This document shows positions 1 to 64,000 of a stretch of 64,000 bases of DNA, in pieces. The stretch lies in NCBI RefSeq assembly GCF_000340215.1, contig NW_006921537.1, positions 4,595,947 to 4,659,946 of the forward strand, written 5' to 3'. The position numbers and the translations under genes were made by a program. The DNA comes from Pseudocercospora fijiensis CIRAD86. Lineage: Eukaryota; Ascomycota; Dothideomycetes; Mycosphaerellales; Mycosphaerellaceae. Position 1 is the stretch's first letter. Each line of letters begins with the position of its first letter. Below the pieces are notes generated by a model. It was not told the origin of the DNA, did not search any database, and was given only the letters and a program-made list of their open reading frames with translations.

Positions 1-1064
1 ACCGATTTACTAAGGGCGCTCGTTACATTCCTACCCGAAAGGATTAGACAGCTATTAACCTAGCTAAGTCGCTATAGAACAATATCTTCTATAGCTATTA
101 GGGAACCCCTAAGGGGATAGTCTCCGATCGAGGCTCGATATTTATATCTTACTATTAGAGTAAGATTTGCCTATAGCTAAGACTTAAGCATCGCCTGTCT
201 ATAGCATTCTATCTATAAACAGATAGCTAGACCGAGAGGCAAAATGCTACGCTATAGCAGTACCTACGCAGCTACATTAATAAGAACCCTAACGACTAGG
301 TTAACCTCCTATAACTAGCCGAATTCGTATATAACAACAGTGTCTACTTATCTACTAAGGTATTACCCTATTTCGCTATAATAGGCTAGAACGCTGCTAT
401 GCTATAAGACCCCCTACCGCTCGAGGCCGAGCGCAAGGAAAGGGAAGCGTGTTAAGTACTAACCCCTAAAACACTAGCGGCTATTAAGAGGGTTTAGAAG
501 ATACGAGAAATTCACGCTAAGATAGCTAACAAACTAGCAAAGGCATAGGCCTATTAGAAGGCCTACTATAACAAACACTATATACTAATAACCTTTAAGT
601 AAGGCGATATAGTTATGCTAAGCACTAAGAACCTCCGTATCCGCAAACACCTATTACCTAATAGTAAAACAAGACCTAAGCTCGCACTAAGATACATTAG
701 CCTATTCCGTATTCGAGAAGTTAAGGGCTCCTCCGTATAGGCCTATTAGTTGTAGCTTCTACCTTATTACACTATCTATAATACCTTCTATGTATCCCTC
801 CTTAAACTATACTACTAGCGTAAAGGCGATAAAGCGCCTGCTAAGTTAGAAGAAGTCTTAGCTAATAGTAAAGAGCTATAGTTTGTAGAACGTATCCTAA
901 AGCATCGGACTAGGCAGGGCAAGAAGGAGTACCTATTAAGATAGCAAGGCTATTTACCTAAATAGGACTTATAGGAGGCTAAAGACTCGTTTAAGGATAT
1001 AACTAAGTTATTAGACGAGTATTAGACTAGCGTAAAGAACACGAAGAAGGCTAAGAGCTTATAA
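1..1064 (+). pseudogene. Ty3/gypsy chromovirus integrase C-terminus and chromodomain (copy A, cut by window edge)
   Basis: The frame opens inside the integrase core (DRFTKGARYIP) and runs through the second catalytic region (GTPKGIVSDRGS) to a C-terminal chromodomain near 890-1060. The chromodomain shows ERILKHRTRQGKKEYLLR, then a GYLPK stretch and a LLDEY end. Chromodomains on integrases steer chromoviruses to heterochromatin. TAG and TAA interrupt the frame where Trp and Gln are expected, as RIP would cause. The same segment recurs at 31549-32600 and 37780-38840. The 5' part of this copy lies outside the window. The family call is firm; the exact end is approximate. Confidence 0.85.
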
Positions 1065-2324
1065 TGCCTATAATGTTACTACTAAGCCTAGGATTAATGC
1101 TACCCCCGGGGTGCTATTAGCTAACTAATTAAAGGCAAGCAATTGTTAGTAACAAAGGACAATAAGACTATACTACTATAGTAGATACGCACCGAGCGTT
1201 AACAAACGCGCTATAACTATTAACTAATCGCCTGCTCTTTTAAGGAATCTACCTCTTTACTAGCGCATTCTATAAGACTCTCCTCTTAGCGCCCCTCTTG
1301 TTTCTATGTCCTATTAGGGCCCTAAGGCCTAGGCGGTTAATAGAGGCGGCGCGCGCGCGTAGGCGAATAGTGTTAGTAATAATAATAGTAACGACGGCGT
1401 TACGCTTGTACTAAAGGGCGACACGGCCGGCGCGGCTATATTAGTAACGGTATTACGGAGTATATTATTAGTCGAAGAAGGAAATCGAAAGCAAGGTAAA
1501 GTTAGCGCTAAGACGACTAGCGCCGCTATTATTAACATCGCTTGCTATTATTACTACGCCTATAGATACAACCTTACCTATATAACGAGCCTAAGGCACC
1601 TTTGATTAAAACTTTGATTAAAACTTTAATTAAAACTTTAAGCCGCTTAAAAGATTAAGTAGCTTAATAGACTAACTAACTAAGGGCAAAACTATAGAGC
1701 TAAGCTAGCCGGGGTCGATCTTGCGGACAATAGGTTACTCCTCGATCTTTCTAACCCTTTAAGCGAGGCGAACCTTAACTACTATACTTATAATAGCCTT
1801 TACTTATAGAAACTAGACGAGCTGTGTTTTTTCTAGAAAGATAAGATAAGATTAACAATTGAAGGCTACTAAACCTAACTAATTAGGGCTAGTAAAACTA
1901 CGATAGTAAATAATAGCCCTCGTAATAATAAGAGCAACCCTCGGAACGGACAAACCCTCGGAGCGGACATTTCTAGGTCTTTTAGAGTAGACGCAAAGAA
2001 CTCGGTACGACATTACTTAGAACGGAGGCAGGGCTGCAATACCTCGTGTGTCTACCTATTGTAGTAGGGAAGACGCGCTCGTATTATAATTAGTCGAAGG
2101 CCCTTAATTTTCGTAGCTATATATCACTTTATTATGTATAAGGATAGCGCAGTTAGAGTTAGACATTATATTATGTTAGAGGTAAGGTTTGATATAGTTA
2201 CATAATCGGTAGTTGCGTATTCGATTTAGCGCGAATCGAGCAGCTTATTAGACCTGCTAAGTTAGTAGCGATAGAGGCTAGAACAAAGACCGGCTACGAG
2301 GGCGCGGCCTTTAGAAGGGAAGCG
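1065..2324 (+). repeat. 3' untranslated region of chromovirus copy A
   Basis: This non-coding stretch between the pol stop and the 3' LTR is shared with 32601-33819 and, in shortened form, 38841-39720. It starts near a conserved CTACCCCCGGGGTGCTATTA block and contains a GCGCGCGC run with AATAGTAATAATA-type runs. It ends in a purine-rich tract (AGAAGGGAAGCG) directly before the LTR, the position of a polypurine tract. No reading frame with family similarity was seen. The short open minus-strand frame at 1329-1538 is judged spurious. Confidence 0.7.
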
Positions 2325-2522
2325 TGTATTAGGGCTAAAGAGGCTATACGTAATTAGTATGTAATTAGGCCGAGTAAAGCTTAGGTCTTAGTGCCTTAGG
2401 CAGGGCTTAGCGCTTAGCGTTAGGCTAACTAGCCTGCCTTCCTCCTTCTCCTCCTAGTTCTCTATCGAATACTACTTATACCTACCCCTACCCTATCTAC
2501 CTGCTAATATACCCTTCTTATA
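2325..2522 (+). repeat. 3' LTR of chromovirus copy A
   Basis: About 198 bp, beginning TGTATTAGGGCTAAAGAGG and ending CCCTTCTTATA. The terminal CA has become TA, as RIP predicts. Near-identical copies lie at 2620-2818, 3487-3684 and 33820-34019, and a reversed, diverged one lies at 59790-59982. A 97-bp unshared spacer (2523-2619) separates it from the next LTR. Confidence 0.8.
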
Positions 2523-2619
2523 GAAAGTAACAAGTCGCTATAAGCTACTAACTAGTACCTCTTAGAGTCTTACTAGTAGTAGGTTAATTTGCCTATAGAT
2601 CTATATAGTAAACTATCGT

Positions 2620-2818
2620 TATATTAGGGCTAAAGAGGCTATACGTAATTAGTATATAACTAGGCTAAGTGAAGCTAGGGTCTTAGTGCCTTAGGTAGGG
2701 CTTAGCGCTTAGCGTTAGGCTAACTAGCCTACCTTCCTCCTTCTCCTCCGAGATCTCTATCGAATACTACTTATACCTACTACTACCCTATCTACCTGCT
2801 AATATAACCCTTCTTATA
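2620..2818 (+). repeat. 5' LTR of chromovirus copy B
   Basis: About 199 bp, starting TATATTAGGGCTAAAGAGG and ending CTTCTTATA, matching the other family LTRs. The sequence right after it (TAGTATTCGATCTACCC) is shared by copies B and C and lies where a tRNA primer-binding site is expected. The priming tRNA cannot be named from the mutated sequence. Confidence 0.75.
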
Positions 2819-3486
2819 TAGTATTCGATCTACCCTTTAAGGGCAGCAGCTAGATAGTCCTTATTTTAAGCTTTTAGCGGTATAGCTACGAAAACTATCG
2901 ATTTAACTATATTACGCCTAAAGAACGGGACCTATACGTACTATTCTACTAAAACAACCGTACTAATTATTAAGTAAGGCCTTCTATACGGCCTATTATA
3001 CTAAGTTAATCGCACTAAGCGGATACCTACTAATTCCGCTATATCCGTACTATAAGGGGCTACAATACACTATTAGTGCTACCCCTTATTACAATAGCCG
3101 GCTTATTACGAAGTAACAACAATCGCGGCGCCGCTAGCAGCGCTAGTAACGACAACGCTAGTAGTATAGTGCCTGCCGAAGTGCCTATAGAGGAGGCTGC
3201 TAAAGGGCCTACTAAAGAACCTATAGTTCTAGGTAATAATCTAGAATTGCCTATTAACGACATTCTTAATAATATTATTAATCGACGATATAGCTAACTA
3301 GCCTTTAGCCCCTAGCTAATATCGAGACTTTAAGAAGCTACTTAGAATAGGCTTACTACTTTACGTTAAGAACAATAGCTAAAGGATAACCTCCTCGAAA
3401 TTCACTACCTATAGGAAGCCCTAGCAACTAATACTAAGCTAATAGTAGGGCCTTCCTTACTAGCTATTTAAAAGAAGGATACTAAA
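2819..3486 (+). repeat. Chromovirus copy B leader and gag N-terminal region
   Basis: This stretch repeats at 3685-4370 in copy C and, reversed, near 59400-59789 in the minus copy. It runs from just after the LTR to the site where copy C inserted (GGATACTAAA). The open 73-residue frame at 3076-3297 lies here, but its counterpart in copy C is broken, so it is not called as a gene. The stretch probably encodes the N-terminal part of gag before RIP. Confidence 0.6.
3482..3486. repeat. Target-site duplication CTAAA, left side of copy C
   Basis: CTAAA directly precedes the TG of the copy C 5' LTR. The same five bases directly follow its 3' LTR at 34020-34024. The rejoined site then reads on into gag exactly as in copy C itself (4362-4385). 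Five bases is the usual duplication length for Ty3/gypsy insertions. Confidence 0.85.
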
Positions 3487-3684
3487 TGTTAGGACTAAAG
3501 AGGTTACACGTAATTAGTATGTAACTAGGCTCGAGTAAAGCTAGGGTCTTAGTGCCTTAGGCAGGGCTTAGCGCTTAGCGTTAGGCTAACTTACCTACCT
3601 TCCTCCCTCTTCTCTTAGATCTCTATCGAATACTATACTAATTTACTACTACCCTATCTACCTACTAATATAACCCTTCTTATA
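3487..3684 (+). repeat. 5' LTR of chromovirus copy C
   Basis: 198 bp from TGTTAGGACTAAAGAGG to CCCTTCTTATA. It retains the original TG start that copies B and the 3' LTR have as TA. It pairs with 33820-34019. Confidence 0.85.
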
Positions 3685-4030
3685 TAGTATTCGATCTACC
3701 CTTTAAGGGTAGTAGCTAGATAGTCCTTATTTTAAGCTTTTAGCGGTATAGCTACGAAAACTATCGATTTAACTATATTGCGCCTAAAGAATAGGACCTA
3801 TACGTACTATTCTATCGAAACAACCGTACCAATTATTAAGCAAGGCCTTCTATACGGCCTATTATACTAAGTTGAGTATACTAGGCCGATATCTACTAAT
3901 TCCGCTATATCCGCATCTTAGGGGCTAATAATATATTATTAGTATCGCCCCTTATAATAGCCGGTTTATTACGAAACAACAACCGTGCTGCTACTAGCAG
4001 CGCTAGCAACGACAACGCTAGTAGCATAGT

Positions 4031-4111
4031 GCCTACTAAAGTGCCTACTAAAGCTCCTACTAAAGTGCCTCCTACTAAAGAGCCTACTACTAGGCCTACT
4101 AAAGAACCTAT
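4031..4111 (+). repeat. 12-bp tandem repeat in chromovirus leader
   Basis: Six or so copies of a 12-mer of the type CCTACTAAAGTG lie in tandem, with one 15-bp variant. The equivalent place in copy B (3171-3225) has only about two copies. This looks like replication-slippage expansion in a low-complexity part of gag or leader. Confidence 0.7.
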
Positions 4112-4370
4112 AGTCCTAGGTAATAATCTAGAATTGCCTATTAACGACATTCTTAGCAATATTGTTAACCGTCGATATAGCTAACTAGCCTTTAGCCCCT
4201 AGCCGATAGCGAGACTTTAAGAAGCTACCTAAAACAGGCTTACTACCTTGCGTTAAGAACAATAGCTGAAGGATGACCTCCTCGAGCTCCGTCGCCTTTA
4301 GGAAGCCCTAATAACCCCTACTAAACTAATAGCAGGACCTTCTTTACTATCTATCTAAAAGAAGGATACT

Positions 4371-5037
4371 AAACTTAAGGACTGTACCGTATTTAACGGC
4401 TCTAGTCGCAAGCAATATAACGATTATATACGTAATTGCGAGCTTAACTAGCTAAATGTACCGAGGGCTCTTCTAGACGACTATTTACTAGTTGTCTACG
4501 CTATATAGTATATTAATAGCGACCTAAAGCGTATATAGGATAACTATTTCGACTCCCTTAATAACTAGACTACTATTTAGTAGCAAACCTATAAAACTAT
4601 TATACTAGATACCCTTAGAAACCCTATACTAAGGCAATAACATACTTAGGACCTATATCTTCGAGCTAAACAGAAGACTAATTAATCGGCTCGCTTATTC
4701 GAGGCCTATTTAAAGACCCTCGAGGATAACCTTCCGGCTAAGACTAATTCTATATAGATCTCGGAAATACGCCCTAAGCTTAGGTAGGAGCTTATTCTCG
4801 AATTAGACCGTCGCCGTATATTCGAACAAGCTAACCTAATACGCATTTAATTTATAGTCGAAGTAGAAATAGCCGAACGAGCTGTCTAGCTCTAATAACG
4901 ACTAGAATCGAGGATCCGACTAGCTAGTACTAACCGTAGCAACCGTAGCTACGGAGGAAACTAAGGTTCCTACTATAATAACAATGCTAACAATAGGAAC
5001 AGTAACGACCGTAGAAGAGGCCGTAGCCGGCAGCTAT
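4371..5037 (+). pseudogene. Chromovirus copy C gag, 5' part (interrupted)
   Basis: The frame reads as a retrotransposon gag core: a helix-rich stretch with DDYLLVVYAIQYINSDLKR, followed by an Arg-rich block with SNRSYGGN and an Arg/Gly-rich end. Gag assembles the virus-like particle. The frame stops at 5037 where the giant LTR element inserted and resumes at 23381 with the zinc-knuckle region. TAG/TAA replace Trp/Gln at many places. The homologous uninterrupted gag is at 34025-34960, which confirms the break. The start is not resolvable. Confidence 0.75.
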
Positions 5038-5400
5038 TGTAGTAGGGAAACCCGGCTTAGCACTAGTGTATACACTTATACCCTCTCTCCCTTATTTTAT
5101 ACCCCCGAACATACATAACTACCTTTATAATTAGAGACACACATACACACACACTATATAAGGAGACACAGCTACGACAATATATAGTAAGAAGGACATA
5201 GGAAATGTACCTAATCTAGCTACAATATAGCCCTCCCTGCGGCTATTCTCTTCTCTTTAATATTTACAACGCCTTCCCTTCGAAGTATATAATACTACGC
5301 CGACCCCTCGCAGTTACCTAAGAGATACTAAGTACCGGGCCTATAGTATACAGTTCCCTATATATGTACCTCTACCTACGACCTACTCGTTCCGCCTATA
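5038..5400 (+). repeat. 5' LTR of the giant LTR element
   Basis: It begins TGTAGTAGGGAAACCCGG and ends GTTCCGCCTATA. It matches 23014-23376 over its whole 363 bp, with scattered transition differences. Both start TG and end TA (ancestral CA). Confidence 0.9.
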
Positions 5401-5960
5401 TTTTCTAGAGCCGAAGGTAGGGCTATCTTTATTCATTTAAAGGTGTAGGTATGTATATAGTTAAGAAGAAACGTTTACAGCCTTCGCCTAGAGCGAGGAC
5501 TACACTACTAATGTAATGCTACCGCTAAAAAGACCTTAGTAGTATCGAGACGTCCTACTACTAATAAACCGTTACCGACTTAAAGCAAAAGGAATACCGT
5601 TACCGACTTAAAGCAAAAGGAAATACTATTTACGAATGTTACGACTCCCTACCTATCTATAGCAGGCGGGACCTTATAAGAAACGACCTATATAGAAAGA
5701 AACCTAAGAGCCCGCTATAAGAAACTAGAGATAGGGATACGAAGAACCCCGAAAAGTCGATAGCCCCCTATCCCTTCCGCTAATCGGCGCGAGCCTAACT
5801 TAAAACCTCCTTCCGGGCTATTACGACCCTTCCGCGGTACTATAATCGACATACTACGAGTTAATAGAAATTAATAAGAGAGGAACAAAGGGGGCCTAGA
5901 ACGGGTATAGCGGGTATACTAGCTAGCTAGCTAGGTAATATTCGCCGCCCCCTTTATTCT
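5401..5960 (+). other. Leader of the giant LTR element
   Basis: This stretch between the 5' LTR and the first assembly gap has no convincing coding frame. It contains a 28-bp direct duplication (5569-5596 and 5597-5624, starting CCGTTACCGACTTAAAGC). It ends with the first copy of the TAGCTAGCTAGCTAG palindromic motif (5914-5938). Confidence 0.55.
5914..5938. promoter_or_regulatory. Palindromic boundary motif, copy 1 of 4
   Basis: GTATAC TAGCTAGCTAGCTAG GTA lies just upstream of the gag block of the giant element. Similar copies lie at 9659-9685, 18849-18872 and 22882-22907, each at the edge of an ORF block. The role is unknown; the placement is the reason for annotating it. Confidence 0.5.
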
Positions 5961-6060
5961 NNNNNNNNNNNNNNNNNNNNNNNNNNNNNNNNNNNNNNNN
6001 NNNNNNNNNNNNNNNNNNNNNNNNNNNNNNNNNNNNNNNNNNNNNNNNNNNNNNNNNNNN
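5961..6060. other. Assembly gap (100 N)
   Basis: Exactly 100 undetermined bases, the usual placeholder for a gap of unknown size. It lies between the leader and the gag of the giant LTR element, so the gag start may be missing. Confidence 0.95.
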
Positions 6061-6329
6061 CCTCCCCTTGCTTCGAGGACATAGACGCGATACGCACTAT
6101 AAAGTACGCTATAGCCCGTCTACGCTCCCTCCTTACCTTAAGTATACCTAGTAACCTATCTAATTTTATCGATACTATATCCTTCCTATTTATTCTAATC
6201 GTTTATCGTCTTCTATAAATTGTTTGTTCTATCGACGAAATAAGCTCCTAAGAAAACAATAATAACCCTACCCCGGCGGAGCCGCCTTTATAGGCCCCCT
6301 CTAATACCGGTACCTACCGAGACCTACCT

Positions 6330-9300
6330 CTAAACTTTATTCGCAACTACCTCGATACTAACTCGGATACCGAGAGGACTACAGCCTCGGGAAGCGATAA
6401 GGATGCTAGTATAGAAAATAGAGAAGCGGCTTAAGGAGGCACTACCTAGGAAGGCGGTACTCGAGAAGTTCCTTAGTAGCTTATCTAGGCAATTAGAGGG
6501 CTATCCCCTTAACTTCTCTAGAGTCTTCTTTAGGCCTTCTCGGACTTAAAGCTACAGATGCCCCTCCTAGGGACCGTTAAGAACCCCCTCTTTACTAGAG
6601 AAAACGCTACTAACTTTGTTAAAAGGTTTTCTACTATTCTTAAGCGATACTATCTAAGGGCTAAAACGGCTACTGCGGTAAAGCTCCTTATAGCTAATTG
6701 TAAAACTAGCATCCGACCCCGAGTTGCTCGGCTCCTAGGTAGTAAGCCTCTTACGTAGGAGGCCTTCTTAAAGAAGTTTAAGCGCGAGTTTGCTAACTAG
6801 GATGTCGCGGTTCGGCTAAACTCCCGCGAATACCTTAAATAGCTATATATTAGATAAACGGCTAAGAGTAATACCCTTCGCTTTTACTAGGACTTCTATA
6901 GCATCGCTAAAGGGATACCGAGGAGGCTTCTTAATAATATTACGAGGAGCCGTCTGTTTCTAAAGGGCTTAGGAGGTTCTATGCCTACTATTATGCCTCG
7001 GATCTACGAAAAATGTAGTATCTACCCTTACGATAAGGAATCCTATACCGACTTCGAACAGATTTATCGTACTAAGTACGACCTAGCTCGTAGCCGATAG
7101 GGCTTCTCGCTCCTTACTAGTAACGATAGTAGCTATTTAAAAGAGCTGCGAGAGATAGTTAAGAAAAGAATGCTAAGTATACGCCCTACCCTAGATATCT
7201 AGCGATAGGGGGTAGCCCTTAAGCTAGTTACGGACCCCGGTATCGACGACCTTATTAAGCAGTTCTAAGACCTAAAACTTTACGTCCTCTCCCGAGACAA
7301 TTAGAAGGGCCCTACTATAGATCCGGTTAATACTAATACCGATTCGTATGCCCTATAGCGCCTCTATCCCCTCTAGAGCGACAATACCCTTATAACTTAG
7401 ATATATAACAACTAGTTTGTATAAGGGCTAACTATCGATGCCTTTGCCTTTCAATCTATCTCTAGTATAGAGGGTCGCTATTACTATTGCGGAGCTAAAG
7501 GCTACCTTCGTCTAAACTATAGGCCCTATCGGTATATATAAGACTAAGGATTCTACTACATTCGAGACCGAGCGTAGTATTTCGGGCCCCTAGGTATACT
7601 ATACGCTACCCCTTTCCGCTTCTATAATAGCCCTACCCTCCTAAAGCTCGCTATTATACTTCCTCTTCTCGAGGCCTATTATTAGTAGGAGATTGTCTTC
7701 CTACCTAAATTTAGAATAGAGGCCCTTCGAAAGCAATTTAACTACCCTCCTTAGCAACTAAGGCAGGCTATAGCTCCTAGTGCTATAGCTTAACTAGGCC
7801 CTCGAGCCCCGACCCCTCGAGCCCTAGTTCCGATAATTCCGTCTACTCTTCCCCCTCTACCTTTAAAGTCTCTAGGAAATCCTTACGGAGGGACCGCCTC
7901 GAACGATGCTCGAAACGGCCTACCTACCCCTACTACTACCCCTACTACTACTAGGCGAGTTATACTATACTAGAGGCCCTACGATCTAGGAGTTGTTAAG
8001 GAGGCCGACGAAGAACTAGATTTTAGCAATTACGAGGCAGCTATAGTCGTAGACACCCTTGCCTATACTCGTAGCTAGGACGCTCCGCTTAGGAATAGTC
8101 TTCCCGTTACCGCTATCGCCGACACGAATCGAATTCGGAAGGCTGCTACTAAGTAGAGGGGTACTATAAAGACTAAGGGCATTCGTAACGTAGTTTAAGG
8201 GCTTAGTATTCGTAAAGTAGAGGAGGCAATTCGAAAACAAACCTAACCTCGAAGAGCTACTTAAAGGTCCCCGAGCCTACTACCTCTAAGAGCAAGAACC
8301 TAGCCTAAGGAAACGGTTAGCCGTAACCCCCCTACTACTAGCCCTTCTAGTACCTATAGGTAACCTACGGCTGAATCCTTAAATAGTAACGCTAGCCTAC
8401 CTAAGGATAGTAATTAGGAAATAGATAACGCACTACCGCCTACCCCGAAGCCTACCGCTAAAGAACTATCGAAGGGGGTAAACCCTCCGAGCCGGTAGAG
8501 AGCTACGCGGAAAGAGCCTAAGACAATTAACATTATAAAGAATCTTTAGAAACACTATAAGGACCCCGACTTTTAGGTAAAGAAATTCCTTAGTAGGAAC
8601 GGTATATAGCTTAGCAATGCTAAGGCCCTCGCCTATATTCTAGAGTATTAAAAGCTCGTTGCACGCTAGCTAAACGACAACGCGCTTACTATAAGAATTT
8701 AGGAGCTAGAAAAGGATAAAACCGATAAGATCCCCTACTAGATTATAGAAATGGTAGGTAGGGTAGCTACCTTAGCTGCTAGGAAAGGTAGACCTAGGCG
8801 GCCTAAAGACTACCCTATTCTAGTCCTTACCTCCGCCCGGGAGTTCTTTACTAGCCTTAACGAGGAAGAAAGCTACGAGGAATACGAGGCCGCTAACGAA
8901 GAGGTTATCCGGGACCCTAATTCGATTAGCCGGAGAAATAGACTTAATTGCTATATAGTATAGGTTATTTTATCCGGGGTAGACGCCCTTCCTAACGAGA
9001 TACTCTATATCGACCCTAGCTAGATTCGCCTCTTATTAGTCGACGATAACTTCGCGCTTGTTCCTAGCCCGTATATTACTATTACTATTAATAGGTGCCT
9101 TAAAATCCGCGCTCTTATTAATAAAGGCTCCGAGGGGAATATACTAAACGCGAAGTTCCTATAGCGAGCTAGCCTTACCCTTTTAAAAGGTCTTATTCTA
9201 AATATGCGAGAAGCTAGAGGAAGGGCTAAATTTATCGGTATTAGCACTTCCGTTCCTGTCTCTACCTTTAATATCGAGTATAAAACCGACTTCCTTATTA

Positions 9301-9450
9301 TATCCCTAGGGGATAACGACCTCCCTATTATTCTTAGTCGCCTATAGGCTCGTAAGAACCGCCTTGTCGCTCGAAACATAGACGACGGCTCCTAGGAAGG
9401 AACTATTTCTACGCGCGGGGGCCGCTCTACTACCTTTACTACCCTTACTA
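6330..9450 (+). pseudogene. Giant LTR element gag with C-terminal protease
   Basis: One frame continues through scattered TAG/TAA. It includes the locally open pieces 6558-6758 and 8751-8963. A helical gag core lies near 6560-7200 (ENATNFVKRFSTILKRYY). A zinc knuckle lies near 7470-7520: it reads YYYCGAKGYLRLNY, consistent with an ancestral C-x2-C-x4-H-x4-C in which Cys and His became Tyr. A long Pro/Arg/Lys-rich linker follows, then a retroviral-type aspartic protease near 9100-9330. There the flap-side motif reads ALINKGSEGNIL, and the active-site Asp appears as Asn through a TpG to TpA change. The short minus-strand frame at 9020-9379 is spurious. Confidence 0.7.
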
Positions 9451-9658
9451 GCTCTAAGAATTGTATCCTACTTAAGGAGCTCCTTAGTCGTAATAATACC
9501 TAGTAGTTAAAAAACTAGGTAGCGGACGAGAAACTAGCGTCGAGTCCGCCCCTTTTTCGAAACCGCTAGGTAGGGATATTATACGCACCGTTACAACCTA
9601 TTATTTAATAAGAAATATTGTTATAGGGTTGTATAGCAAAAAGGATAGTAACCCTAAG

Positions 9659-9685
9659 GTATACTAGCTAGCTAGCTAGGGTATA
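9659..9685. promoter_or_regulatory. Palindromic boundary motif, copy 2 of 4
   Basis: GTATACTAGCTAGCTAGCTA followed by GGGTATA forms a near-perfect inverted repeat. It sits in the roughly 800-bp non-coding spacer between the gag-protease and pol frames. It might be an internal promoter, a translation reinitiation signal or a recombination site; the sequence alone does not decide. Confidence 0.5.
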
Positions 9686-10239
9686 TTAATTAGTCCGGCG
9701 GTCGGCCTGCCCCCGCTCCTACTACCTTTTCCGACCTCGCTTAGACTAGCCCTAGCTTGTCCTAGCATTCCCGGCGGCCCCGGCATTCCCGCGTCCCCGC
9801 AATTGCCCTCTAGTAGCACCCTATATAAAAGCCGCCTAGCTAGGCACTATATCTAGGAGCGGGTATACGACGACGTACTAGTCCTAGCTATATAGCGCTA
9901 GTTCTCTCTCGAAGATCCTTCCTAGCTATACCCGACGATTAGCCTTACTCGGCTCGGGCGTACGGAAGCGATTCTCGAGCCTATAACTCGTAACAACTAG
10001 GCGATAATCCTTTAGTAGTCGGAAGCGAATAGGTTTTATAACTAGCATAAGCGGTACTATAGGTTTTAAAGCTTTCGAAGGTTCTCTACCTAGCTACTAT
10101 CTATTAAGAAAATGCTTAAGGAAGATTCAGATACTAGCCGTACGGTCGGAGTTTATAGTATATATAAGAAAAAGATAGATAAAGTAAGACGGTAAGACCT
10201 ATAGAAGCTAGTACTACGATAACCGGGAGTATAACGACC

Positions 10240-13200
10240 GGTAGTAACCCTTACTAGAAAAAGAAACGGCTTGCTCGAGAAGCGTTGCTTCTACCTAGAA
10301 CCGGGCTATATAACTAGAAGTACTTAATTAAGAAGTTCTTAGATATACTACGCGGCTCGCGCCTAACTAAGGAAAGGAAAGCAAAGCTTCTTATTAGAAT
10401 AGAACTTCTTCCTAAGGAGTTAGATCTGTTCTACGAAATGCTTTATAATAGGGAGAAAGCCCTTACCTAGAGCTTTGCCGAAATTAGAAGGGTCGACGCG
10501 GATATAGCACCTCCCTAATAGATCCGAACAATTCCTTATAAACCCTAGAGAAAACCAACCTTCCGCCTCTAGCCTAGCCTAGTAAACATTATAGAAGAAA
10601 TAATCCGAGAGCGAATTGCAAATAGGGTACTTAAAGTTAGCGAAGGAGTATACCGGAACCTATAGTTCTTAGTCTAGAAGAAAGGAACTAAGAAATATCG
10701 CCTAATTAACGCTACTATAGAGCTAAACCGTTATATAATGCGGGACGGAAACCTTCTTCCTAATACTAATAGCTTTACCGAGGATTTTGCTAACTATACT
10801 ATCTCGTCCCTAATCGATTTCTTTTCTAGGTACGACTAAGTCCTACTTTACGAGGCCGATCGAGATATAACTGCCTTTAATACCCCGCTTAGCCTTATAC
10901 GAATAACTACTCTTCCGTAGAGAGCGACAAACTCCGTTGCCTAGTTTGTCCGAGTAGTAATAAGAATCCTTTTTAACTACATTTCCTACTATGCGAGGCC
11001 GTTTGTTAACGATATTAGTATTAAGGGCCCGAAGACCCGATATAATAATAAAGAGGTCGAACCTAGCCTAAGAAGGTTCGTTACTAAGTACATTTAATAG
11101 ATAGATAGTGTTCTTACAGACATTAAGCGTATAGGGTATACTGTTTTAGGTCTAAAATCTTAGTCCCTCTATAAAAAGCTAAAATATATCGGCTACGTTA
11201 TTAATATTTCCGGAAGACACCCTAATATAGAGAAAGTTGTAAAGATTGTCGTATAGCTAGTACCTAAGAACTACTCTAGCGTACGGGCCTTCCTTAGGGT
11301 TTGTATCTACTACCGTATCTAGATCGAGGGCTTCGTAATAATAGTAAGACCGCTCTTCTACCTCCTAAAGGCCGATATCGAATTCTTATAGGGACCGGAT
11401 TAGCAAGTCGCTATAGATACCTTAAAGGCTGCGCTAACTACTACCCCTACTCTTGTCTCGATCGATTATACTAAGGGTACTAGGTTAATTGTCCTTCTAT
11501 TAGACGCGAGTAGATCCGGATATAGTAGCAGCCTAAACTAGTGCGAAAGAGATAATATGAAGAAGCGTTACCCTATTCGATACGAAAGCGGTCTTTAGAC
11601 CGAAAGTAAAGCCCGATATAATACTAGTAAACGAGAGTGCCTTACCGTACTTAAGCTACTAAAGAAATTTAAGAAGTATCTCGTTAGGTAGTACTTTCGG
11701 ATCGAAATCGATGCTACTACCCTTGTCTACTAACTTAACAAATCCGCCTCGGACCTCCCTAACTCGGCAATAGCTCGCTAGGTAGCCTAGATCCGACTGT
11801 TTAACTTCGAAGTTAAGTATATCTCCGGGCGGAAGCACTCTACGGCTAATAGTCTATTCCGTCGTAACCCTACTAAAGAAGATATCGCCGAACGAGATAA
11901 CTAAATCGACGACGATAACATAATCGACAACGACTTCTTTTGCGGCATAGTATAGACTAAGCCTGTCGATCCCTTAGCTAAGTCTAGCTTCCTTAACGAG
12001 GACAAATATTAGTCCCGAGAATCGCTTCTTATCGGATACTTTAAGTCGACCCTTCGCTTTCTATAAGGCATCTCTCGAAGCGAAGCCCGAAGGGTTCGAC
12101 GTACTACCTAGAAGTACATTATTAAGGATCGGCTCCTTTTCTACTAGCGTTATCCGAATTGTCCCCTTTAACGAGTAATTAATAGCGAAAAGGCTAGGGA
12201 GGAAATTATTTAATTACTTTACGAGGATTATAGCTACAAAGGCCGGGAGGCAGTATACTATCTAGCCTCGAGAAGGTACTTCTAGTATAGGATATAGTCC
12301 TAAATCGCTATATAGGTTCGGTCCTATCGCGTATACCGGATACGAGAGGGATACAAGATTGCTAGGACGCTTTACCCTATCTATATTCGAGTTGTTAGCC
12401 GTCGCTAGGTTGCCGATATGCTTTATATCGACAATAAGGGGTCTATTGCCTTAGCGTATAAGGTTGTTAGCGGCTAGGTAGAGGGGAGGATATTTAACTG
12501 CTCGGGCAAGTCGGTTAGTATATACTAAATAGCTAAGTTCCTATACGAAGAGATCTATTGCCGATATAGCTACCCGGATGAATTCGTTATAGATAACGGA
12601 TCTAAGAATCGGAAGGACACTAAGGAATTGCTTAAGCGAATAGCTACGTACCGAGTACGAATTTCCCTATACTACCTAAAGGCAAATAGTTAAATCGAAG
12701 TTAGAAACCGACCTATCCTAGCTGCCCTTTCTAAACTAACGAACGGCACTATAAAGAATTAGAGAAAACACGTCCTACCTGTCCTATAGGCCGACCGAAC
12801 GATATACTAACGAACGACTAGAAAAACGCCTACGGAAGTTATATATAGAGGGGCCGACGTTATCCTTCCTATCGAGAATACCTACCGAACCTTCTAAAAG
12901 GTCGACTAGGATGCTATACGCAACACTGCCTCGTTACTTATATACCGTGCTTAGTAACTAGTATATATACCTAACGATAACGAAGAGGCGGCCCTTCGGC
13001 TAAAGAGGACTCGCGAAGAGAATACTCGCTAGTACGACGAAAAGGGAGTAGTATCTAATACTCCCCTTAAGATTAGATCCCTTATACTTATTACTAGGAG
13101 CGAAATCGAGTACTCGAGGTCTAGCAAGCTTATATTTCGCTAGAAGGGCCCCTTTCGTATTACGGGGATTACTGCCTCTAGGACCTCGTACTACCTTGCG

Positions 13201-13990
13201 GAACTTAATAGGGCTAATCTAGCTATTACCTTTCTATACGATCGACTAAAGGAAGTACCTCTATTCCGACCTAACCGGATCTCGGGTAAAAACGCTACTA
13301 CGACGGACAACGAACCTATTAATAGAGAAGTCGAGGCAGATAGAGATAGCTAGTCTAAGTCCTCCGAGTCTAGGGACGATAGCTAGTCTAATACTAGGTC
13401 CGGTAAAGAAAGGGATATAGACGTCTATACGGTTACATCCCTTCCTAGGGAGGAGCAAAGGCGAGCCTTTTAAGCCTATACTATAGCTATATACCGAGTC
13501 GACCCTAAAGTTAATCCTATCTCTTAGATTAACAACCTAATACGAGACCTTCTTAGCGTACCCCTTATAGAAGATTATTCGAATAACTATCTCTTCTTTA
13601 ATAGCTCGACCGAACCTAATAGTTTTCTAGCTTTTAATTACCTAGCCCTATTTACCTAGGGAGGGGTAACCTAGCCTTTAGCTTAATACTATAGATTCGG
13701 CTAGATAGTAATTCTATATAGAAGGTAGGACCTATACGAACAAGCCTACTACGTTAGCGCTCTTCCGAGGCTTACCTAGGACCCTAGCTTTCGACTAGCA
13801 CTATAGCGAGACCCTAGCTAGTAGACGACCTAGAGAGTCTAGGTCTACGACGAGATAAACATATTAAAGTTCGAATACAACCTATATCTCCTTAAGGCCC
13901 TAGTAGAGACTAGCCTTACTGCCCTAGTATATACTAACCTATTCTCGCATATTGAATCGGTCCTTTAGCATCTAAGCAACGGCTTCTAGT
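10240..13990 (+). pseudogene. Giant LTR element pol: reverse transcriptase, RNase H, integrase
   Basis: Ty3/gypsy-type pol order is visible. The reverse transcriptase occupies about 10520-11300 (KKYRLINATIELNRYI, then DRDITAFNTPLSL). A thumb and RNase H follow (about 11400-11880), ending KYISGRKHSTANSLFRR. The integrase has a zinc-binding start near 12100-12300 and a core with DMLYIDNKGSIALAY, DEFVIDNGSKNRKD and SLYYLKANSQIE. A domain following the integrase (SKLIFRWKGPFRITG) and an extra tail of about 250 residues complete it. Stops are almost entirely TAG at Trp/Gln, and fewer residues are altered than in the chromovirus. The protein differs clearly from the chromovirus pol and has no chromodomain that I can recognise. 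Confidence 0.8.
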
Positions 13991-13999
13991 ACTAATAGG

Positions 14000-16900
14000 C
14001 TGTAGGCGATAATAATTATATTATCGACGTAGATAACGATAATCGAGCCGCTAACAACGTGTTTAAACACACACACGTTAGTCATTATTAGTACAAAGTC
14101 TAGGCTCTTTAAGTACTTCCGAAGCTCTTTATACTATAGCATTAGTAACTGCTTTAGACTATATAGTGCCTTTAGTAATAGGCAAACTATGCCCTTACTA
14201 CTACGGTCCTTAAAACCGTATAGCTGCTTAACGTAGATCTTGTGCTTGTCGCCGATAAGAGCATTAAGGAAGGCAGTTAGGATATTATACTGTTTAGCTT
14301 CTAGGTCGTAATAAGCAATTAAGCTAAACAAGGCTCGAAGTGTATACGGCTTAGCAACAGCCGTATAGGTCTCGTTATAATCCTGTCCTTCAACCTATAT
14401 AAAGCTACGGACGACCTAACGAGCCTTAAACCGACTTACCTTGCTATTAGCGTCGCGCTTAATAGTAAACACCTATCGGCTACGAACAACCTTGCGACCT
14501 TCTAGCACCTCTAACCGAGATACATACACCTATATATAGTTGTCGATTAGTAACTTATATTCAGCCTTATAGGCCTCCTTCTATTGTAGCTAGTATAGCG
14601 ACTAAGTCGCCTCCTTGTAGCTCTTTAGAATAGGAATAGTGTCTCTATTAGACTGTTTAGCAACGTAGCAGGAAGCTATAAAGCCCTTTATATAGGCTAT
14701 TAGCATATTAGCTATTATGCGTCGAGTTGACCGCTTAACACTATAATTAGCTAGATAGCTACGCAACAGATTACGAGCTAACTTGTTATTGCGGGTTTTA
14801 CGGGTAGAACGAGCGCCTATCGTATTAGGTCGCTTAAACTCTAGTAACTAGCTAGGCTTACCCTTCTTCGCATTTAGATTAAAAGGCGGAGCTTAATCTT
14901 CCTTAGCTAACTAAAAGCTATCTTTATTACTTAAAGCTAGTAGTTGAACGTCTAGAAGGTTATCCTCGAGTAGCAATAGATTAGCGACCTTATTAGGCAT
15001 TTGCTAAGCAGGGTCGTCTAGAGGCTCTTTTTGCTAGGCTAGAAGCTACTAGACTATACTAGCGGCTTCCTATAGCGACGGTGCCTCGTTGCTTATAGAA
15101 TTGAACAGAGCCGGCATAATAGACTCGAGTATAACAAACTCGTTCTTAGCTAGGTTATTAGGATTAGCGTATAGGTTTATACCCTCTAGAAGCGACAACT
15201 TGTCGTCCCCTAACTTAATAAACTAGACATCCTTCGAGGCAATAACCTTGTGTTCGTTAGATAAGTAGATTATATATTTGCTAGAGTCTACTAAGTCCTT
15301 CGCATAACTAACTAGTTTGCTAAGCCTTCTACGAGCGTTAAACTTCTTGCTACGAGCTATACTATAGTCGTAGATAATAGCAGTATAGCTATAGGCTCGA
15401 AGGTGTTAAAGGCGTAGCTACTTCCGAGACTAATTGAGCTCCCTAGCTATAATAGTATAGGGGCTAAGACCTTCTAAGTTTCTAAGAGTAATATTAAGGA
15501 CCTATATAGTAGTAGTAACTGTATACGGCTATAGGGCTTTTAGCAAATTCGCATAGAGCATTATCTTCCGAGCGGTCGTATATACGATATAGTTGCTAAC
15601 CTTAGCTAGGCTATTCTAAGCAGAAGAATAAGGTGCTATAACCTGCAGTACAATGCCCTAATTACGAGCCTAGCTTAATAGCTGATTTCCGCCGTACTTA
15701 CTCCCTCTATCGAGGCGGTAGATTAGGATCGAATAGCTAGTTTGTATACGGACGTATATACGGTAGTCCTTAATTGCTACTGTAGCTCCTAACTTTAGCG
15801 AGCTAGCATATTCGTGTCGATAGGCTAATTTGGCGTATATAAACAACGTAAAGTAGCGTTCTTATAGTAGACTAGGGTTAGTAATAGTAACTATATCTAT
15901 ATAGACAATGTAGTAAATAGTAGATAGTCGCAGTCGTAGCAGTCGGTTATATTCCTTATATAACATTGCTATACGATAAGCGATATAGTTTCGGAAGTCG
16001 GTCTTGTTTCTAGTAATAACAATCTAACCCTTAGCTTCTATTCGTAACAGCTTGCGGTAATAGATATAGCTATATCGTAGATACTATTCTTCTATCGTAC
16101 CTATTAGCACCCCCTTCTTCGATAGAAGCGCAACTACCTAGCCGTTAGGACTAGAGGTTAGTATATGCAGATAGGGGAGACCATTCTTTCGGTATGTCTA
16201 AGCAACAGTGACTTCCGAGCCGTCAACAATAGTAAATAGTACGCGCTTATTATTCCGATAGAAATAGCCCTTATCGGTAAGCTTCTTAGTTAATAGGAGG
16301 TTAGCTGCTAGACCTAGTATATGTAGTATATTAGACAACTTTATGCTGCTTATACTACGCTTATTAACAACCTTAGTCTAAGCTATACCAACTATCGTAG
16401 CGTACTTCGTATTGCTACTAAACCGGACAGGAATATAACAGCCTTCGTATTTAATAAGCAATAAAGGGTTATTAACTATGTGTATGCTAGTACCTAAGTC
16501 GACAACCCAATTAGTAGTACGAGTGCTAGCCGTAAGAGCCGTAGAAACCTAGTCGCTAATAGTAACTATAGTGGCGCTTGTAGTGAAGGCGTAATTGTAG
16601 TTTAGGTCTAATAATACCCCTAGGGTAGCATTAGCCGTATATAGGCCCTAAGCACTATTCTAACTAGATAGTAGTTGCTATTGCTACTAAGTAGTTAACG
16701 CCTGTTATTGCTTCTTCTTAGCCTTCTGCTTCTCGCGACGAAGACGGTCTTCTTCCTTTAGGTAAGGGTATTTAGTGTAGTAGCGGTTAGAAGGGTATAA
16801 CCCCTAACAATAGGCGCACTTCTTATAGTTAGACTAATAACTATTCTAGTTGCTTCTACCGCGGCTACGACTATTGTTGCTATTCCCGCGGCTACTACGA

Positions 16901-17660
16901 CCGCTACGGCTCGAGTTACCTCGACCGCTATTATTGTTGCTATTGCTACCTTGCTGTTGTAGTTAGCGCTAAAGACTAAAGAAGCTATTATATTAGGCCT
17001 AGTTCAATTGAGCTACATTCTTATTAAGCAACGCGCTAATAATGTTGTTAAGTGTATTATCGTTAATAGTATATTCGGAGGCGCGTATCTGCTCTCGGCG
17101 TATCTATACGAAAGCCTCGTAGAATAGAGAAATCTGTATAATAAATATATAGATAGCCTAGTATTAGCTAATAGCTAATTTAGTATCCTTTAAGGCACTA
17201 AGCTTCTTCTTGTACTTATTACAGAACTTCTTAATGTCCTTGCTATTATACCGAAGGGTAATATATTCCTAGTAGAGCATAAATTTAGTAGACCTACCTT
17301 TACTAGTATATTTCTTCTTAAGGAAGTCCTATACTTCCTAGGATATAGATAGACTAAGCAGTAATTGTTAAATGTTACTAACACAGTTAGCAAAGATCTA
17401 GGTACGTGCTATTTGATCTTTGGAGTCCTATTCATCTTAGCGGTCCTTAAACTCCTTAGAAGACTTACTAGAGGCCTTAGAAAGGGGTCGCTAGCGAGTG
17501 CCTTATATATAGCGCTAGACCGACATACCTTTAAGGGCGCCTTTAGCGGTATACGACTATAATAGGTAATTCTCCTTATTCTTTAGCTTAGGAATGTTGC
17601 TTATATAAGCGCTAGAGGTTGTAGGGGGAGCTATTGCAGACAGCGACGGCGATAATGTAG
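14000..17660 (-). pseudogene. Ty1/copia element, 5' part only (gag to reverse transcriptase)
   Basis: Read on the minus strand from about 17650. A copia gag start (NYLLWSYTAKGALKG) leads to a Cys/His knuckle near 16800 (KCAYC, then HPSNR with altered residues), protease and integrase. The reverse transcriptase has YDLEAKQYNILTAFLNALIG, VKQLYGFK and VIYVDNIII (YVDD with Asp to Asn). Integrase before reverse transcriptase is the copia order. Similarity ends near 14000, just after the YVDD box, so RNase H and the 3' LTR are absent. Gln/Trp stops indicate RIP. It lies inside the giant LTR element, opposite in strand. Confidence 0.8.
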
Positions 17661-18848
17661 AAAGAGACTATTATAGACTTATCTTAAGAGGCGGCCGACA
17701 GGCGCGCCTAGGTCTTAGTATAGCGGACAGCCGATACTGTTGTTAGGAACCGGTATAGCGGACAGCTAACACTAATAGTGACCGACTCGAGTCGGACTAG
17801 TACCTACTAGAGCACTCGAGGGCGGCGGCGGCGACGGTATTAGTGTCGGCGCAATTTTTAGTAACGGGCGCTAGCTACGCAGTAGTCGGATTAACTATTA
17901 GAACACGTATAGAATACGTTAGAAACGCAGGGGACTTATAACTACTTAATGTAACTAATGTATTAGAAAGAAGGACTAATCTATATAGAAGTCCGAAGAT
18001 AAAGTATAGTAGTTGTAGCCTTAGGCATTAGGCACGTAATAGACCCTAACACCTAGGCATACACTCTAAGTTATAGGCGGCGAGGCATTGGATTTCTCGC
18101 CTAGGAGGCTATAGACAACGTTGCGAACTAGGGAGACAACGAATATAGGCTATCCTTAACAAGAACACGAGACAGGCTTCGGCTTACCTAGATCGAATAA
18201 GAGGAGCTCCGCTATACCGCCAACTCTAAGGGCCTAGGCTTAAACCCCGGAGCTTTTAACGAACCCTTAGAAGCGGAGTAGGCTATAGAATGCAACGAAA
18301 ATAGACTACTACTACCTTAGTAGGCCCGATAAACCTATAACTACTCGCGTATAGCCTCCCTTTTGCTCCTATTTACTCGCCTTATACCGAATTTTTCACT
18401 CGCTAGTACCCTTATTCGCGTATTTAAACGGATTATCGACGTATACTAGGATCGATTGTCCCTTTACACATTAGCAGCCGGATAGAGTACTACTACTAGA
18501 CCCTTATCGTTGCTTCTTTTCCTTTATACTACTACTAACGAGGGTAGGGGCTTTAGTAAGGAGCCCCTATCCTTAATAATATCCCTAGACCTGCTCCCCG
18601 GGGTAGTCTAAGTACTAGCCTACCCGCGGAGCGAGTAAATAATTTTAACTCGGTAAAAGGGGACCTACTAGAAGCTCTACGTTACGCCTAGCCTACTAAA
18701 ACCGAAGCCTACCCTACGGAGTAAGCCTAGGAAAACCTTACCTAACCTTAAAGATTTCCTTTATTTAAAAACCTTTCCTTTATATTATTTCTATAGCCTA
18801 CGCCGGCCGATATGTCGAGATTTCTAAGAATCCCGGGAGCTCCCGCCT
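17661..18848. other. Region between the copia gag and the third ORF: probable copia leader/LTR and spacer
   Basis: The first part (17661-about 18000) is GC-richer, with a GGCGGCGGCGGCGACGG run and paired TATAGCGGACAGC repeats near 17714 and 17752. It should hold the copia 5' LTR and leader, but no partner LTR exists to define the edges. From about 18340 to 18830 a plus-strand frame (LLLLFTRLIPNFSLASTLIR) stays open apart from TAG codons and may be a coding remnant. It also contains a 10-11-bp inverted repeat around 18543-18573. No family was recognised. Confidence 0.35.
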
Positions 18849-18872
18849 ATAGCAGCTAGCTAGCTAGGATAC
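18849..18872. promoter_or_regulatory. Palindromic boundary motif, copy 3 of 4
   Basis: TATAGCAGCTAGCTAGCTAG followed by GATAC precedes the third ORF of the giant element by about 400 bp. It retains CAG where two other copies read TAG, which suggests the ancestral unit contained CAG. Confidence 0.5.
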
Positions 18873-19284
18873 ATTGCGACTGCTACTACTACCCCTATAC
18901 TGCCCGGAGGAGCCCTTGTAACTGTGCCTTAATACGGTAGGGGGTTGATATAGAGGGGTTAGTGCGTTATATAATGCCTAACTCCCTAGATCTAAGTGCT
19001 CTAGTCCTACGCCCTCGAATCTCGCTACTATACGAATTACCTAGACCTCTAGAAATATCGCCGCTACCTACTACTAACCCTTTACTTCCTTTAGAATACG
19101 TGCCTTACTTTCGGATTTATATACAAACGCGCGTATACGCGCAAGGTAGGTGCTTCCCGTCCCTTCCTATGTACCCGCGCTATTGCTACGACAAAAAGGC
19201 GATCTTTCTCGCGCCTAAACTTCTTTATAAATAAATATACCTGTATCGCCCTTCCCTCGATAAAGCGATAGGCGCTTATAGCAA

Positions 19285-22200
19285 ATACTACCCTCCTTAA
19301 TCAACTATTAAAGACCGACAAACCCCTACCTCCTCTACGCGATCCGATACGTAAAACCCCCTCTACCGCCTCGTAAGCGCGCAATAGTAGAAGCCTCTAG
19401 TCGAGACCTTATTACGAGCGTAGCCTATAGCGGCATTTCCTACCTTCCTTCCGACTAGCGACTAAGCAATTACAACACTCTACTCGAATAGGTATAATAT
19501 CTTTAATCCGCTAACCTATCTAGCTAAACTAAAGTAGATATAATCTACGACAACCTAGGAAGTATTAACAACTTTATTAAAGGCACTAAGCTAACCTATT
19601 ATCGGCTTAAGGAGGCGCTCTTTAAAGGACTGCCGAAAGAAATAGGAGATGTTCTTCGTACCCGAGGATCTACTATAGTATAGGCCCTCGAGTAGTATAT
19701 AGGCGACGAATTTGCTACCCTATAAGCCGCCGCTACTCGTAGGAAGGCTACGGAAGATCGCCGTAAGAACGATATTGCTAATAGCCCTATATTCTTTAGG
19801 AACTACCTAGACCTCTATAATGTCCGAGGTAATACCGTAAAAGAAATAGCTCGAGTCTTTAGGCTATAGAAGTATAGAAAGCTTAACAACTACGCAAACT
19901 TTAAGGACGCTAGCTAGGTTTCCGAAACTTAGCTTATTCTTCGCATTCTAAGCAATTACCTATACCGCCGAACGCTTAGGGCGAGATAGGGACGGGCAGA
20001 TATTAATACCGTTACTATTACTACTAAGGACTACGTAGTAGATAAGGAGGACGATACTCGTAAGGAGGGTAAGAATAAATTCTTCTCCTAGAGAACGGAG
20101 GCTAGTAAGGCGAAGCTTAAGGCTATCGGTATTCGAATTAGCTAATACGAAGGCCCTCCTATAATTACTATTACTCCCGACGGGCGCCCTTTTTCGAGAC
20201 CGCTAGGTAGCTATATTAAAGGCACTACTTCTAGGACCCTAGGGCTTAATATCCCTCGATCCCGTATAGGCATATATAAGCGAATTAGCATACCTATTAG
20301 ATTACTAGTTATATACAACCCGGCTAGCGACCCTCTAGCTAGATAGGACAACTAGTAGCTATTACCCGCTCGCCCTACTTAGCCTATCGGCTCTCGCTAA
20401 AATACGCCTTTATAACGTAATACGACTCGCTCTAATCTCCTAGTCGAAAACTCTGCTTTACTACCCGATCGGACTAGTAGTAGGAGTAGTAATAATAGCC
20501 TTGCTCTAGGGGCTCCGCCTGCTCGTCGAATTCGGACTACTACGCCTATCCCCCCTCTAGGAAGGACCCGCAGATCGAACAGACTTAATAAGCCGAGTAG
20601 AGATCTTACCGTATCCCTCGAGGAGAACCTAACCGACGACCTTAATACCTTAGGACCTAAGCGAGGAGGCACTATATACTACAAGGAGCTAACCCCCGAT
20701 AAGGATACTTAAATTAGAAACAGCCTAGCCTACTATAGCTATAATAGATTCTCGGAAGCCGACCGTAGTGCTTTAATGCAGTACGATAGTAAATCTAATA
20801 ACGCTACGTAGGGAAGAGCAATTGCCCTTATTATAACTGCCCCTTACCCGCCTTACTATACTTATACCCGCTACCTGTTTAGGATAGTAGTTAGGTTTCG
20901 AGGAAAGGTTAGTCGAGAGCAGATAATAGAAACCTTAAGTAGCCCTAGATATAAGTACCGGAACGACCTTCTCTACCTTCGAAATAAGAGACCTAACCTG
21001 TTTCGGAAGACTCGCCGTCCTCCTATCCCTAGCGACTACCTTAGGCTATATCGCTTTTTCCCTAAGGCCTATAGTTACGAGAGCAAGATATACAACCCTT
21101 TAACTATTAAACGCGTTACCCTAGCGATTACTACTAAGATTCGTAAGGCCTTCTCCCGTATAGGAGTAATAATAAAGGCTAGCTAGGATGCCTAGGCAAG
21201 AGATAGTACTATTACCTTAGATAGCATTACGAGCGACAAAGGCTCTACTAAACTATATAGAGCGGCCGTCTTTGGTTAGTATAATAATAAGAAAGTCGAA
21301 GTCGCCGCGGCCTCTCTACCCTTCGGGAAGATGTCCCTATCTAACTAGTTTAAGCTAGAGGCTGCAATGTACCTTTAGTATTAGCGTATAGTTAACGGAG
21401 TCTCGAATAAGGGTTAGCTTCGAACCGCCTTCTATTCTAGGTTCTAGCAGATCTGCCGAGGAGACCCTATCTACTAGCTCCTCTACGGCCTTACCCGCCC
21501 TAACTACGCTATTAACCTAATCTCCTACCCGTACTACGCTAAGATAACTTAACCTAGTAACGGGGGTTCGACCGAGTTTGCCTATATTAACTAGTACCCT
21601 CTCGATCTCTAGGAAGGCATTGCTACAAACTAAGTTTAAGGCTCCGTATCCTTCCTTCCTAAAACGGTAGAGACTGCTACGAAGGTCTTCGCTAGGATCT
21701 ACTAACTAGAAGTCTTTAACAAATAGTATAAGGAACTTAAGATCCTTCGCTAGGAAAAGGGCCCTACGTACGCCCCTCGGGGTTATATTCTCTCTATTAA
21801 CTACAATACGTATTGCCTAAACACTAAGATAGAGAATACCCTTAATAACTTTATTAAGAACGAGCTAAAAGGCAAGTGTCGAAATATAGGCTAGGAACAG
21901 TACCCGGTCGGTACCCTTAGAGTACGCCTAACCCTTCCCTACCTTCTATACGGCGCTTAGGTATTACCGAAGAATACTAAGAGGATAACTATACTCCCCT
22001 AGTTCTGCCGATACGACTTAGTAACTAGAAAGCTCGATTGCGAAGCTAGAGGTACATTTTAGGAACTCGCCGCTACCTATCGAGACCTTCTTCCTAGCCC
22101 TACCTCGCCCTCTAGTCTTACAAACAAGTACGGTACCCCTCTGTACGCGTTCCCGGCTATAGTGCGCCTACGTAATAATAACCTAATTTCGGAAGCCCTC

Positions 22201-22873
22201 GTCGGTCGATTAAAGTAGGACGATACTATAGTATAGTAACATATTTAAAGACTCTTTCGCAACCTTAACTAAGAAGGCTCCTTATATATGCTTAAGAACT
22301 ATTTAAAGTAGTATCGCAAGGATGTAGCGTCGGCATACTNNNNNNNNNNNNNNNNNNNNNNNNNNNNNNNNNNNNNNNNNNNNNNNNNNNNNNNNNNNNN
22401 NNNNNNNNNNNNNNNNNNNNNNNNNNNNNNNNNNNNNNNATAATTTCTACCGATATTAGCCTACGCTTAACACTAGGGAGGAGTTTAATTAGGGAGGCTA
22501 GGGATTTATATACTAATAGGAACCTAGTAAGGCAGACCTTCCTACTAACTAGCGGCAGTCTAGCGCCCCTTTAGCGAAACCTACTACCTACGCTTCGAAA
22601 GTCTCTACTCCTAGTAGAGTACTCCCGAACGTTAACTCCTAGCAGCTTAGTACCCCTAAGAAACAGCCTCCTTAGCTATCTTCTTCAAAGCAGCCTGCGA
22701 ACCCTATAGCTAATCCGAATAAGCGACAGACCCGCTAGGATATACGGGCTAAGGCGACGCGGACCTAGGCTCTTATCGACTAATTTAACTAGTAGGGGCG
22801 AGGAGGCAATTATAGCGGCTAGGGCCGTAAAGGTAACTATAGTAGACTAGCGACTCGTAGTAGAAAGAAATAA
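19285..22873 (+). pseudogene. Third ORF of the giant LTR element with a C-terminal 2-oxoglutarate/Fe(II) oxygenase-like region
   Basis: A single reading frame continues from about 19285 to the N gap at 22340 with only Trp/Gln-type stops. A frame resumes after the gap and ends at a TAA at 22871 behind an Arg/Gly-rich tail (RGGNYSG). The N-terminal half is basic and helical, with a Pro/Ser/Arg-rich linker. The C-terminal half (about 20640-22330) resembles fungal proteins of the double-stranded beta-helix oxygenase type. YIN at 21583-21591 fits an ancestral H-x-D changed by CpA and TpG transitions. LPYLLYGA (21937-21957) fits LPHLLHGA, and an Arg follows at 21982. The oxygenase call rests on this motif spacing and on remembered family similarity. 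Substrate is unknown. The alternative is an unrelated structural ORF. Confidence 0.5.
22340..22439. other. Assembly gap (100 N)
   Basis: One hundred N inside the third ORF of the giant element. The frame on either side is coding-like, so the missing bases are probably part of the same gene. Confidence 0.95.
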
Positions 22874-22881
22874 GTAATAAG

Positions 22882-22907
22882 GTATAGTAGCTAGCTAGCT
22901 AGGATAC
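22882..22907. promoter_or_regulatory. Palindromic boundary motif, copy 4 of 4
   Basis: GTATAG TAGCTAGCTAGCTAG GATAC lies 8 bp after the third ORF's stop codon. With the other three copies it delimits the ORF blocks of the element. Confidence 0.5.
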
Positions 22908-23013
22908 CGTTATAGGATAGTTAGTTTGGTTTTCTTACGTGTTTGAGGTTTTTTAGTCCGGGAGGTAAGGAAGCGTTAGTCTAAGGGCAGACTTCTTAGT
23001 CCGGGAGGGAAAA
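22908..23013 (+). promoter_or_regulatory. 3' UTR and polypurine tract of the giant LTR element
   Basis: A short T/G-rich segment (GTTTGGTTTTCTTACGTG) is followed by two copies of TTAGTCCGGGAGG. The second copy runs as CCGGGAGGGAAAA directly into the LTR. This purine run is where plus-strand DNA synthesis would be primed. TpG and CpA are frequent here, unlike the surroundings. Confidence 0.6.
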
Positions 23014-23376
23014 TGTAGTAGGGAAACCCGGCTTAGTACTAGTATATACACTTATACCCTCTCTCCCTTATTTTGTACCCCCGAACACACACAACTACCT
23101 TTATAATTAGAGACATACATACACATACACTATATAAGGAGACACAGCTACGACAATATATAGCAAGAAGGACATAGGAAATATACCTAATCTAGCTACA
23201 ATGTAGCCCTCCCTACGGCCATTCTCTTCTCTTTAATATTTATAACGCCTTCCCTTCGAAGTATATAATACTACGCCGACCCCTCGCAGTTACCTAAGAG
23301 ACACTAAGTACCGGGCCTATAGCATACAGTTCCCTATATATGTACCTCTACCTACGACCTACTCGTCCCGCCTATA
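23014..23376 (+). repeat. 3' LTR of the giant LTR element
   Basis: 363 bp from TGTAGTAGGGAAACCCGG to GTCCCGCCTATA. It is followed by CTAT (23377-23380), matching CTAT at 5034-5037, the inferred 4-5 bp target duplication. After it the chromovirus gag resumes. Confidence 0.9.
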
Positions 23377-23380
23377 CTAT

Positions 23381-25925
23381 ATAGAGGAGGCCGCGATAGG
23401 GGCCGTAGAAGGGGCTCGTATCCCTATAATACTAACCGCTCTACTAATAATAACAATAGCTACGGCAGTCTACTAACCGGATTAAAGTACTTCAATTGTA
23501 ATAGCACTAGCTATCTACTAGGCTAATGCGACAAACCTAAGGACTAGGCCCGAATTAATCGTGCTTCCGCTAAATACCGAAAGCACCTCTTAGCGGCTAA
23601 CGCTACCCCTATAGGCTAACCTTCGAAAAAAGATTAGGCGTCGTACTAACTATTAGCCTTGTGCGGCGTAAAACTATCGACATTGTACTAGCTATTATAC
23701 GCACCTATCTTATATAGGATACGTATAGAACTAACTATTAAACTAAGGTTATACTAGATCTAGGAAATTTAGTTAGTGCCCTTATTAATTACCGCCTAGC
23801 TAAGTAATTAGACCTCCGACAATTGCCTAGAACTAACCTACTAACCCTTGCTTAGTTTAATAACGCTCGGCACTTGACCTATAGAGCCTACTATATTCAC
23901 ATAGTTCTAAGGAACGACCTCGGCAACGAGCGCTTACTAGACTTTACTACCTACAAAGTAGATATAGACAACCTATATAAGGGAGCTACTATTGTTATTA
24001 GCAACCCTATTCTTAAGCACTATACTGTCGCTATAGACTTAGGCAGTTAACAATAGCGATTTAGAATCGCTAGGAAAGAGGATATTAAGTATATCGACGT
24101 TAGCGAGTGCCCTAACGATATTAGGGTCCTGTTTATTAGCAACCTAACACCTGCCTTAGCGGATCCGATAGCTAACCTTCTCGGTAGAGAAGACGATAAA
24201 CCTGTGCCCCCTAATAGTATAGACCCTAAACAGCTTGCTCGCATACCTTAGCCTATTCGAGAAACCTATATTAATGTATTTAAACACTACCTAGCATCGA
24301 CATTGCCTATGTTTAAAGAGACTGATTATAAGATTAATATTATAGAGGATAAGGAGGTCCCCTTTAGGCCCCTCTACAACCTTAGTAAACGAGAACTTAC
24401 TATATTGCGTAAGTACCTAGATAAGAACCTAGCTAATAGTCGAATTTAGTATAGCAACAGCCCTACTAGTGCACTAATCCTGTTTATTCCTAAGAAGGAT
24501 AGTAGCCTGCGTTTGTGTATTAATTACAAAGGACTCAATACTGTTACTATTAAAGACCGCTATCTACTTCCGCTTATTAATAAGACCCTCGATCGCCTTT
24601 CTAGCGCCTACTTCTATACTATATTAGATATTAAGGACGCCTATTACCGCATTCGCATTCGTAAGGGTAATAAATAGAAGACAGCCTTCTGCACTCGCTA
24701 TAGCTATTTTAAGTACTTAGTTATACTATTTGGCCTAGCTAATACCCCCGTAACATTCTAGTCCTACATTAATCGGGCCCTATTAGGCCTATTAGACTAC
24801 CTCTATATAGTCTATCTAGACGATATCTTAGTCTATACGCACTTACCTAACATTGCGGAATATTAGGCCGCTATACGTAAGGTGCTCGACCGCCTACGGG
24901 CCTATAGCTTGTATTGCAAGCCTTCTAAGTGTACCTTCGCTACTAAAGAGGTGCCCTTCCTTAGCTTCCTCGTATTAACTAATAGTGTTAAGGCTAATCC
25001 TAATCGGATTACGACTATTACTAAGTAGCTAACGCCTACTAGTATTAAGGAGTTTTAATCGTTCCTCGGCTTCGCTAATTTCTATCGTCGCTTTATTAGG
25101 AGCTATTCGCGGCATATAATGCCCCTAACTAAGCTTACTAAAACTAAGGCCAATCTATCTAGAGAGTTCAAATAGACTAATAGAGCATAAGCCGCTTTTA
25201 ACGGTTTAAAGAAGCGCTTTACTAAAGTCCCCTTATTATACTATTTTATACTAAGTAAACAGATCCGGATTAAGACTAACGCTTTGCAGTTCGCTATATC
25301 GGCTATTATGTTACAGCAATCAGCTAATAACTATTACTAGCACCCGATTGCCTTCTTTTTATAGAAGATAATCGATATAGAACGTCGATATAAGACCTAC
25401 GAGTAGGAGCTCTTAGCTATTGTCGAGGCCTTTAAGTATTAGAGGCACTACCTCGATAGGGCTTAATATACAATATAGGTCTATATAGACTATAACAACC
25501 TCCGTAGCATTACTAAGGTTATAAGGGTTATAGGTCGATAGGCTAGATAGGCCGTCTACCTCGCCGGGTTCGATTTTAATATATTATATCGGCTAGGTGT
25601 AAGTAACCCTACTAATAGCCTATCGAGGCGGCCTAATTACGATAGCGAGACCTAATATATTAATTCTTTGTTTCTAACCCTATAGTATAAGATTGCTATA
25701 GCCCGTATTGTTAATAAGCAAGCGTAGGATAAGCGGACTTCCGGACCCCGCGGCGGTAACAAATACTATAGCGGAGTTGTCGTTCTTCTAGTATGCGTTA
25801 GAAAGGACGTAGATCGCTCGAGCTATAATAACTCGATTGAAGATATTGCTATCTATAGTAATAGCCTATATAGCGACAGCACTATAGAAGAGGTTATAGT
25901 AGTTCCGGCTACTAGTACTATTAGA
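23381..25925 (+). pseudogene. Chromovirus copy C gag zinc knuckle, protease, reverse transcriptase and RNase H
   Basis: Gag resumes with an Arg/Gly-rich stretch and a zinc knuckle near 23490-23535 (YFNCNSTSYLLG, then CD), the C-x2-C-x4-H-x4-C pattern with two changes. A protease region follows near 23750 (LDLGNLVSALINYRLAKQL). The reverse transcriptase follows (PLYNLSKREL, LCINYKGLNTVTIKDRYLLP, YLDDILVYT at about 24815). RNase H follows (FKYQRHYLDRAQYTIQVYID with stops read as Gln), ending VSNPTNSLSRRPNYDSE. The frame is cut at 25940 by the LINE and continues at 31007 with integrase. Confidence 0.85.
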
Positions 25926-25940
25926 TATATATAATACGTA
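25926..25940. repeat. Target-site duplication of LINE copy 1, left
   Basis: TATATATAATACGTA is repeated exactly at 30992-31006. Copy B has the empty site near 37221-37236. A 15-bp duplication is typical of target-primed reverse transcription. Confidence 0.9.
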
Positions 25941-25959
25941 GAGGCTATTCCCTTGCGAC

Positions 25960-26052
25960 CGAAGCCTTCTACTACGACTAAGCCTTCTACTACGACCGAA
26001 GCTACGCATTAACGCATTAACGCATTAACGTAGCTAGATAGCTAGATAGCTA
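25960..26052 (+). repeat. Tandem arrays in the LINE copy 1 5' UTR
   Basis: Three adjacent arrays are visible: about two copies of a unit like GAAGCCTTCTACTACGACT, three copies of ACGCATTA, and three copies of TAGCTAGATA. Promoter-like repeat arrays are common in LINE 5' ends. The truncated second copy lacks them. Confidence 0.65.
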
Positions 26053-26128
26053 GAACAAGGTATACTAAGTAGCCTATATCGAAAACTGCGCAAGGATTAG
26101 ACTACTATTAATATAGTAGGAAGCGAAA

Positions 26129-27413
26129 ATGGTAGCGAACAATCAGAGACGAAGGGAAGATAGTTAAGAAGGAAGGGAGGACGAATAGAAAGCACTATAT
26201 ACTAGGGCAGAGGAGGTGCTAAAGGCGGAAGATAGAAGAACCCCTAAGAGGGTATATAGGATAATGATCTTAGAACTCCTTAGAGGACTAAAAGCAATCT
26301 ATAACTAGGCGAGCTACGTAATTATAAAGGTAGCTAATACAGTCGTAGCAAAGATTACGAAGAAACAATAGGAGACAAGCCTAAACTACCGCACCTAAGT
26401 AGCAGTAGCTAGTTAGGAGGCGCTAAAACCCCCGAGGACAGTAGTTAGAGTCTACATTACGGACCTATAGGAGTAAAAGGAAATCTAAGGACTTATAGGG
26501 AAAGAGATTGTAGAAAGAATTGCAGTTAAAGAGGTAATTAGGGCTAAGAACGAAGGTAAAGGGGTAATTAAGCTGTTTATAGCATAAGAGCAGGACAAAA
26601 AGAAGCTAGAAACACAAAAAGAATAGACAACTAAGATAAGGAAAACAGCAAAGGTCTCCTAATAGCAATTTATAATTATAGCCTATAGTATAACAAGAAG
26701 CTTTAAGGAAGAATAGGATATTAAGAGCCTATAGAAACAAAACTAAGCTATATACCTAGGCCTAAAGATTACAAAAGTAGTATAGATTAAAAGGAAAATC
26801 GAAGAGACTAAGAAGCAGTCCTCCCTAATTATCTAGGTAGGGAGTATAGAGCAAGCTAATATAGTGCTAGACTAGGGGTTATTCTAGGACTTTAAAAGAT
26901 TAGAAACAGAGATATATAGAAGCAACTATAGGATAATGCAGTGCTTCAAATATTAATATTATAGACACTTAGCAGCTAAGTGCATAAAGATAACTAATAC
27001 CTGCTCCTATTATATAGGGGATTACTAGGTTAAAGAATGCAAAGCATACAAGGGAGAAGCAAGATATATATACTATACTAAAAGACACCCCTCTTAGGCG
27101 AAGGAATGCCTAGTAAGAATATAGGCAGCTAGGAAGGTAAAGGAAGCTAGAATCAATATACTAAAAAGATATATAATAAGCTAGGGCGGCTAGGTATAGA
27201 AGCAACCTAGCTAAGTGCTATAAAAGAGGTCTAGGCAAGATAATAGGTTCATATTCAGGGCCTTACTAGCATAAGAGAGTTACTAGCAACTAGGGAGACT
27301 AAGATACCTTAACATTGTAGGAAAGGAAGTAGGGTAGACAAAGCTTAGTCAAATATTAGTCTAAAGTAAGGGAAGACTAAAGGAAAACTTATAGGGAAAT
27401 GATATAGATAAAA
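26129..27413 (+). pseudogene. LINE copy 1 ORF1, zinc-knuckle RNA-binding protein
   Basis: It begins at ATG 26129 (MVANNQRRREDS after reading stops as Gln). The N-terminal half is Lys/Glu-rich and helical, with GKEIVERIAVKEVIRAK-type stretches. The C-terminal half (about 26940-27120) holds Cys/His knuckles: CFKYQYYRHLAAKC with a Cys changed to Tyr, CSYYIGDYQVKEC, and a third ending RHPSQAKEC. Such ORF1 proteins coat the LINE RNA. Internal stops are Gln/Trp type. It is followed within a few bases by ORF2. Confidence 0.75.
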
Positions 27414-27417
27414 CCTA

Positions 27418-30400
27418 ATAAACATTGCAACATTACTAAACATTATACAGTACAATATTAACAAGAGCAAAGACAAGGTATAGAGGAGCTTCCTTTAAGC
27501 ACTAAACCTAAAAGAACATTATATTATTACAATCTAAGAGCCCTAGCTCAACCTATATATAAAGAGACTAGCAATAGTTAAAGACTTAAGATACTACCTA
27601 ATTATCTACAACTAGGGAGCCCTAAGGATATACATCTACATTAGCAAGGAGATAGATACAGAAACCTAGCAGGCTATACTATAGGAGGATAGGGACCTAA
27701 TATTAGTTTAAGTAGAGACATCCTAAGGTACACTCTAAGTCTACTATATATACAACCCACTACTAGACTTAAGAAGCAGTACCTAACTAAAAACCCTAGA
27801 AAGACTACCTAGAGTTATCTAGGGGAACGCCTACTAAATCCTACTTAGGGATTTCAACCTCCACTACCCCCTCTAAGGCTTAGACTTTACCCTAGCTTAC
27901 TACTTCCTAGTAGGAAGACTAATTAACATATTAGAGAGGGAAGGAATAGAGATTGTTACCCTAAAGGGACTAATTACTTAGGAGGCAAGAGGAAGCAGTA
28001 GCACACTAGACCTATACTTTACATTATATTAGATTAGGAATAGGATTATAAGATACAGGATTAACTAGGAACTAGAAGAATTATTAGACTACTTCTTAGT
28101 ATAGATTAAGCTAAATATCTAAGCTAATTAGGAAAAGGAACTAGAGGAGAAGCTTAACTAGAAAGGTGCCTAATAGGGTAGGATTAGGGAGGAACTAGAA
28201 AGGGACCTAAAACTAGAGGAACTCTTAATAAAGCACCTACTAAGGCTAGAGGACATTAATAAGGCAGTAGAAGAACTAATAGGAATCCTAAAACAGGTAG
28301 CTAGAAAGCATACCCTAGTAAAGAAACATTCACTATACTAGCAACTATACTAGACTAGTAAATATATAAGGAAGGTTAAAGCAGTAAGGAAGGCTAGGAG
28401 GTAGTAAATATAAACCTATACCTAGGAAGCATAGGACAACTATAATAAAGCCTACTAGGAAAAGAAGATCTAGATTAAGAAAGATAAGATATAAGAATAG
28501 AGATCTATAATAGGAATAATTATAAAGAAACTAGAGGAGATATAGAGGATAGCTAAATAGGCAAGGAGACCTAAACAGGACAAGGATATGCTACTACAAT
28601 TCCCGGACATTATAGACCAATAAGGACAAATGCAGACTATAATAGAAGGGAAAGCAAGAGCCTTAGGCTAATACTTCTTCTATAGAAAAGTACAAGTAGA
28701 CCTATTAGACATAAAGGAGAAAGAATAAGAGACTCTACTACTAAGTATACTAAGAGACACCTAGGTTAAACCTAAAACTATTAAAAGGATCCTAAAGAAA
28801 ATTCTAGGCAATAAGGCACTAGGAGAAGACAAGATCTATAACAAACTTCTAAAAGCATATAGGAAAGGGCTAGCCCTAGCACTAGCCAATATCTTTTTAT
28901 AAAGCCTAGTACTAGGACACTACCTAAGACTATTTAGGAAGTCCCTAATAGTAGTGCTAAGGAAGCCCTAGAAGGAAGACTATATATAGCTTAAGGCCTA
29001 TAGACTAATAGCCCTACTTAATATAATAGGCAAGGTACTAGAAAAAATTGTCGCTAAAAGGCTAACAACCTTTACCGAGGAAAGGAATATCCTTCCTAAA
29101 GGCTAGATAGGAGGAAGAAAGAAGAGGTTAATACTAATAGCTATAGAACTAATTATAGAACAGATTAAGCATATCTAGTACTATAGTTAAAACTAGGTAG
29201 CAACCCTCCTCTCCCTTAATATCTTAGGAGCCTTTAACAATATCTCCTATAAAAGGCTCCTATATATACTCAAATAGAAAGCTATACTAAACTAGATAGT
29301 CTAATTTATCCAGTCCTTCCTATAGGAAAGATTAATACAGCTTATTCTAGGCAAATTCAAATTAGACCTAATACTAACTAAAAAGGGAATCCCCTAAGGA
29401 TTAATACTCTCCCTAATCCTCTTCCTTATCTTTATAGTAGACCTACTCCTACTCCTAAAATTAAAAAACATATTAGCATTAGGGTTTATAGATGACACAA
29501 ACATCCTAGCCTAGTCTAAGACAATAGAAACCAACTATAAGATCCTAGAAGAGAAGCACTAAAAGTATAAAAAATAGGCAAGGAGGTATAGAGCAAAATT
29601 CGCCTTAGAAAAGTACTAGCTTATCTACTTTAGTAAGGCTAAATCAACTTATAATATAAAGCAATCAATCACTATCTAAGGCTTTAAAACCTAACTATTA
29701 GCAGAGCTTAGGGTACTAGGGATCTAGCTAGATCTAAAACTGAATTAGGGACTATAAGTAAAGAAGGTAAAGTAGAGGGCAGATACTAATATACAATCTA
29801 TTAATAGGCTTATAGCCTCTATATAGGGGGCTATATTCGAGAAAGCCAAAGTTATATACAAAGCAATTGTTAAGCTAGCAATACTATATAGAGCACAGAT
29901 ATAAACAGCCTAGGAGAAAACACTAAAGAGGATTAAGCAACTAGTTAGTAGGTCCTAAACCTAAAGCCTAAAGAAAATCCTAGGAGTATATAAAACTATA
30001 CTAATAAGGGTAGTAGAAATGGAATTAGGGATCCTACTAGTTAAACAATACTTTAAGGGACTAAGACACCAATATATAGCAAAGACAATAGAATACCTAG
30101 CCTAATAGACTATCTAAAAGGCACTAGACAAGATAAAAGCCTAGTATATTAGGACTAGGAGGCGAGACAGACTATAAATAACTCCTTAGAAAGTCAAAGA
30201 CCTAAAGCAATATAGAGTCTTAATAAGAGAAATGCTAGAGAAAGAGCTTTAGGGACTAAATATAAGGCTAAAGGAAGATAAGCTAAAGAGAGAGAAACAA
30301 AGCCTAGTAGAATTAATTACTAGACACCTATAGGAGCAGGAATAGAATAAAATACAAGTTAGACTAGGAACCCTAAAGGCACTAATCAAATTTGATCAAC

Positions 30401-30883
30401 ATAACTACTAGCTCTATAAGGACCTAAATAGGGCCGAAGCAAGCCTAGCTATCTAAATCAGATCTAAACATATTAGACTTAGATCTTACCTATTTAGAAG
30501 AAACGTCCTAGGAATTGAAAGTAGAGCTTGCTAATATAGCTACTAATCTTAGAACCCTAAGTATATACTGCTAGTCTGCCCTTAATAGTTAGAAGGCAGA
30601 AGTAATTAGAGACTAAAAGCAATAGAAAGGGAATACGACAAGCTAATCTAGAGCAAAGAAGACCTAAAGAGGATAGTAAAGTAGATTATTAAATAGGGAT
30701 TTATATAACAATTCGTACTAGCAAGGGAAACTAAGGAGTAGATAAGAAGGAGGGAAGAAGAGGGGGAAAGAAGGGCAGGGTAGTAGGCAAGGTAGTTAGA
30801 GGGTAACAACTATAACACTAGTATACCCTAGAGGAAGGAAAACAAGGAAACGAGGAAGATTAACACTTGTAAATAGGACAGGA
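27418..30883 (+). pseudogene. LINE copy 1 ORF2, endonuclease and reverse transcriptase
   Basis: An N-terminal apurinic-type endonuclease fold is readable: the family's N-terminal LLNIIQYNINKSKD, then IIYNQGALRIYIY, and DLYFTLYQIRNR near 28010. The reverse transcriptase follows (about 28900-29700). It shows YRLIALLNIIGKVLEKIVAKRL, GIPQGLILS and the catalytic box FIDDTNILAQS near 29488-29515, still with both Asp. Copy 2 reads FIDN there. A C-terminal region of about 300 residues may include RNase H, but no RNase H motif was confirmed. The product would nick the target and copy the LINE RNA in place. Confidence 0.8.
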
Positions 30884-30969
30884 GGGAGGTTTTTACTAAC
30901 TAAGTTGGTTTCCTACCTAAAAACAATATATAGAAACAGACCTACATAGGCCGAAAGGCACTACAACAG

Positions 30970-30991
30970 GCAAATGAAATATCTATCTATC
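30970..30991 (+). repeat. 3' ATCT-repeat tail of LINE copy 1
   Basis: GCAAATGAAATATCTATCTATC precedes the target duplication. The same tail ends copy 2 (44868-44887). A short simple-repeat tail instead of poly(A) marks the 3' end used for priming. Confidence 0.75.
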
Positions 30992-31006
30992 TATATATAA
31001 TACGTA
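30992..31006. repeat. Target-site duplication of LINE copy 1, right
   Basis: TATATATAATACGTA matches 25926-25940 without mismatch. Confidence 0.9.
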
Positions 31007-32600
31007 CCTCGTTAGATAGCGAGGGTGCTATTAAATAACCTTATAAATAGGGATAGTTAATCGTTTATAGATAAGCTGTTACGTACTTAGTAGAGGGACG
31101 CCTTTGCTGTCGAGCGTATTAATAGGCTTATAAGTAGGCGGGCGACCCGATCTAGTAAGAGTAATAATAATTAGTCGATCGACGACAAAGGTTACTTAAA
31201 GTTTAAGGGTAGATACTATATCCCCGCTAAACAATCGATTAGACAAGAGCTTTTAAAGAGGCACTATAATAGTAAGCTCGCTAGTTACTATAGCATAGAG
31301 AGGTCGCACGAGTTACTATCGCGTATATACTACTAGCTAAATAGTAAGCGGCATATAAAGGAGTACGTACAGACCTATGCAGTATGCTAGCGTATTAAAG
31401 CACTAAAACACCTCCTATTTAGCGAGTTGTCTTTACTTCCTGTTCCTAGGAAGCTATTTGCAGAACTTACAATAGATTTTATTATAGGCCTTCCTCCTAC
31501 TAAGCGTAGGGGCAGTAAGGATGTATATAATACTATCCTTATTATAGTAGATCGATTTACTAAAGGCGCTCGATATATCCCGGCGCGGAAAGATTAGACT
31601 GCTATTAATATAGTAGAAGCGCTATAGACTAATATCTTCTATACCTATTAGGGAACCCCTAAGGGGATAGTGTCTAATCGTAGATCGACACTAATATCTT
31701 ACTATTAGAGCGAGATTTGCTTATAGCTAAGACTAAAGCATCGGCTATCGACAGCCTTCTATCTATAGACTAACGGTTAAACAGAGAGGCAGAATGCTAC
31801 CCTATAGTAGTACCTACGCAGTTACATTAACGAGAACCCTAACGACTAGGTTAACCTCCTATAGCCTACAGAATTCGTATACAACAATAGTGTACATTTA
31901 TTAACTAAGATCTTACCCTATATAGCTATAATAGGCTAGAACGCTGCTATGCTATAAGACCTACTATCGCTCGAGGCCGAGCGTAAGGAAAGGGAAGCGC
32001 GTTAAGTACTAGAAACGCTAGCGGCAATAGAACGTGTCTAGAAGATGCGAGAAATCTATACTAAGATAGCTAAGAAGCTAATAAGGGCTTAAGAGTACTA
32101 AAAGACTTACTACGATAAGCGCTATATACTAATAACCTTTAAACAAGGCGATATAGTTATGCTAAGCACTAAGAACCTCCGTATCCGCAAACACCTATTA
32201 CCTAATAGCAAAACAAGGCCTAAGCTCGTACTAAGATATATTAGCCTATTCCGCATTCGAGAGGCTAAGGGCATACAGGCCTATTAGTTATAGCTTCTGC
32301 CTTATTACACTATCTATAATACCTTCTATGTATCCCTCCTTAAGCCGTACTACCTACGCGAAGGGGATAAAGCACCTACTAAATCCGAGGACATACTAGC
32401 TAATAGCAAAGAGCTGTAGTCTATAGAACGTATCCTAAAGCATTAGACTAGACAAGGCAAGAAGGAGTACCTCCTAAGATAGCAAGGCTATTTGTCTAAA
32501 TAGGACTCGTAGGAGGTTAAAGATTCCTTTAAGGATATAGCTAAGTTGTTAGATAAGTATTAGACTAGTATAAAGAACAAGAAGAAGGCTAAGGGCCTAT
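31007..32600 (+). pseudogene. Chromovirus copy C integrase and chromodomain
   Basis: It continues pol after the LINE. A zinc-binding N-terminus lies near 31230-31400. The integrase core begins at about 31450 (ELTIDFIIGLPPTKRRGSKD), with VDRFTKGARYIP and GTPKGIVSN, where the catalytic Asp has become Asn. A chromodomain lies at about 32420-32590 (ERILKH, then GKKEYLL and FKDIAKLLDKY). It ends KKAKGL as in copies A and B. The three copies let individual RIP changes be recognised by comparison. Confidence 0.85.
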
Positions 32601-33819
32601 AATGTCGCCTAGGAATAATGCTACCCCCGGGGTGCTATTAGCTAACTAATTAGAGGCAAGCAATTGTTAGCAACAAAGGATAATAAGACTACACTAGGCG
32701 CGCTACGACGCGTTAACTAATTGCCTACTCTTTTAAGGACTCTACCTCTTTACTAACGCGCCCTATAGGTCCCCCTCTTATTCCCTCCTTCTATCGAGGC
32801 CTCGAGGCCTAGGCGATTAGCGAGGACGACGCGCGCGCGCGTAAATAGTAATAATAATAATAATAACGGCGTCGCGCCTGTACTAAAGGGCGGTACGGCC
32901 GGCGCGGCTATATTAGTAATAGTATTGCGGGGTGTATTACTATTCGAAGAAGGAAGACGACGCGACTATATCGGTAACGGTGTTGCTAATGTTATTATTA
33001 GTCAAAGAAGGAAACCGGAAGCAAGGTAAAGTTAGCGCTAAGACGGCTAGCGCCGCTATTGTTAACATTACCTAGTCGCTACTATTATTAACCTTACCTA
33101 TATTAAAACTTTAAGGCCGAGTTAAAACTTTAAGCCGCCTAAAAGATTAAGCGACTAATAGACTAGCTAAAAGCAAAAACTATAGAGCTAAGCTAGCTAG
33201 GGTCGATCTTGCGGACAATAGGTTACTCCTCGATCTATCTAACCCTTTAAGCGAGGCGAACCTCTACTACTATACTTATAATAGCCTTTACTTATAGAAA
33301 CTAGACGAGCTGTGTTTTTTAAAAGATAAGATAAGATTAACAATTAAAGGCTACTAAACCTAACTAATTAGGGCTAGTGAAACTACGATAGTAAATAATA
33401 GTCCTCGTAATAATAAGAATAATAACCCTCGGAAGCGGACAAACCCTCGGAAGCGGACATTGCTAGGTCTTTTAGAGTAGACGCAAAGAACTCGGAACGA
33501 TATTACTTAGAGCGGAGGCAGTGCTATAATACCTCGTACGTCTACCTATTATAGTAGGGAAGACGCGCCCGTATTATAATTAGTCGATAGCCCTTAATTC
33601 TTATAGCTCTATATCCCTTCACTTTATTATATACAAGGATAGCGCAGTTAGAGTTGTATATTGTATTATGTTAGGGGTGAGGTTTAATATAGTTACATAA
33701 TCGGTAGTTGCGTGTTTAATTTAGCGCGGATCGAGTAGCTTATTAGACCTACTAAGTTAGTAGCGATAGAGATTAGAACAAAGACCGGCTACGAGGGCGC
33801 GGCCTTTAGAAGGGAAGCG
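32601..33819 (+). repeat. 3' untranslated region of chromovirus copy C
   Basis: Homologous to 1065-2324 over its length, including the CTACCCCCGGGGTGCTATTA block, a GCGCGCGCGC run at about 32828 and the AGAAGGGAAGCG purine tract immediately before the 3' LTR. No gene seen. Confidence 0.75.
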
Positions 33820-34019
33820 TATATTAGGACTAAAGAGGTTACACGCAATTGGCATATAACTAGGCTCGAGTAAAGCTAGGGTCTTAGTGCCTTAGGTAGG
33901 GCTTAGCGCTTAGCGTTAGGCCAACTTGCCTGCCTTCCTCCCTCTCCTCTTAGATCTCTATCGAATACTATACTAATTTACTACTACCCTATCTACCTAC
34001 TAACATAACCCTTCTTATA
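33820..34019 (+). repeat. 3' LTR of chromovirus copy C
   Basis: 200 bp from TATATTAGGACTAAAGAGG to CCCTTCTTATA. It is followed by CTAAA (34020-34024), the right target duplication, and then by the gag of copy B. Confidence 0.85.
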
Positions 34020-34024
34020 CTAAA

Positions 34025-34960
34025 CTTAAGGACTGTACTGTATTTAATAGCTCTCGTCGAAAGTAATATAACGACTATATTCGTAACTATAAGCTTAACT
34101 AGCGTAATGTACCGAGAGCGCTGCTAGATAACTATTCCTTAGTCGTCTATACTATACAATGCATTAGTAGGGACCTGAAGCGCACCTAGGATAACTATTT
34201 CGACTCCCTTAATAACTAGACCGCTATTTAGTAGCAAACCTATAAAACTATTATACTAGACACCCTTAGAAACCCTATACTAAGGCAACAACACGCTTAG
34301 GACTAGTACCTTCGAGCTAAATAAAAGACTAATTAATCGGCTCGCTTGTTTAAGGCCTGCCTAAAGACCCTCGAAGACGACCTTCCGGCTAAGACTAATT
34401 CTATATAGATCTCGGAAATATGCCTAAAGCTTAGATAGGAGCTTATCCTTAAATTAGATCGTCGCCGTATATTTCAATAGGCTAATCTAATACGTATTTA
34501 ATTTATAGTCGAAGTAGAAACAGCTAAACGAGCTATTTAGCTCTAATAACGACTAGAATCGAGGATCCGACTAGCTAGTACTAACCGTAGTAACCGTAGC
34601 CGCGGAGGAAACTAAGGTTCCTACTAAAACAATAGTACTAACAATAGGAATAGTAACAATAACTATAGAAGAGGCTATAGCCGGCGACTATATAGAGGGA
34701 GCCGCGATAGGGGCCGTAGAAGGGGCTCGTATCCCTATAATACTAATCGCTTAACTAATAATAGCAGTAATAGCGGCTATAGCAATCCCCTAACCGGGTT
34801 GAAATGCTTTAACTATAATAGCACTAGCTATCTACTAGGCTAATACGACAAACCTAAGGATTAGGCCCGAATCGACCGTACTACCGCTAAGCACCGAAAA
34901 CACCTCTTAGTAGCTAACGCTACCACTATAGGCTAACCCTCGAAAAAAGAATAAGCGCCG
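34025..34960 (+). pseudogene. Chromovirus copy B gag
   Basis: This is the uninterrupted version of the gag split in copy C: capsid-like helices (DNYSLVVYTIQCISRDLKR), an Arg/Asn-rich segment near 34575-34680, the RRGYSRRLYRGSRDRGRRRG stretch and a zinc knuckle near 34805-34850. The knuckle reads KCFNYNSTSYLLG, with Cys and His changed to Tyr. It shows the empty target site of the giant LTR element (GGCGACTATATAGAGG, near 34684). The part upstream of 34025 is displaced to 2819-3486. Confidence 0.8.
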
Positions 34961-37900
34961 TACTAACTATTAGCCTTATACGGCGTAAAACTATCGACAT
35001 TATACTAGCTATTATACGCACCTGCCTTATATAAGATACCTAGGGCACTAATTACAAAACTATAGTTACGCTAGATCTAGGAAATTTAGTTAGTGCCCTT
35101 ATTAGCTATCGCCTAGCTAAGCAATTAGACCTTCGATAATTAAATAGGGCTAACCTACTAACCCTTGCTTAGTTTAATAACGCTCGGCACTTAACCTATA
35201 GAGCCTACTATATTCCTATAGTTCTAAAGGACGACCTCGGCAATAAGCGCTTACTAGATTTCACTACCTACGCTATAGATATAGACAGCCTTCTATCCGA
35301 TATTATTATTAGCAATCCTATCCTTAAGTACTACGCTATAGCTATAGACTTAGGCCTCTAATAGTAGCGGTTTAGAATCGCTAGGAAGGAGGATATTAAA
35401 CATATCGACGTTAGCGAGTGCCCTAACGATATTAGGGTCTTATTTATTAGTAACCTAACCTTAGCTAACCCGACTGCTAACCTACTTAGTAGTAATAACG
35501 ATAAACCTATGCCCCCTAATAGCATGGACCCTAATTAGCTTGCTCGTATACTATAGCCTATTTAAGAAACTTATATTAATATATTTAAATACTGCCTAGT
35601 ATCGACACTACCTGTATTTAAAGAGACGGACTGTAAGATCGATATTGTATAGGGTAAGGAGGTTCCTTTTAGGCCCCTCTACAACCTTAGTAAACGAGAG
35701 CTTGCTGTATTACGTAAGTACCTGGATAAGAACCTAGCTAATAGTCGAATTTAGTATAGCAATAGCCCTGCTAGTATACCTATCCTATTCGTACTAAAGA
35801 AGGATAGTAGCCTACGCCTATATATCGATTATCGTAGGCTTGATACTATTGCTATTAGGGACCGCTATCTACTTCCGCTTATTAACGAGACCCTCGATCG
35901 CCTTTCTAGCGCTTACTTCTATACTATATTAGACATTAAGGACGCCTATTACCGCATTCGTATTCGTAAGGGCGATAAATAGAAGACAGCCTTCCGTACT
36001 CGCTATAGCTATTTCGAGTATTTAGTTATACTATTTAGGCTAGCTAATGCCCCTACAACATTCTAGTCCTGTATTAGTCGGGCCTTATTAGGCCTACTAG
36101 ACTACCTCTATATAGTTTACCTAGATAACATCCTAGTTTATACCTATTTACCTAATATTATAGAGTACTAGGCTATAGTACGTAAGGTACTCGACCGCCT
36201 ACGGGCCTATAGACTATATTGCAAGCCCTCTAAATGCACCTTCGCCACTAAAGAGGTGCCCTTCCTTAGCTTCCTCGTATCGACTAAGGGTATTAAGGCT
36301 AACCCTAACCGTATTTAGACTATTACTAGATAGCCTATTCCTACGTTAATTAAGGAGCTATAGTCGTTCCTTAGCTTCGCTAATTTCTACCGCCGCTTTA
36401 TTAAAGGCTATTCGCGGCACGTAATGCCTCTAACTAAGCTTACTAAAACTAAGGCTAACCTAACTAGAGAGTTTAAATAGACTAACAAGGCTTGAGCCGC
36501 TTTTAACGGTTTAAAGTAACGCTTTACTAAAGTCCCCTTATTATACTATTTCGTACTAAGTAGGCAGATCCGTATTAAGACTAACGCTTTGTAGTTCGCT
36601 ATATTATCTATTATGTTATAATAGGCTAATAACAATTACTAGCACCTAATTGCCTTCTTTTTACGAAAGATAATCGATATAGAACGTCGATACGAGACCT
36701 ACGAGCAAGACCTCTTAGCAATCGTAGAGGCCTTTAAGTACTAGCGCTATTATCTCGATAGTGCTTAGCACCCTATTTAGGTCTATATAGACTATAACAA
36801 CCTGCGTAGGATTACTAAGGTTATACGGGTTATAGGTCGATAGGCTAGATAGGCCGTCTACCTCCCTAGGTTCGATTTTAATATATTATACCGGCTAGGC
36901 GTAAGTAACCCTACTAATAGCCTATCGAGGCGACCTAATTACGATAGCGAGACCTAATCTATTAATTCTTTGTTTCTAACCCTATAGTATAAGATTGCTA
37001 TAGCCCGTATTGTTAATAAGCAAGCGTAGGATAAGCGGCTTACCGGACTCCGCGACGGCTTAAAGTATATTAATACTCTTTCTATATTAATAGTACGTAT
37101 TAAGGCAAGGGCTAACGACACTAATAGGAAGAGCTATAATAACTCCCTAGTCGACATCGCTATATATAGTAATAGCGATAAAAGTACTACTATAGTTAAT
37201 CTAGCTACTAGTACTATTAGATATATATAATATATACCTCGTTTAATAGCGAGGGTACTATTAAATAACCTTGCAAATAGGGATAGTTAATCGTTTATAG
37301 ATAAGCTATTACGTACTTAGTAGAGGGACGCCTTTGCTACTAAACGTATTAATAGGCTTATAAGTAGACGAAAGACTCGATCTAGTAAGAGTAACAATTA
37401 GTCGATCGACGATAAGGGTTACTTAAAGTTTAAAGGCAGATACTATGTCTCCGCTAAACAATTAACTAGATAAGAGCTTTTAAAGAGGTACTATAATAGT
37501 AAGCTCGCTAGTTACTATAGTATAGAGAGGTCGTACGAGCTACTATCGCGTATATACTACTAGCTAAATAGTAAGCGGCATATAAAGGAATATATACAGA
37601 CCTATATAGTATACTAGCGAGTTAAGGTACCTAAGCACTTACTATTCGGGCAGTTGTCTTTACTTCCTGTTCTAAAGAAACTATTTGTAGAGCTTATAAT
37701 AGACTTTATTATAGGCCTTCCGCCTGCTAAGCGTAGGGGTAGCAAGGACGTCTTTAATGCTATTCTTATTATAGTAGATCGGTTTACTAAAGGTGCTCGT
37801 TATATCCCTACTCGGAAGGATTAGACTACTATTAATATAGCTAAAGCCCTATAGAACAACATCTTCTATAGCTATTAGGGAACCCCTAAAGGGATAGTCT

Positions 37901-38840
37901 CTAACTAAGGCTCGATATTTACAACTTATTATTAGAGTAAGATATGCCTATAGCTAAGACTTAAGCATCGGCTATCTATAGCCTTCTATCTATAAACAGA
38001 TAGCTAAACGGAGAGGCAAAATACTACCCTATAGCAGTACCTACGTACTAGTTACATTAATAAGAACCCCGAGGATTAGGTTAACCTCCTATAACTAGCT
38101 AAATTCGTATATAATAATAGTATCTACTTATTAACTAAGGTATTACTATATATAGCTATAATAGGCTAGAACGCTGCTATGCTATAAGACCCCCTATCGC
38201 TCGAGGCCGAGCGTAAGGAAAGGGAAGCGGGTTAACCTAAGATACTAGCGGCTATTAAGAGGGTTTAAAAGATACGAGAGATTTACGCTAAGATAGCTAG
38301 CAAACTAGCAAAGGCCTAGGCCTATTAGAAGGTCTACTATAATAAACACTATACACTAATAACCTTTAAGCAAGGCGATATAGTTATACTAAGCACTAAG
38401 AACCTCCGTATCCGCAAATACCTATTACCTAATAGTAAAACAAGGCCTAAGCTCGCGCTAAGATATATTAGCCTATTCCGTATTCGAGAAGTTAAGAGCT
38501 CCTCCGTATAGGCCTATTAGTTATAGCTTCCCCCTTATTATACTATCTATAATACCTTCTATATATCCCTCCTTAAACTATACTATTAGCGCGAAGGCGA
38601 TAAAGCGCCTACCGAGTTAGAAGAAGTCTTAGCCGATAGTAAAGAGCTATAGTCTATAGAATGTATCCTAAAGTACCGAACTAGGCGGGGCAAGAAGGAG
38701 TACCTATTAAGATAGTAAGGCTATTTACCTAAATAGGACTCGTAGGAAGCTAAAGCCTCTTTTAAAGACATAGCTAAGTTATTAGATAAGTATTAGACTA
38801 GTGTAAAGAACAAGAAGAAGGCTAAGGGCCTATAATGTCG
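34961..38840 (+). pseudogene. Chromovirus copy B pol: protease, reverse transcriptase, RNase H, integrase, chromodomain
   Basis: Collinear with copy C without interruption. The reverse transcriptase lies at about 35650-36500 (KKDSSLRLYIDYRRLDT, and YLDNILVYT where YLDD is expected, near 36118). RNase H follows to about 36950. The integrase lies at about 37300-38300 (TLIIDFIIGLPPAKRRGSKD type start, DRFTKGARYIPTRKD). The chromodomain lies at about 38660-38830 with KKEYLL and LLDKY. Its stops are again Gln/Trp type. It supplies the empty site for the LINE at 37221-37236. Confidence 0.85.
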
Positions 38841-39720
38841 CTAGAACCGCTAGAGAGACCTAGGAACAATGCTACCCCCGGGGTGCTATTAGCTAACTAA
38901 TTAGAGGCTAGCAAACTAGGACAATAAGACTATACTACTATAGTAGACGCGTACCGAGCATTAATAAACGCGCTATAACGCGTTAACTAATCGCCTGCTC
39001 TTTTAAGGATTTTACCTCTTCGCTAACGCAATAAGGCCCTTCTTTTAGTATTTAGGTCCCCTTTTATTCCTTTATTCTATCGAGGCCTTAAGGCCTAGGC
39101 GATCGACGAGGGCGACGCGCGTACGCGTAAATAGTAATAATAATAATAACGACGGCGTCGCGCTTATATAAAAGGACGGCGCGGCTATATTAGTAATAGT
39201 ATTATAGAGTGTATTATTAGTCGAAGAAGGAAATCGGAAGCAAGGTAAAGTTAGCGCTAAGACGGCTAGCGCCGCTATTATCGATATTACCTACTATTAT
39301 CGCTACGCCTATAAGAATAACCTTACCTATACTATAGCCTAAGGCTAAGATACTAGGTTAAAAAGGGCTAAGCCGTTCGAAGGGCTTAGGGACTAAAAAG
39401 GTTAAACGATTAATAGACTAACTAAGGGCAAAAATATAGAGCTAAGCTAGCTAAGGTCGATCTTACGGATAATAGATTACTCCTCGATCTTTCCGACTCT
39501 TTAAGCGAAGCGAACCTTAACTATTATACTTATAATAGCCTTTATCTATAGAAACTAGACGAACTACGTTATTAAAAATAAGATTAATAATTGAAGGCTA
39601 CTAAACCTAACTAATTAGGGCTAGCGAAACTACGATAGTAAATAATAGCCCTTGTAATAACAAGAACAACCCTCGGAGCGGATATTACTAGGTCTTTTAG
39701 AGGAGACAGAAAGAACTCGG
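38841..39720 (+). repeat. Truncated 3' UTR of chromovirus copy B
   Basis: It follows the copy A and C 3' UTRs, with internal deletions, as far as AAGAACTCGG. There the family sequence stops and telomere-type repeats begin. In copies A and C another roughly 330 bp and the 3' LTR follow. Confidence 0.75.
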
Positions 39721-39744
39721 TAACCCTAACCCTAACCCTAACCC
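39721..39744. repeat. Interstitial telomeric repeat, four TAACCC units
   Basis: Four perfect TAACCC units (the C-rich strand of TTAGGG) lie exactly at the junction between truncated chromovirus copy B and the 5'-truncated piggyBac pseudogene. The orientation is that of a left chromosome end facing left. The unit contains no CpA or TpG and so would not be changed by RIP. Confidence 0.9.
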
Positions 39745-39996
39745 TTTCTTTATACTTTTCTAGACTAATAAGGTTATAGACTGCCTTATCGAGTATAGTA
39801 ACGAGTATACTAGTAATAAGCCGTAGTTTAAGAAGAATAATAAGATTATTATTTTTAGCTATAATTAGAAGCTAGTAGACAAGCTAGTAATATAGATCTT
39901 TATTAGATTAATTCTCTATATATCCCTAATCTAGATATCTAATAAGGCCGATTACTAGCGCGAAGATAGATACTAGCTAAGGTATAGTATTACTAA

Positions 39997-40011
39997 CTAT
40001 ATAAAGGAGTA
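39997..40011. repeat. Target-site duplication of LINE copy 2, left
   Basis: CTATATAAAGGAGTA is repeated exactly at 44888-44902 on the other side of the LINE. Confidence 0.9.
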
Positions 40012-40026
40012 AAACTAGGATTATTA

Positions 40027-41311
40027 ATAGTAGCGAACAATTAGAGACGAAGGGAAGATAGTTAAGAAGGAAGGGAGGACGAATAGAAAGCACTATATAC
40101 TAGGGTAGAGGAGGTGCTAAAGGCGGAAGATAGAAGAACCCCTAAGAGGGCATATAGGATAATAATCTTAGAACTCCTTAGAGGACTAAAAGCAATCCAC
40201 AACTAGGTAAGCTACGTAATTACAAAGGTAGCTAATATAGTCGTAGCAAAGATTACGAAGAAACAATAGGAGACAAGCCTAAACTACCGCACCTAGGTAG
40301 CAGTAGCTAGTTAGGAGGCGCTAAAACCCCCGAGGACAGTAGTTAGAGTCTACATTACGGACCTATAGGAGCAAAAGGAAATCTAAGGACTTATAGGGAA
40401 AGAGATTGTAGAAAGAATTGCAGTTAAAGAGGTAATTAGGGCTAGGAACGAAGGTAAAGGGGTAATTAAGCTGTTTATAGCATAAGAGCAGGACAAAAAG
40501 AAGCTAGAAACATAAAAAGAATAGATAACTAAGATAGGGAAAACAGTAAAGGTCTCCTAACAGCAATTTATAATTATAGCCTATAGTATAATAAGAAGCT
40601 TTAAGGAAGAACAGGATATTAAGAGCCTATAGAGACAAAACTAAGCTATATACCTAGGCCTAAAGATTACAAAAGTGGTATAGATTAAAAGGAAAATCGA
40701 AGAGACTAAGAAGCAGTCTTCCCTAATTATCTAGGTAGGGAGTGCAGAGCAAGCTAATATAGTGCTAGACTAGGGGTTGTTCTAGGACTTTAAAAGATTA
40801 GAAACAGAGATATATAGAAGCAACTATAGGATAATGCAGTGCTTCAAATGTTAATACTATAGACACTTAGCAGCTAAGTATATAAAGATAACCAACACCT
40901 ACTCCTATTATATAGGGGATTACTAGGTTAAAGAATACAAAGCATATAAGGGAGAAGCAAGATATATATACTATACTAAAAGACACCCCTCTTAGGCGAA
41001 GGAATGCCTAGTAAGAATATAGGCAGCTAGGAAGGCAAAGGAAGCTAGAATCAATATACTAAAAAGATATATAACAAGCTAGGGCAACTAGGTATAGAAG
41101 CAACCTAGCTAAGTGCTACAAAAGAGGTCTAGGTAAGATAATAGGTTCACATTTAGGGCCTTACTAGCATAAAAGAGTCACTAGCAACTAGGAAGACTAA
41201 GATACCTTAATATTATAGGAAAGGAAGTAGGGCAGACAAAGCTTAGTTAAATGTTAGTCTAAAGTAAGGGAAGAATAAAGGAAAACTTATAGGGAAATAA
41301 TATAGATAAAA
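40027..41311 (+). pseudogene. LINE copy 2 ORF1, zinc-knuckle RNA-binding protein
   Basis: Homologous to copy 1 ORF1; the start ATG has become ATA at 40027, a TpG to TpA change. The zinc-knuckle region (about 40840-41020) reads CFKCQYYRHLAAK in the first knuckle. It keeps a Cys that copy 1 lost and loses others that copy 1 kept. The mosaic shows that the two copies were mutated independently. Confidence 0.75.
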
Positions 41312-41315
41312 CCTA

Positions 41316-44300
41316 ATAAACATTGTAACATTACTAAACATTATATAGTACAATGTCAACAAGAGTAAAGACAAGGTATAGAGGAGCTTCCTTTAAGTAC
41401 TAAACCTAAAAGAACATTATATTATTGCAATCTAAGAGCCCTAGCTTAACCTATATATAAAGAGACTAGCAACAGTCAAAGACCTAAGATACTACCTAAT
41501 TATCTATAACTAGGGAGCCCTAAGGATATACATCTATATTAGCAAGGAGATAGATATAGAAACCTAGCAGGCTATACTATAGGAGGATAGGGACCTAATA
41601 TTAGTTCAAGTAGAGACATCCTAAGGTATACTCTAAGTCTACTATATATACAACCTACTACTAAACTTAAGAAGTAGTACCTAACTAAAAACCCTAGAAA
41701 GACTACCTAGAGTTATCTAGGGGAACACCTACTAAATCCTACTTAGGGATTTCAACCTCTACTACCCCTTCTAGGGCTTAGACTTTACCCTAGCTTACTA
41801 CTTCCTAGCAGGAAGACTAATTGATATATTAGAGAGGGAAGGAATAGAAATTGTTACCCTAAAGGGACTAATTACTTAGGAGGCAAGAGGAAGCAGCAGT
41901 ATACTAGACCTATACTTTGCATTACATTAGATTAAGAATAGGATTACAAGATATAGGGTCAACTAGGAACTAGAAGAATTATTAGACTACTTCCCGGTAT
42001 AGATTGAGCTAAATATCTAAGCTAATTAGGAAAGGGAACTAGAGGAGAAGCTTAACTAGAAAGGTGCCTAATAGGGTAGGATTAGGGAGGAACTAGAAAG
42101 GGACCTAAAACTAGAGGAACTCTTAATAAAGCACCTACTAAGGCTAGAGGATATTGATAAGGCAGTAGAAGAACTAATAGGAATCCTAAAACAGGTAGCT
42201 AGAAAGCATACCCTAGTAAAGAAACATTTACTATACTAGCAACTATACTAGACTAGTAAGTATATAAGGAAGGTTAAAGCAGTAAGGAAGGCTAGGAGGC
42301 AGTAGACATAAACCTATACCTAGGAAGCATAGGACAACTATAACAAAGCCTACTAGGAAAAGAAGATCTAGATTAAGAAAGACAAGATATAAGAATAGAG
42401 ATCTATAATAGGAATAATTACAAAGAAACTAGAGGAGATATAGAGGATAGCTAAATAGGCAAGGAGACCTAAATAGGACAAGGATATACTACTATAATTC
42501 CCGGATATTATAGACTAATAAGGACAAATATAGACTACAATAAAAGGGAAAGTAAGAGCCCTAGGCTAACACTTCTTCTATAGAAAAGTACAAGCAGACC
42601 TATTAGATATAAAGGAGAAAGAACAAGAGACTCTACTACTAGGCATACTAAGAGACACCTAGGTTAAACCCGAAACTATTAAAAGGATCCTAAAGAAAAT
42701 TCTAGGCAACAAGGCACTAGGAGAAGACAAGATCTATAATAAACTTCTAAAAGCATATAGGAAGGGGCTAGCCCTAGCACTAGCTAATATCTTTTTACAA
42801 AGCCTAGTACTAGGACACTACCTAAGACTATTTAGGAAGTCCCTAATAGTAGTGCTAAGGAAGCCCTAGAAGGAAGACTATATACAGCTTAAGGCCTATA
42901 GACTAATAGCCCTACTTAATATAATAAGCAAGGTACTAGAAAAAATTGTCGCTAAAAGGCTAACAACCTTTGCCGAGGAAAGGAATATCCTTCCTAAAGG
43001 CTAGATAGGAGGAAGAAAGAAGAGGTCAATACTAATAGCTATAGAACTAATTATAGAATAGATTAAGTATATCTAGTACTATAGTTAAAACTAGGTAGCA
43101 ACCCTCCTCTCCCTTAACATCTTAAGAGCCTTTAATAATGTCTCCTATAAAAGGCTCCTATATATACTTAAACAGAAAGCTATACTAAACTAGATAGTCC
43201 AATTCATCTAGTCCTTCCTATAGGAAAGATTAACCTAGCTTATCCTAGGCAAATTCAAATCAGACCTAATACTAACTAAAAAGGGAATCCCCTAAGGATT
43301 AATACTCTCCCTAATCCTCTTCCTTATCTTTATAGCAGACCTACTCCTACTCCTAGAATTAAAAAATATATTAGCATTAGGGTTTATAGATAACACAAAC
43401 ATCCTAGCCTAGTCTAAGACAATAGAAACCAACTATAAGATCCTAGAAGAGAAGCACTAGGAGTATAAAAAATAGGCAAGGAGGTATAGAGCAAAATTCG
43501 CCCTAGAAAAGTACTAGCTTATCCACTTTAGTAAGGCTAAATCAACCTATAACATAAAGCAATCAATTACTATCTAAGGCTTTAAAACCCAACTATTAGT
43601 AGAGCTTAGGGTACTAGGGATCTAGCTAGATCCAAAACTGAATTAGGGACTATAAGTAAAGAAGGTAAAGCAGAGGGCAGATGCTAATATACAATCTATT
43701 AATAGGCTTATAGCCTCTATATAGGGGGCTACATTCGAGAAAGCCAAAGTTATATATAAAGCAATTGTTAAGCTAGCAATGCTATATAGAGTATAGATAT
43801 AGACAGCCTAGGAGAAAACACTAAAGAGGATTAAGCAACTAGTTAGCAGGTCCCAAACCTAAAGCCTAAAGAAAATCCTAGGAGTATATAAAACTATACT
43901 AACAAGGGTAGTAGAAATAGAATTAGGGATCCTACTAGTCAAATAATACTTCAAGGGACTAAGACACTAATATATAGCAAAGACAATAGAATACCTAGCC
44001 TAATAGACTATCCAAAAGGCACTAGACAAGATAAAAGCCTAGTGTATTAGGACTAGGAGGCGAGACAGACTATAAATAACTCCCTAGAAAGTCAAAGACC
44101 TAGAGCAATATAGAGTCTTAACAAGAGAAATGCTAGAGAAAGAGCTTTAGGGACTAAATATAAGGCTAAAGGAAGACAAGCTAAAGGGAGAGAAACAAAG
44201 CCTAGCAGAATTAATTGCTAGATACCTATAGGAGTAGGAATAGAACAAAACACAAGTTAGACTAGGAACCCTAAAGGCACTAATCAAATTTGGTTAATAC

Positions 44301-44765
44301 AACTACTAGCTCTATAAGGACCTAAACAGGGCCGAGGCAAGCCTAGCTATCTAAATCAGATCTAAACATATTAGACTTAGATCTTACCTGTTTAGAAGAA
44401 ACGTCCTAGGAATTGAAAACAGAGCTTGCTAATATAGCTACCAATCTTAGAACCCTAAGTATATACTGCTAGTCTACCCTTAATAGTTAGAAGGCAGAAG
44501 TGATTAGAGACTAAAAGCAATAGAAAGGGAATACGATAAGCTAATCTAGAGTAAGGAAGACCTAAAGAGGATAGTAAAGTAGATTATTAAATAGGGATTC
44601 GTACAACAATTCGCACTAGTAAGGGAAACTAAGGAGTAGATAAGAAGGAGGGAAGAAGAGGGGGAAAGAAGGGCAGGGTAGTAGGCAAGGTAGTTAGAGG
44701 GTAACAACTATAATACTAGTATACCCTAGAGGAAGGAAAACAAGGAAACGAGGAAGATCAACACT
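41316..44765 (+). pseudogene. LINE copy 2 ORF2, endonuclease and reverse transcriptase
   Basis: It is collinear with copy 1 ORF2 (endonuclease, then reverse transcriptase with GIPQGLILS). The catalytic box near 43386 reads FIDNTNILAQ, the second Asp lost through a TpG to TpA change. TAG/TAA stand at Gln/Trp positions along the frame, so it cannot be functional as it stands. Confidence 0.8.
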
Positions 44766-44887
44766 TATAAATAGGACAGGAGGGAGGTTTTTACTAACTA
44801 GGTTGGTTTCCTACCCAAAACAATATATAGAAACAGACCTGTATAGGCCGAAAGGCACTACAATAGGCAAATGAAATATCTATCTAT

Positions 44888-44902
44888 CTATATAAAGGAG
44901 TA
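44888..44902. repeat. Target-site duplication of LINE copy 2, right
   Basis: CTATATAAAGGAGTA matches 39997-40011; the piggyBac frame resumes after it. Confidence 0.9.
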
Positions 44903-45935
44903 GCAATTAAGGTAGATTAAGACTACTTTATAGTACTAGAATAACGCGCTCTCGTTAAGTAGAAGAGGTTTATCTACCTATACCTAGATACTACCGCTTA
45001 CTAATATATTACGTAGTAAACTCTGCGAGATTGTTATACCTAGTACTAACGTATCGATTAACGAGAGTATAGTCCGGTTTATAGGCAAATCTAGGTATAT
45101 AAATATAATAAAAGGCAAGCTAACGCCTATTAGATATTATATATTCTATCTAGATAAGAATAGGTACCTATATTTCTTCTTATTCTCGAGCCCTCGGAAG
45201 GTATATAAGTAGGAGGTAGAAGATACGGATTCTATCGCTTCGACGGTCGCTTAGTATCTAGTAGTAACTCTAGAGGTTCCTACGGACGCCGAGAAGAAGG
45301 AGCGATAGAAGTAGAGCAATAAGATAAGCGTTATAAGCGCAAGAACCGTAGTCCTAGTAGTATTAGTTATAGATTAAATATAGGACTATATCTAGTATAG
45401 TAAGTAAGAAAGGAAAGTTATACTACTATAGTTAATATTAGCCGCGTAAACCGTACTACTAAGAGACTCGAAAGCCTAATTATATTGCCTATCCGTAGGC
45501 TCGCTTAGCTCAAAGCTAAGCTTACTTAGATAGGCTATTCTTCGACTAATTCTATAACTTTCTTTCCTATAGTACTTCTTCTATATTTATATAGATAATC
45601 TATTTAATAACGTACTATTATTTATAGTCTTAAGGCACGTAGGTATCGCAGCGACTAGTACTATATAATCTAGCTTACTTTCTTAGCTATAGTAAGGTAA
45701 AACCTTTAAGAAACTAGAGATACTAAAATAAGATAGTACGAGGAAGAATTCGACCTTCCTAATCCTTAATCGGAAGAGTACGTAGTTTCTCTACGATATA
45801 CTAATTTATAAGGCATTCTATAGTATAGCGGAGGTTATTTAGTAGAATAGGAATCTTATTTAGTTTCTTATAACTAGTTATCGTCTATTCGAGCGATTAT
45901 AATAGCTTTAAGAATACCCTCGAGCTAGACTTAAC

Positions 45936-48839
45936 GTATATATTAATAAATATATATAAATATACTAGAACGAGTTTTACTATTAGAGGAAGGGTATTTA
46001 TAGATATAGAGGCTCTCAGTATTTAGTATAACCGTATCGCCTTGTTTAAAGGTTATTAGCGTATAATACTTATTATAGTAGGTCTTTTAATAGGCCTATA
46101 CTTTCTTTAACTTATAAGCTATCTTAGTATAGATTTCTCGCATCTTCTGTATACGTTCTATAGCCGCTAGTGTTTCTAATTAACTAGCTTCCCTTCCTTA
46201 GCGGCCAGTGCTCGGCCTCGAGCGGTAGTTATTATAGCATAGCTAGGTTGTAGCCTATAGTAGCGTAGTAGGGTAATACCTTAGTTAATAAATAAACAGA
46301 GTTGTTATATATAAACTCGGCTAGCTATAGGAGGTCTACCTATTTATTAGGGTCTTCGTTAATATAGCTACGTAAGTACTACTATAGGGTAGCATTCTAT
46401 CTTTTAGTTTAACTATCGGTCTAAAGATAGAAGGCTATCGATAGCCGATGCTTTAGTCTTAGGTATAGGCATACCTCGCTCTAGTAGTGCAATATAAAGA
46501 TCGAGCTACGGTCTAATACTAGCCCTTTAGGTATACCCTAATAGGTATAGAAGATATTGTTCTGTAGCGCTTCTACTAGGTTAACTAATAACTAATCCTT
46601 TCTAGTAGGAATAAGGCCCTCTAGTAAATAGTATATATGTTTATATATTACTAGTGTAATGTTCCTTTATATTCCGCTTACTATTTAGCTAGTAGTATAT
46701 ACGCAATAGTAGCTCGTACGACCTCCCTATACTATAGCAACTAGCAAGCTTACTATTATAGTATTACTTAAGAATTTCCTATCTAACTAATTGCCTAGCG
46801 GCTATATATAAGCGGCCCTTATAGCGTAGGTATCTAGTACTATCGACTAACTAGTTATTACTCTTACTAGATCGAGTCTCGCGTCTACTTATAAGCCGAG
46901 TAAGGCGGGTAATAGTAAAGGCGTCCCTCTACTAAGTACGTAGTAGCTTACTTATAAAGGCTTAACCGCTACCTTATATAAGGTCGCTTAATAGTACCCT
47001 CGCTATCTTACGTAGTACGTACTATATATATCTAGTAGTACTATTAGCCGGATGAACTGTATTAGTGCTGTCGCCGCTATTACTATAAATAGCGACGCTA
47101 ATTATAGAATCCCTATAGTCTATACTTTACCGTGTTTGTTCTTTACGCGCACAATTAATATAGTAGAAATACCCTTATATTATATACGGATAATACGATC
47201 GCGGTATCCGGAGGTCCGCTTATCCTACTATAACTATATAGTAATATCTATAGTAATCTTATAATATAGGGTAGGAAACAATACATTAATAGACTAGATT
47301 TCGCTATCGTAATTAGGTCGTCTCGATAGACTATTAGTAGGGCTGCTTACGCCTAGCCGATATAGAATATCGAAATCGTACCTAGCGAGGTAGACGGCCT
47401 ATCTAGTCTATAACCCCTATAACCCTAGTAACCCTAGTAATTCTACGAAGATTGTTATAGTCCGTATAGACCTAAATAGTATAATATATACCGTTAAGAT
47501 AGTGCTGCTAATACTTAAAGGCCTCTACGATTGCTAATAGCTCTTACTTATACGTCTCGTACTAGCGTTCTATATTAATTATCTTCCTTAAGAAGAAGGC
47601 AATCGGGTACTAGTAGCTATTATTACTACTGTCCTATTGTAATAGGATAGCGGATATAGCATGCTATAAAGCGTTAGTCTTAATTTTTAGCGGCTTAATT
47701 AGGTTATAATAGTATAGTAGAAGGGTAGTAGTAAACCGCTCCTTTAAGCTATTAAAAGCGGCTTGCCGCTTATACTCTATTACTCTATCTAAGCTCCCTT
47801 AAAGGATTGTTCTTAGTTTTAGTAAGCTTAGTAAGCGGTAATATATAGCGTAAATAGCCCTTAATAAATCGTCGGTAGAAGTTAGTAAAACTAAGGAACA
47901 ATTAGAGTTCCTTAACCGTTATTAGTATAGGCTATTTAGTAATAGTCTTTATATAATTAGGATTAGCCTTAACGCCTTTAATAGAAACTAAGAAGCCTAA
48001 GAAGGGTACCTCCTTAGTAGCGAAGGTATATTTAGAAGGTTTGCAATATAGGCTATAGGCTCGTAGGCAGTTAAGGACCTTTCTAATAGTAGCCTAATAG
48101 TTAGCGATATTAGGTAAATAAGTGTATATTAATATATTATTAAGATAGACGATATATAGGTAGTCTAGTAGGCTAGATAAAGCCCTATTAATATAGGACT
48201 AGAATGTTGTAGTAGTATTAGCTAGCCTAAAAGGCATTACTAAGTATTTAAAACAGCTATAATAGGTACGGAATATAGTCTTCTATTCGCTACCCTTACG
48301 GATACGGATACGATAGTATACATTCTTTAAAGCTAACGTAGTATAGAAGTAGGTACCTAATAGGCGGTCTAATGTCTTATTAAGGAGCGGAAGTAGGTAG
48401 CGGTCTTTAATAGTAATAGCATTTAGTGTACGATAATTAATATATAGGCGTAGGCTACTTTCCTTCTTAAGAACAAATAGGATTAGTATACTAGTAGGAC
48501 TATCGCTATATCTTATCTGCCTATTAGTAAGGTTTTTATCTAGATATTTACGAAGGATAGCTAGCTCTCTTTTACTAAGGTTATAGTAAGCTAAAAGGAA
48601 CCTCCTTACCCTCTATTACTTTAATCTTATAATCTATCTCTTTTAGTAGCGGAATTATAGCGGCTAGATAGTGCTTAAATATATTAATATAGGTTTTTTG
48701 GATTAATAGAGGAATGCGCTCGAGTTAGTTAGGTTCTATACTATTAGGTAGCTCTTCCTTTTTAAGAAGGTTAGTAGTTAGGTTAGTAGCTATAAGATTG
48801 CTAATAAATAGGACCCTAGTACTACTAGGGCATTTACTA
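45936..48839 (-). pseudogene. Chromovirus copy D pol, reverse transcriptase to integrase
   Basis: The minus-strand frame shows the reverse transcriptase near 48590-47930, with the catalytic box altered to YLNN at about 48150. RNase H lies near 47600-47400 (ending SNPTNSLSRRPNYDSE-like), then the integrase near 46950-46300, matching copies B and C. The C-terminal end breaks off at 45936. The open plus-strand frame at 47052-47264 is antisense to it and spurious. Stops are of the RIP type. Confidence 0.8.
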
Positions 48840-48847
48840 GGATTCAT
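48840..48847. repeat. hAT target-site duplication, left
   Basis: GGATTCAT, against GGATTAAT at 58670-58677: seven of eight bases are identical. Eight bases is the diagnostic length for hAT insertions. The chromovirus frame is continuous across the two flanks. Confidence 0.75.
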
Positions 48848-49300
48848 TAGACCCCGTAGCAGTTTGGCTTCCGAACTACTAAACGTATATAGTTTAGTTT
48901 CTTAGCGCCGAACTAGCTCCCTAGTTCCGGTTTAGTTTTTTCGAACTATATAGATTCCTAGTTTGAACTAGAGACTATATTAGTTTTACTATAAGGATAC
49001 TCTTATTCGACTGCCGGCTACGATTGCCGGCTATAATAGGAACTATATTATATTTACTACGCTCTTTTACCGTTACTAGGGCGTAGTTGCCGTTACTAGG
49101 GCGTAGTTTTACTATAAGGACACTCTTATTCGACTGCCGGCTACGATTGCCGGCTATAATAGTTACTAGGTTATATTTACTACACTCTATTACCGTTGCT
49201 AGGGCGTAGTTACCGTTACTAGGGCTTAGTTGCCGTTACTAGGGCGTAGTTGCTATTACCGGGGCGTAGTTACCGTAGTTGCGAAAGCTTACCTATATAA
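48848..49300. repeat. Left terminal and subterminal repeats of the hAT element
   Basis: After the terminal repeat, GAACTA/TAGTTT-type words recur to about 48970. A 123-bp unit then occurs twice (starting 48982 and 49105, AGTTTTACTATAAGGA), each with GCCGGCTACGATTGCCGGCT. Between and after them GCCGTTACTAGGGCGTAGTT recurs in tandem, about seven times in all to 49280. Subterminal repeat arrays are typical transposase-binding regions of hAT elements; no gene seen. Confidence 0.7.
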
Positions 49301-49744
49301 CGTTACGTAGGCGGCAACATTTAGGGCTTCGCGATATTCTTATATCTTTTAAATTCTTCCTCTATACCTATACTAACAATAACTACTATACGCTACGCCC
49401 CTACCCCTTTTCCTTATAATAGTAAAAGAGAAGCGCGCCGCGCGCTAAATAGAAGATAGAACTAAAGACCGCGAGTTTGTTTTGCCTTAGTATCTAACTA
49501 AAAAGCGTAAGACTAAAGAGGAGTACTCTACGAAGAAGAATTCCGTACGAGACCGCGAGAGAAAGGAGAAGATAGATAAGGATAAAAGAGCTAAGGATAA
49601 GAGAAGAACGGCGCGGAATAAGGTATTCTATCGATAGCTAGCGCCTATAGAAAAAAGTAAAGGTTAGAATAAGAAGACAACCTAAAAGAAGGCTAAGAGG
49701 AGGAAAGAATTACGGCTAGTTTTCGAGCGTAAAGTTCTAGTAGC

Positions 49745-49851
49745 GTAAGTTAATCTAGCTAGCGGCCGTAGCTAGTAGCTATAGCCGGCAGCCGTAGCCG
49801 GTAGCTATAGCCGGTATATTTTTCTTTAAAACGTTAACTAATAGTATTTAG
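49745..49851 (+). other. Inferred intron 1 of ORF A with TAGCCGG motif
   Basis: GTAAGT donor, GTTAACTAAT branch-like sequence and TATTTAG acceptor. Three to four TAGCCGG-type motifs lie inside (TATAGCCGGCAGCCGTAGCC and following). Removal keeps the frame open. Confidence 0.6.
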
Positions 49852-50350
49852 ACCTATAGCCGCTACCTCTATCGATACGACCGATAGTAATAGAGATATT
49901 TAGATAGCCGAGAATAATAATACTAGAGTTTAGGATACCGCGATAGAGCTTAATACTACGAATAAAGGAACTAAAAAAAGCGAGGAGATACTATACGTCG
50001 ATCTAGTAATAGGTATAGTCTTAGGGCCTAACGCTATAGACGATAAGCGCTAGGAGTAGATCGAGTATAGTTAAAGAGACGAGATACTAGTAAAGGGCTA
50101 AGGTATAAGTCCTATTAATCTAGAAAATTATAGTTAAAGCTACTACGAAAAGCTAGTAAGGATTAGAATCGAGACTAGTCGTCTTTATATCCTCGATATA
50201 GAGTAGAAGTTTCTTTATTAGTATTAGAGCGAAGCCTTTACGTCTATAAAGGCAAAGTAGCTTGCGATTAATACGATCGAGGCTAGGTATCTAGAGACGG
50301 TAGAAGTATTACTAAAGGAGGAAGGGATATAGGTAATTATTCTATACTCG

Positions 50351-50398
50351 GTATATATAGCTGGCGTTCGTAGCCGGTAGATACTAATAGTTAAATAG
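50351..50398 (+). other. Inferred intron 2 of ORF A with TAGCCGG motif
   Basis: 48 bp: GTATAT donor, GTAGCCGGTAG inside, TACTAAT branch-like sequence and AAATAG acceptor. The frame is preserved across the junction. Confidence 0.6.
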
Positions 50399-51727
50399 AA
50401 AGCGTTTCTCGAGGGTAGAGTACTACTACTATATAAAATCTTTACTAAGGTAGAGAGGGCTTATATCCGGAATCTAAGCTACTAGTAGGATAGGTTAGCG
50501 TTAGAATTCTCTCAATCTCTATATAAGCCTTAAAAGGATTACCTATTTTAGCGATATAGCTTTATCTCGACTACTCCGTAGGTACCTAACGAAGCTCGAG
50601 CGCTCTTTAAGATCTTTACTAAGAAGCGGAAGGAGTTCGAAGATTAGGATTAGTTAATAGAGCTATTAGTTAGTCTTAGGTTTCGTAGTTAGACTCGGCC
50701 TAAGCATTTACTTATCGAGTATCTTATACCGAAAAAGGATAGATTAAGACTAAAAACGAGCTTAGATTCGTTAGGTATAGTAGCTTAGTTCCGTTAGTAG
50801 GAGAGAGCCGCCGTAAAGAAGGCAAAATTTAGGTAGTTAGGGTAGCTAGGAAAGAGATTCTAGTAGTTAGGCTAGCTAGAGTAGCTAGGAAAAAAAATCT
50901 AGTAGTTAGGTAGCTAGGAAACAAAAAAAAAGGTAGCTAGCTATTTACTACCTAGCTATTCCTAACGATACGATACTATAAAAGAAAGGGTGTTTCCCTA
51001 TAGCTACTAGTATATATCTACTACTCCTAAGTTCTTACCTTACCGTACGAAACTTTAAAACATGCCGACCGATATTAGAAATATACTAGGCGCTATACTA
51101 GGAAAGGTAATAACGAGACGATAATCGAAATAGTCTAATATACGAGCGAGATTGCGACAACGTCGAGAGGAGGTCGTATACTTACCTTCGAGCCTATCGA
51201 GTCCTAGACGACGATTAGGGCTAGATTTATCCTCTCCGAATCCTAGTAGTAGGAATTTATTATAGGGTACTACTACCTAGTCCTTACCTTTACGGAGTCT
51301 AAGTAGAAGGTTGTTCGGAGATATAAGAATATCGAGTTTTAACCCGGAAATCTTCGAAAAGGCTAGCTAGGTATATCTTTAGAAACCCGAGTATATAGAG
51401 TAGTTTAATTAATAGGTCTATAAGATATAGTTCCCTTTATACTTACGTTTAAAGGAGTATAAACTCCGGAAGTACTCGATACGATAAGGTAGTAAAGAGC
51501 GAACGGATATATTCTAGAAGTTCTTTATAGAGGGGGTATTATACCGTTATACGACTTCTCGACTTAAAGGTTAACTAGTAATTATCTATAACTTCTACGG
51601 TTTAATCTTAAAATACCCGAAACTAGGGGATAGGAACTTATCGCCTACGAACTATCTCTATTCTAAACAGTATCGGGAATCTTAAAGAGAGAGGAGAGTT
51701 AATATAGATATAGCGTTCTAGAAAGAG

Positions 51728-51806
51728 GTACGTCTTCTAAAATACCGGCTATAGCTACCGGCTATAGCTACCGGCTACAGATTCTAGCTACTTTAATTAA
51801 CCGTAG
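51728..51806 (+). other. Inferred intron of the hAT transposase with TAGCCGG motif
   Basis: GTACGT donor and CCGTAG acceptor; three tandem copies of CTACCGGCTATAG-type sequence lie inside. Exon phases on both sides are zero, and the joined frame reads FQKE then RSSQLLQATLKEALG. Confidence 0.6.
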
Positions 51807-52761
51807 AGATCTAGCTAATTATTATAGGCTACGCTTAAGGAAGCTCTAGGATTAAAGGCTACCGATTTCTCCCCCGAAGACTTGAAGTAACTAGTAAACG
51901 AAATGCTAGCTATAAACGGTCTTCCGGAAGACTTCTACGAAAGGGAGTCTCTATAGAAGATATATCTATATCTTATAAACTACCCTCCCCTATTTCTCGG
52001 CGTAATAACCTAGCGTATTATATTCGAAAAGAATAAAGAGGCTACGTTAGACGATATTCGGGAGATCCTCCGTAATACTCGCCGAGTAGCTATTACTATC
52101 GATAGCTAGTTAAGCCGGACTATAAGAGCCTCCTTCCTCTCGATTATACTATACTTTATTAATTCGGATTAGAAACTCTAGGAACTTATAATCGGATTCC
52201 TTAAAATTCTAGGTTCCTATACTAGTAAGGATATAGCGAAGCTTATCTATACGGTAATAGATAGGGTTAGCGTAATAATGAAACTAATCTCGATTACTAC
52301 GGATAACGCTAGTAATAATCGAACATTATATAAGGCGTTATATATACAATTTACTCGTATATATCTTTAAAATTACTAATTATATCGATAGGGTCGAGTA
52401 CGTAAAGGAGATTATAAGGTCTATAATCTAGCTTAATCTTCCGAATATTGAGCTCGCTACGATTCCGGATACGTACGATAATACGTACGATAATAACGAT
52501 AAAGAGGAGCCTAGTAATAGCCCTAGCCCTATTAAATCGGAGCCGACGTCGATACTAGTTATATCCTTATAGAAGTTTCCCTACCTCGCTTATATAGTTT
52601 AAATCGCGATCCGAGCCTTCTTTAAGACGCTTAAAATTGCACTATTAAACGACGACTAATAGAAGATCCTAAATAAGGATAAAGCAAAGTCGAAAGTCGA
52701 GAAACTCGTTATAGTAATAAGACGGGATAAGGTAGAGAGCCTCGCTCTCGTTTTATATTAG

Positions 52762-52830
52762 GTATAACTTTTGTCTATAGCCGGTACCCGTAGCCGGTAA
52801 CCTAGTATAGTTCTAACTCTTTTTCTCTAG
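52762..52830 (+). other. Inferred intron of the hAT transposase with TAGCCGG motif
   Basis: GTATAA donor, two TAGCCGGTA motifs, TTCTAACTC branch-like sequence and a pyrimidine-rich CTCTAG acceptor. Both phases are zero, joining LALVLYQ to LRRLVIYT. Confidence 0.65.
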
Positions 52831-54184
52831 CTTCGTCGTCTAGTAATATATACGAACTCGAGCTTATAGAGATATAACCGATTCGAGGCTATTTAAAAGA
52901 ACCTAATCGAGCGCCTTAAAACTAATACCTAGAATATCGTATAGAATAAGCGATAGCAAAAGCGGCCTCCTTAGCGCCTACTCCGTTTTACCTAAGACGT
53001 TAAGACCTAGTTCGATTCGACTTTCTATATAGTTATAAGGGGATATACTTTACGTATCGCTCTCGAGATCTATTAGAGTTCCGAGAGTATTAAGTAGCTT
53101 AGGCTTAGTCCCGCCGAATAGCGCTAAGTAGAGTATCTCGTCGATATTAGTAAGCATTACGCGAAGGTTACTACTACGATTAGAAGAACCCGAGGACCGA
53201 CAATCTACCTTATCTTTACGTACTATAACTAGCTCTTTAACGAGCTCGACGAAACTATAGCTAAGCTAGCTAAGAAGAGCGTTCCCTAGAAAGTAGCTAT
53301 AACGAAAGCTGTAGATACCTCCTATACTAAGTTATATAAATATTATAGTGCTACCTTTCAGTCGTTCGGGGATATCTATAGCGTTACGTACTTACTTAAC
53401 CTAGTAGAAAAGGATATATACTAGTAGAAGCTAGAATAGAAAGGGGACGAGGAATAGCCTAAGTATTACTAGACTATTCTAGAAAAGATATTCTACGAGC
53501 GTCGGAAAGAAACTAGTCTAAATATAGCTCCTATAAAGAAAAAGAAGGTTTAGATAGCTCTAATATTATACCTGTTTCGTAGGTAGGAAATAGAGGCAGA
53601 AGAGGAAGCAACTACTAAAGTAAATAAAGAAGAGTTCGATCTCTATCGGCGCGTAGGTAAGTACTAATTTAGCGAAACCCGTAGGCTCGGAAAGAGGGCT
53701 AATAATCTCTAGATCTTACCGGTCTTCTAGACGAATTCGGAGACGATATTCTCGCTATATAGTAGCGGTTAGAGCCTAAGTTTCTAACGATAGCGTCGGT
53801 TGCTCGGGACGTCCTCGCTATACCGAGCGTAGGTATAGGCTATAAGAGGTCTTTTAGTATCGCTCGTTACTAGGGCCGCTTTAATCGAATATACTCGCCT
53901 ACTACCTTCGAATCTATTATAGTATTCCGATACTATCTCCTTTACTAGAATCGCTAAGGTAGGTTACTAAAGATTATACTAAAGGACTTAATCGAGGAAT
54001 TAGAAAACCTTAAGATCGAAGAAACCTAGGAGCGCGAAGAGAATACGAAATTTAGTCTAAGCGAAACCCTAATTAGCGATAACGAAGAGAAGGAGGGCGG
54101 AGGTAGAAAGCGATACCGGATTAAGAAGCGGAAACGTATATAGGCTTAGAGTAGCTTTAAGGAGACGAAGCGTTTATATAGAAG

Positions 54185-54241
54185 GTAACGTAGCCGGCGT
54201 ATATAGCCGGTATATATCTTTAATATATTCCGAATTCCTAG
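54185..54241 (+). other. Possible intron or 3' spacer with TAGCCGG motifs after the transposase
   Basis: It starts GTAACG, contains GTAGCCGGCG and ATAGCCGGTA, and ends TTCCTAG. It could be a last intron or simply the start of the spacer, since no clear exon follows. Confidence 0.35.
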
Positions 54242-54555
54242 AACCTAAATAGACTAGTTGCTATAGCAACCTACCCCGCTTATATACGGACTATTTCTAA
54301 TTCTCTATTCGCTCTTCCTCTCCTTCTTCCCTTTCCCTATATTCTTAAAGATAAATATACCTTAAGGATTCGGCTCTTCGGGCCTTCCTAAGCTAGCTAC
54401 CTCCCCTTCCTTAAGCGACTATCCTTTATACGAATCTAACGATAACCTACTAAGGCGGTTTAATAAAAGACTATTTATTCTAGAAGGTAAGAAGTATTAA
54501 TATCTCCTTACGGTTATATACTTATTAATTTTCTAGGTTCTACCGATATACCCTT

Positions 54556-55700
54556 ATCGCCTAAACGCGTAGATAAATATCTTTAGAGACTAAAGGGTAA
54601 GGGTAAAGTAAGCTAAGTATAGGGAGACCGTAGCGAGAACGAGATATCGGAAGAGTAAGACTCTCTATAGTATATACGAAGGAAGGGGATTCCTCGGAAA
54701 ACAGTACTAAAAAATAAGAAGGCTTTAGGTAGATAAGAGAAGGCTAAAAAGAATAGGCGGACGAAGGCTATCGCGAAGAAAAGTTATCTTTCTATTAAAA
54801 AAAGGAAATAAGGTAGGACTCGACGATAACGAAGCGGCGCTTTAAACTAGGTACTATTACCCTTCGCTAGATCCGGCTTTTCTAAAACAAAAGAGGGACC
54901 GAGCTTTTAATTACTAAGACTCCCTTCTAGCGACTCGTCCGAGAAATTATATTAGACTTTCGGTCTAGTATACGATTTACGGCTAAAGCAATTAGTACTC
55001 TTTAGAAAGCTACGGAGGTATTTCTCGTAACCGAGCTTAAGCTTTTAAACCTCCTTGCTATCTATACGAAGCGGGTTACTCTTTAAAATAAAGATATATA
55101 GCTTCTAGCTAAAATTCGGCGTCGGTTTATAGCGGATTAGTTAGAAATTGTATTTAGTCGTTAGATTAACCTAGGAGGAGGCCTATTTTCGTATCCTTTT
55201 ACCGGCTATAGGTACCGGCTATATTTCTAATTTTATCTCCGCGCCGTCTCTAAATCTAAGGTACGAAGTAGAAACCTAGCGCTCTATATTTACCCGGCTG
55301 TTATAGAGACGAGCTATATTTAGATTAGTTTCTTCGTATATCGTAACCTAGCGGGTAGTAAGCGAAAGGGCGATAGAACGTTTATAATACGTCTCTATTT
55401 AGACCTAAAATATAAAGGTCCTAAGGAGCCCTAGTATCCTAACTATAAGGAGATTCTTTAGTATTAGTACTTTAATCCTCTATACTACGAGGTAGATAGT
55501 AAGCCTACGAGAGAGAAACTTTAACGAGAAATTCTCTATAATACGTAGCGCTATTATATAGCTATAGATACGTACTAAGTCTAGTAACTCGAAGAAGAAT
55601 TAAGATAGCGTATTAGCGACCGAGGAGGAGATCGATAGTATACTAGTAGAGTCGAGGTCTTATAAGCGAAGTATAAGATAATATAGGCTCCTAGTTATTT
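54556..55700 (+). pseudogene. Histone H3-like protein 1, with basic tail and C-terminal extension
   Basis: The histone fold is read at 54832-55160: FKLGTITLR, then ELLITKTPFQRLVREI and ILDFRSSIRFT, followed by ISTLQKATEVFLV, LNLLAIYTKRVTL and NKDIQLLAKIRRRF. This aligns without gaps to the H3 alphaN, alpha1, alpha2 and alpha3 segments and has no CENP-A-type longer loop 1. Upstream (about 54556-54840), in a neighbouring phase, lies a basic tail with GIPRKTVLKNKKALG, so a small frameshift lies near 54796-54830. After an inferred intron (55191-55260) a C-terminal extension with coiled-coil-like QLEEELRQ follows; its phase is uncertain. The protein would be expected to sit in nucleosomes or to mimic H3. 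Confidence 0.75.
55191..55260 (+). other. Inferred intron of H3-like gene 1 with TAGCCGG motif
   Basis: GTATCC donor; ACCGGCTATAGGTACCGGCT inside; TTCTAATTTTATC and CTCTAAATCTAAG near the acceptor. The 3' boundary is less certain than in the other introns, because the joined phase is ambiguous. Confidence 0.4.
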
Positions 55701-56250
55701 AGAGTAACGTACTATATAAATAACTAGGCGTACTACTCTTATTTACTTACGACCTATATCCTAGGATACTCTTCTCGTACTTTTTATACTCTTTTCTAAT
55801 ACCTTACCTATAATCGCTCCGCGATAACCGAGTAAATATAAGCTATAGGATTTCCGCTCGGTACCTTAGCCTTCGAGATACGGCGGAGTTAATTCTCTAT
55901 ATTACGTAGCGCTATTATATAGCGATAGATACGTACTAAGTCCGGCAACTCGAAGAAGAATTAAGATAGCGACCGAGTAGGAGATTAATAGTATATTAGT
56001 AGAGTCGAGGTCTTATAAGCGAAGTACGAGATAATATAGGCTCTTAGTCGTATAGAGTAACGTACTATAGAAATAACTAGGCGTACTACTCTTATTTACT
56101 CACGACGTATATCCTAGGATACTCTTCTCGTACTTTTTATACTCTTTTCTAATACCTTACCTATAATCGCTCCGCGATAACCGAGTAAATATAAGCTATA
56201 GGGTTTCCGCTCGGTACCTTAGCCTCCGAGATAGGGCGGAGTTGAATTTA
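55531..56250. repeat. 361-bp tandem duplication in the hAT element
   Basis: Unit 1 (55531-55891) and unit 2 (55892-about 56250) are nearly identical, both starting ATTCTCTATA/T and containing ACTCGAAGAAGAATTAAGA and ATCGCTCCGCGATAACCGAG. The first unit overlaps the 3' end of H3-like gene 1, so the duplication copied its last coding part and downstream region. Confidence 0.85.
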
Positions 56251-56772
56251 GAGCGATAGCCGGCACTCGTAGCCGGTATATAGAGACGGTAGTAGGCCTT
56301 TTCCTACTAAATAACTAGCTTGTTTAGTATAGCCTACCTAATATTTCTTATATTTACTAGCAATAGGCCTAGGTTACTTATAAGATTACTATAGCTAGTA
56401 AAGGCATTACTGAAGAATATCTATACTATAGTAGGATACTATTATTACGCCGGCTATTTATTAAAAGAAGGCTTTCGCCTAGTACTATACTAGCTATATA
56501 TACCGGCTATATTTCAAAGTTTGCCGTACCTGCCTTTTTTAGCCGTATCTACCTTCTTTCCTTACTCTAACGTTACTATAATATAGGCTTACGCGACGCT
56601 TACTCTATTATCTAGCGATACCGCGATACTACCTCTCTTACTATATTTAACCTTCGTATCGATACCTATACCTCTACGCTCTATATCTACTACCTCTATA
56701 ATACCCTCGCTCCGCGCGCGCCTTTGTATACCTTTATAACGCACTTTTTTCCTTAATTCGACGACTTTTATA
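56251..56772. other. Spacer between the two H3-like genes
   Basis: It holds TAGCCGG-type motifs near 56255-56275 and 56500 and a pyrimidine-rich, CTA-rich stretch (56560-56760) that may be the promoter and 5' leader of H3-like gene 2. No convincing frame was recognised. Confidence 0.4.
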
Positions 56773-57741
56773 ATACCGAGTCTACTTAACTAAGTTACGA
56801 CGCCTCGTAAGAAGGGACCTACTACTTCTACGGGTCGTAATAAGACCGGAAATAGTAGAACGAGTATATTATATTAACGTAAGAAGGCTACTACTACTAT
56901 CGCTAGCTCCGATACTAGAAAGGGCGTCGCGAGTAAGGCTCCGCGTAAGACAATAGCGGGTAAGGCTCTACGTAAGACGACAACTAGCGCTTCTACTACT
57001 AGTAGCAATAATCGTACGAAGCGTCGATAGCGTCTAGGAAGTAAGTCCTATTTATAGCCGGTAGCGTAGCCGGTAGCGTAGCCGGTAGCGTAGCCGGCAT
57101 TCTTACTATCTTTTTACTAATCCTTCTTTAGCCGTAGTCCTCCGTAAGATTCGGAAGTATTAGAAGAGTTCTAATCTCCTAATCTATAAAGCTCCTTTCT
57201 AACGACTTATTCGCGAAATTGCCTAGGATTATAGAACGGACCTTCGCTTCTAAGCCTCCGCGATAGGCGCCCTTTAAGAGCCTATAGAAGCCTACCTAGT
57301 TCGTATCTTCGAATATATATTTCTCTTCTACCTCTTTTCGGACTATACTAATACTATTTTAGCGGTTAACCTTATAGCTATCTACGCGAAGCGTATAACG
57401 ATTATAGACAAGGATTTTAAAGCACTCGATTAGATTCTAAAAGGCTAGAATATCTATATTCGAGATAGTACTAGGTAGGATAGATATTCTAGTAGGAAGG
57501 ATATTCGTAGTATCGTCTATAAGCTTTTCTATATACGAAATAAGCCGCTGTTATACGGCGCTATATACCGCGCTCTAAATACTCTCTAAGTATATATATA
57601 TAGTATAGTATACTTTATTAGCCGTACGGAATAGAAGTCTTCGAAAATCCCGTTAGTACTAAGGAGTAAAAAGGCCGGCTACGCTGCCGGCTACGCTACT
57701 AGGTTTTTTAAAGAACTAAAAGAAGATATACATTCCGGTTA
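56773..57741 (+). pseudogene. Histone H3-like protein 2, with H3-type tail and an insertion in the fold
   Basis: Exon 1 (56773, ATA for ATG, to 57040) encodes a Lys/Arg/Thr-rich tail with KGVASKAPRKTIAGKALRKT, closely like the APRKQLA/KAARK part of H3 tails. An intron (57041-57131) splits a Thr codon. Exon 2 begins VVLRKIRKYQKSSNLL and continues PFQRLIREIAQDYRTDLRFQ, ASAIGALQEPIEAYLV and AIYAKRITIIDKDFKAL. This matches H3 nearly residue for residue, except for about 14 extra residues between the LFE-equivalent and the NL/AIHAKR segment. About 100 further residues follow the fold. The stops at TAG are Gln-type. Confidence 0.8.
57041..57131 (+). other. Intron of H3-like gene 2 with tandem TAGCCGG motif
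   Basis: GTAAGT donor, four tandem copies of GTAGCCGGTAGC-type sequence, TTTACTAATCC branch site and TTCTTTAG acceptor. The join restores RLG-T-VVLRKIR, exactly where H3 reads RPGTVALREIR, which makes this the best-supported intron in the window. Confidence 0.8.
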
Positions 57742-57748
57742 ATTTATA

Positions 57749-58286
57749 TTAGTTTGGATTTTTATAAAAAGAAAACAGGGAAAAATAAGGATAGTTAAAG
57801 AGTCTAATGCTTATAGTTATAGGCATTATCCCTGTTTTCTAGACTATATTATATACCTGCCTTCGTAACTCTACCTAATACTCCCTCTAAATATCCTTAT
57901 ACTCTACCTACTAGAAATTTAACTAGGTACCTAGACCTATAGCTACCTCTATATCTTTTACTATCTTCTATAGGTTAAAGGACTCCTCTATAGCAGCCTC
58001 TACCTCCTTATATAATACGAAGTTACTACCTACCCTATCCTTAATATCTCCTAAATAACTAAGAGTTCTAAGGAACGAACTAGTATTCGGCCTTAGTATA
58101 GCGAGTAGCTAGTAGAACGTTCTATAAAGCTGCCTTATAGCTCTTTTATATACTATACCGATACCGAGGGAGGAGCTATCCTAGTACTTAATATTAGAGA
58201 ATAGTTTATTTAGAAATTAGTCGAACTTCTTAAGGAGGGCTTCTAGGGAAATCGATAAGTTCTACCTAGATCTAGATAATAACATT
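57749..58286 (-). pseudogene. Unrecognised antisense hAT cargo ORF D
   Basis: It runs from ATG at 58286 to TAA at 57749, about 178 codons, one frame interrupted only by TAG and TAA where Gln/Trp are likely. It reads as a helical protein (SISLEALLKKFDQFLNKLFS, SFLRTLSYLGDIKDRVGSNF, EVEAAIEESFNLQKIVKDIE) with coiled-coil character and no signal peptide or membrane segment. It converges with H3-like gene 2. A 10-bp inverted repeat at 57771-57780 and 57830-57839 (GAAAACAGGG) lies in its 3' part. Family unknown. Confidence 0.5.
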
Positions 58287-58289
58287 CTA

Positions 58290-58669
58290 CCGAGCAGTTA
58301 GGGAATTAAATAGCGAGCGAAAGGATGAAATTTATACCTAATAAGTGCAGTTTCTAAACTAAACTATAATAGCTTATATATATATATGCTTTTGATTAGT
58401 TAGTGCCCTTAGCTAATTGTCTATAGATTTAGGGTTATATAAGTACCTTCCTATAACTGAAAAATGCCGGCTACGCTACCGGCTATACTCTCGTATCTTA
58501 TAAAGGGCTTGCTTCGAGTTACGTAGACATTCTTACACTTCTTAGAAACCGATAAATTCTATAGTTCGAACTAGCTAATCCTATAGTTGCTTAGCAAACT
58601 AACCTAAACCAAACTAGATCTTCGGCTTAGTAAACCAAACTAAACTAACCCGAACTACTACAGGGTCTA
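58290..58669. repeat. Right subterminal and terminal region of the hAT element
   Basis: It contains a TAGCCGG-type pair near 58465-58490 (GCCGGCTACGCTACCGGCTA) and repeats of AAACTAA/CCAAACTA words near 58590-58660. It ends CTACAGGGTCTA, the right terminal inverted repeat. No gene seen. Confidence 0.65.
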
Positions 58670-58677
58670 GGATTAAT
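58670..58677. repeat. hAT target-site duplication, right
   Basis: GGATTAAT, one mismatch to GGATTCAT at 48840-48847. Confidence 0.75.
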
Positions 58678-59789
58678 ATAGTTAATGTCCTCCTTTCTAG
58701 CTATTCTAAAACGCTATTATTAGCTACCGAGGTATATTTTTATAGCATAATAGCTTAGTACAGGATTACTAAGTAGAATAGTAGCTCCGTAGTAGAGGTT
58801 GTCTATATTAATAGTATAGGTACTAAAATCTAGAATCCTCTTATTACCGATATTATCCTTTAGAACTATATTAATATAGTATACTCTATAGGTCTAGTAT
58901 CTAGTCTAATCAAACTAAGTAAGGATTAGTATATTAGCTATTTAGGTCGTACTTCTATAATCTATACTAAATTATCTTTAGATAGTAGGTCGTCCTTAAT
59001 AGCCCTTAGTTAGTTTTAAAAGGCTTAAGCAGTCTTATCGGATTTCTGTTTAGCGTAGAGAAATTGTTCCTAAGTACGCTATTGTCTTAAATAGGGGTTG
59101 CTAAGCGTATTTAGTATAGTGTCCTTATAGGTTTGCTAGTCGATTTTAGATAGGTCTTTAAGCCTTAAGGGAATTAAAGTAGTTATCCTAGGTTCTCTTA
59201 GGGTCGCTATCGATATATTATATAGCGTAGACGACTAAGGCGTATTTAGTTAATAGCGCTATTAGTATATTGCGCTAGTTAAGCTTACAGTTACGGATAT
59301 AGTCGTTGTACTGCTTCCTATTAGAGCTATTAAATATAGTATAGTCCTTAAGTTTAGTATCCTTTCTTAGTACTAGTTCTTCTACTATAGGCGTCCTAAG
59401 TTTAGCCGTAAGGCGTTAGATAGCCGCGAAGTTCTTACAGACTTTCTTCTCTCGCTAGAGGGCTTAGAGTTTGTTACGTAGACAGGTCCTTAGGGGCCCG
59501 AGGTTAGGTAGTCTAAATAGTAGATAGCTACCCCGTTAGCCTATAACGAAGCCTTTATTTATAATATTGTTATAGCTATCTATCTTAGTCTATAATTAAT
59601 TAACTTAGTTAAATAGGCTATATAGAAGGCCTAGGTTAGTAATTAGTACGGTCGAATTGGTAGTTTCTTAGTGTATAGGTCTTAACCGTCTTACCTTAGT
59701 AGGAGGCTAGTTTTAGAGCGGATTTTAAGCCGTATTCTTAAATTAATTAACTATCTAGCTATAGCCCTAAAAGGGTAGATTAAATACTG
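58678..59789 (-). pseudogene. Chromovirus copy D gag, protease region and leader
   Basis: On the minus strand, leader sequence starts next to the LTR (59789 downwards). It is followed by gag homologous to 4371-5037 and 34025-34700, near 59400-59040. A protease/linker region like 23750-24110 follows, near 58900-58678. The hAT element then interrupts it. The zinc-knuckle segment seen in copies B and C was not found, so a deletion is likely. Confidence 0.65.
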
Positions 59790-59982
59790 TATAATACGGG
59801 TTAGGTAAGCAGGTAGATAGTATAGTTAAAAGTATATAGTACTCGATAAGGTATATAAAGGAGGGAGAGGAAGGTTAGGAAGTTAGACTAATACTAATCG
59901 CTAAGCCCTACTTAAGGTGCTAAGACCCTAGCTTTACTTAACCGGTTACATGCCTTTTTATATGCCCTCTTATAGTATAGGA
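59790..59982 (-). repeat. 5' LTR of chromovirus copy D (diverged)
   Basis: In reverse orientation it carries the family core TAAAGCTAGGGTCTTAGCAC and TAGGGCTTAGCGATTAG. The ends are less clear than in copies A-C. The sequence next to its inner end matches the leader start of the other copies. Confidence 0.65.
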
Positions 59983-59994
59983 CGCTAATGCGGG

Positions 59995-60990
59995 CCGCTA
60001 GCGGCCTGTTAATTGCTAAACTAATTCTAGCTAGTGTTTAGTTAGGTACCTCTTATTTTAAATAACGGCTTTATAGCGCTTACGTATAGAATCTGTTATA
60101 TTTTCAAGTACGTAATCCGGTAGCTCCCGCTATAATTGCTCTATCTCCCGATCTAGCTACGCGACCGTTTCTATATAATATATACGCCGAAGTTTATTTT
60201 TAATCTACGCCTAAATATACTCGATTAGGTTTAAACCTAGCGAATTAGAAGGCAGCGCTAGGAACCTAGTGCCGGCCCGCTATAACACCTTCTAAAACGG
60301 TCTCTTCTTTGCCGAGATTACTATACCTACCTAATAAGTAGTCTTATAGCTACTACTATACTCGTCTATAACTAGAATTATAGGGTCCCTATAATTACTC
60401 TGTATTCGCGTAACGTTACGTAGCCTAACTGCTCCTATACTAATTCTAAAGGCAACTTAGTCTATTACTAAGATATAACGTATTCTAACGTTACTCTACT
60501 ATAGGAGATTAGTTAACTATTAAATCTAGTTAGCTTAACTATAAGGTGAAGTTTTAGTCTTTGTTATCCCCTAATAGCGGCTAAGACCCTACGCCCTAAG
60601 CGAGCGGCTAATAACCGCTTTTAGTACGTAGATACTAAGTTTAGCTATAATCTAAATAAACGGCTTATCCCGATTAGTCGGATTGTCTAAATAGATATCG
60701 GCTAATCTCTCTATATCTATAGAGTCTAGCATTCTAAGTAGCTAATCCCGGGCCTTCCTTAGCGGTTTGGCCCTAGCTTTTAAAATGCGCCTAATAGTTA
60801 TACGTAGTATAGGGGTTAAGGCTATAATTGCCTTTTTAGTCTAGCCGAGGTCGCTAAGGCTGTGTGTATTCCTGCGCGAGGCCTCCTGCTGGTACTTGTA
60901 GGGTAGGTATTTGGGTATCGGTAGTATAGAGGTATTATATTCTTACGATATAGTTAGCTCGCTTAAAAAAACTAGTAAGGTTTGTTTAAA
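59995..60990 (-). pseudogene. Tc1/mariner-type transposase
   Basis: The minus-strand frame starts near 60930. A helix-turn-helix-like N-terminus (SLSDLGQTKKAIIALTPILR) is followed by a middle part, then FLALPSNSLGLNLIEYIQAQ near 60240. This is the Tc1/mariner (DDE_3) block around the last catalytic acid, WPPNSPDLNPIE in related proteins. The C-terminus is QLDREIEQLQRELPDYVLEN. Length, about 300 residues, fits the family. Inverted termini were not identified. The N-terminal 70 bp (60850-60925) contain many TpG and CpA and look unmutated. Confidence 0.7.
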
Positions 60991-61059
60991 GTAAGGTTCT
61001 TAAACGGTTTAGGTACCTGCGTTTTATACCTATAGAGCCGCTTCTAGCACATTCCATCT

Positions 61060-61950
61060 ATCACGTTAGCTAATCCCCTACGTTATCTGCCGGTATACGG
61101 ACGTTATACGGACGTAGCTACTTTGAAAAACAGTACTACACTACGTACTAGATTTATACGCCTTCTTTACTAGACTCTAACCTTAACCGTAAGCCGCTTC
61201 TACGCTAGGCTCTACAACAATTTTACTTAAGCCTTTAGTAGGCTCTTCTACGCTAGGCTCTATAATACCTTTACTAAAGCCTTTAGTAGGCTCTATAACG
61301 CCGACTTGAACTTAATAACATTATTCTTTAGCTTACTTACTTCCTTCTATAGGCTATTAAACTTAGCTATCCTAATAATTATTATAATCTCCTCGTCGCT
61401 CTAAGAGCCTTCTTTATTCTTTACCTTACCTCTAGTACGCGCTAACTCCGCCTATTACTAGTTTACTAGGTCTAGGTCTATTCTTAAGTCTTTTACTATT
61501 AACTCGTACTTTAAGAGACGCTTAATAAGTGCCTTCTAGCGCTTACTCTTAGCAAATAGGCGCAGATTTAATAGACTCGCTAGCGGTACTAGGTTATAGA
61601 CCTCTTCTACTATTAATTCTATATTATTAGACTATAGTCTACGGCGCTATCTTAACTCTTACTCTAAGCGGAAGCGGACCGGATCCCTATTATATATATT
61701 AGTCTATATTTATCTATAGAAGTAGTATATAAACCTCTCTACTTAGTATACCTAGCGGTATTATATCCCTCTACTTACTAAGGTTTAATAGCTATAGAGC
61801 CTTTAGCTATAAAGGACGACTCGTAAAGGTATCGGCTTCCTAACCTTTAGCTCTACTACGGCTAAATCTGAGACCTAATCGAATAGCCTTATAGTTCGAG
61901 GGGCGATCTAGATTTATACAGGGCTATACTAAATCTAGTACTAGATATAG
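61060..61950 (-). pseudogene. Unrecognised coiled-coil-rich frame with an internal tandem repeat
   Basis: The minus-strand translation near 61700-61350 reads LIVEEVYNLVPLASLLNLRL, FAKSKRQKALIKRLLKYEL and IAKFNSLQKEVSKLKNNV. It is helical and basic, with a leucine-zipper-like end. Between 61190 and 61300 a unit of about 60 bp (with TTCTACGCTAGGCTCTA and AAGCCTTTAGTAGGCTCT) is repeated about twice. No domain was recognised. It could be the C-terminal part of another transposase, since every neighbour is mobile. Confidence 0.35.
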
Positions 61951-62820
61951 AACCGGACAAGGGGACTAATAGAGGCGCGACTATTCGAGAATCTAGTCTA
62001 GCTATATAGGAATCTATATATCCGATCGCGGAGGAGGCCTAAGGTAAATTTATTAGATAATGCCTCTACTACTAGACCTTACTATCGTCGCTATTTTAAC
62101 CTTACTATCGCTATTAGCTACTAAGAAGCGATAGGATAGGCTAAGCCTAGAAGGCCTATTCTACTACTACTAGTACTACGATAACCTTTATATAAGGGTT
62201 ATATATATAAAATAGTCTATAGGAGGTATAATTACGTTAAAGATAATATAGACTGCTGCGTAGGCTACTATAAGTATAGGTAGTATAATAGGGACTCTAT
62301 ATCTATTTATTTACCTATATAGTAGAGGCCTCTATCCCCTTTAAGGACTCTACTAGTACCTATAACGCTAGTAGGTATACTAGATTATACTAAGATTGTA
62401 TAGTAGGAGCTGTACGTTAGTATAAGGGTCGTAGAACCTTGTTTGCTAGATAGGTAGTATACCTAGAATAGCTAGGATTAGCTATAGGGCCTAATTCTAT
62501 ATATATTCTTTACTTAATTCCTCTATCCTACGTTATAGTTCTATATAGTAGCTAGTAAGGGCTTTAGAGGTCTCTATGCGATATTATACTATATGGATTG
62601 CTAATAATATAGTCTTGCCGAGACCGGAGGACGTGTTTAGCGGAGATAACTACGGCCTTCGTTTCGGGGATCCTTAAAGCAGAACTAACGGAATTATAAT
62701 CCTTCCCTTCTTACGCCTAAGTCGCAAGTAGGGACCTTTAGAAGCTACTAATTTGCAAGGGTCTCTCGAGGTCGGCGAACAAGGTAGATACGAGGGTTAC
62801 TACCGCATCCTTCGAAGGCT
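61951..62820 (+). pseudogene. Unrecognised mutated plus-strand frame
   Basis: Reading TAG as Gln gives PLLLDLTIVAILTLLSLLAT, then TISIGSIIGTLYLFIYLYSR and GLYPLQGLYQYLQRQQVYQI. Further on, IANNIVLPRPEDVFSGDNYG ends near 62640. Most of the stretch is interrupted only by Gln/Trp-type stops, so it was probably coding. No family was recognised. Confidence 0.3.
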
Positions 62821-62831
62821 AGTTTTCTATC

Positions 62832-62891
62832 CCTACGAGTTATTAACTCGTAGGCCTAGACCGTGCTTTTAAACGGAGTCGTTTAAAAGCA
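62832..62891. terminator. Two adjacent perfect hairpins
   Basis: CCTACGAGTT-ATT-AACTCGTAGG (62832-62854) is followed after nine bases by TGCTTTTAAACG-GAGT-CGTTTAAAAGCA (62864-62891). Stems of 10 and 12 bp are perfect despite the heavy mutation around them. They lie between two plus-strand frames. They could mark an element end or an RNA 3' structure; the terminator label is tentative. Confidence 0.4.
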
Positions 62892-63059
62892 TATAATACG
62901 CTATATTTATAACTCGCATAGGTAGTAATCCTGCCTTAACCGGAAGTAGAAGGAGGTAGAAGGGGGCTTAAACCCTATCCGGCTTAGCTTATTAAATTAG
63001 CTTCTTAGTACTACCGAATAAGCTATACACTATAACCGGCGACGGTAAGGTAGAAAGTA

Positions 63060-64000
63060 GCTATTAGGTCTTCGAGATAGCAGTGCGAGAGGGCACTAGC
63101 TTATATATATAAATGTCTAGGTATATAGCCGTTAGTATAATTAGTAATAGGGGCTAGCAAATAGAACCTAAATTCGAGGATTAATTAAGGATTAATTGTA
63201 GTATATCGTCTATAGGATAAGAGGCGTCTACGGAAGCAGTATAAGTCTTAGTTTATTAGTATAACTACTATTGTTCTCGATTATAGCTGCTATAGACACC
63301 CCCTCTTATCTCTCTCGTATTATCGACCTTAGCTCTAGCTCTTTAATACTAGTATTTGCTATACTAGTCCATCTACCGTAGGCACCGCCTATACCTATCC
63401 GCGTAGCTCTTTAAGGTAACCCTCTTTATATAGATGTCTCCTTATTCTTGCTAGCGCTACGGTATTTAATCGGAAGTCTATTACCTACAATCTAGTTAGC
63501 TAAGCGGCTACTATATAGCCGCTCTATGTCCGTAGCGAGCTTGTTAACTAATTCAAACTATAGCGACAGCGATAGCAGTATTGCTACTAATTAGACACTA
63601 AATTCAACTCTACCTAGGCTAGTCGTTATTAGAGGTATAGATACCTCCTTAACGGCTTACCTTTAGCGGCAATCGGAGCGACAACAATAGGTTATAGTCT
63701 AACAACCTATACTAGATTTGAGCGACTCTTAGTCTTCTACTAAAGGTATAGAAGAAAGTATAGAATACGACTACAATCGAGTTAATAGCGATAGTAAGAT
63801 TTCCGACGACTTCGCCTTGCTAATTATTAAGCACTTCGAGGCTAACTCTAGCTATTATATAGAAGGACGAATAAGAGATATAATAAAGCGCTATTAGAAG
63901 TAGTATAACGATAATCGACCTACTAGATAACGTACTATCCGAGGTATAGACGGCCTTATTCGCAGGTAGATTATAAAGCGTATTCTCGAGTATAGAGTCC
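63060..64000 (+). pseudogene. Unrecognised plus-strand frame running off the window
   Basis: One frame reads IRGLIKDQLQYIVYRIRGVY, IVQQPILDLSDSQSSTKGIE and DFALLIIKHFEANSSYYIEG up to ILEYRV at the window end, with stops mostly of the Gln/Trp type. The middle is Ser/Asp-rich, and the end is basic and helical. It may be the start of another element continuing to the right. No family was recognised. Confidence 0.3.

What the first reader, a model, noticed from the sequence alone, without database searches (positions are those of the whole stretch)
54556..57741. Two histone H3-fold genes carried inside a hAT transposon
Between hAT termini with a near-identical 8-bp target duplication, downstream of the transposase, two separate frames encode H3 folds. 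Gene 1 reads PFQRLVREIILDFRSSIRFT and gene 2 reads PFQRLIREIAQDYRTDLRFQ; both have basic tails and C-terminal extensions. They differ from each other and from canonical H3, so they are not a recent capture of one host gene. I know of no described hAT element encoding H3 variants. An element-borne H3 could influence chromatin at the element, silencing, or centromere/heterochromatin identity; that is inference.
Basis: partly seen in the sequence, partly recalled or inferred. Interest (0 to 1): 0.95.

Follow-up and report, generated by a model that had tools for sequence, protein, structure and literature searches.

The report
Known hAT transposon with histone H3 genes
A jumping-DNA family in this fungal genome, probably that of a banana pathogen, carries two broken histone H3 genes; this was published in 2019, and what is added here is that one gene has predicted introns and that both were likely working protein genes before the fungus's mutation defence wrecked them.

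Summary
Window 48848-58669 (9,822 bp) is a full-length copy of a hAT-type DNA transposon with 20-bp inverted ends and an 8-bp target duplication (GGATTCAT/GGATTAAT). It holds a transposase remnant and two histone H3-fold genes, all damaged by RIP. It matches the Pseudocercospora fijiensis element of Dhillon et al. 2019 (PMC6710886: 784 H3-like copies in 471 elements); a hAT element with an H3-like gene in Pyrenophora was published in 2013 (PMC3538342).

Added here: (1) three subfamilies carry both genes (25 of 25 copies read). (2) Gene 2 has two predicted GT-AG introns; the published "16-residue insertion" is very likely one of them (48 nt), which argues against a pure retrocopy origin of gene 2. 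(3) Fixed indels between subfamilies in H3 exons are multiples of three in 8 of 8 cases, against 5 of 16 outside. (4) Gene 1 is a divergent H3 with an intact relative, P0001.

Against a function: most codon-position tests are not significant, and the A/B spacers are unrecognisable, so they give no neutral yardstick. A role in chromatin is untested.

The parts
48840..48847 (.). left 8-bp target duplication GGATTCAT
48848..58669 (+). whole hAT-type element, subfamily A, RIP-damaged
   Evidence: ends set by copy alignment and duplications in other copies
48848..48867 (+). left terminal inverted repeat, 20 bp
   Evidence: differs from the right one at three C/T sites only
49931..50960 (+). ORF1, unknown, broken frame; no Pfam or protein hit; subfamily indels mostly break its frame
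51064..54160 (+). transposase remnant in several pieces whose frame changes at like places in most copies (probable introns); C-terminal hAT dimerisation region at about 53709-53900
   Evidence: weak PF05699 matches in copies L032 and L026, E 0.011 and 0.013, below the cut-off
54548..55140 (+). H3 gene 1 with long basic N tail; no intron; start ATA here (ATG in 7 of 25 copies); a private 1-base deletion in the window copy breaks the tail's frame; stop at 55138-55140
55530..56248 (+). 353-bp tandem duplication in the spacer
56878..57040 (+). H3 gene 2, tail exon (true start not determined)
57041..57131 (+). gene 2 predicted intron 1, 91 nt, GTAAGT...ACTAATCC...TTTAG, holds a TAGCCGG minisatellite; 3 nt from the place of host H3 intron 2
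57132..57314 (+). H3 gene 2, core exon a (aN to a2)
57315..57362 (+). gene 2 predicted intron 2, 48 nt; 5' end ATATAT here, GTATGT in 4 of 25 copies; very likely the published 16-residue insertion
   Evidence: PMC6710886
57363..57433 (+). H3 gene 2, core exon b (end of a2 to a3); the true end is uncertain
58650..58669 (-). right terminal inverted repeat, 20 bp
58670..58677 (.). right 8-bp target duplication GGATTAAT

Best explanation
This is a RIP-killed copy of a high-copy hAT-type DNA transposon that carries two different histone H3 genes, which were likely captured from a fungal chromosome and likely stayed protein-coding parts of the element until RIP destroyed the copies. Shown: the element's ends, target duplications, copies, both H3 genes, stops, intron signals and in-frame indels. 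Inferred: it moved by cut-and-paste through its own transposase, as hAT elements do; gene 2 came from an intron-bearing H3 gene near the host type; gene 1 is an older or foreign H3 variant; the proteins, while made, would have entered nucleosomes with host H4. What the element gained from that is untested; my first guess is weaker silencing of its own copies.
For: Element. H3 genes. Both genes in 25 of 25 copies read, in three subfamilies (9 copies picked by whole-element match, 15 by histone match, plus the window). Introns in gene 2: GT and AG kept in 25 of 25 for intron 1; AG in 25 of 25 and GT in 8 of 25 for intron 2, the rest AT, a change that RIP makes. Frame kept: fixed subfamily indels are multiples of three in 8 of 8 cases in H3 exons against 5 of 16 in spacer, block upstream of gene 2, intron 1 and the stretch after the gene 2 core, p 0.0017. 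Between A and C, where the spacer is homologous, gene 1 differs less than the spacer in RIP-blind coding, 17/579 against 42/531, p 0.00017. An intact gene 1 relative, P0001, exists.
Against: Gene 2 is not more conserved than the A/C spacer (14/233 against 42/531, p 0.22), and in its exon a A and C differ at 10/114 first and second positions but 0/26 fourfold third positions. Of six subfamily codon-position tests one is under 0.05, and of seven comparisons with host H3 or between the genes one is under 0.05 and one at 0.05. The A/B contrast of genes with spacer had to be dropped because that spacer aligns no better than shuffles. As controls the other genes of the element are mixed: transposase indels 3 of 4 multiples of three, ORF1 1 of 4, largely from a single B copy. 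Indel numbers are small, the upstream limit of gene 2 is arbitrary. No transcript, splicing or protein evidence.
Confidence: 0.55

Rival explanations
1. Passive transduplication, as published: a host H3 transcript or retrocopy was caught by chance between the ends, carried as a passenger without function, amplified and RIPped.
For: PMC6710886 argues this from missing introns; gene 1 has none. Most codon-position tests are not significant. AU does not reject gene 2 with host H3 (p 0.463) or gene 1 with host H3 (p 0.108).
Against: Two predicted introns in gene 2, one 3 nt from a host intron; in-frame indels 8 of 8; both genes kept in three subfamilies although spacer and 3' end turned over between A and B.
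Confidence: 0.38
2. One or both genes are CENP-A-like and would mark centromeres for the element's benefit.
For: Gene 1 has a few CENP-A-like letters (EAFLV, NLL, VTL) and a long N tail; AU does not reject gene 1 with CENP-A (p 0.152).
Against: Loop 1 of gene 1 has H3 length, while the host's own CENP-A has the longer loop; in the best tree host CENP-A groups with P0035, not with gene 1. RIP may have made some letters.
Confidence: 0.05
3. The H3 genes came by an independent insertion nested in this one copy.
For: Only the unusual length of the element.
Against: Nine other copies align over the same H3-bearing length, and 9 of 10 testable copies have identical duplications outside these ends.
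Confidence: 0.01

Closest known systems
H3-carrying hAT element of Pseudocercospora fijiensis (Dhillon et al. 2019, PMC6710886; parts 1-5 of 7 read)
   Same: 9.5-9.9 kb, 20-bp inverted ends, 8-bp duplications, one or two H3-like sequences per element, second one longer by 16 residues, all RIPped, original H3 on scaffold 6; genome size class and high copy number.
   Different: The paper reports no introns, calls the 16 residues a mutation, found no hAT dimerisation domain and treats the H3s as dead retrocopies of the host gene; here gene 2 has two predicted introns, a weak dimerisation-domain match is seen, and the two genes are distinct.
H3L-carrying hAT element of Pyrenophora tritici-repentis (Manning et al. 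2013, PMC3538342; passages read)
   Same: hAT element with a further unknown ORF and an H3-like gene between its ends.
   Different: About 5.6 kb, one H3-like gene, many copies undamaged and with ESTs; the 2019 paper found no sequence similarity between the elements. I could not compare the sequences.
Gene capture by DNA transposons in plants, such as Pack-MULEs (only as cited in PMC6710886)
   Same: DNA transposon amplifying captured host gene sequence.
   Different: Another superfamily; here two H3 genes are kept through three subfamilies beside a transposase.

Membership tests
hAT superfamily | 8-bp target site duplication | tested here: met
   Window one mismatch; 9 of 10 testable copies identical
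hAT superfamily | short terminal inverted repeats | tested here: met
   20 bp, three C/T differences in the window copy
hAT superfamily | transposase with C-terminal dimerisation domain (PF05699) | tested here: inconclusive
   E 0.011 and 0.013 in L032 and L026, 16.0 and 15.8 bits against a cut-off of 21.4; none of 47 genome hits lies in the window
hAT superfamily | DUF659 region reported for this family in the 2019 paper | tested here: inconclusive
   No Pfam match in the pieces I searched
histone H3 | core histone domain | tested here: met
   PF00125 in both genes above the cut-off; gene 1 best PDB sequence matches are H3
histone H3 | H3 fold | tested here: met
   Gene 1 model, Foldseek E 6.2e-6, probability 1.00, but TM about 0.4 and model confidence moderate; gene 2 not modelled
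CENP-A | longer loop 1 than H3 | tested here: not met
   Gene 1 has H3 loop length; host CENP-A has the longer one
CENP-A | groups with CENP-A in a tree | tested here: inconclusive
   Not in the best tree, but AU p 0.152
P. fijiensis H3-hAT family (PMC6710886) | length, ends, duplication, two H3s, 16-residue insertion in the second | tested here: met
spliceosomal introns (gene 2) | GT, branch-site-like CTAAT and AG, with the H3 frame continuous across | tested here: met
   Intron 1 GT and AG 25 of 25, CTAAT 24 of 25; intron 2 AG and CTAAT 25 of 25, GT 8 of 25
spliceosomal introns (gene 2) | splicing seen in RNA | not testable with these tools
   no RNA data on hand

The most novel reading that the evidence does not exclude
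A hAT lineage that carries its own pair of H3 variants as working cargo: two element-encoded nucleosome proteins kept in frame through the split of three subfamilies, one of them (gene 1) a distinct H3 variant lineage that survives intact elsewhere, used by the element to alter the chromatin that silences it.
Probability: 0.25. Interest if true: 0.75.

Novelty: already known. Interest (0 to 1): 0.35.

Why it matters
The element and its H3 cargo are in print, so the finding as given is not a discovery. What could matter is the correction: if gene 2 has introns and both genes kept their frames while subfamilies diverged, the published picture of a dead retrocopy passenger is incomplete, and the question becomes why two hAT elements in Dothideomycetes carry H3 at all. 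A transposon that makes its own nucleosome subunits would be a new way for an element to deal with silencing.

Tried and rejected
Nested or independent insertion of the H3s: rejected. CENP-A identity: not supported. Gene-against-spacer conservation between A and B as proof of selection: computed (p down to 2.7e-28 for B/C and 8.7e-26 for A/B), then withdrawn, because spacer and 3' end of A and B align no better than shuffles. Codon-position tests: mostly not significant. Protein searches with a transposase piece and with ORF1 found nothing at E 0.001. Loci encoding P0001 in viral and prokaryote genome contigs: none. A first PDB search used the wrong frame and found nothing; repeated in the right frame. 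Searches for papers on transposon-encoded histones: a phrase search returned 0; led to the two papers cited and otherwise to papers that I saw as listings only. Introner-like elements as source of the introns: papers seen as a listing only, not tested.

Full report
What was checked. The window lies in an unnamed 73.9-Mb genome of 30 contigs at C6:4595947-4659946. CpA is at 0.29 and TpG at 0.23 of expectation over the window, the mark of repeat-induced point mutation (RIP) in ascomycete fungi (established knowledge). In the named stretch two frames give histone matches once stops are read as residues: PF00125 at E 1.6e-20 for gene 1 and 9.8e-18 for gene 2. Neither frame is open.

The element. 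A search with 48840-58680 scored 10 of 760 candidates: the window and nine other copies, which match from query base 9 or 11; eight end at 9828-9832 and one at 9750, at 88-95% identity over the long pieces. This puts the element at 48848-58669, 9,822 bp, flanked by GGATTCAT and GGATTAAT. Of 20 copies fetched, 10 could be tested for both ends: 9 have identical 8-bp duplications and L019 has two mismatches with altered ends. The other 10 could not be tested: the right end was not found in the stretch (L020, L029-L031, L033-L036) or the left end is missing (L027, L028). The window's two inverted ends differ at three C/T sites. These are hAT features. The transposase frame is broken into pieces whose frame changes at like places in most copies, probably introns. 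Its C-terminal piece gives weak PF05699 matches in two subfamilies (E 0.011 and 0.013, below the cut-off), the domain that the published description could not identify; the DUF659 that it did report was not found in my pieces.

It is known. Dhillon et al. 2019 (PMC6710886; I read parts 1-5 of 7, that is abstract to methods, and passages) describe in Pseudocercospora fijiensis 784 H3-like copies in 471 hAT elements, full length 9.5-9.9 kb, 20-bp ends, 8-bp duplications, one or two H3 sequences per element, the second longer by 16 residues, all RIPped, with the original H3 on scaffold 6. Here the intact host H3 is on C6, and the histone search had 772 first-look candidates, 150 of them scored; of the 150 rows only two have no stop inside, the host H3 exon and the host CENP-A exon. 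Manning et al. 2013 (PMC3538342; passages) describe a hAT element with an H3-like gene in Pyrenophora tritici-repentis.

Three subfamilies. L026-L028 and L037 (B) and L039-L040 (C) differ from the window's group A. Both H3 genes were found in 25 of 25 copies read, the window included. Nine of these were picked by whole-element match and 15 by a histone match that fell in gene 1, so for the latter only gene 2 is informative. First-look candidates for a transposase piece, gene 1 and gene 2 are alike in number (370, 401, 407), of which 40 each were scored.

Gene 1. In L032 the frame runs 197 codons from an ATG (ATG in 7 of 25 copies, ATA in 18) to a stop present in 25 of 25. It has a tail of about 100 residues, two extra residues before TELLI and the ending KIRRRFIA; these are in all three subfamilies, and no intron interrupts it. 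Of 1,135 protein hits (120 listed) the best is P0001, an intact 164-residue H3 on a 1,189-base contig (118 bits, next 107); by eye it shares the extra residues and the RRRF ending. In a tree of 55 sequences gene 1 and P0001 group at 96/89, but P0001 was picked as the best hit and has a long branch, only 98 columns were used, and AU tests reject none of the alternatives tried (gene 1 with gene 2 p 0.314, with host H3 0.108, with CENP-A 0.152; gene 2 with host H3 0.463).

Gene 2. The core is closer to host H3 (52 of 78 readable residues of the third exon; gene 1 48 of 84). It is interrupted twice. The first gap, 57041-57131, begins GTAAGT and ends TTTAG; GT and AG are kept in 25 of 25 copies and CTAAT in 24; its place is 3 nt from host H3 intron 2. 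The second, 57315-57362, is 48 nt, has CTAAT and AG in 25 of 25 and begins GTATGT in 4, GTATAT in 4, ATATGT in 8 and ATATAT in 9; G-to-A after T is what RIP does, so GT is taken as the older state. Taking it out leaves the H3 reading continuous (GAA T|CG GTC AAC for host GAA GAC ACC AAC). It is very likely the published 16-residue insertion, by its length and its place in the second copy. The published argument that a transcript was captured therefore does not hold for gene 2, unless the introns were gained later. Splicing was not observed.

Were the genes in use? RIP exchanges C for T and G for A, so purine/pyrimidine coding is blind to it. By that measure A and B differ at 29/564 sites in gene 1 and 27/245 in gene 2 core exons. 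The contrast with the A/B spacer (148/534) cannot be used, since that spacer and the 3' end align no better than shuffles. Between A and C the spacer is homologous: gene 1 17/579 (p 0.00017 against spacer), gene 2 14/233 (p 0.22), spacer 42/531. Codon-position tests are weak: one of six between subfamilies under 0.05, and against host H3 or between the genes seven p-values from 0.046 to 0.23; in gene 2 exon a A and C differ more at first and second positions (10/114) than at fourfold third positions (0/26). The better sign is length change. Fixed indels between subfamilies are multiples of three in 8 of 8 cases in the H3 exons (four in gene 1, four in the 240 nt before intron 1), against 5 of 16 elsewhere (A/C spacer 4 of 7, block upstream of gene 2 1 of 6, intron 1 0 of 1, after the gene 2 core 0 of 2), p 0.0017, or 0.0040 without the last two. 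One further B-only row in the upstream block was not counted, and a -4/+4 pair there may be an alignment artefact. The element's other genes give 3 of 4 (transposase) and 1 of 4 (ORF1), largely from one B copy, and were not in the test. One-base deletions in gene 1 occur only as private changes, in the window copy and L038. I read this as both H3 genes being translated while the subfamilies split; it is inference from modest numbers.

Unexplained. Gene 2's introns differ less between subfamilies than its exons (A/B 1/126 against 41/422, p 0.0002; B/C p 0.0009; A/C p 0.087). Constraint on pyrimidine tracts, gene conversion or an invasive intron could each do this; none was tested.

How it most likely worked. 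By what is established for hAT elements, the transposase would cut and paste the element between its inverted ends, giving 8-bp duplications. The H3 proteins, while made, would have paired with host H4. Copies multiplied until RIP recognised them and destroyed the reading frames, splice sites and start codons. The duplication, copy number and damage are shown; transposition by this transposase, expression and any effect on chromatin are inferred.

Verdict. Observation confirmed, novelty claim refuted by the literature, chromatin role untested. The added details make the published passenger model incomplete for gene 2 and leave open a functional-cargo reading.

Noticed in passing
window 57041-57131 and 57315-57362: Predicted introns of gene 2 are more conserved between subfamilies, in RIP-blind coding, than the exons around them; no explanation tested.
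   Followed up: partly
window 48848-58669: Short TAGCCGG/CCGGCTA minisatellite clusters: 29 of the 44 window sites lie in the element (15% of the window), one array inside gene 2 intron 1 with copy number varying among copies.
   Followed up: partly
window 55530-56248: 353-bp tandem duplication in the spacer between the H3 genes; other copies differ in arrangement here.
   Followed up: no
L020 (G000:C8:3197109-3197383): A copy whose 275-bp 3' end sits inverted against its 5' end.
   Followed up: no
window about 603-1028: Read-through frame with Tf2-1-like SH3 and a weak chromodomain match, the end of a Ty3-type retroelement.
   Followed up: no
window 49931-50960: ORF1 upstream of the transposase, unknown, no Pfam or protein hit; the Pyrenophora element is also described with an unknown ORF.
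   Followed up: partly
L041 (G000:C5:605600-607600): Intact host CENP-A gene, two exons read, intron after LPFSRLV.
   Followed up: partly
window 5961-6060 and 22340-22439: Runs of 100 N, probably assembly gaps.
   Followed up: no
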